45,677 nt of DNA from a virus. The translations under genes and the position numbers were made by a program. Shown here piece after piece: positions 1 through 45,677 of the stretch. The notes beneath the pieces are model-generated. The model did not search any database. It had not been told where the DNA came from and saw only the letters and a program-made list of their open reading frames with translations. How positions within the stretch are numbered: position 1 is the stretch's first letter; each line of letters starts with the position of its first letter. The stretch is from positions 1 to 45,677 of the IMG/VR virus record IMGVR_UViG_3300048586_000887; one strand, given 5' to 3'.

Positions 1-2055
1 TTCGTCCTCGATGCCTACGGCAACTACTCCTACCGCGTGGAGGAGATCCGCTTCGCCGACGGGACCGTCTGGGACTACGACGACATCCTCACCTTCGTCA
101 CCACTGGCACCAGCGGCAACGACACCTTGTACGGTGATGAAGCCAGCAACGCCTTTGGCGGCACCGACGGCAATGACTGGCTGTATGGCCGCAATGGCAA
201 CGACACCCTGGAGGGTGGCGATGGCGCCGACACGCTGGAGGGTGGCGAAGGCGACGATCTGCTGAAGGGTGGTGCGGGCAATGACAGCCTGTTCGGCGGT
301 ACCAGCATCTACAACACCGCCGGCAACGACACGCTGGACGGCGGCATCGGCAACGACACGCTCAGCGCCGGCAAGGGCGACGATGTCTACCTCTTCGCCC
401 GCGGTGACGGCCAGGATCGCATCGTCGAGACCGCCGGCAACGACGCCATCGCCTTCGCCGAGGGCATCCTGCCAGGCGAGGTCGCTGTTTTTCGCGCTGG
501 AAACAACCTCGATGACTTGGCGATATCGATCGACGGCGGTGATCAGATCATCGTCCAGGCGAATTTCACGCGCGACGCCTACGGTAACTATAGCGGCCGG
601 ATCGAAGAGATCCGCTTCGCCGATGGCACGACCTGGGACTACGCTACTATTCTCGGGCGAGCCAATGGCGCAACGTCCGGCAGCGATACGTTGGTCGGCG
701 ACCAGTTTGACAATGACCTGAGCGGCCTGGACGGCAACGATGTTATTGAAGGTCGCGATGGAAATGACCTTCTCGACGGAGGCTCTGGGAACGACAATCT
801 CAAGGGCGGGAATGGCCTCGATACGCTCCTTGGCGCCGACGGCGCCGACACGCTTGACGGTGGCGAAGGTGACGACCTGCTGCAGGGCGGTGCCGGCAAT
901 GACAGCCTGTTCGGCGGTACCAGCATCTACAACACCGCCGGCAACGACACGCTGGACGGCGGCATCGGCAACGACACGCTCAGCGCCGGCAAGGGCGACG
1001 ATGTCTACCTCTTCGCCCGCGGTGACGGCCAGGATCGCATCGTCGAGACCGCCGGCAACGACGCCATCGCCTTCGCCGAGGGCATCCTGCCAGGCGAGGT
1101 CACCCTCGCGCGCACCGGCTCCAACGCCAACGACCTGCTGATCAGCATCGCCGGTGGTGACCAGATCACCGTCGCGAGCTACTTCGTCCTCGATGCCTAC
1201 GGCAACTACTCCTACCGCGTGGAGGAGATCCGCTTCGCCGACGGGACCGTCTGGGACTACGACGACATCCTCACCTTCGTCACCACTGGCACCAGCGGCA
1301 ACGACACCCTCGTCGGTGATCAAGCTGCCAACCTGATTGAGGGATTGGATGGTAACGACACTATCCAGGGTCGCGAAGGCAACGACACGCTCGATGGTGG
1401 TCTGGGCAACGACTCGCTGATCGGCGGTACCGGCGACGATTTGTACTTCGTCGACTCACCCGTCGATGTAGTCGTGGAATCTGGGTCGCAGGGCACGGAT
1501 GAGGTGCGTGCAACGGCGGCAAGCTTCACCTTGAGTAGCAACGTGGAGCGGCTGGTCTATATCGGCGCCGGCGACTTCGCCGGCACCGGTAGTTCCGGCG
1601 CAGATACCATCATCGGCGGCGCAGGCGCGGACACCCTGCGGGGCATGGCTGGCAACGACGACCTGCGCGGCGGCGAGGGCGCCGATGTGCTGGTCGGTGG
1701 CGCCGGTGCCGACACGCTGACCGGGGGTGCTGGAGCCGACACCTTCCGGTTCGAGCTCTCGTCCGAGACAGGTACCGCTTCCGCAGCCGACCGCGTCCTC
1801 GACTTCTCGCAGGCCGATGGCGACCTGATCGATCTCTCGGCGATCGACGCGAACAGCACCGTGAGCGGCGATCAGGCATTCAGCTTCATTGGCACGGACA
1901 CCTTCGTCTCGGGCACGCGCGGCCAGCTACGCTTCGAGAATCGGGGCGATGGTAACACCTGGGTGCAGGCCGATCTCGACGGCAACATGGCGGCCGATTT
2001 CGAGATCATGCTGGCTGGAAGCCGGACGCTGACGGCCGCCGACTTCGTGCTGTAG
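1..2055 (+). CDS. RTX calcium-binding repeat protein, 3' part (5' end outside window)
   Basis: The frame is open from base 1, so the gene starts upstream; an internal GTG at 37 is not the real start. About 684 residues are visible. They are full of glycine/aspartate nonapeptides of the GGxGxDxLx type (for example GGAGNDSLFGG, GGEGADVLVGG), which in RTX proteins bind calcium and form a parallel beta-roll outside the cell. Between the arrays sit longer modules that include DDVYLFARGDGQD and VEEIRFADGT. The C-terminus (residues about 570-684) has the serralysin/RTX tail style, with ADRVLDFSQADGDLIDLS and a final ADFVL, as expected for an uncleaved type I secretion signal. Two stretches of DNA are exact direct repeats, so parts of the gene were duplicated recently. 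It runs convergently toward the phage late operon and is probably a host gene flanking the prophage; the enzymatic or adhesive role cannot be told from this part. Confidence 0.9.
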   Translation, partial: FVLDAYGNYSYRVEEIRFADGTVWDYDDILTFVTTGTSGNDTLYGDEASNAFGGTDGNDWLYGRNGNDTLEGGDGADTLEGGEGDDLLKGGAGNDSLFGGTSIYNTAGNDTLDGGIGNDTLSAGKGDDVYLFARGDGQDRIVETAGNDAIAFAEGILPGEVAVFRAGNNLDDLAISIDGGDQIIVQANFTRDAYGNYSGRIEEIRFADGTTWDYATILGRANGATSGSDTLVGDQFDNDLSGLDGNDVIEGRDGNDLLDGGSGNDNLKGGNGLDTLLGADGADTLDGGEGDDLLQGGAGNDSLFGGTSIYNTAGNDTLDGGIGNDTLSAGKGDDVYLFARGDGQDRIVETAGNDAIAFAEGILPGEVTLARTGSNANDLLISIAGGDQITVASYFVLDAYGNYSYRVEEIRFADGTVWDYDDILTFVTTGTSGNDTLVGDQAANLIEGLDGNDTIQGREGNDTLDGGLGNDSLIGGTGDDLYFVDSPVDVVVESGSQGTDEVRATAASFTLSSNVERLVYIGAGDFAGTGSSGADTIIGGAGADTLRGMAGNDDLRGGEGADVLVGGAGADTLTGGAGADTFRFELSSETGTASAADRVLDFSQADGDLIDLSAIDANSTVSGDQAFSFIGTDTFVSGTRGQLRFENRGDGNTWVQADLDGNMAADFEIMLAGSRTLTAADFVL

Positions 2056-2244
2056 GGTGCCCGGTATGGCAGAGGCCGCGCGAGCCATCTCGCGCAGCCA
2101 TCGCTGACGGGGACCCGGACCCGAGAGCGCGGGGACCGCCGGAGACGCCGCACGGTGAGGCGGATCGAGGGCGGTGGTGGGGATGGCGGCGAACCCGCTG
2201 GTGCCCACCAGGCCGGTCGCCATAGGGCCGGCCGCATGGTTGGA

Positions 2245-2274
2245 GGCGGGTGCGGAGGCCACACCGCACCCGCC
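2245..2274. terminator. Strong hairpin between convergent RTX gene and phage late operon
   Basis: GGCGGGTGCGG (2245-2255) pairs perfectly with CCGCACCCGCC (2264-2274) around an 8-base loop. It lies 8 bases past the stop of the tail spike gene (minus strand) and 190 bases past the RTX stop. No T-run follows on either strand, so it is a hairpin in the right place for ending or stabilising the late transcript rather than a textbook intrinsic terminator. Confidence 0.5.
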
Positions 2275-2281
2275 ATCCGGC

Positions 2282-4108
2282 TCATGACACACGCCGCTTA
2301 GTCACCTGCACCGCCAGCGTTGCCGAGCCCAGATCGAAGGTGGCCGGCGAGATGTTCCTGGCTATCACGCGGACGGTGTTGTTGGACCACGCTGCGGCGT
2401 CGAGCTCGATGAAGCGCGTCGACGAGGCGAGCGCCGCATGGGCAAGGTCGCCCTGCCGCGCGCCATTGACGGTGACATCGAGCAGGCTGGTCGCGCCTGG
2501 TGCCAGCGACGGCAAGTCCCACGACACCTCCGCTGCGAATTCCCGCTGCCCGACCGGCAGCGCCGGCGTGCCGCAGAGCAGCGCCGGTGCTGCCTCGGGC
2601 AGACCATAGAGCCGCAGCGCCTCGAGCTCGATCTGCCCGTCAAAGCCAACGATGCCGATCTGCGCAAAGGCGACCGCGGGACCAAACCGTACCGTCATGC
2701 GCTTGTTCAGCGAGGCGTCGGCCATGGCGGCGCCACCGGTCCAGGCCTTGGACGGGACGTTCCACAGCAGCGTGGTGATCGAGGCCAGCGCGTCGCCGGC
2801 GAGGTTCTCCCGCACGTTCATCGTCGCATCGAAGCAGCGCACGAAGATCCGCCCGCCATCGGCGCCACCGACGAGGGAATGCGCCAGGGCGAACTCCTTC
2901 GCCTGGGAGCAGTCCACCACGAAGGCCAACCCCCGCTGCGCGGCGAGCAGCAGCCCGCGGGCGGTCGGCGTGATGTCGTCCAGCCCGTTGAAGGACAGCC
3001 CGGCGAGGGTGGTGGCCGAGGTGGTGGAAGTCGCGACCACCGCCAGGCCTTCGACGCCGATCTCGGTGGCGCTGTGCCGGAAGGACTGGGCCCGAACATT
3101 GGGCACCGCGCCGAGCAGCCGCAGATGCCGCGACGCCGGCGCGCGGTGGCGATTGAGCACAGTGTTGCCGCAGCGGGTGGCGGTCGCCGTGTAGTCGATG
3201 CCGACCTGGTAGGTGTTGGACCAGGCGACCTCGTACTCGCAATCTTGCGCCGCCGCGGTGTGCCGGGCGACGATCGGCGAGCAGGCCTCCATGCGCAGCG
3301 CCCGGCCGATGACGGCCGAGCCGCTGGTCTCGTTGAGGAAGGGGATGGCGACGTTGGGGTCGAGCTGGCGCAACTCGAAGTTCGGCGCGTCGAAGACGTG
3401 CCGGTTGTGGTTGGCATAGGCGCCATCCGCCTTGGACAGCCGGATGCCAAAGCGATCGATGGTGGGGTTGATCCCGGTCGCGGTGGCGAAGTGGCCGCCA
3501 TAGTAGCGGATCGAGGTGTTCCAGGCGGTGGCCGTGGCGCAGCGGATGTCGAGGCCGATGCGGTTGTTCAGGATGCGGCCGAGATGGAAGGTGCTGTCCT
3601 CGACGCCGCGGCCGTCGCCCAGGGTCCGCATGCCGATGGTGAAGCCCGAGACCAGGCGCAGTTCGACCACCGAGGCGTCGATGTTGCGCACCAGGATGCC
3701 GATATCGGCCTCGTCGAGCCAGTCGGACTGGGTGGCACGCACGACCTGCAGCCCGGCATAGTGCTTCTCGCCGTTGCGGACCGTGCCGCCGTCGCCGAGG
3801 GTCAGCACGGTGGCCGGGGCTGTGCCGGTGTAGCGGAGCACGCCGTGCATGATCAGCCCGCGGGCACCGCCACCGAGGACCACACCGGCGGAGACGTTCC
3901 AGGTGCCCGGCGGGATGACCGCGAACTTCTGGTCCGCCGCGGCGCGATCGAAGGCGGCCTGGATGGCGGCGCGATCGTCGGCAACGCCGTCGCCCAATCC
4001 CCCGAAGTCGGCGGGCAGGACGGTCTCGCGGTCGCGGAGGTACTTGGCCAGATCGGTTTTGCTGACCGCGGTGTCGAGCACCAGCAGGTCGTCGATGCGG
4101 GCGGCCAT
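2282..4108 (-). CDS. Tail spike/fibre protein with pectate-lyase-type beta-helix
   Basis: The 608-residue protein starts at ATG 4108 (MAARIDDLLVLD), 11 bases after the stop of the tip protein gene. A longer open frame upstream is only an antisense-free extension through the previous gene. Residues about 33-100 carry the Pfam pectate_lyase_3-like signature: DFGGLGDGVADDRAAIQ, then VIPPGTWNVSAG, the typical start of right-handed beta-helix tail spikes. The rest is rich in short beta-strand repeats. It is the last gene of the late operon, the usual place for a receptor-binding spike or fibre. Whether it cleaves a polysaccharide is not shown: no catalytic residues could be assigned. Confident as spike/fibre, less so on any enzyme activity. 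Confidence 0.8.
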   Translation of the reverse strand: MAARIDDLLVLDTAVSKTDLAKYLRDRETVLPADFGGLGDGVADDRAAIQAAFDRAAADQKFAVIPPGTWNVSAGVVLGGGARGLIMHGVLRYTGTAPATVLTLGDGGTVRNGEKHYAGLQVVRATQSDWLDEADIGILVRNIDASVVELRLVSGFTIGMRTLGDGRGVEDSTFHLGRILNNRIGLDIRCATATAWNTSIRYYGGHFATATGINPTIDRFGIRLSKADGAYANHNRHVFDAPNFELRQLDPNVAIPFLNETSGSAVIGRALRMEACSPIVARHTAAAQDCEYEVAWSNTYQVGIDYTATATRCGNTVLNRHRAPASRHLRLLGAVPNVRAQSFRHSATEIGVEGLAVVATSTTSATTLAGLSFNGLDDITPTARGLLLAAQRGLAFVVDCSQAKEFALAHSLVGGADGGRIFVRCFDATMNVRENLAGDALASITTLLWNVPSKAWTGGAAMADASLNKRMTVRFGPAVAFAQIGIVGFDGQIELEALRLYGLPEAAPALLCGTPALPVGQREFAAEVSWDLPSLAPGATSLLDVTVNGARQGDLAHAALASSTRFIELDAAAWSNNTVRVIARNISPATFDLGSATLAVQVTKRRVS

Positions 4109-4119
4109 GGTGGGGTTCC

Positions 4120-6114
4120 CTACAGCGCAGTCGCTGTCACCGGCCCCGCCAGGGCGGAGACGTTGCCCTCGGCCGAGACGCTGCGGAGCCAGTACCAGCG
4201 GGTCTGGCCGGTGGTGAAGCCGGTGCGGTCCCAGAAGAGGCTGGTCGGCTCGGCCGCGAGTTTTTGCGCGGCGGCCAGGCTGTTGCTGCTGGCCTCGAAC
4301 ACCTGCAGCCGCACGGCATCGGCCGGAAAACCGCCAGACAGCCGCACCCCTCCGGCGATGCCGGTCGCGGTGGGCGCCGAGACGGCGGCCGGCGCCAGCG
4401 CCTCCCGCCAGCCCGACACGGCGCCGCTGCGCGCCACGGCGCGCGCCCGGAAGGCGGTCGGCTCGGCGGTCGGAATGCCTGCCGCGGTGGCGCCCAGCCC
4501 CGCCCCGTAGCCTTGCCAGGTGGCGACGGAGGCCGGCATGAACTGGACCTCGTAGCCGGCAAGATGGGCGCTGGCGACCGGGGCCCAGGCCATCGACAGC
4601 GCCGCAAAGGCGCTGCCCAGTGGCGTCTCGACGCTGATCCAGGCAGGGGTGGCGATCCGCCCGGGATTGGGCAGGACGACGGAGGGGCTGTCGCCGGTGG
4701 CGCGCTCGTCCAGGGCCGGATCCCAATTCCAAACCGCGACATCCTCCTCGGCGAGCACCAGATCCACGCCACCATCCTGGGCCAGGCTCCAGCCGGTGAT
4801 CCGGGCGGGGAATGGCACCAGCCGGTCGAGCGCCACCGTCGCCCCCTCCCAGGGCCGCAGCCGCAGCGCCGAGAGCTTGGCGGGAAAGGCGACCGTCCGT
4901 TGCCGGCGGTTGCGTTCCAGCGCCACCTTCATCAGCCGCTGTACCGTGGAGACGGAGGTGGTCAGCGGGAATTCGAGGTCGGTGTAGATGGCCTCGCCGC
5001 CATCCTCGGCGACATAGTTGCTGGCGAGCAGCGGTGGCGCGTCGGTCGGCTGCCAATTGGCCGAGGGCTCGACATAGACGGCGCGGACCCCGTTGAAGAG
5101 GTCCCGCCGTGCCCGGCTGCCCTGGATGGTGACGTCGCCGCGCAAATCGTCGGAGGTGAGCGTGGCCACCGGCAGGGCCGGCCCGCCCGCATGGATGAAG
5201 AACCGCCCGCCCGAGACCACCAGCGCCCCGGCCATGGCGGCGACCAGCTTTTCGGTGATGGCGATCTTGCCCTCGGCGAGCGAGAGGGTGCCATTGCAGG
5301 TATAGCGGCGCTCGGCGATGCCGGCGGCCGTGCCCGTGATCTCGTCGCAGATATTGGCCGCGGCGATCAGGCAGGGGATGTCGATGTCGTCCCAGCCGGC
5401 CCGCCAGCCGAAGGAGGCGGTGATGTACCAGGCGAGGCAGAGCGCCGGATTGTCGGACCAGCCGACCACGCCCGTGCGTGGATCGAGGATGGTGTCGGCG
5501 CCCTCTACGATGGCGGCGATGTTCGGTGGGCCGGAGGGGAAGGCCTCGGCGGTGATCTTGAGGCGAACGGCGATATAAGCGCGGCCCTGGCCACGATGGG
5601 CCGCGGTCCATTTGCCATCGGTCTCCGCCACCAGATTGGCGTCGGCTGCCTGGTCCGGCTCGCCCAGATGCCGATCGACCCGGACGAGGCCGGCGAAGCT
5701 GGCATCCGTCTCGGCCTTGTCGCCAAGCCACACCTCGCCGATGCCGCGCACGCGATGGGCCGCGACCACGACGACCGCATAGAAATAGCCATCCTCCCGC
5801 CCGGCATCGTCCGTCGCCGAATGCAGGAAGACGATCGGCCCGCCGACCTTGACCCGGCCGAGGACGATCTGGTGCTCGGTGATGGCCTGGCGAAAGGACT
5901 GGGTGCGGGTCGTGGCGGTGGTGGTGAGGGTGTCGGCGGCGATCGCCGCGGCGGTGGTGGAGGCGGCCTTCTTGGTCGGGAAGATCGCCTGGCCGATGGA
6001 GGAGACGACGAAGGCGGCGCCGGCCGCGACCACCGCGCCGATGATGCCGCCACCGACCGCGGCCGAGGCGATGCCGCCGGCGACCACGGCGATCAGGGGA
6101 ACGGCAGCGGGCAT
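4120..6114 (-). CDS. Tail tip / host-specificity protein, gpJ-like
   Basis: This 664-residue protein begins with a glycine/alanine-rich hydrophobic stretch (about residues 7-45), which is common in tip attachment proteins of this phage group. It continues with a gpJ-type region including VVVVAAHRVRGIGEVWLGD and a conserved block around residues 205-240 (NPALCLAWYIT). Phage-tail_3-like sequence occupies the middle, and the last 150 residues look like fibronectin-III-style beta modules. gpJ-type proteins form the central tip of the siphovirus tail and contact the host. It lies directly between the DUF6950 peptidase-like gene (2-base gap) and the spike gene, the usual order in lambda-like tail tips. 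Shorter than lambda J, which is over 1100 residues. Confidence 0.82.
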   Translation of the reverse strand: MPAAVPLIAVVAGGIASAAVGGGIIGAVVAAGAAFVVSSIGQAIFPTKKAASTTAAAIAADTLTTTATTRTQSFRQAITEHQIVLGRVKVGGPIVFLHSATDDAGREDGYFYAVVVVAAHRVRGIGEVWLGDKAETDASFAGLVRVDRHLGEPDQAADANLVAETDGKWTAAHRGQGRAYIAVRLKITAEAFPSGPPNIAAIVEGADTILDPRTGVVGWSDNPALCLAWYITASFGWRAGWDDIDIPCLIAAANICDEITGTAAGIAERRYTCNGTLSLAEGKIAITEKLVAAMAGALVVSGGRFFIHAGGPALPVATLTSDDLRGDVTIQGSRARRDLFNGVRAVYVEPSANWQPTDAPPLLASNYVAEDGGEAIYTDLEFPLTTSVSTVQRLMKVALERNRRQRTVAFPAKLSALRLRPWEGATVALDRLVPFPARITGWSLAQDGGVDLVLAEEDVAVWNWDPALDERATGDSPSVVLPNPGRIATPAWISVETPLGSAFAALSMAWAPVASAHLAGYEVQFMPASVATWQGYGAGLGATAAGIPTAEPTAFRARAVARSGAVSGWREALAPAAVSAPTATGIAGGVRLSGGFPADAVRLQVFEASSNSLAAAQKLAAEPTSLFWDRTGFTTGQTRWYWLRSVSAEGNVSALAGPVTATAL

Positions 6115-6115
6115 A

Positions 6116-6469
6116 TCAACCGATCCTCCAGGCGATGATGCCGGCAGTGAGCGGGGACCGCACCAGCCCGCGCGGCCCGACGAAGGCGGCGCGGCCGCCG
6201 TCCACGACGACGCCGAGCCGCGGCGGGTCGCCTGCCAGCACGACGTCGCCGGCGCGGGCGAAGGTTGGCGGGATGCGCGGGAAGCCCGCGCTGTCGGCGG
6301 TGGCCTCCAGCGAGGGAAGGCTGCGCCAGGCGGGTATCTGGCCCGTGCTGGCCCGCACTGCGGTCAGGGCGAACCGCCCGCAGTTCCAGCGATGGCGGTC
6401 AAACGGACGCGTCTCCGCCGCGGCCAGCAGGGCTGCCAGCCGCGCGGGCCAATCCGGCAGCCGGGCCAT
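6116..6469 (-). CDS. DUF6950-like (NlpC/P60-related) tail assembly protein
   Basis: The start is taken at ATG 6469 (MARLPDWPARL), overlapping the previous stop by one base (TGATG), giving 117 residues. The longer open frame to 7117 is an artefact. Near residue 29 it has HRWNCGRFALTAV, matching the conserved Asn-Cys motif of DUF6950 proteins, which resemble NlpC/P60 cysteine peptidases. Later come GDVVLAGDPPRLGVVVDG and a C-terminal GIIAWRIG. In siphovirus tails this protein sits just before gpJ, corresponding by position to lambda gpK, and is thought to open peptidoglycan or help tip assembly. The catalytic His is not obvious, so activity is uncertain. Confidence 0.72.
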   Translation of the reverse strand: MARLPDWPARLAALLAAAETRPFDRHRWNCGRFALTAVRASTGQIPAWRSLPSLEATADSAGFPRIPPTFARAGDVVLAGDPPRLGVVVDGGRAAFVGPRGLVRSPLTAGIIAWRIG

Positions 6470-7047
6470 CAGCTGGCCGGCAGCCGGATCTCCGCCTCCT
6501 GCAGGGCGGGCACGAACTCGAAGAAGCGATCGCCCGGGTATTCTGCCTGCTGATCGGCATCGGTGTAGCGGCGCACTTCGGCGCGCTCGAGGTCCACGAG
6601 CCGGCTCTCGCAGGTGAGCGAGATGCGCGGCTCGGCGCCGTCCACCACCTCCATCGTGTCCATCAGCCCGGCCCACAAAGGAAACGGGGCGGCGACAAAG
6701 GCGCCCTCGGCATCGAGCAGCCCGCCCCAGAGACGGGCAGTGCGCAGCCGAAAGCTCCGCTCGGCGAGCGCGATGTCCACGACCGCCTGCGGCACCGGCG
6801 ACAGCGCAAGGGTCAGGCGCACGGCGCGGATTTCCGTCGTTTCCTCGATCTCGCCGACGGCGCCGAGCGATCCCACCCCCTCGAACACCATCCCCGCCCA
6901 GTGCAGCTGCCCGAGCCCGGTCCAGGCGCGAAAGGCGCCGGAGGCGAAGTCGAGATCGACCAGGATGATCGGCGTGGCGACCGGCGCGGTGGCGGCAGCC
7001 GCCGCCTGGAGCGAGAGTCGCGGCGTCGCCGCAATGCCGTCCGTCAT
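6469..7047 (-). CDS. Minor tail / tip hub protein
   Basis: A 192-residue protein starting at ATG 7047, four bases inside the end of the preceding gene (ATGA). Recognisable blocks are LHWAGMVFEGVGSLG, EIEETTEIRAVRLTL and RYTDADQQAEYPGDRFFEF, a pattern I know from alphaproteobacterial siphophages for the protein between the distal tail protein and the NlpC/P60-like protein. By position it is comparable to lambda gpL-type hub proteins. There is no signal peptide or membrane segment. Function is inferred from position and family style. Confidence 0.65.
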   Translation of the reverse strand: MTDGIAATPRLSLQAAAAATAPVATPIILVDLDFASGAFRAWTGLGQLHWAGMVFEGVGSLGAVGEIEETTEIRAVRLTLALSPVPQAVVDIALAERSFRLRTARLWGGLLDAEGAFVAAPFPLWAGLMDTMEVVDGAEPRISLTCESRLVDLERAEVRRYTDADQQAEYPGDRFFEFVPALQEAEIRLPAS

Positions 7048-7733
7048 GGCAGCGCTTCCTCCAGGCGGACGGTGATGGCCGTAAAGCGCCCCGGCCGGGT
7101 CGGGTTGATGCCCTCATCGTCCGAGACGAGCCGCATCGCCACGGTGGGCTGGGTCAGCACCAGCGGTTCCGACACCGCGGTGGGTGCGCGCAGCGGCGGG
7201 CCGATCGGGATGGTCGCGATGCCGCTGCCGGAGGCGGTGACCGTCTCCGTCGCCATATAGAGCCGGCCGGCGAGGCCGATATGGTCGCCGGCGCCGACCG
7301 CGACCGCGTTCGGCCACCAGCCCTGGGTCTGGATGGTGAGTGCCCCGCGGGTGGCGCCCGCCGCCAGCGCCGGATTGCCCGAGCCCACCACCAGCCCGGT
7401 CCCGTCCGTGAAGATGGTGCTGTCGGAGAAGGAGTACGGCCCGGTCGGCACATCGCCTTGGCTGCGGGGATCACCGGTGCGGTATTCGCGGCGCCAGTCC
7501 CAGATGCGGACCGTGTTGGCGGAGCCCGCCAGCGCCGCCAGCAGCCCCTCCAGCACACCGGCGCGGATCCGATCCAGCGGATCGAAGGTAGCCTCGGCCA
7601 TCCAGCGGGCGCCCTCCCGCCGCATCACCTGCGTGACGCGGGTGATGGGCGAGGCAAAGCGCAGCGTGTTGTGCTGCAGATAGAAGCTCAGCCGCGAGGG
7701 TCGCAGCGCGGCGGGCCAGGCGTATTCGGTCAT
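7044..7733 (-). CDS. Minor tail protein downstream of tape measure
   Basis: The start is ATG 7733 (MTEYAWPAALRPSR), eight bases after the tape measure stop, giving 229 residues. A longer open frame upstream overlaps the tape measure gene and is rejected. Visible blocks are RVTQVMRREGARWMAEATFDP, followed by a beta-rich middle with many glycines and a C-terminal AMRLVSDDEGIN. Such proteins just after the tape measure usually form the distal tail ring or baseplate (lambda gpM/gpL position). No specific domain could be named. Its stop overlaps the start of the next tail gene by four bases, so the two are probably translationally coupled. Confidence 0.65.
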   Translation of the reverse strand: MTEYAWPAALRPSRLSFYLQHNTLRFASPITRVTQVMRREGARWMAEATFDPLDRIRAGVLEGLLAALAGSANTVRIWDWRREYRTGDPRSQGDVPTGPYSFSDSTIFTDGTGLVVGSGNPALAAGATRGALTIQTQGWWPNAVAVGAGDHIGLAGRLYMATETVTASGSGIATIPIGPPLRAPTAVSEPLVLTQPTVAMRLVSDDEGINPTRPGRFTAITVRLEEALP

Positions 7734-7741
7734 GGCGCCCC

Positions 7742-9910
7742 CTAGCCGCGGACGGTCTTGTAGGCGGCCCCGCCGCGACGGATGGCATCGAGCGTCATGG
7801 CCGAGGCCTGCCGGGCGATCTGGCCTGACAGCATGCGCAGCCGGACCTCGACGCCGGCATCGGCACCGCGGGCATCGATGGTGATGTTGGTGGTGATGGC
7901 GGCGCCGGCCGGCGCCGTGCCGTTCGGCAGAACGGTGCCGCCGCGGTCCGGCACGAACCATTCGGGCCCGCGCTCGCCGACGATATAGGGCTGGCCCGCG
8001 ACGACCGGACCACCCTCGGCGCGGAACAGCCCACCGAGCCAGGAGCCGATCCCATCCATCCAGCTGCTGGCGCCGAGGCTGTTCAGGCCGGTGGAGACGG
8101 CGTTCCCCAGCGGCTCGGTGATGGTCTTGCGGGCGATGACGCGGGCGATGTCCTGCAGCAGGCCCTGCATGACCTTGGAGAGCTTCTCGCCTTTGACGAT
8201 GGCGTCCTCGAAGGCGCTGGAGAAAGTCAGGCCGAGCTCGCGGACGGTGTCGGAGGTGCGCGACGCGCTCTCCTCGACGCGGCGCTCGGCGCGCTCCAGC
8301 TCCTCCATCGCGGCGACCCCCTCGCGCTGGACGGTGTCCTCCGGCACCGGCCGGCCGGCGCGCTCGGATCGCTCCACCAAGCTGGAGAGAGCGGCAATGC
8401 GGCGCTGGTAGCGCTCATAGGCGGTCTCGTTGTTCTGGATGAGGCGCTCGCGCTCACGCAGCAGCTCGTTGAGCTCCCGCTCAGCCTCGCGCGCCTCCCG
8501 TGCGCCCTCATTGCTGGCACGGCGGACGGCGGCGACGCGCGGTTCCAGCCGCCGCAGCGCCTCGTCGCGCTCTTGGAGCGCCAGGGTCTCGAGGCGGGTC
8601 CGCTCGGCCGCGGTGACGCTACCGGCGGCCTCCGCCTCGCGCAGGCGGCGGACGCGCTCCTCGTATTCCCGGTTGATCCGGAAGCGGTCGTCGAGGTCGC
8701 GGGTGAGCTCCTGGACGTCCTGCGTCGCGCGGCGCCGGCGGGCCTCGGCCGCGGCGGCGGCCGCGGCCTCCTGCTCCGTCCGCTGACGCTCTCCGGCGGC
8801 CTGCTCACCGCGGGTGATCTCGGCCTGGAGCTCCGTGTATTGGCGCCGCAGTTCCTCTAGCCGGGCAGTGCGATCGACCCCGGCCTGCTGCTCGGCGGCC
8901 CCGACTAGGCCGGGGCGGATGCTGCCGCGGCGGGTCTGGGCGGTGAGGCTGGGCCGGCCGTCATTTTCGCTCTCCAGCCGAGCGATCTGGGCCGCCAGGG
9001 CCTCGGCCTGGCGGCGCATGCCGGCGACGCGGTCTTCCTCGCTGAGGAGGCCGGCACCCTGGCGGACACCGTCCACCGCCCGCGCGGCCGCGGAGAGCGC
9101 CCGGGCCAGCGCGTTGGACAGGCCGATGGCGCGGTCGAGCTGGCCGAGGAAGTTTTCCGTCGACGCCGTCAGCTGCCCGAAGGCGCGGCCGAGCGAGAGC
9201 GGCGCCTTGTCGAGCTCGGCGCCGAGGCGTTCGGTCGCGCGCAGCAGCGCCGGGAACACGCGCTCGGCGGTGAGCTTGCCCTCCGAGCCGAGTTTTCGGA
9301 GCTCGCCGATGGAGACACCGAGCTCGCGCGCCAGGCCCTCGGCCAGCAGCGGCATGGCCTCCAGGATAGAGCGCAGCTCGTCGCCCTGCAGGACGCCCGA
9401 GGCCAAGGCCTGGGCCAGCTGCAGGGTCGCGGAGGAGATCTCGCCGGTCGACGCCCCGGAGACGATGGCGACGCGCTGGAGGCCGGTGACGAGGCGGACC
9501 ACCTGGTCAGAGGTGGCCCCGATCTCACGGGCAGCGATCGAGAAGCGCTGGAAGGCGTCAACGCTCTCCGACACCGCGACGCCGGTGGACAGCGCGTTGC
9601 GGTACAGCGCCTCGTAGACCGAACTCGCCCGTTCCACCGAGCCGGTGGCGTTCTGCAGTCGGGAGAGGCTTTGTGTCAGCGCATCGCCGGCCTGGACCAG
9701 CGCGCGAGCCGCGACCGCCACGCCAGCAAGCTGGATGCCGCGGGTGGCGACGTCCAGCAGGTCGAGCGAGCGGGAGGCGCGCTCGGCACCGCCCTTGATC
9801 TGGTCGAGGGAGCGCTGGCCGGTCTCGCCGACCTCGCGCAGCTCGGCCTTGACCCGGGCGGCATCGTCCAGCGAGAGGCGGACCGAGACGCGGCGGGTGG
9901 CGTCGGCCAT
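7742..9910 (-). CDS. Tail tape measure protein
   Basis: A 722-residue protein. Residues about 60-260 match the TMP N-terminal domain seen in tape measure proteins: RLQNATGSVERASSVYEALY, AREIGATSDQVVRLVTGLQR, SGASTGEISSATLQLAQAL and GELRKLGSEGKLTAERVFP. Residues about 290-570 are highly charged and likely coiled coil (RRRRATQDVQELTRDLDDRF, EREARELNELLRERE-style sequence). The C-terminal 150 residues contain glycine-rich stretches and a GGPVVAGQPYIVGERGPEW block common near the C-end of these proteins. Tape measure length sets tail length; this predicts a fairly short flexible tail. It follows the frameshifted chaperone gene by 29 bases, the conserved order in siphoviruses. Confidence 0.92.
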   Translation of the reverse strand: MADATRRVSVRLSLDDAARVKAELREVGETGQRSLDQIKGGAERASRSLDLLDVATRGIQLAGVAVAARALVQAGDALTQSLSRLQNATGSVERASSVYEALYRNALSTGVAVSESVDAFQRFSIAAREIGATSDQVVRLVTGLQRVAIVSGASTGEISSATLQLAQALASGVLQGDELRSILEAMPLLAEGLARELGVSIGELRKLGSEGKLTAERVFPALLRATERLGAELDKAPLSLGRAFGQLTASTENFLGQLDRAIGLSNALARALSAAARAVDGVRQGAGLLSEEDRVAGMRRQAEALAAQIARLESENDGRPSLTAQTRRGSIRPGLVGAAEQQAGVDRTARLEELRRQYTELQAEITRGEQAAGERQRTEQEAAAAAAAEARRRRATQDVQELTRDLDDRFRINREYEERVRRLREAEAAGSVTAAERTRLETLALQERDEALRRLEPRVAAVRRASNEGAREAREAERELNELLRERERLIQNNETAYERYQRRIAALSSLVERSERAGRPVPEDTVQREGVAAMEELERAERRVEESASRTSDTVRELGLTFSSAFEDAIVKGEKLSKVMQGLLQDIARVIARKTITEPLGNAVSTGLNSLGASSWMDGIGSWLGGLFRAEGGPVVAGQPYIVGERGPEWFVPDRGGTVLPNGTAPAGAAITTNITIDARGADAGVEVRLRMLSGQIARQASAMTLDAIRRGGAAYKTVRG

Positions 9911-9939
9911 GCGTCACGCCTCCTGCGTCAGTTGAGTGG

Positions 9940-10634
9940 TCAGGGTCCGGCGGGATCAGTGCGCCGCGCAGCGCTGCCAGCGGCGAGGCCTATGCGCATG
10001 GCCAGCAGCAGTTCCGCCGCGCCCCAGCCGGAGGCGCCCATCTCGCGGGCGGTGGAGAGCGCCGCCGGCATGTCGAGGTCGAGGCCCGCCATGGTTGCCG
10101 TGGCGCAGGTGGTGCCGGCGGCCCAGGCCGCGGCGCCCTCGACGCTGGCTGGGGCGTGGGCGGCGTAGGGGCAGGCGAGGCCGCAGTCGCGGTCGAGCGC
10201 CGCGCAGCCGCGGCAGTAGTCAGGACCCTGGCCGAAATGCCATTCGGCCCGAGCCCTTAGCCGTTTCCCTCCAGGGCCACGGCGGCGACCGGGCCGGTGG
10301 CCCGATCCCAGAAGGCGGCCGCCATCTCGTCCATGTCCATCAGCCGCTCGACGGCCTCGGGGGACAGCGGCAGAGGCTTGCCGGCGGCATCGCCGACGCC
10401 CTCCCAGGCGGTGACCGCGTGGCGGGCGAGCGCCTTGACGAGGAAGGCGAAGGACAGGCCGCGCGACATGTCAGGATCGAGATCGGGATCCGCAATGCGG
10501 ATCGCAGCCAGCCGGCGCGCGGCGGCGGCCTGCGCCGCGGCCATGACCGCGGTCGTCACGGGGCGGATCTCCACGCGGACGCCGCGCGGCAGGTCGAGCC
10601 AGTACGGCTCGACCGGAAGGTCGAGTGTGAGCAT
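9940..10634 (-). CDS. Tail assembly chaperone, -1 frameshift fusion (gpGT-like)
   Basis: A second frame runs from the slip site at 10263 to the stop at 9942-9940 with no ATG, GTG or TTG near its beginning, so it appears to be made only by -1 frameshifting. The fusion would be about 231 residues: 124 from the first frame, then 107 starting RLRARAEWHFGQGPD. The added part has a cysteine cluster (CRGCAALDRDCGLACPY), a helical middle (GWGAAELLLAMRIGLA) and ends RRTDPAGP. In lambda and many relatives the longer GT form binds both tape measure and tail tube, and the G:GT ratio matters. The window shows the site and the frame; frameshifting itself is inferred. Confidence 0.85.
10257..10634 (-). CDS. 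Tail assembly chaperone, zero-frame product (gpG-like)
   Basis: The ATG at 10634 gives 125 residues, beginning MLTLDLPVEPYWLDLPRGV and ending ALEGNG. It is a soluble, mostly helical protein with an Ala-rich middle (AVMAAAQAAAARRLAAI). Position before the tape measure gene and the slippery heptamer at its 3' end identify it as the G-type tail assembly chaperone, which coats the tape measure protein and recruits tube subunits. A longer open frame reaching 11408 is antisense to the inserted acetyltransferase gene and is rejected. The tail tube gene, its normal upstream neighbour, lies 2.2 kb away because of an inserted plus-strand block. Confidence 0.85.
   Translation of the reverse strand: MLTLDLPVEPYWLDLPRGVRVEIRPVTTAVMAAAQAAAARRLAAIRIADPDLDPDMSRGLSFAFLVKALARHAVTAWEGVGDAAGKPLPLSPEAVERLMDMDEMAAAFWDRATGPVAAVALEGNG
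10263..10269 (-). promoter_or_regulatory. Slippery heptamer GGGAAAC for -1 ribosomal frameshift
   Basis: On the minus strand the end of the chaperone gene reads GAG GGA AAC GGC TAA. This places G GGA AAC in the X XXY YYZ register required for tandem -1 slippage, two codons before the zero-frame stop. Lambda G-T uses the closely similar GGGAAAG. Shifting by -1 enters the 107-codon open frame that ends just before the tape measure gene. Confidence 0.85.
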
Positions 10635-10940
10635 CAGATTCAGGGTCCTTATGACGAATCCGCATCTGCCTGCTGGCGTAGAAGCGGCCAAAGTCCAGAC
10701 GGTGACGGCAAAGAGCGAACGACCGACGCACGGGCGCCGTGAACGACTAAGCTGCCTTTGCCTCTCCGCAGACGAGTCCGGTCTTGGCCGGTAGCGGAAC
10801 GGCTGCTTTGAGCGCTCACAGTCGAGAAGCGGGCCCAGGCTTGCCGCCAGGCACTGCCGGCTTTGACCGTAGGCAGACAGGCTCGTCACTGGATTGGCAG
10901 GAATCGAGGCCTGTGCTTTCTCCTGAGTAACCGAAGGAGA
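10635..10940. other. Gap between chaperone and inserted acetyltransferase gene; no gene seen
   Basis: These 306 bases lie between two divergently oriented starts. No credible gene is seen. A TTGACC at 10863-10868 could be a -35 element for the plus-strand gene, but the bases 17 further on (TCACTG) are a poor -10, so I do not call a promoter. An AGGAG at 10935-10939 is the likely ribosome binding site of the acetyltransferase. Confidence 0.5.
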
Positions 10941-11429
10941 ATGTCCTTGCCCTCGATGGTGGATCCCGCAGACGGGATGGTGAGTTTCCAACGAGCGCTG
11001 ACCGAAGGGGATGTCAGGGTGCATCCCGGTGAGGTGGATCCCACGCTTGGGGTGTTCTTCGATAACCCCCAGGGCACCAGGCGCATGACCGTGGTCCGGA
11101 TCAACAAGGAGGGGATCGTTGAGGCCTTCGCGGTCGTTACCCCGGTCGAGCCGTACCGTGGCCTGCCCGTCCACCAAGTCGGTTACGCCGTGCCGCCGCA
11201 GTTCCGGGGCAAGGGCTACGCAAAAGCCATCCTTGAGGCCACGATCGCCGAACTTAAGGAGGGCATGATCAGGGCCGGGAAGAAGTCCTTCTGGGTCGAG
11301 GCGATCGTGGATGCCACCAACCTGCCGTCCAAGGGTGTCGCCAAGGCGGTGCTGTCGAAACAGGGCAAGCCTACCAAGGACGACCGCTCCGGCACCCCGG
11401 CGATCCAATACCTACGAAAGATCGCCTAA
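10941..11429 (+). CDS. GNAT-family N-acetyltransferase-like protein (insertion in tail operon)
   Basis: The product is 162 residues if it starts at ATG 10941. AGGAG at 10935-10939 is very close to that ATG; TTG 10947 or ATG 10956 are alternatives with the same frame. The acetyl-CoA binding motif A is clear: GYAVPPQFRGKGYAKAILEA (RGKGYA is the Q/RxxGxG/A loop). It is preceded by beta strands with VVTPVEP and followed by WVEAIVDATNLPSKGVAKAV, matching the GNAT motif B region. The substrate is unknown. It is on the strand opposite to all flanking tail genes and is followed by a hairpin, so it is likely an independently expressed cargo gene (moron). It could be a toxin of the GNAT type, but no partner antitoxin is adjacent. 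Confidence 0.75.
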   Translation: MSLPSMVDPADGMVSFQRALTEGDVRVHPGEVDPTLGVFFDNPQGTRRMTVVRINKEGIVEAFAVVTPVEPYRGLPVHQVGYAVPPQFRGKGYAKAILEATIAELKEGMIRAGKKSFWVEAIVDATNLPSKGVAKAVLSKQGKPTKDDRSGTPAIQYLRKIA

Positions 11430-11439
11430 CTCGCGCGTT

Positions 11440-11464
11440 GCCGCCGGGCTGGATCCCCGGCGGC
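11440..11464 (+). terminator. Hairpin after the acetyltransferase gene
   Basis: GCCGCCGGG (11440-11448) pairs perfectly with CCCGGCGGC (11456-11464) around a 7-base loop, 11 bases after the acetyltransferase stop. There is no T-run, so termination is plausible but not certain. Confidence 0.45.
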
Positions 11465-11773
11465 ATGCAACCCACATCCTCAGCGACGTCCCGCCCGACC
11501 ATCAGACCCTCCGCCAGCGGCTCCGCCGCGGCGGTGGCGCGACCTCGGCGATCTTCCCAATGCGGGTCCTATGGCAGCCTGTGGAGCAGCGTCGGCCGCC
11601 ACACCGGTCGCCATGGCTCTGGCTTCCCGAAAGAGCCTAGCGGGTGTGTCCGGGAAGGCTTCGGAGGTGCGAGGCAAGCCAGCGGAGCCAGCTCCGCGGC
11701 TCGGCTTGGTGCTACGGTGACAGCGGCGTGCGAGCCGTTAAATTGCGTGGCCGTTCCAGTGGTTCAGGGCTCG
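11465..11773. other. Gap between the two inserted genes; no gene seen
   Basis: About 310 bases follow the hairpin before the HslV-like gene. The plus-strand frame stays open from 11438 into that gene, but its composition is proline/serine/arginine-rich and looks non-coding. No clear promoter motif was recognised; because of the upstream hairpin, the second gene may have its own promoter here. Confidence 0.4.
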
Positions 11774-12682
11774 ATGACCAGCTGCCTGCTCGTGAAATCC
11801 TCCAAGCGGCTAGTGGCCGTGGCCGACGGCAGGCTGTCTCGGGACGATAACAGCCAAAGCTTCAACGAGACCCGCAAGCTCCGGGAGTTCGAAGTTTCCT
11901 ACCAGATCCCGGTGTTTGACAGGGGGCGGTTCCACAGCTTCAGGAGGTACCGGAGCGAGCCATGGTACCTGGCATACGCGGGCACGCACACCGTGACCAC
12001 CGAGATCATCGACCTGTTCCTGCAGCGGATCGGCAGCCTGTACCTAACCCGGCACGAGCAGGGACAGCACGCCATGCTGTCCCACTCCACCCTGACGTCA
12101 GGCGTGTTCACCGACGACTACAATTTCGACCAGGAGGAGCTCCTCAAAATCCACGGCCGTGATGTCTTGCAGGAGCTGGTGGACGCGTTTGAAATCCGGG
12201 GATCCGAGAACTCCGAGAATCGCCGTAGCCGTCCGGACTCCGAGTTCATTCTGTTCGGCAACGAGGAGGCGTCTGGGGATTATAAGGCCTTCGTCGTGTC
12301 GGCCGACGAGAACGGTTACAGCCCAGGCGCTCGTCTCCGGATCAAGGCGGACCCGGTTCTCGACGGGCAACTGGCGAGCATCGGGTCGGAAATCGTCAGG
12401 ACTGAGGTCTATGCCGACGAGGCCCTGATGAGGGGGCTGGAAGGGTGGAAACAGGACGAGGACTACTACGCTGGATTGGATAGCGTGCTGGCGAAAAGAA
12501 CAGGTGGGTCGCTCCTGCCATCGCCTCCCACGACGGCATGGAGCATCAACCAGGTCGGCAAGCGGTTTCTGCAGCTCCTCTGCACCACAGCCGATCCTAG
12601 CGTCGGCGGGAGGATGATCTTGGCCGATGGCGACTGGTCTAAAGAGATCCAGCTGAGAGCGTTCGATCCGCCGAGAAAATAA
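11774..12682 (+). CDS. HslV/proteasome-like Ntn-hydrolase-fold protein (insertion in tail operon)
   Basis: From ATG 11774 the protein has 302 residues and begins MTSCLLVKSSKRLVAVADGR. If Met1 is removed, Thr would be residue 1 and Asp of VADGR would be residue 17, the spacing of the catalytic Thr1 and Asp17 of proteasome beta subunits and HslV. A basic residue is found near position 33 (TRKLREF, compare KVRRL in HslV), followed by a block AYAGTHTVTTEIIDLF resembling the HslV AGFAG helix start. The C-terminal 130 residues are not recognisable. GTG 11747 and 11759 are alternative starts but would bury the Thr. No AAA+ unfoldase partner lies nearby. The fold and nucleophile are inference from the pattern; biological role unknown. 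Opposite strand to the tail operon, so a cargo gene. Confidence 0.55.
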   Translation: MTSCLLVKSSKRLVAVADGRLSRDDNSQSFNETRKLREFEVSYQIPVFDRGRFHSFRRYRSEPWYLAYAGTHTVTTEIIDLFLQRIGSLYLTRHEQGQHAMLSHSTLTSGVFTDDYNFDQEELLKIHGRDVLQELVDAFEIRGSENSENRRSRPDSEFILFGNEEASGDYKAFVVSADENGYSPGARLRIKADPVLDGQLASIGSEIVRTEVYADEALMRGLEGWKQDEDYYAGLDSVLAKRTGGSLLPSPPTTAWSINQVGKRFLQLLCTTADPSVGGRMILADGDWSKEIQLRAFDPPRK

Positions 12683-12853
12683 ACCCGGAAACCCGATGGG
12701 GAGGCCGAGCTTTCCTCGTCAGCAACGAGACGGATGGATCAGCCGGCTACCAGCTAGGTCTTGGACAGGTTGGGCGCGAAGCGGACGTGGCATTCGCGAA
12801 CTATGGACCGGTGGCATCCGTTCAACATCCCAATCGGACATCGTGGTGAGTAA

Positions 12854-13810
12854 TCAGGCATACTCCGTCCCCGCCTGCTGGTTCTTCAGCACGGCCGTCA
12901 TCATGCGCGTCGCAGTCGCGTTGAATGCGGCTCTGAACTCGAAGCTCGCCTCCACGCCCGCCGGCCCTTCGATCGGCGTCTTGGCGAGCGCCAGGTAGAC
13001 CTCATGCAGCGTGAAGGTGAGGCTGCGGTTCGCGTCGATGGTGAAGGCAAAGGCGAACTCCGCCGCGGTGCCATTCTGCGCCTGCGTCAGCAGCGTGGTG
13101 TCCGCGAAGCGCGCGGTGATCTGGCCGGTGGCGCGCGCGATGCCGGGATCGGCGCCTTCGATCTTTCGGTCGGCGCGGATGGTCCGCACCGCCTCCACGC
13201 TGTTGCTGTAGTTCAGCCGCGCACCGGTGACCTGGGCCAGGGCGGAACCAGCACGGGTGATCGATCCCTGTGCCTTGTGGAAGGCGGTGTAGGCGGCGGC
13301 GACCGGCGTGCCGCCCGACGATGAGCCGGAGCGCGTCGAACCCTGCGCGATCAGCTTGATCGTCGCGGTCGCCGGGCCGGTCGGCGAGAAGTCGATTTCC
13401 AGCGCATCGGCACGGATGCCGGTGCAGACGTCGTAGCTCGGGACGTCCGGGTAACCGATCTCGATCGCCTGCGAGGGCAGCGTCGCCGCCCCCGAGCCAA
13501 AGGTATGCGTGTAGTTCGGATTGGTGCCGGTGGTGGTCGGCGCGCCCAGTAGCAGGCGCAGCCAGTGGCCGATGTTGATCAGGTCGACCGGGACGACGAC
13601 ATCGCCCTCGACGGTCACGGTGTCGAAGAACGGCGCGGCGGGATCGCGATTGCCGCCGAGGCCGATAACGTCGGCATCCAGCAGCGGCTGCTCGGCGCCG
13701 AGGTTGCAGGAGAGGAAGGGCACGCGCCGCCAGTTGCCGCCCGGCGCGGTGCCGTAGGTGACCTCGGGAATCATGAGCAGGCGCGAATTCGCGCCGATGG
13801 CACGGGGCAT
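12854..13810 (-). CDS. Major tail tube protein
   Basis: A 318-residue protein starting MPRAIGANSRLLMIPEVTYG, a beginning typical of siphovirus tail tube subunits (a start similar to the N-terminal IPE.TyGt motif). The middle has HTFGSGAATLPSQAIEIGYP, and the sequence is beta-rich with few charged clusters, as expected for a protein forming stacked hexameric rings. It follows the tail terminator gene and, but for a 2.2-kb insertion, would precede the tail assembly chaperone. The stop lies 171 bases from the end of the inserted HslV-like gene, and the two are convergent. Confidence 0.85.
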   Translation of the reverse strand: MPRAIGANSRLLMIPEVTYGTAPGGNWRRVPFLSCNLGAEQPLLDADVIGLGGNRDPAAPFFDTVTVEGDVVVPVDLINIGHWLRLLLGAPTTTGTNPNYTHTFGSGAATLPSQAIEIGYPDVPSYDVCTGIRADALEIDFSPTGPATATIKLIAQGSTRSGSSSGGTPVAAAYTAFHKAQGSITRAGSALAQVTGARLNYSNSVEAVRTIRADRKIEGADPGIARATGQITARFADTTLLTQAQNGTAAEFAFAFTIDANRSLTFTLHEVYLALAKTPIEGPAGVEASFEFRAAFNATATRMMTAVLKNQQAGTEYA

Positions 13811-13831
13811 GGAGCGTCTCCGGGAGCGGGA

Positions 13832-14260
13832 TCAGGCCAGCGGCGAGCCGGCGACGGTGAAGAACAGCGTGACGGGGATGGAGGCGGCGCGCGCCGCGGC
13901 GGCACCTTCCGCCTCGGCGTCGTCGAAGGACGGCGCACCGGGCTGGGCCCATTCCACCGTGCCGCCGAGGGTGCGGTCGCCGGCGATGGCGGCGGCGATA
14001 TCGGTCAGCAGGGCATCGAGCAGCGCCGCCGTCGCGGCAACGACTTCGACATCCGCGCGGTGCTCGATGGCCCAGGCGAGCGGCGAGAGGATCGCAGTCT
14101 CCTCCACCGTCTCGCCGTCGCGCACCACGACCAGCCCGCCAGTGGGCAGGCGCTGTGGCACGGTCTCGTTGCGAAGGACCTTCGGGGCCGAGCTGCGCGC
14201 GGCCAGGGCGGCGCCCAGGCGCGCGAACAGGGCAGCCAGAGCGGTTTCACGGACACTCAT
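13832..14260 (-). CDS. Tail terminator / minor tail protein
   Basis: The product is 142 residues and starts MSVRETALAALFARLGAAL, followed by VPQRLPTGGLVVVRDG. These N-terminal blocks are typical of the phage protein placed between the tail completion protein and the tail tube, corresponding by position to lambda gpU, which ends tail tube growth and joins the tail to the head. The start overlaps the end of the upstream DUF6441 gene by four bases, supporting the start and coupling. The C-terminus ends in a beta strand (PVTLFFTVAGSPLA). Databases sometimes label related proteins as acyl-CoA transferases; nothing here supports that. Confidence 0.72.
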   Translation of the reverse strand: MSVRETALAALFARLGAALAARSSAPKVLRNETVPQRLPTGGLVVVRDGETVEETAILSPLAWAIEHRADVEVVAATAALLDALLTDIAAAIAGDRTLGGTVEWAQPGAPSFDDAEAEGAAAARAASIPVTLFFTVAGSPLA

Positions 14261-14979
14261 CCTGCCCGCGCCGCCTCGGCTTCCCAGGCCGCCACAAAGC
14301 GCCTCGGCAGGCGCCGCAGGGCGCGCAGCGACGCGCCCTGCACATCAAGCCGCTTGGCGAGCTTCACCTGGGGCAGCAGGAGAAACATCGGCACCATTCC
14401 CTTTTCGAGCAGCCCGCGCGCCCAGGCCTCGCGGCCCTTGCGGTGGGCGGTGCCGACCTCCGCCACGCCGCCGGCGATCAGCCGGGTGCGGCGCCGCCGC
14501 CCGGTCTGCGCGCCCTGGCGCAGCGGCAGGCACCAGACAAAGCCCCGCCCTGACTTGAAGGGCCGCAGAAAGCCCTGACCCGAGGCGACCATCTGGGCCG
14601 GCGTGACGCGCAGCCCCTTGTCACCGCGGCCCCGCCAGCCGCGGGCGGCATTGAAGCCGGTGGCGATCGCCAGGAACCGCCCGCCGCCCTTCGGCCGGAT
14701 CAGCGCGCCGCGCTCGAAGGCGTCGATCACCAGGGGCGTCTTGCTCCACACGAGCCCGGCGGCGCGCATCGACACGCCGGTCCGCGGATAGACCTGGGAG
14801 CGCCAGGCGCTGGCGATGCCGCGCGCCTTGCCGCCCAGCGAGCCGGTGACCTGCTGGCGCAGCTCCTGCTTCAGCGCGTCGGTCTCGTCGCGCACGGCGC
14901 GCGAGGCGGCGCGCTCGCCGGTGCGGACCTCCTCGGCCAGTGCCCTGCGTAGATCACCGACGATGGCGGTGAGCTTCAC
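14257..14979 (-). CDS. DUF6441 family head-tail/tail completion protein
   Basis: GTG 14979 overlaps the holin stop by four bases (GTGA) and gives a 240-residue protein starting VKLTAIVGDLRRALAEEV. The longer open frame to 15600 is the shadow of two other genes. The sequence is strongly basic, with RAVRDETDALKQELRQQVT, then RTGVSMRAAGLVWSK and GRFLAIATGFNAARG; these blocks match the DUF6441 family found in alphaproteobacterial prophages. By gene order (connector, this gene, terminator, tube) it probably acts in tail completion, like HK97 gp10 or lambda gpZ. It lies immediately after the holin gene, so lysis and tail genes are mixed here. Confidence 0.72.
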   Translation of the reverse strand: MKLTAIVGDLRRALAEEVRTGERAASRAVRDETDALKQELRQQVTGSLGGKARGIASAWRSQVYPRTGVSMRAAGLVWSKTPLVIDAFERGALIRPKGGGRFLAIATGFNAARGWRGRGDKGLRVTPAQMVASGQGFLRPFKSGRGFVWCLPLRQGAQTGRRRRTRLIAGGVAEVGTAHRKGREAWARGLLEKGMVPMFLLLPQVKLAKRLDVQGASLRALRRLPRRFVAAWEAEAARAG

Positions 14980-15293
14980 GCCCTGTCGCTCGGCGGCAGG
15001 CCGGTGCGGTGGCGGATGATGGCGACGGCCAGGTCGTGCAGCGCTGCCTGGCCGAGATAGCCGAACACGAAGGCAAACAGGAACCGGCCGTATTCGTTGA
15101 ACTCGAGGAAGCCCCCGAGCGCATAGCCGGCGCTGCCGACCAGCGCGGCGGAGGGGACCTCCCAGGCCAGGCACCAGCCGAAGCGCCGACGCTCCGGGTT
15201 GTTCCAGCGCACGAAGCCGCCGGCGAGGCCGGCCGCCGCGCCCAGCAATAGGTCGCGCAGGATCTCCAGCAGGGTCAGGGCATTCTGCGGCAT
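14976..15293 (-). CDS. Holin-like membrane protein
   Basis: A 105-residue protein with three probable membrane segments: about residues 13-28 (LLLGAAAGLAGGFV), 42-65 (AWEVPSAALVGSAGYALGGFL) and 69-92 (GRFLFAFVFGYLG). The block WNNPERRRFGWCLAWEVP between the first two is typical of small phage holins of the LydA/phage_holin_3 type. Holins collect in the inner membrane and open holes that let the endolysin reach the cell wall. Lysis partners (M15 endolysin and Rz/Rz1) lie 0.3-1.3 kb upstream on the same strand. The topology is predicted by eye only; the end is short, charged and soluble (IIRHRTGLPPSDRA). Confidence 0.7.
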   Translation of the reverse strand: MPQNALTLLEILRDLLLGAAAGLAGGFVRWNNPERRRFGWCLAWEVPSAALVGSAGYALGGFLEFNEYGRFLFAFVFGYLGQAALHDLAVAIIRHRTGLPPSDRA

Positions 15294-15304
15294 GTGGGAG
15301 GCTC

Positions 15305-15613
15305 CTATCGCTGGCAGAGGACGCGCCAGGCGGTGCCGAACGCATCGCGCTCGGCATGGGTGACGGTGAGTAGGTCGGAGCCGAGGGCGAAGCTGTCGCC
15401 GGCGGCGAGGTCGGGCAGCGTGGCGATGGCGACGGAGAGGATGTCGGTGGCCGAGAGGATCTCGGTGCCGAAGGCATTGGCCACGCGGTCCGGCGAGGAG
15501 CGCAGGACGCGCAACGCGACCGGCGGACCGTCCCCGCCCTGCCGATACGCGGCCTCGGAGCCGAGATTGGGGTCCGCGACGAGCACGGCCATGGCGTCAT
15601 CGAAGGCGTTCAT
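15305..15613 (-). CDS. Head-tail connector / head closure protein
   Basis: This 102-residue protein starts MNAFDDAMAVLVADPNLGSEA and contains a beta-rich middle (PPVALRVLRSSPD) and a C-terminal half ALGSDLLTVTHAERDAFGTAWRVL. The start, a frequent opening in phage head-tail joining proteins that cover a short beta-barrel (lambda gpFII/HK97 gp7-type), and the position among head completion and tail genes support this call. The Rz1-like gene overlaps it by four bases upstream. It lies between lysis genes, which suggests the lysis genes were inserted into the head-tail completion block. Confidence 0.6.
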   Translation of the reverse strand: MNAFDDAMAVLVADPNLGSEAAYRQGGDGPPVALRVLRSSPDRVANAFGTEILSATDILSVAIATLPDLAAGDSFALGSDLLTVTHAERDAFGTAWRVLCQR

Positions 15614-15885
15614 CGCTCGCCGCCGTCGACCGGATTCAGCCGCCGCACCGCGGCCAGGCGTCCAGCGCAGTCGGCATGGGCGGCGTCATAGCCCAGCAGC
15701 AATTCGGCCACCTGTCCCTGCGTCAATTGGTCGGTCGTGGGCAGCGCCGGCGCCTCCGCGCAGACCAGAAGCGCGTCAGGGAGGCGGAGCGGCAGCAGCC
15801 GGATCTCCGGCGGCGCGGCTGGCGCGCAGGCGCTCGACAGCATCGCGCAGCACAGGGGCAGCGCCGGCAGCATGGCTCGGATCAC
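15610..15885 (-). CDS. Rz1-like outer-membrane spanin lipoprotein (overlaps Rz)
   Basis: A 91-residue protein starting MIRAMLPALPLCCAMLSSAC. The hydrophobic N-terminus followed by Cys20 and a proline-rich stretch (APAAPPEIRLLPLRLP) is typical of Rz1 lipoproteins, the outer-membrane half of the spanin complex that fuses inner and outer membranes at lysis. The lipobox is imperfect (SSAC, with Ser rather than Leu at -3). Its first 110 bases lie inside the 3' end of the Rz-like gene in another frame, which is the hallmark arrangement of Rz/Rz1 pairs. It extends past the Rz end and overlaps the connector gene by four bases. Confidence 0.75.
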   Translation of the reverse strand: MIRAMLPALPLCCAMLSSACAPAAPPEIRLLPLRLPDALLVCAEAPALPTTDQLTQGQVAELLLGYDAAHADCAGRLAAVRRLNPVDGGER

Positions 15886-16165
15886 GGCGGATGGCCTCCA
15901 TGTTGGCGCCGAGGCGTGCCGCCTGGATACGGGCGCGCTCGGCCTCGCTGGTCAGCGCCTCGATGTGCCTTGCGTGCTCGGCGGTGGCGCGAGCCAGGGC
16001 GGCGGCGTTGGCCTCGGCGCTGCGGCTGGCAGTCGCTGCATCGAGCCGGGCGGCATCACGCTGGGTGCGGAAGTGCAATGCGGCCGTGGCGGCGAGCAGG
16101 ATCGTGCCGCCCAGCGCGAACGGCAGGGCATGCCGGGAGAGCAGCCCGAGGATGGCGGCCGCCAT
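15776..16165 (-). CDS. Rz-like inner-membrane spanin
   Basis: 129 residues. The N-terminal segment (about residues 13-33, ALPFALGGTILLAATAALHF) is one membrane anchor, followed by a helical, alanine-rich charged region (RTQRDAARLDAATASRSAEA through AERARIQAARLGANMEA) expected to form a coiled coil across the periplasm. This is the build of the i-spanin Rz. The gene starts one base inside the end of the M15 endolysin gene (TGATG) and contains the start of the Rz1-like gene in another frame. The C-terminus is alanine/proline-rich (AAGDPAAAAPPP), unusual for Rz, which normally ends in helices contacting Rz1. Confidence 0.75.
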   Translation of the reverse strand: MAAAILGLLSRHALPFALGGTILLAATAALHFRTQRDAARLDAATASRSAEANAAALARATAEHARHIEALTSEAERARIQAARLGANMEAIRRDPSHAAGAAPVLRDAVERLRASRAAGDPAAAAPPP

Positions 16166-16563
16166 CAGGGATAGGCCTTGCGAGCGAGTTCGAAATGCGG
16201 CCCGTCCCGGAAGGAGGCCCAGTCGCCGCCCCAGACGAGCGGCACGCCGAGGTCCTTCGCCGCGGCCTTCATCGCGGCGCCGATCTGCTCGTACAGTGGC
16301 CAGTCCCAGCGGATCTCGCCCTGCTCTACGGCGCCATCGCCGTCATCCAGCCAATAGGCGAGATCGACGGCATGGCCGGTGAGGTGCCGGCTGTTCATGG
16401 TGCGCGAGGCACCGCTGGCGACCAGCCGCGCCTGGCGGTCGCGCGTGCGCAGCCCCTCGGTGACGAAGAAGGGCACCGCCCGGCGGGCCCGCTCGACGAC
16501 GCGCACCAGATCGCGGTGCACGCCCTCGAGGCGCGCGCGGTCGCGCGGCAGGAGGGTGCTCAT
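16165..16563 (-). CDS. Peptidase M15 family endolysin
   Basis: The start is ATG 16563, overlapping the previous stop by one base, giving 132 residues; the longer open frame to 17031 is rejected because it covers the DUF2190 gene. The zinc-binding M15 signature is present: SRHLTGHAVDLAYW (His60 and Asp67) and GPHFEL (His123). TEGLRTRDRQ near residue 36 is the conserved substrate-side segment. Such enzymes cut peptide bonds in peptidoglycan cross-links (L-Ala-D-Glu or D-Ala-D-Ala type). It lacks a signal peptide, so release depends on the holin. It leads the lysis block followed by Rz/Rz1 and holin. Confidence 0.88.
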   Translation of the reverse strand: MSTLLPRDRARLEGVHRDLVRVVERARRAVPFFVTEGLRTRDRQARLVASGASRTMNSRHLTGHAVDLAYWLDDGDGAVEQGEIRWDWPLYEQIGAAMKAAAKDLGVPLVWGGDWASFRDGPHFELARKAYP

Positions 16564-16910
16564 CACGCCCCCGAGGCCGGCACGCGGTTGAGCCAGACAC
16601 GCGCGGTGGTGTCGGCGGCGAGCGCGGCCTGCGTTGCGATGCCGATGGAGAAATTGCCGGTGGCGGTGGTGGTGACGCGGCGGTTGGTGTTGTCCCAGAA
16701 GACCCGCGCGCCGGCTGTGATGGCGAGCGAGGGCTCCTTGGTGAGGTCGAAGACGCCCTGGGTGGCGGCTTCGATGACGGCGTTCTGCGCGCCGTCGATG
16801 GCTGCAACGCCGAAGAGCGCGCCGACCAGGAGGCCCTGGCCCGAGGTGACGCCGCCCGAATAGGGCACGGCAACGGCCAGGCTGTCGCCCGGCTGGATGA
16901 AGTTCCGCAT
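16563..16910 (-). CDS. DUF2190 family capsid-associated protein
   Basis: A 115-residue protein starting MRNFIQPGDSLAVAVPYSGG. This opening, the middle block KEPSLAITAGARVFWDNTNRR and the C-terminal ALAADTTARVWLNR match the DUF2190 family, often found just after the major capsid gene and thought to decorate or cement the shell. It is separated from the capsid gene by 71 bases containing a very stable hairpin, and its stop overlaps the endolysin start by one base. Confidence 0.8.
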   Translation of the reverse strand: MRNFIQPGDSLAVAVPYSGGVTSGQGLLVGALFGVAAIDGAQNAVIEAATQGVFDLTKEPSLAITAGARVFWDNTNRRVTTTATGNFSIGIATQAALAADTTARVWLNRVPASGA

Positions 16911-16932
16911 GGAAGATCTCCCGAAACGCGAA

Positions 16933-16952
16933 GGGCGGCCCGAAGGCCGCCC
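16933..16952 (-). terminator. cUUCGg-type hairpin just downstream of the capsid gene
   Basis: On the minus strand GGGCGGCC pairs perfectly with GGCCGCCC around a TTCG loop closed by C-G, an exceptionally stable RNA tetraloop. It begins 29 bases after the capsid stop and is followed by TTCGCGTTT, only weakly T-rich. It probably acts as a partial terminator or as 3' protection of the capsid message before the lysis and tail genes. Confidence 0.6.
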
Positions 16953-16981
16953 CGCGCGTCATGCTGTGGTGGTGGAGGGGA

Positions 16982-19060
16982 TCAGGTCCCCGGGTTGAAC
17001 CAGGCGCCGCGCCAATCGATGGCGCCGACACCGAAGTCGAAGATCACGCTGACCTCGACGCCATCGACGCCCGACACTGGCCCGGTGGTGACTTGCGGCC
17101 CCTCCGCCCCGTTCAGGTAGCCATAGACATAGACCGGTGCGCTGAGCGGATCCGAGAACAGGTACCATCGATTGTTCTGGATCAGCGGCTCGACCAGCGG
17201 CTGCACGAAGCCGGCATAGATATTGGCGTTGCTGGTCTGCGTCGCGGCGACGCTGACGGTCAGCTGCCGGGCGGCAAGCTCCTGGTTTGGACCCACCACG
17301 AGGCGCATCGAGGATCCCACCGCGATTGGGAGGCCGTCGAGGGTCTTCTGCTTCATGATGGCGGCACGGCCGGCGGCGAGCCCCGTCAGATCCAGCGCCG
17401 AGCCGGCGGAGGCCTTGTTGGCGCGGGCAGCGGCGGTGCCGAACACCGCGGCACTGCCAGTGGTGAGCGTCGGGCCGTCGCCATTGGCCAGGTTCAGCAA
17501 GCCATAGGCCGTCGCATTCTCAAAGTCGGCGACGCGACGGCCGATCGCCGCGGCGAAGTCAGTGAAGGCACCGAGATCGTCATTGACCAGCATCGGCCGG
17601 GTGACGCGGATCCGGCGGGCGAAGGTCTGGAGCAGGACGATCTCCTGGCTCTCGGACATCGTGCCGGCCTGGATCTCGCCGTTCTCCAGCAGCGGCAGCA
17701 GCGTCGGGAAGTCGCCGATGCGGAGATGCCGGTGCGGCTTGAAGTCGCGAAAATCGCGCCGGAGGAAGATCTGCCGGTAGGTCGGCTGCGCCGGCTGGTA
17801 GGCGGCCAGCAGCATCTTGTTGGCCGCAGCCGAAAGCAGCAGGGGGAAATCCGACGTGGTGTGGAAGGCGCGTTCGGCGAGCAGCGTCGGATTGCGCGGC
17901 ACGCTGCGCTCGCCGCGGGCGCGCAGCAGCTCGCCCACCATGTCGGAGGGACGCCAGCCCATGAACTCGGCGTGGCGGCCGGATCGACCATTCTCCCCTT
18001 GGGGCGGCTGGTAGCCGGGCATGGAGCGCGCGGCGAGCGCCTCGGCCATGGCATCGATCAGCATGGCGGGGTCGTCGTGGCCGGGGCCGGTTTCCGGCCG
18101 CGCGGGCACCGAGGGGCGCGGGCTGCCCGCCACCAGCGCATCGAACAGGGCGCGCCGAACCTGATCGGCGCTCCAGCCGCGCTCCACCGCCTCGCTGCGG
18201 ATCGGCGTGATGCGCTCGGCCGGCAGCAGGGCGCGGGCGGCCTCGATGGCGGCGTCGATGCCGGCGATGCGCTCGCGCTCGGCGCGCTGGGCTTCGGCGC
18301 GGACCGCGTCGAGATCGGGCGCCGCGGCGCGGGTCGGCTCGGGCGCCGGGGCGCTGGGCGTGGTGGGCACGGTGGTCTCCTGGGGCTGGACGGCAGGCGG
18401 CGCAGACGGCGCCGGTGTGGCCGGGGTTTCCGGCGTCGTCTCGGGCATGGTGGGTTCCTCGTCAGGCAGGGCAGGTTCGATGGCGATGGCAGGCGCGCCC
18501 TGGGGCGCCTCGCCCCGCACGGCGGCGTCCCGATCCACGGGGATCGGCACGACGGAGATCTCGAAGGGCTCCCAATCCACGGCGCGGTGGACGGTCTCGC
18601 CACTGGCCGTATCCGGCCGTGGCTCGTAGCGGTGCACCCGATAGCCGACGCTGACCGCCCGCAGCGTGCCGTCTGCGATGCGCTGCCAGACCGGCTCGAC
18701 ATCGGCAGCGGTGGAGAATTGCAGGGTGGCGTAGCCGCGGCCGCGCTCCAGGCGGGCGTCGGTGACCCGGCCCAGCACGTCCCGCGCGCCGCCACGACGA
18801 TGGGTGTCCAGCACCGGCGCGTTGCCGGATCGGAGTGCCGCCATCCGCACCGCGTTCGGCGACATCTCCAGTTCCTCGGTGATCAGGCCGAGGGCGGGGA
18901 CGAAATTGCGGGCGCGGGCGCCGGTACTCCACACCACCTCGACGGTGCGGGCAGCCCGGTCGACGGTGGCGGGGGCGGCGAGCGCGCGCTGCGCCACCAT
19001 GGGCACAGCAGGAATGGCCGGCGCGGGGTCGGCCCCGCTCGGTTCGGTCGTCTCGGTCAT
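16982..19060 (-). CDS. Prohead protease-major capsid protein fusion
   Basis: A single 692-residue frame holds two functions. Residues about 25-195 look like an HK97-type prohead protease (S78/U35): APVLDTHRRGGARDVLGRV carries the conserved His region and LRAVSVGYRVHRYEP the Ser region, followed by WEPFEISVVPIPVD. Residues about 195-265 are a proline/threonine-rich linker. Residues about 300-692 are a capsid protein, with RIRVTRPMLVNDDLGAF and a C-terminal VSVIFDFGVGAIDWRG. In most HK97-like phages these are two genes; such fusions are known in some alphaproteobacterial prophages and the protease must free the capsid. It lies after the portal and an unknown virion gene, as expected. The cleavage point cannot be told from here. 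Confidence 0.88.
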   Translation of the reverse strand: MTETTEPSGADPAPAIPAVPMVAQRALAAPATVDRAARTVEVVWSTGARARNFVPALGLITEELEMSPNAVRMAALRSGNAPVLDTHRRGGARDVLGRVTDARLERGRGYATLQFSTAADVEPVWQRIADGTLRAVSVGYRVHRYEPRPDTASGETVHRAVDWEPFEISVVPIPVDRDAAVRGEAPQGAPAIAIEPALPDEEPTMPETTPETPATPAPSAPPAVQPQETTVPTTPSAPAPEPTRAAAPDLDAVRAEAQRAERERIAGIDAAIEAARALLPAERITPIRSEAVERGWSADQVRRALFDALVAGSPRPSVPARPETGPGHDDPAMLIDAMAEALAARSMPGYQPPQGENGRSGRHAEFMGWRPSDMVGELLRARGERSVPRNPTLLAERAFHTTSDFPLLLSAAANKMLLAAYQPAQPTYRQIFLRRDFRDFKPHRHLRIGDFPTLLPLLENGEIQAGTMSESQEIVLLQTFARRIRVTRPMLVNDDLGAFTDFAAAIGRRVADFENATAYGLLNLANGDGPTLTTGSAAVFGTAAARANKASAGSALDLTGLAAGRAAIMKQKTLDGLPIAVGSSMRLVVGPNQELAARQLTVSVAATQTSNANIYAGFVQPLVEPLIQNNRWYLFSDPLSAPVYVYGYLNGAEGPQVTTGPVSGVDGVEVSVIFDFGVGAIDWRGAWFNPGT

Positions 19061-19082
19061 GCTGGATCCTGTGACGGCGCCG

Positions 19083-20573
19083 CTACGGCGCGGCGTAGCC
19101 CTGGGCGTTGAGGTAGATCTGCGCGCCGGTGGTGATGCAGGCGACGTTCACGGCCGTCGCCGCCGTGCCCTTGAGCGGGGTCGGAAAGGTGATCTCCACC
19201 GGTGCTGGCATCGCCGCCGGCAGCAGCTGCCGCCAGATCACCGTGGCGCCGTCCTTGATCACCACCTCGGTCGCGACCAAGGCATGCGCATTCCGCACGT
19301 CGATGGAGGTGACGTAGTTCCGCACGCCAGCGGCCGCCGCGGCTTTGATGGGCACGTCCGTCGTATTGATGATCCCGCCCGAGGCCGCGGCGTATTGCCA
19401 ATCGGCCTCCGGGATCGAGAAGGGCTTGTTGACCAGCGCGCCGATCAGGGTGGCCATCAGATCGACGCCGCGGCCGGTGGTGACCGAGGTGGGGTTGGCC
19501 GAGAGGCCGGTCGCCGCCAGCACCGGCACGGCGCCGGAGGTATTGCGGGCCTGGCCGCCGACCGCGGTGACGCTGGGCGCCACCGTGCTCAGCACGTTGA
19601 CCCCGAGCCCCTGGCCGGCGACCGACTGGCCGCGGCCCGCCGTGATCTCGGTGGTCAGCTCCGCATAGTCGGCGATGGTGACGAACTGCACCTTGACGTC
19701 GGTGCTGGAGGCCGGCGCCAGGTTCCGGCTGACCGAGGCCCAGCCGGTGTTGACGTAAGCCCCAGCAAAGGCGGAACCCACCAGGTCGAAGCTGTTCGCA
19801 TCGATTACCGTGATGGTGTAGCTGCCATTGGCGCCCGGCACGCCCGCCACATCGGCCAGCGTCACCACGTCGTTGGTGGCAAAGCCGTGGGATGCCCGGG
19901 TGATGCGGACCAGGCCGGAGCCGTTGTTGGCGACCGCCGAGATGCCGTTCAGGAACTGGCGGTTGCGCACCCGGATCCGCAGGCGATAGGCGGCGGTGGG
20001 ATCCGGGATCTGCTGGTGGCGCACATAGGAGTTGGATCGCGCCGCCGTGTTGTCGATCAGCCGTCCGTGGAACCAGCATTCGTCATTGGTCGGCTCGATT
20101 TCCAGCACCGACCAGCCGGTCGAGGCGGTGGTGGGGATGGTCGAGCCGGAGGCGCTGACCAGCCTTGGCGCCCCCTCGCTGGCGACCTCGTAGTTGGCCA
20201 GGGTGGCGCTGGTGCCGTCGAGCCGCCAGGCGGCGATGCCGCGGCCATCCGGCTCATTGGTGGCCGGATCGACGCTGACGAGCTCGAGCCAGACGGATTG
20301 GCCGGCAACGCGCTGGCTCATGTTCAGCGCCACCATCACCCGCAGCGGCACGGTGAAACTCGCCCGCGTGGCGATGGTGATCTCGTCGTCGAGCACGGTG
20401 CCGGTGGAGACGGTCAGCGTGCCGTCGGCGACGGTGAACGCCATGCCGCCGGTGGCCAACACTTCCCAGCGCGCCGCATTGAGTGCGGTGCCGTTGAAGC
20501 TGTCCCGGAACTTCTTCTGCATGCTCTTGATCTTGAGCATGTCGTCCGTCCAGTCGTAGGCGCCGGCGGTCAT
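19083..20573 (-). CDS. Virion-module protein of unknown function, lectin-like N-terminus
   Basis: A 496-residue protein that starts four bases inside the portal gene end (ATGA) and lies between portal and capsid genes, so it is probably a head component. Residues about 20-200 look like a beta-sandwich of the concanavalin/laminin-G type (RDSFNGTALNAARWEVLAT, then GTVLDDEITIATRASF and WSVLEIEPTNDECWFHG). Residues about 210-270 resemble a small beta module (ASHGFATNDVVTLADVAGV). The C-terminal part repeats short Ala/Thr-rich strands. It has no membrane segment or signal peptide. A head fibre or decoration protein is a reasonable guess; I do not recognise the family. Confidence 0.6.
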   Translation of the reverse strand: MTAGAYDWTDDMLKIKSMQKKFRDSFNGTALNAARWEVLATGGMAFTVADGTLTVSTGTVLDDEITIATRASFTVPLRVMVALNMSQRVAGQSVWLELVSVDPATNEPDGRGIAAWRLDGTSATLANYEVASEGAPRLVSASGSTIPTTASTGWSVLEIEPTNDECWFHGRLIDNTAARSNSYVRHQQIPDPTAAYRLRIRVRNRQFLNGISAVANNGSGLVRITRASHGFATNDVVTLADVAGVPGANGSYTITVIDANSFDLVGSAFAGAYVNTGWASVSRNLAPASSTDVKVQFVTIADYAELTTEITAGRGQSVAGQGLGVNVLSTVAPSVTAVGGQARNTSGAVPVLAATGLSANPTSVTTGRGVDLMATLIGALVNKPFSIPEADWQYAAASGGIINTTDVPIKAAAAAGVRNYVTSIDVRNAHALVATEVVIKDGATVIWRQLLPAAMPAPVEITFPTPLKGTAATAVNVACITTGAQIYLNAQGYAAP

Positions 20574-22057
20574 GGTTCTGCTCCTGTGGCCGGGGCCGGT
20601 GCGGATCGTGGTGGCGCGGCAGCGCCCGTTGCGGCGATCTCGATGGCAGCGAGCTGCGCGGCATCCTGGGCGGCGCCGGATTTCGCGACGCGGCGCGGAT
20701 CGGTGTCGAGCGAGATGCCGGCCTCGTCGAGCAGGGCATTGGCCTCGCGGATCATCTCGACGGCCTGGCGGAAGTCGTAGCCGAAGGCGCCGGCCGCCTC
20801 GGGCTGCGGCACGAAGCCGGCCCGCACCTGGGCGATCAGGGCGGTGGTGTCCTTGAGCGGGTCGATCATCTCATGCGCGGGCGGGACGTGGCTGACGCCA
20901 TCCGGCATCTCGGCGCCCCACAGGCCGAGCAGCGCCCCCTGGGCGTGGAAGCGATCCGCAATGGGCCGCACCAGCATCGGGATCAGCATGCCGTACTGCA
21001 CCTGCTCGCAGAGCCGGCGGAACTCGATTTTTCCCGCACGCAGGGACGAGTAGTTCGCCTGGGTGAGGTCCCCGGAAACCTGGTCGTAGGTGAGCCCGGC
21101 GCCGACCGCGGCGGCTTCCAGGGCCCGGCGTGCGAAGGCGGCGTGGCTGCCGCCGCCGGAGGGATTCACCACCTCCACCGAGCCCATGCCGCGGCGATAG
21201 AGAATCATCCCCGGCTCGAAGCTCTCGACGGCGCGGCCCTGGGCGTCACGGAGCAGGCCGGACGCGGCACCGGTCAACGCCTCGTCGCCTTCCTCGGTGA
21301 CCACCGCCGCCAGGCAGGCCTCGATCTTGGCTTTCATCAGCAGGGCGGCCTCGTAGTCGCCGAGATCACGCAGGCGGAGCAGCACCGGGGCGAGCCAGGA
21401 GACGTCGCGCAGCTGGCCGGGGCGGCGCTTGCGGTAGACGTGCAGGACATCGCTGGCCGGGATGCGGTTGCTGGCCTGCCCGCCGCCGGGCAGCAGCCAT
21501 GCCGCGCCGGGATGCACGCGATGCAGCCAGTAACCGATGGGCGCACCGGCCTCGCCGAGCGCGATGCCCTGGATGGTCGGCGCCCCCTCCACCATGCCGT
21601 TGCGGGCCGTGTCGAGATGGTCCGCCTCGAGGATCTGCAACCGCAAGCCAATAGGGTTCGGCGGCGACGGTGCCACGATCAGGAAGCGGACGAAGCACTC
21701 CCCGCTCTCCACCACCGCCCGCATGGCTTGCGCCTGCAGGCCATAGAGATCGAGCCGCCCCTCGGCGTCGCAGGCGGTGCTTTCGGCCCAGCGCCGCCAA
21801 GCATCGGCGTGGCGCTGGGCCGGCCAGCGGGTGGTGATGCCGGCGCCCACCGCATTGCCGGTCCAGAGATCGACGATGCGGCTGGCATAGGGATCGTTGC
21901 GCACGGCATCGCGGGCACGCCGCGCGACCGTCGCCGCAGCCATGCCAACCTCCGCATTGGCGCTGCCGCCGGAGGGAGCCCAGGCCGACGCACGCGGGTC
22001 CTGCGCGGCCGCGTAGCCGCGTACCGCTCGCCAGGCGGTCCGGAGACGGTCGAACAT
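20570..22057 (-). CDS. Portal protein, lambda family
   Basis: 495 residues, starting MFDRLRTAWRAVRGYAAAQ and continuing with ARRARDAVRNDPYASRIVDL, WTGNAVGAGIT and GYWLHRVHPGAAWLL, blocks characteristic of the lambda-type portal family (gpB-like). DVLHVYRKRRPGQLRDVSWL and SGDLTQANYSSLRAGKIEFR are further family landmarks. Portal proteins form the dodecameric ring through which DNA is packaged and ejected, and dock the terminase. Normally gpW lies directly upstream; here a toxin-antitoxin pair on the opposite strand separates the two. Confidence 0.92.
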   Translation of the reverse strand: MFDRLRTAWRAVRGYAAAQDPRASAWAPSGGSANAEVGMAAATVARRARDAVRNDPYASRIVDLWTGNAVGAGITTRWPAQRHADAWRRWAESTACDAEGRLDLYGLQAQAMRAVVESGECFVRFLIVAPSPPNPIGLRLQILEADHLDTARNGMVEGAPTIQGIALGEAGAPIGYWLHRVHPGAAWLLPGGGQASNRIPASDVLHVYRKRRPGQLRDVSWLAPVLLRLRDLGDYEAALLMKAKIEACLAAVVTEEGDEALTGAASGLLRDAQGRAVESFEPGMILYRRGMGSVEVVNPSGGGSHAAFARRALEAAAVGAGLTYDQVSGDLTQANYSSLRAGKIEFRRLCEQVQYGMLIPMLVRPIADRFHAQGALLGLWGAEMPDGVSHVPPAHEMIDPLKDTTALIAQVRAGFVPQPEAAGAFGYDFRQAVEMIREANALLDEAGISLDTDPRRVAKSGAAQDAAQLAAIEIAATGAAAPPRSAPAPATGAEP

Positions 22058-22136
22058 CCCGGGATCTCCACTGGAAGCCGGCCGGAAGAGGCCTTAAGTA
22101 AGACCTGCGAAGACGGCGGTATTACAGGAGTGCCCC

Positions 22137-22382
22137 ATGGCCACGACGGTCACAACCAAGGGTCAGGTCACCATCCCCAAGGAGGTCCGCGACCTGCTGG
22201 GTATCAAGCCGGGCAGTGCCGTCACCTTCGAGGTGGCCGAGGACGGCCGCGTGGTGCTCAACAAGGCTGGACGGCGCGGCCCACCGGCACGGCCCCCGAG
22301 CCGCTTTGCCAAGCTGCGCGGCACTGCCACCGCCGGCATGACGACTGAAAAGATCATGGCACTGACCCGCGGCGAGGAATGA
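22137..22382 (+). CDS. AbrB/SpoVT-fold antitoxin
   Basis: The 81-residue protein starts MATTVTTKGQVTIPKEVRDL, a textbook AbrB/SpoVT swapped-hairpin DNA-binding domain, followed by LGIKPGSAVTFEVAEDGRVV. The C-terminal 40 residues (RPPSRFAKLRGTATAGMTT) probably wrap the toxin. ATG at 22137 is preceded by CAGGAG with good spacing. It overlaps nothing and its stop is one base before the toxin GTG, so both are made from one message. Such antitoxins neutralise the toxin and repress their own promoter. Confidence 0.88.
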   Translation: MATTVTTKGQVTIPKEVRDLLGIKPGSAVTFEVAEDGRVVLNKAGRRGPPARPPSRFAKLRGTATAGMTTEKIMALTRGEE

Positions 22383-22383
22383 G

Positions 22384-22788
22384 GTGACTCTCGTCGACAC
22401 CAACATCCTGCTCGACCTGGTCACCAACAACACGACCTGGGCTGACTGGTCACAGCGACAATTGGAAGCTGCCGCCGTGCGTGGGCCGGTGGTGATCAAC
22501 GACGTGGTCTATGCCGAGCTCTCCGTGGGCTTCCTCCGCATGGAGGAGGTCAATGACCTCCTCGCGGCGGCTCAGGTGGAAGCCGCACCGATTCCTCGCG
22601 AGGCGTTGTTCCTGGCTGGCAAGGTGTTCCAACGCTATCGGGCCGGCGGCGGAACGCGCACGGGCGTGCTGCCGGATTTCTTCATTGGCGCGCATGCGGC
22701 GGTGGCGCAGCTGCCGTTGCTGACTCGCGATGTGCGCCGCTACCGCACGTATTTTCCGACCGTACAGCTGATCGCGCCCATCGACTGA
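22384..22788 (+). CDS. vapC: PIN-domain ribonuclease toxin, VapC-like
   Basis: A 134-residue PIN domain protein starting at GTG 22384. The acidic active site residues are visible: Asp5 (LVDTNILLD), Glu45 (VVYAELSVG), Asp98 (VLPDFFIGAH) and Asp116 (LTRDVRRY). VapC toxins are Mg-dependent RNases that cut initiator tRNA or rRNA. It is paired with the AbrB-type antitoxin one base upstream. The pair sits on the plus strand between portal and gpW genes, against the direction of the late operon, and probably serves plasmid-like maintenance of the prophage or defence against other phages. Confidence 0.88.
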   Translation: MTLVDTNILLDLVTNNTTWADWSQRQLEAAAVRGPVVINDVVYAELSVGFLRMEEVNDLLAAAQVEAAPIPREALFLAGKVFQRYRAGGGTRTGVLPDFFIGAHAAVAQLPLLTRDVRRYRTYFPTVQLIAPID

Positions 22789-22803
22789 ACTTCGCACTTA
22801 CCA

Positions 22804-23040
22804 TCACAGAGCGCCGTCTCGCCTAAAGCGTGCCAAGGTGACGCAGGGACGGCGCGTCGCCGCGACCTCCGCGCCGCGCAGCACGGCGAGCGCCCGGCCG
22901 AGCTCATCGAGGCTGCGGTACTCCACCGTGCGCCCGTCGAAAGTCACGCGCGTGGTGCCGCCGGTGTAGGCTGCGGCGAGCGCGGCGGCCTGGCTGCCAG
23001 CCGGCTGCGCCAGCGCCCAGGCGAGGACGGTGGGATCCAT
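22804..23040 (-). CDS. gpW-like head-tail joining protein
   Basis: The start ATG 23040 gives 78 residues beginning MDPTVLAWALAQPAGSQAAA; longer frames that include more upstream sequence overlap the terminase gene. The sequence TRVTFDGRTVEYRSLDELGR resembles the core of gpW, a small protein that joins the head and tail connector in lambda-like phages, with a two-helix and hairpin fold. It lies 13 bases after the large terminase gene, and the toxin gene is convergent with it, 15 bases away. The C-terminus (CVTLARFRRDGAL) is basic. Confidence 0.7.
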   Translation of the reverse strand: MDPTVLAWALAQPAGSQAAALAAAYTGGTTRVTFDGRTVEYRSLDELGRALAVLRGAEVAATRRPCVTLARFRRDGAL

Positions 23041-23053
23041 GTTCGTCCTCCCC

Positions 23054-25030
23054 TCAGCGCAGCCAGTTGCTTCGCGGCGCAAGCCAGCCGCGCGGGCGAT
23101 GGGTGTCGGGGGCGGCCTGTGGAGATAGCGGAGCAACATCCCCTGCGGCGGAAACGTCGGCTGCCGGCAGCGACAGCGCATCCGCAATCCGCGCCCAGCG
23201 TCCGTCGCCCCAGCCGTCCATCCCCAGCGCCGCCGCCGCGGCGCGCGCATAGACGCGGCAATCCAGAGCCTCGTTGCGTTCGCGCGTCTTCACCCATTCG
23301 AGCCGGCGAAAGCCGTTGCGGCCGGCACGCGCGACCAGCTGCTCGGCCGTGATCTGGCGGCAGAACTCCTCGCCGGCCGCATGCACCGGCAGGTGCACGA
23401 ACCCCGGCGGGAAGGGATCACCGCTCTCCTCCGTTGGCCGGTCGAGCTTGAGCCAGCCATAGGTCTCGGCCTTCAGGAAGGACGAGCCCACCGGCCAGAC
23501 CTTCAGCCCGCCGAGTTTTCGGCCGTTCCGCCGCACCTCCGTCGCCGCCGGCTGGCCGATCGCGGCGCGCAGCCCATCCTGGCCCTTCACGGCGATCGCG
23601 CGGCCGGCCCCGGCCCGCCGCACGAAGGCATAGACCTCCGCGGTGGTCATGCCGTCGCCACTGTCGATCGCCGCCATGGCGATCGGCAGGCGGTGACCAC
23701 TGGCATGCCGCCAAGTCTCGCCCAGCAACTGCCGCAACTCCTCCCACACCGCCGCCTCGAACGGGTTTCCCGCCAGCACGCGGTGCTCGATCAGCCAGGA
23801 CTGCCGGTCCTGGCCCCAGGCCCAGAGGCTGGCCTCAAGGCGATCGCGCTGCACGTCGACGCCGGCGGTCAGCAGCAGCCCGCCCATCGGCACGGTGCCT
23901 GCGGGCCAGTGCTCGCGGCGATCGTAGAGCCGCTGCCAGTCCGGCGCCTCGCCGGCCTCCTGCCAGGTCTCGCCCAGCACGGTGTTGCGGAAGGTTTTGA
24001 TCGCCCGGTCGTCGCCCTGCGCCGCCAGCCAGAGGCGGGCGATCTCCGACCAGGGCATCCAGCCCGGCGGCGAATAGAGCGCCGAGATGTGGAAGCCGAT
24101 GGCGTGCGGGTCGGCCGGCGTGGCGGTGGCCCGCCACTCTCCGGTGGCCAGCATCGCCGCCTTGTGCTGCTCGCCGATCGCCTGGTCGCAATCCTCGCAG
24201 AGATACCGTGCCGTGTCGGGCTGGCCCTCGTCCCAGACCAGCCGCTCGAAGCGCAAGTGCTGGCCGTGCCCGCAATGCGGACAGGGCACAAAGTAGCGCC
24301 GCTGGTCGCTGGCCAGATACTCCCGCTCGATCCGCGACAGGCCGGCGATGGTGGGCGTCGAGACCAGCAGCATTTTTCGGCGCCAGCCGAAGGTCCGTGC
24401 CCGGGCCTCGGCCAGCGCGATCGGATCGCCCTCGCCCTCGACGTCGCCGGGATAGGCGTCGATCTCGTCGAGGAACAGGAACCGGGCCGACATGGAGCGA
24501 AGGCCGACCGCGCTGTTGGCACCGGTCATCACCAGCTGGCCGCCAGGGAACTCCTTGCTGAGCTGGCGATTGCCGCTGTCCCGCGACCGCGCTGGTGCGA
24601 CCCGTTCCCGGATCGAAGGTGTCTCTTCTATCAGCGGGTCAATGCGCTGGTCGGAGAAGCGCTTGGCGAGTTCGGTGGTCGGCTGAACCGCGAGCATCGG
24701 CCCCGGCACGTGGTGGATCACGTAGCCAATCCAGTTGTTGCCGCACTCGGTGCCGCCGACCTGCGCTCCCTTCATGAAGACGACGCGACGCGCCGGATGG
24801 GCCGGCGACAGCGCATCCATGATCTCGCGCAGATAGGGCGTGCGGGCCGTGCGCCAGGGCCCGGGTTCGGCGGAGCCGCGGCTGCCAAGCATACGGTGCC
24901 GGTCCGCCCATTCCGAGACCAGCAGCGAGGGCTCCGGCGCCATGCCGTCGCGCCAGGCTTGCAGGATCTCGGCGTCGCCATCGAAGCGGCCGAGTTCCTC
25001 CAGGAGATGCTCGCCCGCCTCAGCCGACAC
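23054..25030 (-). CDS. Terminase large subunit, GpA family
   Basis: 658 residues with all main landmarks of the lambda gpA-like large terminase. The ATPase P-loop-like segment is VFMKGAQVGGTECGNNW (about residues 84-100), and the Walker B FLFLDEIDAYPG (about 184-195). A zinc ribbon follows: CPHCGHGQ at 250-257 and CEDCDQ at 278-283. The nuclease half begins near GLLLTAGVDVQRDRLEASL with the acidic residue of a RNase H fold (GVD). The enzyme cuts concatemeric DNA and pumps it into the prohead. It overlaps the small terminase gene by 11 bases and is followed by gpW. Confidence 0.95.
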   Translation of the reverse strand: MSAEAGEHLLEELGRFDGDAEILQAWRDGMAPEPSLLVSEWADRHRMLGSRGSAEPGPWRTARTPYLREIMDALSPAHPARRVVFMKGAQVGGTECGNNWIGYVIHHVPGPMLAVQPTTELAKRFSDQRIDPLIEETPSIRERVAPARSRDSGNRQLSKEFPGGQLVMTGANSAVGLRSMSARFLFLDEIDAYPGDVEGEGDPIALAEARARTFGWRRKMLLVSTPTIAGLSRIEREYLASDQRRYFVPCPHCGHGQHLRFERLVWDEGQPDTARYLCEDCDQAIGEQHKAAMLATGEWRATATPADPHAIGFHISALYSPPGWMPWSEIARLWLAAQGDDRAIKTFRNTVLGETWQEAGEAPDWQRLYDRREHWPAGTVPMGGLLLTAGVDVQRDRLEASLWAWGQDRQSWLIEHRVLAGNPFEAAVWEELRQLLGETWRHASGHRLPIAMAAIDSGDGMTTAEVYAFVRRAGAGRAIAVKGQDGLRAAIGQPAATEVRRNGRKLGGLKVWPVGSSFLKAETYGWLKLDRPTEESGDPFPPGFVHLPVHAAGEEFCRQITAEQLVARAGRNGFRRLEWVKTRERNEALDCRVYARAAAAALGMDGWGDGRWARIADALSLPAADVSAAGDVAPLSPQAAPDTHRPRGWLAPRSNWLR

Positions 25031-25598
25031 TCACCCGGACATCGTGCCGCGCGGCCAGGTGCTGGCGGAGCCGCGTGTCCATCATCGTCTGCAGCCGATG
25101 CACATCGACGCCGAGCTCGGCCGCCATCTCGGCAGCCACACGGGCCGGCCAGGCGAGGATGGCGTCACGTTCCTCCTTGGAGAGGCGGTGCACGAGCAGC
25201 AGCGCGCGGCCCTTGTCGACCAGCTTGCCCTTTCGTTCGTCGAGCCGCAGCCGGCGCTCCTGCGCCTTCAGAACCTCGTTCGCGGTGCGCGCATCGTGGA
25301 AGGTGCTCTGGGCCGCACGCGGCAGCGGATCGGCAGCCGGCGGCATCGTGGAGACAGACGGCGGCGCAGTAGGGCGCGGTGCGGCCGGTGGAGCCGGCGC
25401 CAGCGTGGCCGTCTTCCGGACGGGATCGCTGCTCTCGGCGAGACCGGCACGGACCTTCTCGACGTCCCAGGCGCCGTCGGCCTCTGGCGCGATGCGCCCG
25501 GCCCGCTGCGCCTTCTGCAGCGCCGTGTGGGAGATGCCGAGGCGACGCGCCACCTCGCGCTGCGAGGCCACGCGGCCCGGCTGCGCGGTGGCGATCAT
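25020..25598 (-). CDS. Terminase small subunit, Nu1-like
   Basis: ATG 25598 gives 192 residues. The long open frame to 26690 is antisense to two plus-strand genes and is rejected. The N-terminus has a winged helix-turn-helix (SQREVARRLGISHTALQKAQ, about residues 12-31), which in Nu1-type proteins recognises the packaging site cos. A proline/alanine-rich linker follows (residues about 65-100). The C-terminal helical part (TANEVLKAQERRLRLDERKG, then LSKEERDAILAWPARVAAEM) forms the oligomer and contacts the large subunit. It heads the late operon. The cos site should lie near, probably in the 122 bases before it, but no site was identified. Confidence 0.85.
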   Translation of the reverse strand: MIATAQPGRVASQREVARRLGISHTALQKAQRAGRIAPEADGAWDVEKVRAGLAESSDPVRKTATLAPAPPAAPRPTAPPSVSTMPPAADPLPRAAQSTFHDARTANEVLKAQERRLRLDERKGKLVDKGRALLLVHRLSKEERDAILAWPARVAAEMAAELGVDVHRLQTMMDTRLRQHLAARHDVRVSVG

Positions 25599-25720
25599 GA
25601 TGTGATCGAGATCCCTCGAAGATAGCAATCGCCGTCGCGCCGATGGCGCTTGGCTCAGCCCCCGCCGCAGCGCGAATGGTCCGTCACGCGCGAAGCATCG
25701 CGCAGCAGACGGAGAGCACG

Positions 25721-25957
25721 ATGACCGACCGCGAAGCCCGCGCCGCCCGCAATCAGGAGAAGAGCCTGGCCGCCTTCCTCGCGAAGAAGGCCGAGTTCGA
25801 CGCCCTCCTCGCGGAGCTCCTGCAGGCCAGCGCGGACCATTTCGGCGCGGACCCTGAGACGGTGCTCTGGGGCGAGGCAGCTTGGCTTTCTGATGCCACC
25901 GCGAAGCTGAAGGACATCGCGGATCAGCATTTTCACCGCGGCGAATACGCCTGCTGA
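25721..25957 (+). CDS. Small protein of unknown function
   Basis: ATG 25721 is preceded by GGAGA and gives 78 residues: a helical, charged protein starting MTDREARAARNQEKSLAAFL and including ADHFGADPETVLWGEAAWL. No domain is recognised. It is divergent from the small terminase gene and 94 bases upstream of the DUF3489 gene on the same strand, so the two may be co-transcribed. It has no membrane segment. Codon use and spacing support coding. Confidence 0.6.
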   Translation: MTDREARAARNQEKSLAAFLAKKAEFDALLAELLQASADHFGADPETVLWGEAAWLSDATAKLKDIADQHFHRGEYAC

Positions 25958-26051
25958 AGCGGCTGGGTCCCGCACCGCCCCGACCGGCGAGCCGGCGGGG
26001 CTCCCGGCAGTAGGGGCCGATGGTCGGCGCCCGGAACCGGAGACCACCATA

Positions 26052-26825
26052 ATGTCCAAGCTTTCCGACAGCCAGCGCGTCGTCCTCAGCGCCGCCGCAC
26101 AGCACGAGATGGGCTTCGCCCGCGCGCCAAAGACCCTGCCGGCCGCGGCCCGCAACGCGGTGTTCCGCAGCCTGATCAAGAGCAACCTGCTCACCGAGAT
26201 CAACGCCCCGCGAGAGCATGTCGGGCTCGGCTGGCGCCAGGATGAGGACGGGACCTGGATCGTGGCGCGCATCACCGACGAAGGGCTCCGCGCCATCGGC
26301 ATCGACCCGAATGAGGGCGACGCGCCCGCCGACACGGCGCCGAAGGGCGAGGACGCCGCCGCCGAGGGGGATGCCCCCGCGGAAGAAACCGAACCCGTCC
26401 AGGGCGCACCCACATCCGCCCCGCGCGCGAGCCTGCGCGACGCCGCCGCGGCGGTGCTGGCCGCCTGGGACGCCAGCCCGGCGCAGGACGCCACCGACAA
26501 CCCGATCAGCCGCGCGATCGAGATGCTGCGCAGCAGCCTCGCCGGCAAGCCGCCCCGCGCGCCGCGCGAGCCCGGCGCCCCGCGCAAGCCGCGTGAGGGC
26601 ACGAAGCAGGAGACCGTGCTGGCGATGCTCCGCCGGGAGGCGGGCGCGACCATCGCGCAGATCTGCGAGGCGACCGGCTGGCAGAGTCACACGGTCCGCG
26701 GGTTATTCGCGGGCCTCAAGAAGCGCCAGGGGATCGAGGTGAAGGTGCTGGAGCGGGTGCGCCAGGTCGGGCCGAACAAGGAGGGCGCGAAGGGCTCCTT
26801 CACCATCTACCACCTGCCGGCCTGA
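26052..26825 (+). CDS. DUF3489 domain protein
   Basis: 257 residues. The first 75 residues (MSKLSDSQRVVLSAAAQHEM, then PREHVGLGWRQDEDGTWIVA) and the C-terminal 75 (TKQETVLAMLRREAGATIAQ, then GWQSHTVRGLFAGLKKRQGI) match the DUF3489 family; the C-terminal part is a winged-helix-like fold common in bacterial and phage regulators. The middle 100 residues are a disordered Ala/Glu/Pro linker. The function is not known; binding DNA is plausible. It is on the plus strand between the terminase and methylase genes, which run the other way, and is convergent with the methylase with only 19 bases between. Confidence 0.78.
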   Translation: MSKLSDSQRVVLSAAAQHEMGFARAPKTLPAAARNAVFRSLIKSNLLTEINAPREHVGLGWRQDEDGTWIVARITDEGLRAIGIDPNEGDAPADTAPKGEDAAAEGDAPAEETEPVQGAPTSAPRASLRDAAAAVLAAWDASPAQDATDNPISRAIEMLRSSLAGKPPRAPREPGAPRKPREGTKQETVLAMLRREAGATIAQICEATGWQSHTVRGLFAGLKKRQGIEVKVLERVRQVGPNKEGAKGSFTIYHLPA

Positions 26826-26844
26826 CGCGCGCCAGCCACGCGGA

Positions 26845-28113
26845 TCACGCCGCCGCCCGCACCCCGCGGGTGGCGGCGACGTCGTTGAAGACCCGCTCCT
26901 CCCCGGCGAGCACTGCCGCACGGCCGGTGAAGGCCTGCCAGCGTCTCACGGCGACATCGACATAGCGGGGATCAAGCTCCATCGCGCAGCAGATGCGCCC
27001 CGTCGTCTCCGCGGCGATGATGGTGCTGCCGCTGCCGGAGAACGGCTCGTAGACCGCATCGCCCAGCGCGCTGTTGTTCACGATCGGCCGCCGCATGCAC
27101 TCGACCGGCTTTTGCGTGCCGTGCACCGTCGCGGCATCCTCGTCGCCACCGGTGCTGATCGGCCAGAGCGTCGCCTGGTCCCGCGCGCCCTGCCAGTGTC
27201 CGGTCGCGCCCTTGCGGACGGCATAGAGGCAGGGCTCGTGCTGCCAATGGTAGTCGCCGCGCCCGAGCACAAAGCGCGACTTCGCCCAGACGATCTGACT
27301 GCGCACGACGAAGCCGGCGACCTCGAGACTTTCGATGACGGTGCGCGCATGCACGCCGGCATGCCAGACATAGGCGACGTCGCCGGGGAACAGCGCCCAG
27401 GCCTCGCGCCAGTCGGCGCGGTCGTCGTTCGCCACCTTGCCGGTGCGCATCGTCGCCGAGACGCCAGCGTCATTCCGCCATTCCGGGTCGTAGTTCACGC
27501 CATAGGGTGGGTCGGTGATCATCAAATGCGGCCGCGCCCCATCGAGCAACCGCGCGACATCGGTGGTGGAGGTGCTGTCACCGCAAAGCAGACGATGCGG
27601 GCCCAACAGCCAGAGGTCGCCGGGCCGAGCGACAGGAACTTCCGGCGGCTCCGGCGCCGGAGCGTCGGGATCCCCGCCGGACGCGGCTGGCGCATCTGAC
27701 GACGCCTCGCCCAGCAGGCGATCGAGCGTCGCGCCGTCGAAGCCGATCAGCCCGAGGTCGAATTCGTCGGTGCGCAGCGCGCGCAGCTCGGCGGCGAGCA
27801 GGCTCTCGTCCCAGGTGGAGGTCAACGCCAGCTGGTTGTCGGCCAGCCGAAAGGCCCGCGCCTGTGCCTCGGTCAGGTGTCCGAGCCGGATCGCCGGCAC
27901 CTCCTCGAGGCCGAGCGCCTTCGCGGCGAGCACGCGGCCGTGACCGGCGATCAGCACGCCGGTGTCGTCCACCAGCACCGGAACGTTGAAGCCGAACTCG
28001 CCGATCGAAGCGGCCAGCTGCGCCACCTGCTCGGTGGGATGGAGGCGGGCGTTGGTGGCATAGGGCGCGAGCGATGCCACCGGCATCATCTCGACGCGGA
28101 GGTCAGGCAGCAT
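26845..28113 (-). CDS. ParB-domain/DNA methyltransferase fusion (DPPY type)
   Basis: 422 residues. The N-terminal 110 residues are a ParB-like nuclease/CTPase-related domain: NARLHPTEQVAQLAASI and VLIAGHGRVLAAKALGLEEV. The rest is a beta-class DNA methyltransferase: motif IV DPPYGVNYDPE at about residue 202, and the AdoMet motif I region AVYEPFSGSGSTIIAAETTG near residue 367. Members of this group methylate adenine N6 or cytosine N4 on DNA. It overlaps a second, related gene by 11 bases, the pair being a tandem duplication or a two-specificity set. Phage versions usually protect the genome from host restriction; no cognate nuclease is evident except possibly the HNH-like gene nearby. Confidence 0.9.
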   Translation of the reverse strand: MLPDLRVEMMPVASLAPYATNARLHPTEQVAQLAASIGEFGFNVPVLVDDTGVLIAGHGRVLAAKALGLEEVPAIRLGHLTEAQARAFRLADNQLALTSTWDESLLAAELRALRTDEFDLGLIGFDGATLDRLLGEASSDAPAASGGDPDAPAPEPPEVPVARPGDLWLLGPHRLLCGDSTSTTDVARLLDGARPHLMITDPPYGVNYDPEWRNDAGVSATMRTGKVANDDRADWREAWALFPGDVAYVWHAGVHARTVIESLEVAGFVVRSQIVWAKSRFVLGRGDYHWQHEPCLYAVRKGATGHWQGARDQATLWPISTGGDEDAATVHGTQKPVECMRRPIVNNSALGDAVYEPFSGSGSTIIAAETTGRICCAMELDPRYVDVAVRRWQAFTGRAAVLAGEERVFNDVAATRGVRAAA

Positions 28114-29599
28114 CGGAGAGACCCTTACGGCCCTGATCGGGCGTTGCCTGAAGGCTCGCGCGCGACGCGGCCACGGCGTCGTAGTCGCGGCCGTCCTCGG
28201 CGAGCGTCACTGGCTGGTCGGGATGCAGCATCCGAAAGCGCGCGATCGCCAGGTCGACATAGGCCGGCGCAAGCTCGATGGCGCGGACGCGCCGTGCGGT
28301 CCGCTGGCCGGCGAGGATCGTCGTGCCGGAGCCGCCGAACGGCTCGAACACGGTGTCGCCCTCATCCGTGTAGGCCCGCATCAGGAACTCGGGCAGCGCG
28401 ACGGGAAATACCGCCGGGTGCTCGGTCTCGATCCCTCGGCCCTTGTGACGGGTGATGCGCAGCACGCTGTCGGGGATGCGCATTTCCTGCACGGGGAGGT
28501 CGACATGGGTATAGGCCTTCACCTCGCCGTCGGCGGCGCGGAGCCCACTGCCCTTGTTCGGGGTGCCGGCCCATTTGCACGGCACGATCTTGTTCGCCTG
28601 CCGCGCCTGGCGATTGAAATGGAAGATGAGCTCGAAGGCGGGCGCGAGGCGACCGTTCCAGTCGCCGGGAAGGCCGGGCCCCTGGTCCCAAGTGTAAAGA
28701 CCAAAGCGCCGCCAGCCGCGGCCGCGCATCCATTCGAGCCAGCCTGCCCAATACGGGATCCATTCGCCCTCGCGGTGGATCAGCCCGAGGTTCACCAGCA
28801 CCTGGCCATCCGGCCGCAGGGCAGCGTCGAGATGGGCGAACACGCCCTGCATCAGCGCATCCCAATCCGTACCGCCGCCGGTCGTGTAGTCGCGCTGGTT
28901 GCCATAGGGCGGCGAGGTGAACAGCAGGGCGGCGCGGTCCTCGCCCATCACGCGAGCGACCGAGGCCGCGTCGGTGCTGTCGCCGCACAGCAGACGATGT
29001 TCGCCGAGCAGCCAGAGATCGCCAGGGCGGGTCACGGCTTGGCGCGGTGGCTCCGGCTCCGCATCCGCTGGGTCCTCGGACGGTTCCGCGTCATCCGCGT
29101 CTGGCTGGTTGCCAGCGGTCGGTTCGGTTCCGCTGGCAACCGCTGGCGTCGTCAGGTTGCCGGCTTCGGTTTCCAGCCCGGCGAGCAGCCGCTCGATCTC
29201 TCCGCCGTCAAAGCCGGTCAGTGCCAGGTCGACGCCGCCCATCTCCTGGAGCTTCGCGACCTCGGCCGCGAGCAGCGCTTCGTCCCAACCGGCATTCAGC
29301 GCGATGCGATTGTCAGCGAGGCGATAGGCGGCCTTCTGCGCGTCGGTCAGGCCGGCGCGGACGATGGTCGGCACGGTGTCGAGGCCGAGGGACTTCGCGG
29401 CCAGCAGACGGCCATGGCCGGCGATGAGCTCGCCGCGTTCGTCGATCAGCACCGGCGCGACGAAGCCGAACTCGAGGATGCTGGCCGCGATCTGCGCCAC
29501 CTGGTCGGCGGAATGCGTGCGCGCATTGCCGGCATAGGGCAGCAGCGCGGTGACCGCGCGCGCCTCGACGGCGCTCGCAGACCATGGGGCCTGGGGCAT
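28103..29599 (-). CDS. ParB-domain/DNA methyltransferase fusion (SPPY type)
   Basis: 498 residues from ATG 29599 (GTG 29605 is an alternative). It has the same plan as its neighbour: ParB-like N-terminus (NARTHSADQVAQIAASILE, LIAGHGRLLAAKSLGL), an acidic/proline linker (about residues 168-195), then a beta-class methyltransferase with motif IV TSPPYGNQRDYTTGG and motif I region EPFGGSGTTILAGQRT. SPPY often goes with N4-cytosine methylation but the target is unknown. A perfect 12-base inverted repeat lies within the linker coding sequence, and related GCTGGCAAC repeats lie upstream of the start. Confidence 0.9.
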   Translation of the reverse strand: MPQAPWSASAVEARAVTALLPYAGNARTHSADQVAQIAASILEFGFVAPVLIDERGELIAGHGRLLAAKSLGLDTVPTIVRAGLTDAQKAAYRLADNRIALNAGWDEALLAAEVAKLQEMGGVDLALTGFDGGEIERLLAGLETEAGNLTTPAVASGTEPTAGNQPDADDAEPSEDPADAEPEPPRQAVTRPGDLWLLGEHRLLCGDSTDAASVARVMGEDRAALLFTSPPYGNQRDYTTGGGTDWDALMQGVFAHLDAALRPDGQVLVNLGLIHREGEWIPYWAGWLEWMRGRGWRRFGLYTWDQGPGLPGDWNGRLAPAFELIFHFNRQARQANKIVPCKWAGTPNKGSGLRAADGEVKAYTHVDLPVQEMRIPDSVLRITRHKGRGIETEHPAVFPVALPEFLMRAYTDEGDTVFEPFGGSGTTILAGQRTARRVRAIELAPAYVDLAIARFRMLHPDQPVTLAEDGRDYDAVAASRASLQATPDQGRKGLSDAA

Positions 29600-29900
29600 C
29601 TGCACCTGCGTGACGTTGGAATGGTGGCCGGCGCGGCTGGCAACGGCGGGACGCTGGCAACCTGGAAAAATGGCCTGGTGCTAGGAACCTTGCGCGCTTC
29701 CGCCCCCCGCATACGCCGGGCCCAGGAAGGACCCTGCGGCTCGCGAGCCACTGTCTCGATTGAGCGACGCTGTGGCTGGCGAGCCGCGGTGCAGAAGGCT
29801 GCACCCGCAATTCGTCATCGTGGGGAGAATCTACGAGATACGGATTCCGCTCCGCCAGCGGGTGAATTGTAACATCGGACACGGAAGAGCGACTGGTGGT
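29600..29900. other. Gap upstream of the methylase pair, with GCTGGCAAC direct repeats
   Basis: No gene is seen in these 301 bases. Two direct repeats lie close to the methylase start, GCTGGCAAC at 29636-29644 and GCTGGCAACC at 29653-29662, and the same decamer recurs as a perfect inverted repeat at 29107-29118/29130-29141 inside the methylase gene. The arrangement suggests an operator for methylase expression, but no protein can be named. Confidence 0.45.
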
Positions 29901-30689
29901 TCAGTCGGCGTCGCAGGAGATTTTCCAGTAGCTGAGCACGTCTCGAACTTGCTGCCGCGGATAGAACTGACCCGCGTGCTTCAGGTCATGACGGATCGCA
30001 TGGAGTCGCTTCTTGGCCTGCGCCTCGATGGCCGGTGTCAGCTCGACGAGACCGCGCGGCCTCTTTCCATCGCCAGCGTGGCGCGGCCAGCTCTCTGGAT
30101 AACTCGGCCAGTCCGTCCACTTGTCGAGGGCTGCATTGACGTCAGCCATTGCGTCGTGATCGCACTGCCAGCCGTACAGACTGCGAGCGCAGATGCGCAG
30201 CATCGCCTTCACGTCCGCCATGCTGTCGGTGAATGCCTTCAGCGGCGTCGGCAGCAGAACCATGTTGGCGACGCACGAGAAGAATCTGCGATCCTGCACA
30301 ACCACGTTGGAACGCTGGTAAGTCGCGTCGTCCACACCCCAAATGTGGCAACATGACCAATTGGGCCGATCTGCTTTCCGTAAGCCAAGCGCTAACGTGA
30401 GAGCCTTGTTTGCGTTGACGTTGCCCTCGACCTTATGCGTCGACACCTTAGTCGTCTGCTTGATGTTCATCTGTGGTTCAGACCAATCGCCCTTATAGAA
30501 CGGCTGAGCACGGGCATGGTCCGGATACCAGACTGGCAAGAGTCTGAACGTCTCAGGGGCGACCCATCGTGCTGTTCGTTCAATGAGAGACGCGATCTCA
30601 CCGATGCCGATCTCCGCACGCAACGCGGCGAGACCGTCGAGCGGGACCCGGCGCTGCTGCTTGGTCCTGTGGCCTCCTGCTTCAATCAT
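29901..30689 (-). CDS. HNH-like nuclease-family protein, unknown role
   Basis: 262 residues from ATG 30689 (GTG 30698 is an alternative). Around residues 110-150 it reads SCCHIWGVDD and, later, CVANMVLLPTPLKAFTDS: the CHIW...ANLVLLP pattern I associate with HNH-like restriction or homing-type nucleases, where His115 and Asn142 would be the motif. Its base composition is less GC-rich than the neighbours, suggesting separate acquisition. It lies upstream of the methylase pair on the same strand and might be the cutting half of a restriction-modification system, or an unrelated cargo gene. No further domain is visible; this reading is tentative. Confidence 0.5.
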   Translation of the reverse strand: MIEAGGHRTKQQRRVPLDGLAALRAEIGIGEIASLIERTARWVAPETFRLLPVWYPDHARAQPFYKGDWSEPQMNIKQTTKVSTHKVEGNVNANKALTLALGLRKADRPNWSCCHIWGVDDATYQRSNVVVQDRRFFSCVANMVLLPTPLKAFTDSMADVKAMLRICARSLYGWQCDHDAMADVNAALDKWTDWPSYPESWPRHAGDGKRPRGLVELTPAIEAQAKKRLHAIRHDLKHAGQFYPRQQVRDVLSYWKISCDAD

Positions 30690-30737
30690 CGTTAGCACGT
30701 CGTGTAGGACTCCATTTGCTTTGTTCCGTTTGAAATT

Positions 30738-31292
30738 CTAGGCGGCCCGCTGCCGCGGCACGAGGCCGTAGACCACCGCCAGCACGCCGAGCGCCGCCAC
30801 CAACATGCCCTGGGCCTGGGCGTGCCCAACGCTGCGCCCGCCCCAGCCCTGACGCAGCGCCCATTCGCGCACCGAGCATTCCAGCCCGACGACATGCCAG
30901 GCGCAGGAGCCGGCTGCACTCTCGAAGCCGCCCAGCGCCATCATGGCATGCGCGACCTGCTCGCGTGCTGCGACCTGGCGATCGGTGAGGGAATCGCCAG
31001 AACCGCCCGGAATGCGGATCAGCGGCATGGCACGCAGCTGGTCGAGCGCCGCAACGCGGAACTGCCGGCGGAACACGGCGCCTGCATCGTGCATCTCCTG
31101 CGTGATGGTGCCGTTGGCCAGCATTTGGCCGAGGGTGTCGACCGTGCGGCGGTGCATGACCGGCAGGCCAGTCTCGGGATCGGCTTCACGCATCGGTTCC
31201 CCCACCGGCCCGTGCTGGAGCCGCCACTTCGACGGCATCGTCACATCCTCGCGCTTCGGCTTCGCGGCCCTGGTCCTGCGCTTACCGGCCAT
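30738..31292 (-). CDS. DUF6456-like DNA-binding/replication-associated protein
   Basis: 184 residues; the start ATG 31292 overlaps the end of the upstream gene by 11 bases. The C-terminal part (residues about 125-180) includes ESAAGSCAWHVVGLECSVRE and WALRQGWGGRSVGHAQAQGM, ending in a helical tail, and fits the DUF6456 pattern found in alphaproteobacterial prophages. The basic N-terminus (MAGKRRTRAAKPKREDVTMP) may bind DNA. Its role is not known. It belongs to the block of small genes after the RuvC-like nuclease. Confidence 0.62.
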   Translation of the reverse strand: MAGKRRTRAAKPKREDVTMPSKWRLQHGPVGEPMREADPETGLPVMHRRTVDTLGQMLANGTITQEMHDAGAVFRRQFRVAALDQLRAMPLIRIPGGSGDSLTDRQVAAREQVAHAMMALGGFESAAGSCAWHVVGLECSVREWALRQGWGGRSVGHAQAQGMLVAALGVLAVVYGLVPRQRAA

Positions 31293-31512
31293 GGTGGTTC
31301 TCCCCGTTGCGCCGGCCCCATCGCCGGTTGGCCTCGTTGGTGATCGCCTGGCGCAGCCAGGGATCCAGGACGTCGTCCACCGGAATGGCGGCGACGCCGT
31401 GCCGATGCCAGGCAGCCGCGCGCATGGCGTTCACCTCGCTGTCGTTGGTCAGGCTGCGCGTGCCTCGGTTAAGGCACGAGCGAGGCGCCAGCGGTGCAGC
31501 GTGCATGCTCAT
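31282..31512 (-). CDS. Small prophage protein, unknown function
   Basis: ATG 31512 overlaps the RuvC-like stop by four bases (ATGA) and gives 76 residues. The C-terminal half, WHRHGVAAIPVDDVLDPWLR followed by ITNEANRRWGRR, is a conserved pattern in alphaproteobacterial prophages, where this small gene stands between the RuvC-like and DUF6456 genes. No known domain. The long open frame to 32214 is a shadow. Confidence 0.55.
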   Translation of the reverse strand: MSMHAAPLAPRSCLNRGTRSLTNDSEVNAMRAAAWHRHGVAAIPVDDVLDPWLRQAITNEANRRWGRRNGENHHGR

Positions 31513-32057
31513 GCGCGGCCTCCCGCGGGTTCGGTCGCCCAGAGCAGCAGGGCGATCGCGTCCGCCTCGTTGTCGTCGGCCGGCGCGAAGCCGCGAGCCT
31601 CGATCGCGGCGACCATCTTCGCCTTGTCGGCATTGCCACGGCCGGTGGCGTAGCGCTTGATCGTGCCGACCGGGACGCCCTCGTAGGGGATCTCGTGCTC
31701 CTCGCACCAGGCGGTCAGCGTGCCGAGGAAGCCGCCATAGACGTGCGCCGCGTCGGTGCCTGCATGCGCGCGGACTTCCTCGAACACGATCCGCGCCACG
31801 CCGCCGGACAGGGCGGCGACCTCGGCCAACCATCCGCGGAAGCGCAGGAAGCGCATCCCGCCGCCTTCGAAGCGGGTTGGCTTGAAGGTCATGGTGCCGG
31901 AGGTGATGCCACCGTCGCGCGACCGCAGCGCCCAGCCGGTGGTGGTGCCGAGATCCAGGGCGAGCACGACGTGGTGCGCCAGGATGATCGCGGGCGGGAG
32001 GGCGATGGGCGGGCCGCTTGCATGGGCGGTGGGCATGGGGAGAGTCGCAAGAGCCAT
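31509..32057 (-). CDS. RuvC-like Holliday junction resolvase
   Basis: ATG 32057, preceded by GGAGACC at good distance, gives 182 residues. The RNase H fold is evident: VVLALDLGTTTGWALRSRDG with the first catalytic Asp (Asp35), IVFEEVRAH with Glu (93/94), and DDNEADAIALLLW with the last Asp (166). RuvC-like enzymes cut four-way junctions; in phages they debranch replicating DNA before packaging. The open frame continues upstream to 32537 but the added 160 residues overlap the repeat block and look non-coding. It is the first gene downstream of the putative origin. Confidence 0.85.
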   Translation of the reverse strand: MALATLPMPTAHASGPPIALPPAIILAHHVVLALDLGTTTGWALRSRDGGITSGTMTFKPTRFEGGGMRFLRFRGWLAEVAALSGGVARIVFEEVRAHAGTDAAHVYGGFLGTLTAWCEEHEIPYEGVPVGTIKRYATGRGNADKAKMVAAIEARGFAPADDNEADAIALLLWATEPAGGRA

Positions 32058-32497
32058 GATGGTCTCCGAGAGGGGATGGTCCTGGTGAGGGCGGCGACGG
32101 CGCGGTTCTTGGCGGAGCTCGCCGTCGTCGTCCGGCTTGGTGCGTAGGGAGAGGCAGGGAGGACCTCGGCACCGGGACCAACAGGACGGCGCATGCCGAC
32201 CCAACCTGGCCCAACCTCGCCAGCGCTTCGCTGGCGATAACCCCTGTTGTTTCAAGGGTTTACGCCGGCCCGTCCCAACGGCCCAACCTGGAGGGGGGTC
32301 GCAAACCCCATATATGGAGAATGCGTTCCTCTCCGCTTCTGCGCTTCCGCATCTAGGTTTCAGACCCGTTGGGACAGTTGGGACGTTGGGACAGACGGCC
32401 GCATGTGATTGATCATGCAGCGCGTTTTCGCGTCCCAACGTCACGGGCAGGGTTGGGACGGATTGGCGGGGTTGGGGCAGCAGGGCGGTGCGAGGCA
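32058..32497. other. Repeat-rich non-coding block, candidate replication origin
   Basis: No credible gene is seen in these 440 bases between primase and RuvC-like genes. They hold six exact copies of GTTGGGAC or its complement (32272-32279, 32368-32375, 32377-32384, 32385-32392, 32432-32439, 32452-32459) and a near copy at 32471-32478. Three CCCAACCT(G/C)G copies lie at 32200, 32210 and 32282. A 6-base hairpin (32220-32234) and the palindrome CCATATATGG (32308-32317) are also present. Iteron-like repeats next to replication genes fit an origin; function is inference. Confidence 0.6.
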
Positions 32498-35074
32498 TCA
32501 CAGCAGGCGCTCCTGCTGGATCAGGCGATAGCGCCACTCGCGGTGCGGGCCGTACTTATCTGCGCCCGTGGTCCTGAACCGCTCCCACTTCCGGGCCTTC
32601 AGGAAGGCGGAGACCCGCATCTGCTCGCTCCGGCCCCACTTCGCCGGCTCCAGGCCGAAGGCCTGCTCCAGGATCTCCCCGATGGAGACGTCGATGAGCG
32701 GCGCGCGACGCGGGACGTAGCGGTCCTGCCAATCCTCGTATTGGCCCGAGCCGACGTTGACCCGCTGCTTCTCGCAGACCAGCCAGCGTTCGATGCGGGC
32801 ATCCCACGCATCCGCCTGGTAGCGCGCCTCCTGTTCGACCCCGGCCAGGGCCACCAGTTCCCGGTCATCAAGCCACCAGGGCGCACCCGCCTTAAAGCGA
32901 GCGGCGGCTTCCGCCCAGAGCTGGTCCCGATCGCGCCGCAGCCCGTCGAGGTCGATGGCACCGCAGCGAACGGGCCAGAAGCGGCGATTGCCGGTCTCGT
33001 CGCGCAGATAGGTGTCGGGATTCACCGTCCCGGCGAGCACGCATTGGCGCGGCACGGTCACGACATACCGCTCATAGGGCGGGCGGTATCGATCGGTGGT
33101 GCGGCTGAGGAAGGCCTTGATGCGAGAGACATCGGCCTGGCCCATCGCGTCGAGTTCGGCCATCTCGATGATCCACACGCCCCGCATCTGCTGTGCGGCG
33201 TCCTTCGATCCCAGCTCGGCAAGCTCGTCGGTGAACCAGGGCTCCGACGCCAGCACCTTCAGCGCCGTCGACTTCCGGATGCCCTGCGGCCCCTCCAGGA
33301 TGAGCATGTGGTCGGCCTTGCAGCCGGGCTGCATGATCCGCGCGACGGCAGAGATCATCCACAGCGAGGCCGTGGCGCGGTTGAGCCGCGTGTCGGCGGC
33401 ACCGAGATAGGTCACCGCCCAGACATCGAGCCGCGGCGTGCCGTCCCAGGCGAGCGCGGTGAGATAGTCCCGCACTGGGTGAACGCGGATGTTGCGCGCG
33501 ACGGCGACGACGCTGCGGCCGACGACAACGGGCGGCACGTTGATTTCATGCCGCTGGAGCCATTCGGCGCAACGGACGTCATCCGCGTCGCCCCATGCCC
33601 GCGGCAGGGTGCTTCCGACCGGCTCCCAAGGCAGGCTGCGGGTGACCAGAATCTCCTGCGCAAACTCGTCGAACACCAGCGCACCGGCGAAGGCTGCGTC
33701 GAGCGAGAGCGCCGTGATCACGTTGGCTTCGTTCCGCTCGGGCGTGCCAGCAGGGTCCAGACGCAACAGGGAAGCCCAACGCGGCCGAACCGGCGCTTGG
33801 TTCACATCTCCCGTGGTGTTGAGCCGCCGCCGCAGCTCGCCGAGCTGCTTTGCCAGTATGGAGACGGCAATGCCCGTGGCGGACTTCACCGCGGCAAGAA
33901 CCTGCCGTTCGGGGAGCGGCTCCAGCCGCGCTGTCACCAACCGGCCGAGCAGCGCTGACAGCGGCGTCATGTCCGGTGGATTCGCCAGCGCCGATGCCGC
34001 GGCGAGCATTTCGTCCAGCGTGGCGGTGCCAGCAGGCTGGGCACCTGACTCAGCTGCGGATGCTGCTGCCGGCTCCGCATAGTCCTCGGCGCGCGCGCCC
34101 TGCCGCAGGTCATCATTGAAGTCATCGCCATGCAGCGGTGCGATGATGCGGGACGGAATGTTGGCCAGGTTCAGCTGATCGGCGAGTGTCGCCGCGGCCT
34201 GCATGCCTGGCAGGCCAGCATCGGCGAAGATGGTGACGTGGGTGGTGCCCTCCGGCCACCGCCACCGACGTATCCCATCCGCAGAGAGCGCTGCCATGGT
34301 CGGCACGCGGAAAATGGCCTGGGCGGAAAGTGCCGTCTCGATACCTTCGGCGACACCGATGCGGCCATCTGCGGGGAATGCCGCGAGCCGGACTGAGCCG
34401 CCGGCGACGGGCCCGAGCATCTTCTTCCCCGGCGGCGCCTTCGCCGAGCCATCGTCGAGCAGGTAAGTGCGGTGGATGCCACCGGTGGGCTCGCCTGCGC
34501 CATCGCGAATGACTGCCATCATCCCGGCCCAGCCGCGCCTTGTGTCGAAATCCGGCAGGTCGGGATGGAACAGCAGGTCCGGGCTGTCCGGAACCGCCAG
34601 GCCGCGGCTGCGGAGGTACGTCTCAGCGACCGTGCCGGTCAGCGGTTGGCAGCCGCTCAGCAGGCGCGTGACCTCGCGACTGTGGTCCGGGCGGGGCTCT
34701 GGTGCGCGTGACGGTGGAGCAGGGAGATCCATCCGCGCGAGCCGTGCGGCCTCGTCGAACAACCGGGGCTCGGAGGCGCCAATGGCATGACGGATGATGT
34801 CGATCGGCCCAGCGCTCTCCCCGGTGGCATGGTCGAAGCCCCATCCCGCGAAGCGGCCCTCCAGATGGATGACGCAGGAGCCTTCGCCTCGAGGCAGCCG
34901 CCCGGACAGGTCGGCGCAGCGCAGTGTCTTCCCATCCGGCGCGCGGCGGGCATTCGGGAACAGCGGCGGCAGCCAGTCCCGCGCGGTGTCCGCCAGCCGC
35001 CGCCGTACCTCGGCCAGATCATGCCGAAGCGGGGCCGCGCCCGCGTCGTTCAGATCGATCAGCGCCGCGCTCAT
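32498..35074 (-). CDS. Replicative primase-helicase with Toprim and VapE/VirE domains
   Basis: 858 residues from ATG 35074, four bases inside the preceding gene (ATGA). The N-terminal third has primase features: CVIHLEGRFAGWGFDHATGE, a Toprim region (GRIGVAEGIETALSAQ, then VTIFADAGLPGMQAA) and a DHATG-linked block common in phage primases. The C-terminal third is a VapE/VirE-type P-loop ATPase with LILEGPQGIRKSTALKVLAS, VWIIEMAELDAM and GTVNPDTYLRDETGNRRFWP. Arg replaces the usual second Gly of the Walker A motif (GIRKST). It likely primes and unwinds DNA at the nearby repeat block. The last 160 residues contain a winged-helix-like part. Confidence 0.9.
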   Translation of the reverse strand: MSAALIDLNDAGAAPLRHDLAEVRRRLADTARDWLPPLFPNARRAPDGKTLRCADLSGRLPRGEGSCVIHLEGRFAGWGFDHATGESAGPIDIIRHAIGASEPRLFDEAARLARMDLPAPPSRAPEPRPDHSREVTRLLSGCQPLTGTVAETYLRSRGLAVPDSPDLLFHPDLPDFDTRRGWAGMMAVIRDGAGEPTGGIHRTYLLDDGSAKAPPGKKMLGPVAGGSVRLAAFPADGRIGVAEGIETALSAQAIFRVPTMAALSADGIRRWRWPEGTTHVTIFADAGLPGMQAAATLADQLNLANIPSRIIAPLHGDDFNDDLRQGARAEDYAEPAAASAAESGAQPAGTATLDEMLAAASALANPPDMTPLSALLGRLVTARLEPLPERQVLAAVKSATGIAVSILAKQLGELRRRLNTTGDVNQAPVRPRWASLLRLDPAGTPERNEANVITALSLDAAFAGALVFDEFAQEILVTRSLPWEPVGSTLPRAWGDADDVRCAEWLQRHEINVPPVVVGRSVVAVARNIRVHPVRDYLTALAWDGTPRLDVWAVTYLGAADTRLNRATASLWMISAVARIMQPGCKADHMLILEGPQGIRKSTALKVLASEPWFTDELAELGSKDAAQQMRGVWIIEMAELDAMGQADVSRIKAFLSRTTDRYRPPYERYVVTVPRQCVLAGTVNPDTYLRDETGNRRFWPVRCGAIDLDGLRRDRDQLWAEAAARFKAGAPWWLDDRELVALAGVEQEARYQADAWDARIERWLVCEKQRVNVGSGQYEDWQDRYVPRRAPLIDVSIGEILEQAFGLEPAKWGRSEQMRVSAFLKARKWERFRTTGADKYGPHREWRYRLIQQERLL

Positions 35075-36393
35075 GCCAGGATGACCAGCCCCTGCTCGGC
35101 ACGGGTGATCACCGTGTAGAGCCAGCGCCGGCGGTCGAGCTCGGTGCGGCCGAGACCATCGTCCCAGACCACCACGTTCTCCCACTGCGAGCCCTGGCTC
35201 TTGTGGCCGGTGATGGCCCAGCCGAAGGTCGCCTCGGTGAGCATGCGCTTGGACTTCCAGTCGCGATCGTGGCGCTGCTTGTCGAAGGCGACGTGGTCCT
35301 CGAAGTGACCCTTGTAGATACGCAGCCGACCCCGGCTGCCGTCCTGCTGCGGTGGGCCGATCTGGTTGCCGTCCTCGTCCGTCACCACCGCGGAGAAATA
35401 GAGGCTGCCCTCATCGACGATGTCGGTGAGGGTTATGAACATGCCGTTGATCAGGCCGAGGTCATTCTGGTTCTTCAGGCAGATGATCTTCTCGGCGGGG
35501 CCGGTGGGTAGCGACGTACCCCCGAAGCCGGCGGCCTGGCGCATGGCATTGTTCAGCTGCAGGCGGGTCGCGTTCATGCCGCAGATCACTTGGCCGCCGC
35601 GCAGCGCCTGCTCAGGCGAGACATCGCCCTTGCGCATCTTCCAGACGTGGCTGTCGTACTGCCCGAAGCCGATCGCCTCGCCCTGCCGCGCCATGGTGGC
35701 GAGACGGATGATGGCGCTCTCCTCCGCCTGGCGGTGGATCTCGGTGAGCATGATGTCGGGCGCATCCTTGGTGAAGGCACCCTCACCCTGGATGGGCGGC
35801 AGCTGGCCTGGATCGCCGAGAACCAGGATCGGCTTGCCGAAGCTCATCAGGTCGCGCGCCATCTCCTCGCCGACCATCGACACCTCATCGAGCATGATGA
35901 GCCTGGCATGGGCGGCATCGCTCTTGGGATTGAGGGCGAAGCGCGGGCGCTTCATCTCGGCCACAGCCTGGCGCATGGCCTCGATGCTGGCCTGGGCGGT
36001 GGTGTGGTCGAACCCGCTCAGGTGGCGGGCGGCAGCGACGGCCTCATCGATCTTGAGCTCCGCGGCCTCGACCTCCTCCTCGGTGGCCTCGATGACGGAA
36101 TAGATGAGGCTGTGGATGGTCCGCGCCGGCGTGCCTTTCCGGCGGAGGACCAGCGCCGCTTTGCCGGTGAAGGTGGCGGTCACCACGCCGGGCGTGCAGG
36201 ATTCACGATCCTCATCGCTGCGCTGGTGCTCGAGGCCGAGCTCCTCCAGCGCGAAGCGCAGCACGGTCGACTTTCCGGTGCCGGCATACCCGAACAGGCG
36301 AAAGACCTGCTGCTGCTCGGTGTCGTTCTCGAACCAGTCGCGAATGGCGGCGATGGCACGATACTGGGTGTTGGAGGGGGTGATGCCCGTCAT
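35071..36393 (-). CDS. RecD/Dda-like superfamily 1 DNA helicase
   Basis: From ATG 36393 the protein is 440 residues. The longer open frame to 36831 belongs to other genes. Motif I is FGYAGTGKST (residues about 34-43), Walker B LIMLDEVSMVGEEMARDL, and motif III PILVLGDPGQLPPIQGEGAF. The C-terminal motifs are GWAITGHKSQGSQWENVVVW and LYTVITRAEQGLVIL (UvrD_C_2). Such ATP-driven 5'-3' helicases help start or restart replication and recombination; here it lies between primase and a nuclease, in a compact replication operon with four-base overlaps on both sides. Confidence 0.9.
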   Translation of the reverse strand: MTGITPSNTQYRAIAAIRDWFENDTEQQQVFRLFGYAGTGKSTVLRFALEELGLEHQRSDEDRESCTPGVVTATFTGKAALVLRRKGTPARTIHSLIYSVIEATEEEVEAAELKIDEAVAAARHLSGFDHTTAQASIEAMRQAVAEMKRPRFALNPKSDAAHARLIMLDEVSMVGEEMARDLMSFGKPILVLGDPGQLPPIQGEGAFTKDAPDIMLTEIHRQAEESAIIRLATMARQGEAIGFGQYDSHVWKMRKGDVSPEQALRGGQVICGMNATRLQLNNAMRQAAGFGGTSLPTGPAEKIICLKNQNDLGLINGMFITLTDIVDEGSLYFSAVVTDEDGNQIGPPQQDGSRGRLRIYKGHFEDHVAFDKQRHDRDWKSKRMLTEATFGWAITGHKSQGSQWENVVVWDDGLGRTELDRRRWLYTVITRAEQGLVILA

Positions 36394-37166
36394 GCCGCCG
36401 CTCCGAGCTGCACCTGGTAGTCCTTCACCACCCCACCGCGGGTGGCGTCGCCGACCTGGCATTCGCTGACGAAGACGCGACGGCCATCGGCGAGCTGGCG
36501 CCAGTGACCGCGGCGGATGTGCCAGCGTGGAGATGCATGCGTGCCGCCACGCTGCGCCACGGCGGCCGCCACCCGCACCGGATCGATCTGCGCGACCCGA
36601 TAGGTCCATCCGCGCACGCCAACCTTCGCGAAGGGTGGCCGACGCAGCGGTGAAAGCTGCTGATCGACCAGGGGCGTCGAGGCGGCAAGCAATCCGAGGG
36701 CGCGCCACACCATGGAGGAGGCGGTCTCGAAGCTCGGCGCATACTCCTCCGGGCTTTGCATATTTGGGTGGCCTATGACTTCGGCGACGCCGTCCGGCTG
36801 GAATTCCACCGCCGCGATCAGATCGCTCCAACAGCGCCGCGCTGGGTCAAAGCGGAAGAGGAAGCTATCGACGCCCACCTCGGTGGCGCGCGCATAAGAA
36901 GCGAGGCACGCCTCAGGATGATCGGGATTCTGCAATTCGAAGATGCAATGCCGATGCGGCAGGTTGAGCGTGCCGGCCATGTTGCTGACGGCAAGCTGGC
37001 CGACATCATCTGCATCGAAGCGGCGTGCATCTGGAAAGATGTAGATCGGCGCGGCCGCGACGTGCTTTGCATCGATCTCGCACCAGAAGCGATGCACATG
37101 CCGAACGATATGACGCTTCAGGCTGAAGGCAAAGGGCATCGCGCGAGGCGAAATGACATGCGTCAT
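36390..37166 (-). CDS. Prophage protein of unknown function in replication block
   Basis: ATG 37166 overlaps the upstream nuclease gene stop by four bases (ATGA), giving 258 residues. There is no known domain. The C-terminal region HASPRWHIRRGHWRQLADGR, followed by VFVSECQVGDATRGGVVKDY, is a pattern seen in many prophage replication regions. A Cys and several His residues (LPHRHCIFELQNPDHPEAC) might bind metal. Its place between helicase and Cas4-like nuclease genes suggests DNA metabolism, but nothing more can be said. Confidence 0.65.
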   Translation of the reverse strand: MTHVISPRAMPFAFSLKRHIVRHVHRFWCEIDAKHVAAAPIYIFPDARRFDADDVGQLAVSNMAGTLNLPHRHCIFELQNPDHPEACLASYARATEVGVDSFLFRFDPARRCWSDLIAAVEFQPDGVAEVIGHPNMQSPEEYAPSFETASSMVWRALGLLAASTPLVDQQLSPLRRPPFAKVGVRGWTYRVAQIDPVRVAAAVAQRGGTHASPRWHIRRGHWRQLADGRRVFVSECQVGDATRGGVVKDYQVQLGAAA

Positions 37167-37936
37167 TGAGCGTTCTCCCAGCAACGATTGGCGTAGGGAC
37201 AGAAGCGGCAGAGGTAGAAATCGCGTGCCACGGCGATGCGCGGCGGGAGCTCGCCGGCTGCGGCCGCGCGCAGAATGTCGACGGCCCGGTCCGATAGGCG
37301 CTGGGCCTCGTCCGGCTCGAAGGACACCACCTCGTGGTGTAGCGCCAGCGTGTCGCGGTTCAGCGCGGTGAGCAGCGCGACCTCGAGTTCGAGGTAGGCC
37401 ATGTAGAGCTGCACCTGCGCGAAGTAGACCGGCTTCGACAGGCGCAGCCCGCGCTTGACCAGATCGCTCCAGGACTTCTGACCGAGCGCCTTGTGCTCCC
37501 AGAGAGATGGCCAGCGGATGCCGACATCGGGCCCCGCCACGATGACGCCGTCGGCATGGCCGCGCAGCCTATCGCCCGCGGTGGCAAATCCGAACTGCTC
37601 GCCATCGGCGCCGCGATCGCGCAAATCGAAGCCCGCCTGCCGCAGCCAGCGGATCGACAGCGCCTCGAACTGGTGCCCGGCGTCGAAGATGCGCAGGATG
37701 CCACCGTCGAAATCGCGCTCCAGATCCTTCGGCGCGTGGGTGACCTCATAGACGAGCTTCCGCGCGCAGGCCTCGCCGACCCGACTGCCGCCGAGATAGT
37801 CGCGCGGGCGCTGCTGTCGGTTCCGCGCGACCAGTGCGGCATCGACATGCGCATTGATGCGCGCGGTGGCGTCGGTGCCGATGGGCGCGGCGCGGCCATA
37901 AACGAGCCCGGATTGGTGGTTGAGGTCGAGGATCAT
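37163..37936 (-). CDS. Cas4/AddB-like PD-(D/E)XK nuclease with Fe-S cysteines
   Basis: ATG 37936 with TGAGG 6 bases upstream is preferred over TTG 37948; 257 residues. Nuclease core residues can be matched: GHADGVI (Asp), SLWEHKALGQKSW (the E-x-K of PD-(D/E)XK) and a downstream KPVYFAQVQLYMAYLELE helix (Q-Y motif). Four cysteines can hold a 4Fe-4S cluster: GEACARKL near the N-terminus and CRFCPYANRC at the end, as in Cas4 and AddB. Phage members are probably exonucleases of recombination. The gene lies in the operon with helicase and recombinase-like ATPase; no CRISPR array or cas1/cas2 is nearby. Confidence 0.85.
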   Translation of the reverse strand: MILDLNHQSGLVYGRAAPIGTDATARINAHVDAALVARNRQQRPRDYLGGSRVGEACARKLVYEVTHAPKDLERDFDGGILRIFDAGHQFEALSIRWLRQAGFDLRDRGADGEQFGFATAGDRLRGHADGVIVAGPDVGIRWPSLWEHKALGQKSWSDLVKRGLRLSKPVYFAQVQLYMAYLELEVALLTALNRDTLALHHEVVSFEPDEAQRLSDRAVDILRAAAAGELPPRIAVARDFYLCRFCPYANRCWENAQ

Positions 37937-37944
37937 CGCCAACC

Positions 37945-38403
37945 TCAAAATGGAATTGGGTCGTCGAGGGGGTCGCGCTCGGCCGCCTGGCGCTGCATCG
38001 AGGCCTGGAAACCATCGACGCAGGCCTCGATGATGCGGTCGATCTCGGTGGCGCTGCGGTCGTGGAACGGCGCCATCAGGTCCAGCTCCACCAGCACCTC
38101 AGCGAGCGGCCGGCGCGCATCCTTCACCGCGCGTGCCTCCATCGGCGTCTTGTCGATCACGCCGCCGCTCCGCCGTGCCAGCGCGCTGCCGGCATCGCAG
38201 CAGCGCATGGAGCAGAAGGACAGCTTCGGATGAGTGCCGAACCGAAGCTCGTGCACGTAGCCAAAGCCCTTGGCCTCGCGACTGCAGAGCGCGCAGGTGA
38301 GGCGGCGGACCTGGTCCGCCGGCGTGCAGCCAGGGAGGGGTGGCAGGGTTGCGGCCGCGGGGCGCGGTGTCGACCGCGCCCCTGCCCGGCGTCGTCGAGC
38401 CAT
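37945..38403 (-). CDS. DUF6511-like zinc-binding protein with SSB-like C-terminal tip
   Basis: 152 residues. Two cysteine pairs (LTCALCSREAKGFGY and SFCSMRCCDAGSA) indicate a zinc ribbon, the pattern I know as DUF6511. The C-terminal end is acidic with ERDPLDDPIPF, resembling the LDDDIPF/DDDIPF tail of single-stranded DNA-binding proteins that recruits repair and replication partners. A basic, proline-rich N-terminus precedes the ribbon. It is adjacent to a Cas4-like nuclease (8-base gap). Function unknown; the tail suggests interaction with replication proteins. Confidence 0.65.
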   Translation of the reverse strand: MARRRRAGARSTPRPAAATLPPLPGCTPADQVRRLTCALCSREAKGFGYVHELRFGTHPKLSFCSMRCCDAGSALARRSGGVIDKTPMEARAVKDARRPLAEVLVELDLMAPFHDRSATEIDRIIEACVDGFQASMQRQAAERDPLDDPIPF

Positions 38404-38410
38404 GCCGCCA

Positions 38411-39154
38411 TCAGCCGTTCAGCCAGGCCGGGCCGCCCGAGGCGGGCGCGGGAGGCGGGGCGAGCGGGGCGGCCGCCTGGGCGGGGGCCGCGGGCGCCGG
38501 CCGCTCCCAGCTGCGGGCGGGCGTCGAAGGCGCCGGCTGCGCGGGCGACGTCGCCCAGGCGGGCGGCGTGTTGGCCGGCGTGGAAGACACGGCCGGCCGT
38601 GCCGCTCGATGGCTGGGCGAGGCTGGCACCGCCTCGCCATCCATGACGCGGCGGTATTCCGGCTCACCCGGCAGCACGACCCGATCCAGCCGGTTGTTGT
38701 CGCCGTACCGGGAGTCGCTCGCCGGCTCGACCCGCACCTTGGCGGCGAAGGTGATGCCGTGCAGGTCGGCGAGGCCCCGCAGCACGCGCTTGGCCTTGGC
38801 CGCCTCACTCATATCCTGCGGGTCGAGGCCGAGCGCGCTGTCGATCATTGCCCGGAAGATGCCCTTCGAGATCTTCCAGCCGATCGAGACACCCTGCTCG
38901 TCGACCTTGCCGCCGACCACGGTGAAGGTCTGCCAGAACTTGCGACGGATGTGCGGCCCGACCACCACCGTGAACTCGCAATCCAGCATGCGGACGTCGC
39001 TCTCCGGGTTTCGCGCGGGCTTGAGCAGGCCGCGATCCACCTCGCCCTGCCCGTCGAGGCCGCCCTTGCGGATCGCCATGGTCACCTTGGCGAAACTGCC
39101 ATCGGGAATGAGGTCGGAGCCGCGCGGAAGCTCGGCGTCGTTCATGTCGTACAT
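38411..39154 (-). CDS. Recombination-block protein with Pro/Ala-rich tail
   Basis: Starts at 39163 (GTG) or 39160 (ATG) are possible; I prefer ATG 39154 (MYDMNDAELPRG) because AGGGG lies 8 bases upstream, giving 247 residues. Residues up to about 170 look like a single beta-rich domain (GSFAKVTMAIRKGGLDGQGE, EFTVVVGPHIRRKFWQTFTV, ISKGIFRAMIDSALGLDPQD). The last 80 residues are a disordered Pro/Ala tail. Next to a RecA-like ATPase, a single-strand DNA-binding role is plausible, but no OB-fold motif could be shown. Not otherwise recognised. Confidence 0.62.
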   Translation of the reverse strand: MYDMNDAELPRGSDLIPDGSFAKVTMAIRKGGLDGQGEVDRGLLKPARNPESDVRMLDCEFTVVVGPHIRRKFWQTFTVVGGKVDEQGVSIGWKISKGIFRAMIDSALGLDPQDMSEAAKAKRVLRGLADLHGITFAAKVRVEPASDSRYGDNNRLDRVVLPGEPEYRRVMDGEAVPASPSHRAARPAVSSTPANTPPAWATSPAQPAPSTPARSWERPAPAAPAQAAAPLAPPPAPASGGPAWLNG

Positions 39155-39159
39155 GGGCA

Positions 39160-39999
39160 TCACCCCTGGGCGCTGGTGTGGGCGTTGATCTTGCGAAGCA
39201 GGGCGGCGAGGTCGGCCGGCTCGGTCTCGTCGAGGCGGCCGGAGCGGTCTTTCGCGGGGAGCGCAAAGGCATTGCCGGCGCGGCAGACCAGGCGGCGATC
39301 GGTCCCGCGCTCCGGGTCGTAGCGCCAGCCGGCGCCCTCGCGGCTGAACAGCCCCATGGTGACGACCTGATCGACGATGCCGGGCAGTTCGCGCGCCGCC
39401 TTGCCGCCTTCCATCTGCGGCTGCCAGGTGACCTTCCCGAACTCGTCGGTCACCTTCTCCAGGATGCCGACCATGATGGTGGTCTTGCCCGATGCATGCT
39501 GGAGGTGCTTCAGCAGGCCGATGACCTCGCGCGCGAGCAGGCCATAGGCGCCGCGGGTGTCGGGCTTGCCGGTCTTTTCGGAGAAGGCCTCCGGCCGCAG
39601 CTTGGCCCAGGTCATCGCCTGGCGCGTCAGATCGGTGATGCTGTCGAGGAAGACGATCGACTTCCTGGCGAGCAGCCGCACCAGGTCCGGATGCGCCGCG
39701 GCGAGGTGCTGGTAGTGCCCTTCCGAGAAGAAGCCGTTCGGGTCGGCGGCCGGATTCACGCCGCCGACGAGACAGGCGATGTCGATGGCGTCCTCGAAGC
39801 AGCGCACGGGGATGCTGTCGCCCGGCCAGTCCTGGACCGATTTCATCCCCGCCTCGAGGTCGATGCAGATGGTCTCGGCCGGCGGAAGGGTCTTGAGCTG
39901 CGTGGTCTTGCCCACGCCGCTGGGGCCGAACAACGCCAGGGTGGTCTTGTTAGCCGCGCGCGACAGGCGCTCATCGGCGGTGACGATACGCAGCGCCAT
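39160..39999 (-). CDS. RecA-like AAA ATPase (Sak4-type candidate)
   Basis: 279 residues. The P-loop is LFGPSGVGKTTQLKTL (Walker A about residues 25-33), and Walker B is SIVFLDSITDLTRQ, with a downstream TIMVGILEKVTDEFG strand. The design fits the small RecA-fold phage ATPases such as Sak4, which promote strand annealing in phage recombination together with a single-stranded DNA-binding protein. The stop is five bases from the preferred start of the next gene, and the start is one base inside the upstream stop. The exact family is not proven from sequence alone. Confidence 0.75.
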   Translation of the reverse strand: MALRIVTADERLSRAANKTTLALFGPSGVGKTTQLKTLPPAETICIDLEAGMKSVQDWPGDSIPVRCFEDAIDIACLVGGVNPAADPNGFFSEGHYQHLAAAHPDLVRLLARKSIVFLDSITDLTRQAMTWAKLRPEAFSEKTGKPDTRGAYGLLAREVIGLLKHLQHASGKTTIMVGILEKVTDEFGKVTWQPQMEGGKAARELPGIVDQVVTMGLFSREGAGWRYDPERGTDRRLVCRAGNAFALPAKDRSGRLDETEPADLAALLRKINAHTSAQG

Positions 40000-40544
40000 C
40001 AGCCGACCCCCCGAAAGGTCGCAAGGGCATCGGCATGCGGGCTGTCACGCCGCTCCGTCTCCGAGAGGATGGTGAGCCGGTAGGTCGGCCTGCCCGTGCG
40101 CACGGTGCGCGCCGGCTCGAAGGCATTGCGAATGCGCTCGGGCCAGGCGGAATAGGCGCGCTCGGCCACCTTGAAGCTGACCTCGACATAGTCGCCGGGA
40201 TCCTCACCGCCGGCGCGGATCTGCTCGGCGAGCGCGGCAAGCCGGCGCTGGTCCCATTCGACCCTCTTAGGAAGGTCGGCGGTGATCTCCACCGTCCCGT
40301 CCACGAAGCGGACGGTGCCGGTGTCCTTGCCGGCGGCGGCGCGGGCACCGATCGCATGCTGCTCGTAGCGCATGGCGATGGCGCCCTCGATCCAGTCGAG
40401 CGCGCGCTTGGCGATATCGAGCCGGGACCGCACCTCCTCCTGCAGGAGCGCGAGGTGCTCGGCCGGTAGATCGATCACCTGGCCGATCGGCAGCAGGCGC
40501 ATGTCGTCGAGGGTCGGGTGGTTGCGGGGGGCGGCATCCATCAC
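39999..40544 (-). CDS. Prophage protein of unknown function
   Basis: 181 residues from ATG 40544, overlapping the upstream gene by four bases. The sequence has a helical N-terminal half (LALLQEEVRSRLDIAKRALD) and a later YVEVSFKVAERAYSAWPERI block with a basic C-terminus. It resembles proteins that accompany recombination genes in alphaproteobacterial prophages, but the function is not known. Confidence 0.6.
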   Translation of the reverse strand: MMDAAPRNHPTLDDMRLLPIGQVIDLPAEHLALLQEEVRSRLDIAKRALDWIEGAIAMRYEQHAIGARAAAGKDTGTVRFVDGTVEITADLPKRVEWDQRRLAALAEQIRAGGEDPGDYVEVSFKVAERAYSAWPERIRNAFEPARTVRTGRPTYRLTILSETERRDSPHADALATFRGVG

Positions 40545-40957
40545 GCCGCCTCCCGGCCGAGCAGGTCCGCCAGCGCGTAGCCGGCGGCGCTGCGCGCGCT
40601 CAGAGGACGGGGCCGGACGATCAGCAGGTAAGCGCAGCGGCCCTCGGCCACACGACGCTGTACGAGATGGCCAAGGCCAGTCTCCGCCATCGCCCAGACG
40701 CGGCGTGCGACGGCGTCGAGATCAGCGCGGCGTTCGGCCGGCAGTTCGGAGGCGATCCTGTCGCGATCACGGGCGAGCAGGCCGATATGATAGACGATGG
40801 CATCGCCGGGCGACGCATCGGCGTAGCGATCGCACAGGCCGTTCTCCGTCAGCACGACGTCGAGCAGATCCTCCACGTTCAGCAGGATCTCGGTCGACAG
40901 CAACTCTGGGGGTGTGAAGCGCACCGGTCGGTTCTCCCTCTCACGCAAGGTCGTCAT
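40541..40957 (-). CDS. Prophage protein of unknown function
   Basis: 138 residues, starting MTTLRERENRPVRFTPPELL. The N-terminal part (EILLNVEDLLDVVLTENGLC) and a helical middle (RRADLDAVARRVWAMAETGL) are followed by a beta-strand YLLIVRPRP. No domain recognised. It follows the sigma-like gene by 32 bases and overlaps the next gene, so it belongs to the early operon. Confidence 0.58.
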   Translation of the reverse strand: MTTLRERENRPVRFTPPELLSTEILLNVEDLLDVVLTENGLCDRYADASPGDAIVYHIGLLARDRDRIASELPAERRADLDAVARRVWAMAETGLGHLVQRRVAEGRCAYLLIVRPRPLSARSAAGYALADLLGREAA

Positions 40958-40989
40958 CTGGTTTCATACGGATCGGCGAGAATCCGTTC

Positions 40990-41550
40990 TCACGACCTCG
41001 ACGCGGTGAAGGCGGAGGGATGCGCGCCCGCCGCACGGAGCCAGCAGCGGAGATCGGCAAGGGCGCGATAGAAGGTCGCGGACGACACCCCGCTCGCGTC
41101 ACGCGCATCGACGACGTCGCGATGCGCGACGATCAAGCCGAGCAGGGCCTGCGAAGCCCCCGGCAGTTCGATGGCGGCGCGGCGTAGCGCGATCGGCAGA
41201 TCGGGATCGAACCAGGCCGCGGAGAGCGTGCTGGCAATGCCGTGGCCGTCGTTGCCGTCGAGCGGGACGGTGTCGATCGACGCCGGCGCCCGCGCACGAT
41301 CGATGACCACGTGCTGGGCGAGCAGGCTGACGAAGGTCGACCAGGAGGCCCGTCTCGAATCGTAGCGGTCGGCCGCCTCGACGATGGCGAGCAGGATGTC
41401 CTGAGTCAGGTCCTCCCGATCCGCCCTGCTCAGACGCCGGTGCCGGGCGAAGCGGCGGGCATGGTGACGGGCGGATGCCAGCGCCACTCGGATACGATGA
41501 TTGTCCCAGTTCTGGGGATTCTCTGCCTGTCGGGACTGTTGCTCGGGCAC
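40990..41550 (-). CDS. Sigma-70-like (ECF-type) RNA polymerase factor
   Basis: The GTG at 41550 has AAGGA eight bases upstream and is preferred over the TTG at 41589; it gives 186 residues. Residues about 30-85 resemble sigma region 2 (ARRFARHRRLSRADREDLTQ, then DILLAIVEAADRYDSR and WSTFVSLLAQHVVIDRAR), and the C-terminal HTH is SGVSSATFYRALADLRCWLR, as in region 4. It has no anti-sigma partner nearby. Position at the start of the minus-strand early operon, next to the divergent control region, suggests it directs expression of later phage genes, but it may be degenerate. Confidence 0.68.
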   Translation of the reverse strand: MPEQQSRQAENPQNWDNHRIRVALASARHHARRFARHRRLSRADREDLTQDILLAIVEAADRYDSRRASWSTFVSLLAQHVVIDRARAPASIDTVPLDGNDGHGIASTLSAAWFDPDLPIALRRAAIELPGASQALLGLIVAHRDVVDARDASGVSSATFYRALADLRCWLRAAGAHPSAFTASRS

Positions 41551-41839
41551 GGTGCGGATCCTTGGCTGAGGCGGCTGCGATGACCTCAAGCCAGCACGGC
41601 GTTCCCCGGGGCGACGAGGGCGGAAAGGTGCCGAATGGGGCGGAAATGTCCCCGATCAATTTCCGCACCTAAGTCGTTTCAATGCTTTAGATGCGTGGCG
41701 GCGCCTCCTCGCGCTCGAGAGGTGCGGAATTCCGATTTGCGCACCACCCCGGCAAAGGAGCGCTGGACGTCGCACGAGTCGGGAACATAATGTGAACATA
41801 CACGTTGCCGAAACGCGGCTTCCTGAGGACCACACTCCT
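41551..41839. promoter_or_regulatory. Divergent control region between early operon and ImmA/XRE operon
   Basis: These 289 bases separate the sigma-like gene (minus) and the ImmA gene (plus) and contain no gene. TTCCGCACCT at 41661-41670 and AGGTGCGGAA at 41720-41729 form a perfect 10-base inverted repeat spaced by 49 bases; GGTGCG (41721-41726) is also paired with CGCACC (41740-41745). These are good operator candidates for the XRE regulator. A LexA-type box lies nearer the ImmA start. Confidence 0.6.
41783..41797 (+). promoter_or_regulatory. LexA-type SOS box GAAC-N7-GAAC
   Basis: GAACATAATGTGAAC at 41783-41797 exactly fits GAAC-N7-GAAC, the direct-repeat operator of alphaproteobacterial LexA. 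It lies 42 bases before the preferred ImmA ATG, a typical place for promoter control. One such match to eight fixed bases can arise by chance in a large genome, but not often at a lysogeny promoter. Confidence 0.65.
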
Positions 41840-42568
41840 ATGACACTGACCATCGACTACGCCTGCCGACCGGGGAGCGCGGCGCCACGCCCGCTCGCCG
41901 TGGCCGCCATCCGGGCGGTCGCCGGACAGGTGCGCCAGCAGATCCCGCGCGAGCCGAGCGAGCTCGCGCTATCTCTCGCTGCGTTGGTGGATGCCAGTCG
42001 AGACGTGGCAGTGAACGGGCGCCGGCTGCTGGTGTCCTGGGATATCTCGGGCGCGCTGCAGGACGAGATGGACCGGCCGGTGCTCGGCCTGTGTGATACC
42101 GATCCCGCTGAGCCGGATTGGGTCTTTCTGGCGGTCAACGGACCGATGACCGCCCATCGCCCAGATCTGGCGCTCAGCACTGCCGCGCATGAGCTCGGGC
42201 ATCTGGTGTTCGACGTGCCAGCCGCCCTGGACGGCGGTCCGCGGCGCTATCGTGCCGTCGCCACCTCGCCGCAGGCGCTCGACCGCGCAGGCCGCGGTGC
42301 GGAGGGACGAGCGAATGAGTTCATGGGGGCGCTGTTGGCGCCACCCGTGCCGCTGCACACGCGGTTGCTGGCCCATGCCCGTGGCGAGGGGTTGCGGTTG
42401 GCACGCGGACCACATCAGGGCCGGCCGGGCAGCCCCGTCCTTGCCTCCGGCAACCCACAGGACGCCGTCGCCGGCATCATGGCGGCCCTGGCCGGGGATT
42501 TCGGCGTGTCGGAACGGTTCATCGCCGTGCGCCTGGCGCGCTACGGCCTTATCCAGGGAGAGGTGTGA
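41840..42568 (+). CDS. ImmA/IrrE family metallopeptidase
   Basis: ATG 41840 has TGAGGA ten bases upstream and gives 242 residues; GTG 41792 is possible but would overlap the LexA-type box. The zinc motif is STAAHELGHLVFD (His117, Glu118, His121), with a third ligand likely in GRGAEGRANEFMGALLAP (Glu160). ImmA-type proteases cleave the immunity repressor of mobile elements or, in related cases, phage repressors when induced by DNA damage. The gene is directly followed by an XRE regulator, the classical ImmR/ImmA-type pair, and preceded by an SOS-type box. This suggests protease-controlled induction. Confidence 0.85.
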   Translation: MTLTIDYACRPGSAAPRPLAVAAIRAVAGQVRQQIPREPSELALSLAALVDASRDVAVNGRRLLVSWDISGALQDEMDRPVLGLCDTDPAEPDWVFLAVNGPMTAHRPDLALSTAAHELGHLVFDVPAALDGGPRRYRAVATSPQALDRAGRGAEGRANEFMGALLAPPVPLHTRLLAHARGEGLRLARGPHQGRPGSPVLASGNPQDAVAGIMAALAGDFGVSERFIAVRLARYGLIQGEV

Positions 42569-42849
42569 TGGCGTTTGGGGCAGCGGTTCGCGCCCGGCGC
42601 ACGGAGTTGCGCATCGGGCTCAACGACATGGCGGAGCGGATGGGCATCTCGCCCGGCTACTGGTCGCGCGTCGAACGGGAGATCGAGAAGCCACCCAGTG
42701 ACGAGCTCGTGCAGCGCGCCGCGGCCATTCTCGGCATCCAGCTCGACGACCTGTTCGTGGAGGCGCAGCGCCTGCCGCCCGATATGCGACGGGACATCGG
42801 GAAGGTGGTGCTCGCTTATCGGCGGATGCGCCCGTTCGCCGCTGGCTGA
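42568..42849 (+). CDS. XRE-family HTH regulator, candidate repressor
   Basis: ATG 42568 overlaps the ImmA stop by one base and gives 93 residues (GTG 42565 would add one). A Cro/CI HTH is clear: FGAAVRARRTELRIGLNDMA, ERMGISPGYWSRVEREIEKP, then LVQRAAAILGIQLDDLF. It is small, without the extended C-terminal dimerisation or cleavage domain of LexA-like CI. Co-transcribed with ImmA, it is the likely ImmR-type substrate and repressor of the divergent operators. Confidence 0.82.
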   Translation: MAFGAAVRARRTELRIGLNDMAERMGISPGYWSRVEREIEKPPSDELVQRAAAILGIQLDDLFVEAQRLPPDMRRDIGKVVLAYRRMRPFAAG

Positions 42850-42859
42850 GGAACGTGAC

Positions 42860-43525
42860 ATGGCGACGCGGCCCAAACACAAACGCTTCTTCAGCATCGA
42901 CGACGTCGGCGCTCATTTCGGTCTGTCGCTCGTCGACATGGGGGTCATGGCGGCCGAGGGGCAACTGCGGCTCAGTGTCCCGGTTGCTGGCCTGCGCGTC
43001 GAAATTGGCGACTGGGAGGAGGACGGCGATGGGCGGGGATTCAGGATCCCGGCTGGCTTTCGCATGCTGAATGGCCTGGTCGATCTCTACCCCGTCGATG
43101 GCTGGACCATCTTGCGCAACGGCACCGGTGTCGTGCACGCACTGCCGACAGAAGGTGCTGGGTATATGAGCATCGAAACCGGCAATCCGGATCAGGCGGG
43201 CCTGTTGGTGACGCGCGATGAACTCGGGGTGCGTCGTGAAGAATGGCGTCGTCTTGAAGCGCAGGACGTTGATCACGAGGCGGATGCGCCTGTCCGTTCT
43301 CGCCGCGGGGTCCAACCGACCCATGATTGGGATGCCGCAAGGCTGGAAGCGTGCCGGCTGTTCTATTTTGAAGGCGTGCCGGAATCCCAGGCAGCCCTGA
43401 TCCGCCACATGCAGGCCTGGTTCGCGTCCAAGGGGCTCAAGGTGCCCGATGACAGCACCTTGAAGCGCCGCCTTCGCGATGTGTGGGCGATGTTCGGCCC
43501 GGAAGCGAAGAAGCGCGCCGCCTGA
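42860..43525 (+). CDS. Prophage protein of unknown function, possible DNA-binding C-terminus
   Basis: ATG 42860 has TGAGGAA six bases upstream; 221 residues. The first 45 residues include FFSIDDVGAHFGLSLVDMGV, which looks HTH-like (MerR/excisionase-style), followed by a beta-rich middle (LYPVDGWTILRNGTGVVHAL). The end contains SQAALIRHMQAWFASKGLKV and DSTLKRRLRDVWAMFG, a winged-helix-like element often seen in prophage genes. Position after the repressor and before the integration genes is compatible with a role in excision or regulation; not recognised. Confidence 0.58.
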   Translation: MATRPKHKRFFSIDDVGAHFGLSLVDMGVMAAEGQLRLSVPVAGLRVEIGDWEEDGDGRGFRIPAGFRMLNGLVDLYPVDGWTILRNGTGVVHALPTEGAGYMSIETGNPDQAGLLVTRDELGVRREEWRRLEAQDVDHEADAPVRSRRGVQPTHDWDAARLEACRLFYFEGVPESQAALIRHMQAWFASKGLKVPDDSTLKRRLRDVWAMFGPEAKKRAA

Positions 43526-43535
43526 TCGTCACGTG

Positions 43536-43567
43536 CTGCGCGGCGCCGTGAGAACGACGCCGCGCAG
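43536..43567 (+). terminator. Hairpin between regulatory genes and integration genes
   Basis: CTGCGCGGCG (43536-43545) pairs perfectly with CGCCGCGCAG (43558-43567) around a 12-base loop, ten bases after a stop codon. No T-run follows. It may end or attenuate the ImmA/XRE transcript before the recombinase block. Confidence 0.4.
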
Positions 43568-43603
43568 ATCCGTAGATGAGGGGCAGGACGACTGTGGATC
43601 GCC

Positions 43604-43813
43604 ATGCCCCCCACACCGATCAATCATCACCTTGCACCCCACCTCCGCGAGGTCTGCGACCTCCTTGCCCGCGGCCTGCTGCGGCTGCGCAGCCGCGCTG
43701 CCGAGGATGTTGCGCGCGACGCGAAACAGGCCCGGGAGCCGGGAGAGGTTCGCCTACACTCGACCGCCAGGCAGCGCCGTCATGCGAACCCCAGGAGAAA
43801 GGGAGTCGCATGA
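43604..43813 (+). CDS. Small protein linked to DUF2924-recombinase cassette
   Basis: 69 residues, starting MPPTPINHHLAPHLREVCDL and ending RQRRHANPRRKGVA. The pattern LREVCDLLARGLLRLRSRAA is conserved in front of DUF2924 and recombinase genes in alphaproteobacteria. Its stop overlaps the DUF2924 ATG by four bases, which supports a translated reading frame. Function unknown; very basic C-terminus suggests nucleic acid binding. Confidence 0.58.
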   Translation: MPPTPINHHLAPHLREVCDLLARGLLRLRSRAAEDVARDAKQAREPGEVRLHSTARQRRHANPRRKGVA

Positions 43814-44325
43814 CCAGACGATCAGCCACGAAGGCGAAGCAGCAGGATGCCGCGCTGCCGGCAGCCACCATCCCGAAGATCCCGCCGGCGCAGGTGCTGC
43901 CGCGGCTGGCTGCCCTGAAGACGGCGCCAATCGCGCAGCTGAAGCAGCAGTGGCGGGAGCTGTTCGGGAAGGAGCCGCCGCCGTTCAGCCGCAGCTACAT
44001 CACCAGCCGCCTCGCCTACCGGGTCCAGGAACTGGCCTATGGCGGCCTGAAACCCGAGACCCGGGCGCGGCTGGAGGCGCTAGGCGAGCAGCTGGACGGC
44101 GGCAATGTCGTCCTGCGCCGCATCCGTGCCGACAGCCGACCGCTGCCGGGCACGCGGTTGATCCGTGAACATGATGGCGTCCAGCATGTCGTCACCGTCC
44201 GGGCCGATGACTTCGAGTACGAGGGGCGGCCCTATCGATCGCTGTCTGCCATCGCGCGTCACATCACCGGGACGCGGTGGAATGGCTGGACCTTCTTTGG
44301 GCTGAAGGGGAGGCCAGGGGCATGA
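43810..44325 (+). CDS. DUF2924 family protein
   Basis: 171 residues from ATG 43810. The DUF2924 signature includes LKQQWRELFGKEPPPFSRSY, ITSRLAYRVQELAYGG and GTRLIREHDGVQHVVTV, with a C-terminal SLSAIARHITGTRWNGWTFF. These proteins are consistently found next to large serine recombinases and may act as accessory or regulatory factors in integration. The recombinase start overlaps its stop by four bases (ATGA), so they are translationally coupled. Confidence 0.85.
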   Translation: MTRRSATKAKQQDAALPAATIPKIPPAQVLPRLAALKTAPIAQLKQQWRELFGKEPPPFSRSYITSRLAYRVQELAYGGLKPETRARLEALGEQLDGGNVVLRRIRADSRPLPGTRLIREHDGVQHVVTVRADDFEYEGRPYRSLSAIARHITGTRWNGWTFFGLKGRPGA

Positions 44326-45677
44326 GGCGGAAGGCACCTGCCGGCGAGATGATGCCCGCGAGCACGAAGAAGCTCCGCTGCGCGGTCTACACGCGCAAGA
44401 GCACGGACGAGGGGCTCGACAAGGAGTTCAACACCCTCGACGCACAGCGCGAGGCCTGCGAGGCCTATGTCGCCAGCCAGCGCGCCGAGGGGTGGACCCT
44501 GGTGCGGGACCGCTATGACGATGGCGGGTTCTCCGGTGGTACGCTGGATCGCCCCGCGCTGCGGCGCCTGCTGGCCGATATCGAGCAGGACCTCGTCGAT
44601 GTCATCATCGTCTACAAGATCGACCGCCTGTCCCGCTCGCTGATGGACTTCGCCAAGCTGGTGGAGTCCATGGAAGCGCATGGCGTGACCTTCGTCTCTG
44701 TCACGCAGTCCTTCAACACGACAACCAGCATGGGGCGGCTAACGCTGAACATCCTTCTCAGCTTTGCGCAATATGAGAGGGAGATCATCGGCGAGCGTAT
44801 CCGCGACAAGGTGGCGGCGTCGAAGGCGCGCGGCATGTGGATGGGCGGGAAGGTGCCGCTCGGATACGATGTCGCCAACCGCAAGCTGGTGGTGAACGGG
44901 CCGGAGGCCGCGCGGGTGCGACGGGTGTTCGAGCTGTTCGCCGAGACCGGTTCGGTCGTGGAGACGGTCCGCCGCTTGCAGGCCGAAGGCATCTCCAGCA
45001 AGTCCGGGAAGCTGCTGGATAAGGGTGACGTCTACAAGGCTCTGAACCTGCGGACCTACATCGGGGAGGTCACGCACAAGGGGAACGTGTATCGCGGCGA
45101 GCACGAGGCCATCGTGCCGCGCGATCTTTGGGACCGGGCCCACGCTATCCTGCAAGTCAGCCCGCGCACCCGCGCCGCGCAGAACCGGCAGCATGCGCCG
45201 GCGCTGCTGAAGGGGTTGATCTTTGGCACTGATGGCCGCGCGATGTCGCCAACGCATGCGATGAAGAACGGCCGGCGCTATTGCTACTACGTCGCGCAGC
45301 GCGTGCTGAAAGCAGGCACGGTCATGGACGACAGCATCGTGCGGCGCGTCTCGGCGGCGCAGATCGAAGGCGCTGTCATCAGCCAGGTGCGCGCTCTGCT
45401 CCGACAGCCCGAGATCGTGGTCGGCACTTGGCTCGCGGCTCGGCGCGAGGCGCCAGACCTGACGGAACGCGAGGTTCGAGACGCGCTGCATCGGCTCGCA
45501 CCGTTGTGGGAGGAGCTGTTCCCCGCCGAGCAGGCGCGGATCGTGCGGGCGCTGGTGGAACGGGTGGTGGTTGGGACCGCCGGCGCCGACATCCGGCTGC
45601 GCGTCGAGGGAATGGCGGGACTGGTTCGCGACCTCACCGCCATCGCGCCCGAAGCGCTGGAAGCCATGGCAGCATGA
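44322..45677 (+). CDS. Large serine recombinase (phage integrase)
   Basis: 451 residues ending with TGA at the last base of the window. The resolvase-type catalytic domain is in the N-terminal 155 residues: LRCAVYTRKSTDEGLDKEFN contains the nucleophile Ser27, then DRYDDGGFSGGTLDRPALRR and VDVIIVYKIDRLSRSLMDF. The recombinase domain follows (GYDVANRKLVVNGPEAARVR). A zinc ribbon expected in many large serine recombinases is not evident: LKGLIFGTDGRAMSPTHAMK has no cysteine pair at the usual site, although a lone Cys (GRRYCYYV) remains. It mediates integration and excision at a site not visible here. Confidence 0.92.
   Translation: MRRKAPAGEMMPASTKKLRCAVYTRKSTDEGLDKEFNTLDAQREACEAYVASQRAEGWTLVRDRYDDGGFSGGTLDRPALRRLLADIEQDLVDVIIVYKIDRLSRSLMDFAKLVESMEAHGVTFVSVTQSFNTTTSMGRLTLNILLSFAQYEREIIGERIRDKVAASKARGMWMGGKVPLGYDVANRKLVVNGPEAARVRRVFELFAETGSVVETVRRLQAEGISSKSGKLLDKGDVYKALNLRTYIGEVTHKGNVYRGEHEAIVPRDLWDRAHAILQVSPRTRAAQNRQHAPALLKGLIFGTDGRAMSPTHAMKNGRRYCYYVAQRVLKAGTVMDDSIVRRVSAAQIEGAVISQVRALLRQPEIVVGTWLAARREAPDLTEREVRDALHRLAPLWEELFPAEQARIVRALVERVVVGTAGADIRLRVEGMAGLVRDLTAIAPEALEAMAA

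Follow-up and report, generated by a model that had tools for sequence, protein, structure and literature searches.

Prophages of the P2/P4 group, Vibrio and the Bacillales carry hotspots of 1–5 kb between two conserved genes that are rich in anti-phage systems (PMC9122126). The late operons of temperate phages are also known to contain morons that exclude other phages, such as HK97 gp15 and Pseudomonas Tab (PMC10884400). The proteasome-like family comprises HslV, Anbu and 22 further homologues, including the phage-borne PPH and AAH; these two are stand-alone proteins with no assigned function or AAA+ partner (PMC8665760). The 2021 survey of the family reported no genomic context suggesting a function for its orphan subfamilies (PMC8665760).

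Here we analyse a virus record, the window (the whole stretch of 45,677 nt), in which a putative proteasome-like gene lies within an insert in the tail operon. Similar to a P2/P4-type hotspot, the insertion site is a small locus, of about 1–5 kb, bounded by two conserved phage genes; its contents turn over rapidly and include many defence systems, with metabolic or toxin cargo now and then. It differs in lying inside the late tail operon, between the tail tube and tail assembly chaperone genes, with mostly antisense cargo; it belongs to Acetobacteraceae siphophages and is filled in about 97% of loci. HK97 gp15 and Pseudomonas Tab are comparable as extra genes of temperate-phage late clusters that benefit the lysogen, sometimes through phage exclusion, but they are single small genes in fixed places, whereas the present slot has dozens of unrelated fillings of up to 7 kb. 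Prophage diversity and defence hotspots are already known as a kind; what is new is the site of this one, for which we found no earlier description in open-access text.

A hypervariable slot between tail genes

The late genes of the window run on the minus strand. On the phage strand, the slot is flanked on the left by the tail tube gene (12854–13810, −), the product of which is 47% identical to annotated Rhodobacter phage tail tube proteins, and on the right by the tail assembly chaperone gene (10257–10634, −), with 37–38% identity to annotated chaperones of Rhodobacter phage relatives. The next core gene past the chaperone region encodes the tape measure protein (7742–9910, −; tblastn to annotated tape measure proteins). 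Because tube and chaperone genes are adjacent in the annotated Rhodobacter phage relatives and in four Acetobacteraceae loci, the window must carry an insert, which extends for 2,219 bp from the chaperone start to the tube stop (10635–12853; length measured as the gap between tblastn-anchored gene ends). The G+C content is 0.60–0.67 across the insert, compared with 0.70–0.76 in the flanks. Its content is two plus-strand genes, encoding a GNAT N-acetyltransferase (P0001) and a second protein (P0002, hereafter protein 2). The initial annotation had described these two genes as inserted antisense between normally neighbouring tail genes; both reading frames were recovered at the same positions, and the adjacency in relatives bears out the insertion.

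Using the tail tube protein as a query, we collected 160 loci, 80 from viral contigs and 80 from genomes, the latter nearly all of Acetobacteraceae (Roseomonas, Neoroseomonas, Falsiroseomonas, Siccirubricoccus, Roseococcus and others). The chaperone gene was present in 139 of the 160, and the junction between the two genes exceeded 300 bp in 135 of these 139 (median 1,614 bp, maximum 7,142 bp; cargo of 0.67–7.1 kb). By comparison, the tube gene and its immediate upstream neighbour were 12–37 bp apart in 156 loci. The four empty loci have 13 bp between the genes (L035) or adjoining genes (L130, L134 and L146), and the slot is likewise empty in Rhodobacter phage RcMeacham (12 bp) and in Nostoc and Synechococcus phages, in which the genes overlap. 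The 69 genome-derived inserts formed 55 DNA clusters at 70% coverage and 54 at 30%. Prophages of one genome had no cargo in common (0 of 39 within-genome pairs), and cargo was shared in 2 of 189 pairs whose tail tubes are at least 97% identical. According to an approximate gene caller, 92 of 135 inserts hold antisense genes only, 19 sense genes only and 24 a mixture. The insert of the window is unlike all others at the DNA level. Taken together, these observations identify the tube–chaperone junction as a hypervariable cargo slot, a conclusion that we regard as practically certain. This slot is also the more remarkable finding, ahead of the gene pair through which it came to light.

Several loci of this tail module can occur in a single genome. 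Falsiroseomonas tokyonensis K-20 has six (L086, L089, L110, L124, L147 and L154), suggesting heavy polylysogeny, and its five comparable inserts all carry different cargo.

Conflict systems and other cargo in the slot

Scanning representative cargo proteins with PADLOC and Pfam identified Lamassu/LmuB-like ATPases (L074, L086 and L043), IetS with an AAA partner (L067), a TIR-NLR (L048), PD-T4-6/MADS-like kinases (L095 and L143), a ZacB-like protein (L147), a caspase (L006), SIR2-STAND (L077) and GAP1 (L117). Further matches, recorded as tallies only, were to DO-GTPases, ABC-3C middle components and HEPN/Toprim. Clearly non-defensive cargo was also found (MerT/MerR, TauE, SMR efflux and a tripartite tricarboxylate receptor), together with an SBP_bac_5 transporter protein, and the commonest cargo proteins, of about 90–110 amino acids, look toxin–antitoxin-like by eye. 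Given this mixture of defence, metal or transport and toxin–antitoxin-like cargo, the slot is a lysogenic-conversion hotspot that is rich in, rather than limited to, conflict systems. Several cargo types are large proteins that match neither a family nor a defence model. With 55 cargo types among 69 genome-derived inserts, the slot offers anti-phage candidates in a systematic way. To our knowledge, phage defence has been little studied in Acetobacteraceae.

An acetyltransferase with plasmid relatives

The first gene of the insert (10956–11429, +) has an alternative ATG start at 10941; the annotated starts of its plasmid homologues mostly fall near residues 6–10 of the longer form. Its earlier assignment as a GNAT acetyltransferase holds, as the product matches PF00583 above the curated Pfam cut-off (23.8 against 20.7 bits) and contains a Q-F-R-G-K-G acetyl-CoA motif of the Q/RxxGxG/A type; it also matches phrog_1249 in PHROGs. 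It has 32 plasmid homologues, from Pseudomonas, Agrobacterium, Rhodoferax and others, with 36–42% identity over nearly the full length among the 20 matches listed, and none at E ≤ 1e-5 in 249 genomes of the family. PADLOC returned no known defence model for this protein or for protein 2. The plasmid-borne GNATs (for example, on Agrobacterium pAt2 and in Pseudomonas and Rhodoferax) thus share full-length homology and a mobile-element context with the window gene, but their genomic surroundings are different. In the ten neighbourhoods inspected the flanking genes were varied, with toxin–antitoxin, abortive-infection and TIR genes among them, and none had a proteasome-like gene beside the GNAT.

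A probable stand-alone proteasome-like hydrolase

The second gene (11774–12682, +) encodes a 302-amino-acid protein, a candidate divergent stand-alone proteasome-like (Ntn) hydrolase, with the N-terminal sequence MTSCLLVKSSKRLVAVADGRLSRDDNSQSFNETRKLREF. It starts with Met-Thr, followed by Asp18, 16 residues past Thr2, and by Lys35; Gly70 in a YAGTH motif and a Gly-Gly pair at 278–279 are further key positions. Thr2 is the candidate nucleophile. When the Met and a short difference in loop length are allowed for, Asp18 aligns with HslV Asp17; the basic residue opposite HslV Lys33 is Lys35, which becomes Lys34 once the Met is removed. The Thr1/Asp17/Lys33-type layout proposed in the initial annotation is therefore present.

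We found a single convincing homologue, P0003 (L191:1468–2352), in one of the 299 genomes searched from the same family; it remained the only one after a search of 299 genomes of the order. The two proteins are about 28–33% identical (33% over 192 residues, E 2.4e-25). Met1-Thr2, Asp18-Gly19, Lys35, YAGTH with Gly70, PD.EF.LFG and GG278–279 are invariant between them, so that all three residues of the catalytic layout are kept. This includes Thr2, directly after the predicted start codon in both, the loss of which would have counted against an Ntn fold. No relatives of protein 2 were found in the phage or plasmid collections, in which P0003 as a query likewise had no match, in viral contigs (by peptide, alignment or two DNA patterns), among GTDB-derived genome contigs, in 32 genomes carrying related prophages or in genomes sampled class-wide (385) and phylum-wide (398). 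The homologue lies on a contig of 3,038 bp with a mosaic base composition, and an XRE-type regulator (PF01381; L216:360–662, −) is encoded about 1.3 kb away on the same contig; the regulator and the mosaic composition suggest that this is a mobile or accessory region.

For profile comparison, a search with PF00227 gathered 30 HslV loci from Acetobacteraceae and, in addition, Anbu and further Ntn proteins of the stand-alone type. A combined profile was made from 29 HslV sequences together with the Anbu and other Ntn proteins. hhalign placed residues 1–40 of protein 2 on residues 1–40 of this combined Ntn profile, which brings Thr, Asp and Lys into register; the score was 30.6 (pairwise E 0.0012, probability about 20%, over 40 residues only). 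Thirty full column shuffles peaked at 18.8, the 400 that kept Met-Thr at 22.5 and the 144 unrelated cargo proteins at 27.3, and none of the 400 shuffles or 144 controls reached 30.6. P0003 alone aligned in the same register (8–40 on 8–40). Against HslV alone or Anbu alone, scores were not clearly above those of shuffles, and only the combined profile gave a clear separation. The Anbu alignment, with a score not above all shuffles, pairs Gly70 of the YAG(T/H) motif, kept in protein 2 and P0003 and a possible counterpart of the oxyanion-hole Gly47, with the AGN of Anbu, and in a manual comparison the YAGT, GS and GG motifs lie at positions matching those of Ntn proteins.

Could the N-terminal resemblance be fortuitous, and protein 2 an orphan of another fold? 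It matches no family in Pfam, PHROGs, NCBIfam, PADLOC or the PDB, and PF00227 (Proteasome) does not detect it even at E = 1. A single-sequence AlphaFold model reached a pLDDT of 30, and the profile alignment is short. Set against this are the in-register Thr/Asp/Lys match, which exceeds every shuffle and control, the invariance of these residues in so distant a homologue and the placement of the downstream motifs, and we consider a non-Ntn fold quite unlikely. On these sequence features, protein 2 is very probably a divergent stand-alone proteasome-like (Ntn) hydrolase. Of the initial reading as an HslV/proteasome-like protein, the Ntn layout thus stands, whereas the HslV label does not: with no HslU gene in the insert, no Pfam match and such divergence, we ruled out an identity as HslV (ClpQ). 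Protein 2 also has about 20 residues more than HslV between Lys35 and the AG motif; extra sequence, located between strands S3 and S4, likewise marks the family members connectase, PMI-5 and PMI-6 (PMC8665760).

Protein 2 resembles the described proteasome-like family, Ntn hydrolases of MEROPS T1-like type, in having the Thr1/Asp17/Lys33-type layout directly after the Met, with no propeptide required. In agreement with the initial annotation, no AAA+ gene is present within the 2,219-bp insert, a further likeness to the stand-alone phage-borne members already described. PPH, at about 140 amino acids, is far smaller. Additional unassigned, stand-alone Ntn proteins were encountered in Acetobacteraceae genomes (L204, L205, L206, L210 and L212); their scores lie close to the cut-off of the Pfam Proteasome model or under it, and they have a Met-Thr or Val-Thr start and an AD/TD motif layout.

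Adjacent genes without a conserved partnership

The initial annotation had treated the two genes as a pair. They are adjacent, on one strand and in one insert, as would be expected of a two-gene system in which the acetyltransferase marks or neutralizes a protein that the hydrolase processes, or in which a GNAT toxin is kept under control. However, 344 bp (11430–11773) separate them, none of the ten inspected plasmid homologues of the GNAT gene has an Ntn neighbour, the 3-kb contig of P0003 has no GNAT gene, no antitoxin-like gene is present and the pair was observed once. Co-occurrence was looked for in 136 comparable inserts, none of which has either gene, an outcome that the initial annotation had named as counting against its reading and that here counts against the pairing. 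The pairing is not conserved, and because the neighbours of the GNAT vary and no GNAT lies by P0003, the two genes are adjacent but their partnership lacks support. We consider a single two-gene system improbable, slightly more so than a non-Ntn fold for protein 2. An obligate GNAT–Ntn operon was rejected for want of conserved pairing, and a GNAT-RHH toxin–antitoxin module was ruled out because there is no antitoxin gene.

A weak sigma-70-like site (11717–11744, +) lies just 5′ of the second gene; with one such site found and 0.4 expected, it is not significant on its own. This weak promoter-like match and a weak terminator-like match near the cargo genes were dropped as being at chance level.

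Possible roles of the insert

As the two genes sit in an ever-changing cargo slot, they are lysogenic-conversion cargo and one filling of that slot. The best explanation, to which we give a probability of roughly one half, is that the pair is a filling of the Acetobacteraceae siphophage cargo slot in which the second gene encodes an Ntn hydrolase and the likely benefit is protection or fitness of the lysogen. As the locus comparison shows, a lineage of temperate siphophages of Acetobacteraceae (Roseomonas group) keeps the hypervariable slot between tube and chaperone genes, and the cargo turns over without regard to the phage backbone; the conserved tail genes on either side are probably where recombination brings about the exchange. 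The prevailing orientation opposite to the late operon suggests that cargo would use promoters of its own in the lysogen, and that late transcription would shut it down upon induction. In protein 2, Met removal would expose Thr1 as a threonine nucleophile; aided by Asp17 and Lys34, it may cleave, or possibly ligate, a peptide substrate with no AAA+ unfoldase. The GNAT would be a separately acquired acetyltransferase borne on mobile elements.

A defence role had been raised as a possibility from the outset, and it gains ground through guilt by association, as the fillings of the same slot in relatives include known anti-phage systems. By this analogy, the role of the pair would most plausibly be directed against competitors, and the lysogen would most likely be protected from competing phages or have its fitness otherwise raised. 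We see about even odds that one or both of the genes have a defence or anti-competitor role. Alternatively, both could be host-fitness genes unrelated to phage defence, acting, for example, in acetylation of a toxic metabolite or antibiotic or in turnover of damaged or specific host proteins. GNATs often act on small molecules, the plasmid relatives of this one are located in varied accessory regions, and mercury transport, TauE, SMR efflux and the SBP_bac_5 protein share the slot. Conflict systems nevertheless make up a large share of the annotatable cargo, and no metabolic role has been assigned to proteasome-like proteins of the stand-alone kind (PMC8665760); fitness genes of this kind are thus possible but a good deal less likely than the lysogen-benefit reading given above. 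More tentatively, and with no better odds, the slot may be a dedicated, nearly always filled site for defence and conversion, with undescribed anti-phage systems among its dozens of fillings, including an unfoldase-free, threonine-nucleophile, proteasome-like protease that acts as an immune effector. To the family, protein 2 contributes a divergent sequence of a rare kind, found in suggestive surroundings, and the presence of a proteasome-like member in a conflict-rich slot leads to a testable hypothesis, namely a part in inter-phage competition.

Other fillings are noteworthy in themselves. Three loci have large single-gene cargo on the minus strand: L052 (1049–5410; 1,453 amino acids) and L022 (7397–9685; 762 amino acids), both with no PADLOC or Pfam match, and L148 (9181–12075; 964 amino acids), with no PADLOC match and only a C-terminal SEC-C motif in Pfam. 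All three are candidate undescribed conflict genes. The largest insert (7.1 kb) is a five-gene sense cargo (L117:9483–15850, +), the last gene of which has GAP1-N1; DO-GTPase domains occurred in the same scanned set. In Roseomonas rosulenta, a 744-amino-acid slot gene (L145:6288–8522, +) resembles polynucleotide phosphorylase; this may be a housekeeping-type gene in an unexpected place, a phage slot, or else the product of an assembly join. One scanned cargo protein gave an RNase_PH match at 2e-63.

Follow-up and report, generated by a model that had tools for sequence, protein, structure and literature searches.

A conserved LexA-type box on the promoter of a phage protease-XRE operon points to control by host LexA

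A perfect GAAC-N7-GAAC element, GAACATAATGTGAAC, lies at positions 41783..41797 on the plus strand of the window, the 45,677-nucleotide stretch of viral DNA analyzed here (IMG/VR record IMGVR_UViG_3300048586_000887, positions 1 to 45,677), at the head of a predicted operon for an M78-type metallopeptidase (immA), an XRE-family regulator (xre) and a conserved protein (g3). This box is very probably a functional operator for the LexA repressor of the host. A preliminary description of the sequence had already placed the element at these positions and proposed that LexA controls the ImmA/XRE operon; the perfect match, its strand and its position were confirmed, and the proposed control is strongly supported by comparative genomics, both by conservation of the box and by the motif found at host lexA genes. 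From these comparisons we infer that LexA binds the box and that the operon is induced in the SOS response, a regulatory layer as well supported as sequence allows. The box sits on the operon promoter and almost every relative retains it, so the exit of these phages from the host is probably coupled to the DNA-damage alarm of that host.

The motif by itself is insignificant in the window, where two matches were found against 0.61 expected per shuffled window and 12 of 100 shuffles contained at least two; the other match (30465-30479, minus strand) falls within a minus-strand ORF at 29901-30698. The box is nevertheless far beyond chance because it is conserved: 51 GAAC-N7-GAAC motifs occur in 564 kb comprising the window and 49 related viral loci, and 48 of them, the window's included, are operon-head boxes, so that conservation across loci rules out a chance origin. 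The conserved immA start codon, an ATG at 41840, lies 57 nt downstream of the box, while a longer immA ORF begins inside it at a GTG (41792) that is not a conserved start. Scanning of 41500-43900 yielded a single sigma70-like promoter, TGGACG-16-CATAAT (41764..41791, plus strand), the predicted promoter of the immA-xre-g3 operon, whose -10 element is inside the LexA box; upstream of the box, the -35-like CTGGACTC is kept in many relatives. The element has the GAAC-N7-GAAC (GTTC-N7-GTTC) sequence of an alphaproteobacterial LexA operator, overlaps a predicted promoter and recurs at the orthologous operons of relatives. The Caulobacter LexA consensus appears as GTTCN7GTTC in the available text of one report (PMC12700426).

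A scan of other ImmA/XRE loci for the same box, which the preliminary description had suggested, found it in most of them. A search with the 242-aa protease gathered 49 related viral loci, and in 44 of these a perfect box stands 31-59 nt upstream of the protease start. Three others (L043, L045 and L047), in which xre precedes immA, have the box before xre, bringing the operon-head total to 47 of 49; the box thus remains at the operon head when the gene order is reversed. The two exceptions, L003 and L032, carry damaged boxes. A second scan, made with an alignment, added 38 loci, and all 37 with upstream DNA had the box. Among alphaproteobacterial loci of named genomes it was present in 12 of 13, the exception being a Siccirubricoccus locus (L050) that holds the same prophage as L003. 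A later genome sample gave 34/37, or 30/32 when five loci of genomes already seen (L138, L155, L156, L165 and L169) were set aside; three of the 34 positives (L160-L162) were missed by the HEXXH pattern and scored by position (pattern-based count, 31/34), and the count left out second copies per genome, G566, G660 and weak matches. These sets overlap, as L050, L051, L053, L055, L056 and others duplicate prophages also present as viral contigs, and the upstream DNA of L154 is identical to that of L032. An intact box is missing from L003/L050/L155, L032/L154 and L146. Spacer and flanks differ between lineages among 42 dereplicated, mutually diverged upstream segments with the box, in which the half-sites are fully conserved because rows were selected for a perfect box. 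Another GTTC-N7-GTTC, GTTCGGCTCTTGTTC, was noticed in the related loci L080, L082, L094, L096 and L098, and also in L160; its position hardly varies, about 900 nt before immA and within the leftward early genes.

The same motif is found at host lexA genes. Of the alphaproteobacterial genomes in which a lexA match was obtained, all hosts of relatives, every one (10/10) has it ahead of lexA. In each of eight such hosts (8/8) a single GAAC-N7-GAAC lies 63-170 nt upstream of the LexA domain in the best LexA-domain gene, and two further alphaproteobacterial lexA genes with the motif are from Novosphingobium and Siccirubricoccus; a LexA domain sought in a Reyranella MAG was not found. The motif also precedes recA in five of eight hosts. 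At the best lexA locus of the five beta/gamma hosts searched it was absent (0/5); CTGT-N8-ACAG was present in two, another palindrome, which we take to be the Xanthomonas-type motif, in one, and no searched-for motif in two. The box is missing where the LexA of the host differs, as in six beta/gamma-type relatives of the phage locus (L063-L068), which have the protease and XRE genes but no box near the operon (0/6) and serve as natural controls; the beta/gamma LexA motif CTGT-N8-ACAG was sought in these six loci and not found, so that they offer no exchange of one motif for the other, which would have been the most compelling proof. The box was also absent near the operon of a single Nocardiopsis locus (0/1). 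In L063-L068 the xre-immA pair is kept beside DUF2924 and recombinase genes, in some cases with Sak4-like genes, and has no recognizable LexA box.

The first gene of the operon, immA (41840..42568, plus strand), encodes a 242-aa protein with the sequence HELGH at residues 117-121, of which H117, E118 and H121 are invariant in 24 aligned proteins. Its structure model (pLDDT 90.6) is closest in fold to CapP (Z 17.3 over 172 aa, 2.6 A) and also resembles IrrE/PprI (Z 11.8 over 148 aa, 3.2 A), so that the metalloprotease named in the preliminary description is, judged from the model, a metallopeptidase of the M78/IrrE-CapP fold with an HEXXH motif. The window protein scored 17.4 bits against Pfam M78 (PF06114), below the cut-off of 22, and this family matched 22 of 24 protease relatives at E<=0.01 (best, 1.9e-7). 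Comparison of the immA alignment profile with solved chains gave no match, though the fold search succeeded. These phages are common, since a sample of 397 genomes from one family included 37 that match the protease (2/385 in a whole-class sample), but a search of 50,697 phage records gave no relative of it; a DNA similarity search in phages and a protein similarity search in phages and plasmids likewise gave no match.

The xre gene (42568..42849, plus strand), matched in 102 of 107 loci, encodes a 93-aa HTH regulator and starts within the immA stop codon (TGATG, a one-base overlap), an adjacency of protease and XRE genes that is characteristic of CapH-CapP and ImmR-ImmA modules. Its profile matches SinR, DdrO, the ICEBs1 regulator and the HTH protein 7t5u, presumably CapH. 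No promoter for xre was found inside immA in the scan of 41500-43900 and, given the one-base overlap, SOS induction should raise repressor and protease together. The third gene, g3 (42860..43525, plus strand; phrog_13283), matched in 90/107 loci, encodes a conserved protein of 221 aa, whose model (pLDDT 87.8) had no fold match in the PDB. Directly 3' of g3 lies a strong hairpin (43526..43579, plus strand; -33.2 kcal/mol, z -3.2), which has no T run and may mark the operon end; beyond it are a DUF2924 gene and a serine recombinase gene. The DUF2924 gene is preceded by a small plus-strand ORF (43604-43813) that, on visual comparison, looks like one in the corresponding position of L046. In L029 an apparently in-frame deletion joins xre and g3 into one frame of 239 aa (6732-7448), and the LexA box is retained.

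In the window, and in loci of its type, the boxed operon runs rightward and the lytic array runs divergently leftward, headed by a sigma-70 region 2 protein (40990..41589, minus strand; PF04542, 1.1e-8) and continuing with a Sak4-like ATPase (39160..39999, minus strand) and helicase/primase, terminase, portal, capsid and tail genes. The divergent region of this type holds arrays of lineage-specific half-sites, with six related copies in the window. The inverted repeat O1 (41637..41669), GGGGCGGAAAT-N11-ATTTCCGCACC, is a candidate XRE operator. A second candidate, O2 (41721..41745), is the inverted repeat GGTGCGGAATTC..GATTTGCGCACC beside the LexA promoter, and relatives have it at similar positions. 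Half-site arrays exceeded all 12 shuffles in 17 of 33 dereplicated window-type loci and did not in the other 16. Recognition helices of XRE proteins were compared by eye with operator types; no clear rule emerged, and the matching was dropped. Between the two inverted repeats, in the window (41679-41689) and in relatives, is a conserved IHF-like element, TCAATGnnTTA, for which a relaxed match was obtained in 17/33 dereplicated loci and a strict match in 5/33. No leftward lytic promoter rose above shuffles or appeared in the consensus scan, a result that would also fit XRE or g3 as an activator.

These features suggest a switch in which a LexA operator governs the protease-XRE-g3 operon, the protease inactivates XRE and the leftward lytic array is freed, a model that we favor as a whole with somewhat better than even confidence. 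In a lysogen, host LexA would cover the -10 element and keep the three-gene operon low, and XRE would sit on the operator arrays that separate the rightward from the leftward genes. Upon DNA damage, RecA filaments would promote self-cleavage of LexA and the operon would come on; the protease, probably activated by ssDNA like CapP and PprI, would inactivate XRE, whose loss would free the leftward array, with its sigma-like factor at the head and its recombination, replication, packaging and tail genes. Damage would be read twice, transcriptionally through LexA and posttranslationally through the protease. That the protease acts on the co-encoded XRE, as the preliminary description proposed, is plausible and fairly likely, and the odds lean slightly toward XRE being the repressor of the leftward array; we infer both the cleavage of XRE and its role as lytic repressor. 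The scheme further assumes a net loss of XRE on induction despite its co-transcription with the protease, that is, the protease must outdo the co-induced XRE, as a catalyst can.

A second architecture, seen in 11 of 107 loci, bears on the most serious alternative. In these loci the early lytic genes lie downstream of the boxed operon and are co-directional with it, across gaps that are short in most inspected loci (up to ~320 nt); the box is present in 10 of the 11, the remaining one (L103) having no upstream DNA, and half-site arrays rose above shuffles in none of nine (0/9). Scans of L043 and L046 predicted no plus-strand terminator or promoter between the box and sak4. With operon and early lytic genes in the same direction, repression of lysis by LexA may be more direct than in the scheme of the preliminary description. 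LexA itself might then be the main lysogeny repressor and the boxed operon an SOS-induced lytic switch, in which XRE, g3 or both activate the divergent lytic genes of window-type loci, the protease trims XRE or has another target, and LexA represses the early lytic operon of second-architecture loci directly. The second architecture, with the apparently uninterrupted path from box to sak4 in L043 and L046, favors this reading, as do the absence of a consensus leftward promoter in window-type loci and of an internal xre promoter. We consider it rather unlikely, since many window-type loci have operator arrays flanking the switch, as expected for a phage repressor, XRE is related to repressors and, in the portions available of a source on known LexA-run phages, LexA acts jointly with a phage protein (PMC12637031). 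A broader and tentative proposal, which we doubt slightly less, is that host LexA serves as the primary lysogeny repressor for a large, uncharacterized group of temperate phages of alphaproteobacteria, through a movable module of LexA box, CapP-like protease and XRE, often with g3, that points either away from the lytic genes or in their direction; LexA/RecA and an ssDNA-activated protease would then act as independent sensors of damage joined on one promoter.

It is improbable that the box is a LexA site on a phage-carried stress or addiction-type module rather than on a lytic switch. A Brucella ZnMP/HTH-Xre pair is described, in the text available, as a putative type II toxin-antitoxin system (PMC10538038), but the operon either lies exactly between lytic array and recombinase cassette or stands first among the early genes, and the scanned proteins of the window include no other recognized repressor, where neither an S24 peptidase or LexA domain nor a LexA-type repressor was detected. 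Least probable of all is that the motif, which always adjoins the operon, is bound by a phage regulator (XRE or g3) as its operator and merely resembles the host LexA box, because the host lexA and recA genes that carry it are not regulated by XRE, its half-sites are fixed while the phage half-site arrays vary between lineages, and the beta/gamma-type relatives have XRE and protease without it.

Returning to the favored model, in which LexA governs a protease that inactivates XRE, its parts have precedents among known systems. The preliminary description had set host LexA controlling a phage protease against the usual routes of phage induction. The protease is new in this role, but LexA-controlled antirepressors exist, namely Tum of phage 186, AntC of N15 and GfoA/GftA of Gifsy phages, according to the accessible sections of one source (PMC3121763), and host LexA controlling a phage inducer is therefore not new in kind. 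In those cases, as here, a phage gene whose product is expected to disable the phage repressor is under the control of a host LexA box; Tum, AntC and GfoA/GftA are described there as binding the repressor, whereas the window gene encodes a metalloprotease-fold protein with HEXXH rather than a small nonproteolytic antirepressor, and the Gifsy antirepressor gene is placed outside the immunity region, whereas the window protease gene is part of the switch and shares a transcript with its likely target (PMC3121763, in part). The LexA motif of the window also differs from that of the 186 and Gifsy systems in being the alphaproteobacterial one. ImmR-ImmA of ICEBs1 and phages similarly pairs an XRE-family regulator with an M78 protease to control a mobile element; gene order in the window group is usually protease first, and in ICEBs1 the damage input is RecA stimulating ImmA, no LexA box on the operon being mentioned in the passages available (PMC10233336). 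The closest folds to the window protease belong to CapP-CapH of CBASS and PprI/IrrE-DdrO of Deinococcus. CapP and PprI are presented, in the available parts of two articles, as ssDNA-stimulated proteases that cleave an HTH repressor, regulating an immune operon or a repair regulon; the phage setting and the transcriptional LexA layer distinguish the present system (PMC10904395; PMC10233336). In GIL01 and CTXphi, host LexA binds the prophage directly, as is predicted here, and represses with a phage protein, a protease-XRE pair not being part of the description in the text at hand (PMC12637031). No report of LexA control of an ImmA-XRE pair was found in the open-licence literature, insofar as its texts were available. 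One conserved operon would here join two known damage-sensing routes of mobile elements, host LexA and ImmA/CapP-type proteases.

Two further features of the window were noted. Between the portal and terminase genes (22137-22785, plus strand), a MazE/AbrB-type antitoxin gene is followed by a PIN-domain gene, forming a VapBC-like pair. At the left end (37-2052, plus strand), running against the lytic genes, lies a gene for an RTX-type protein with calcium-binding repeats, which may be host flank or cargo.
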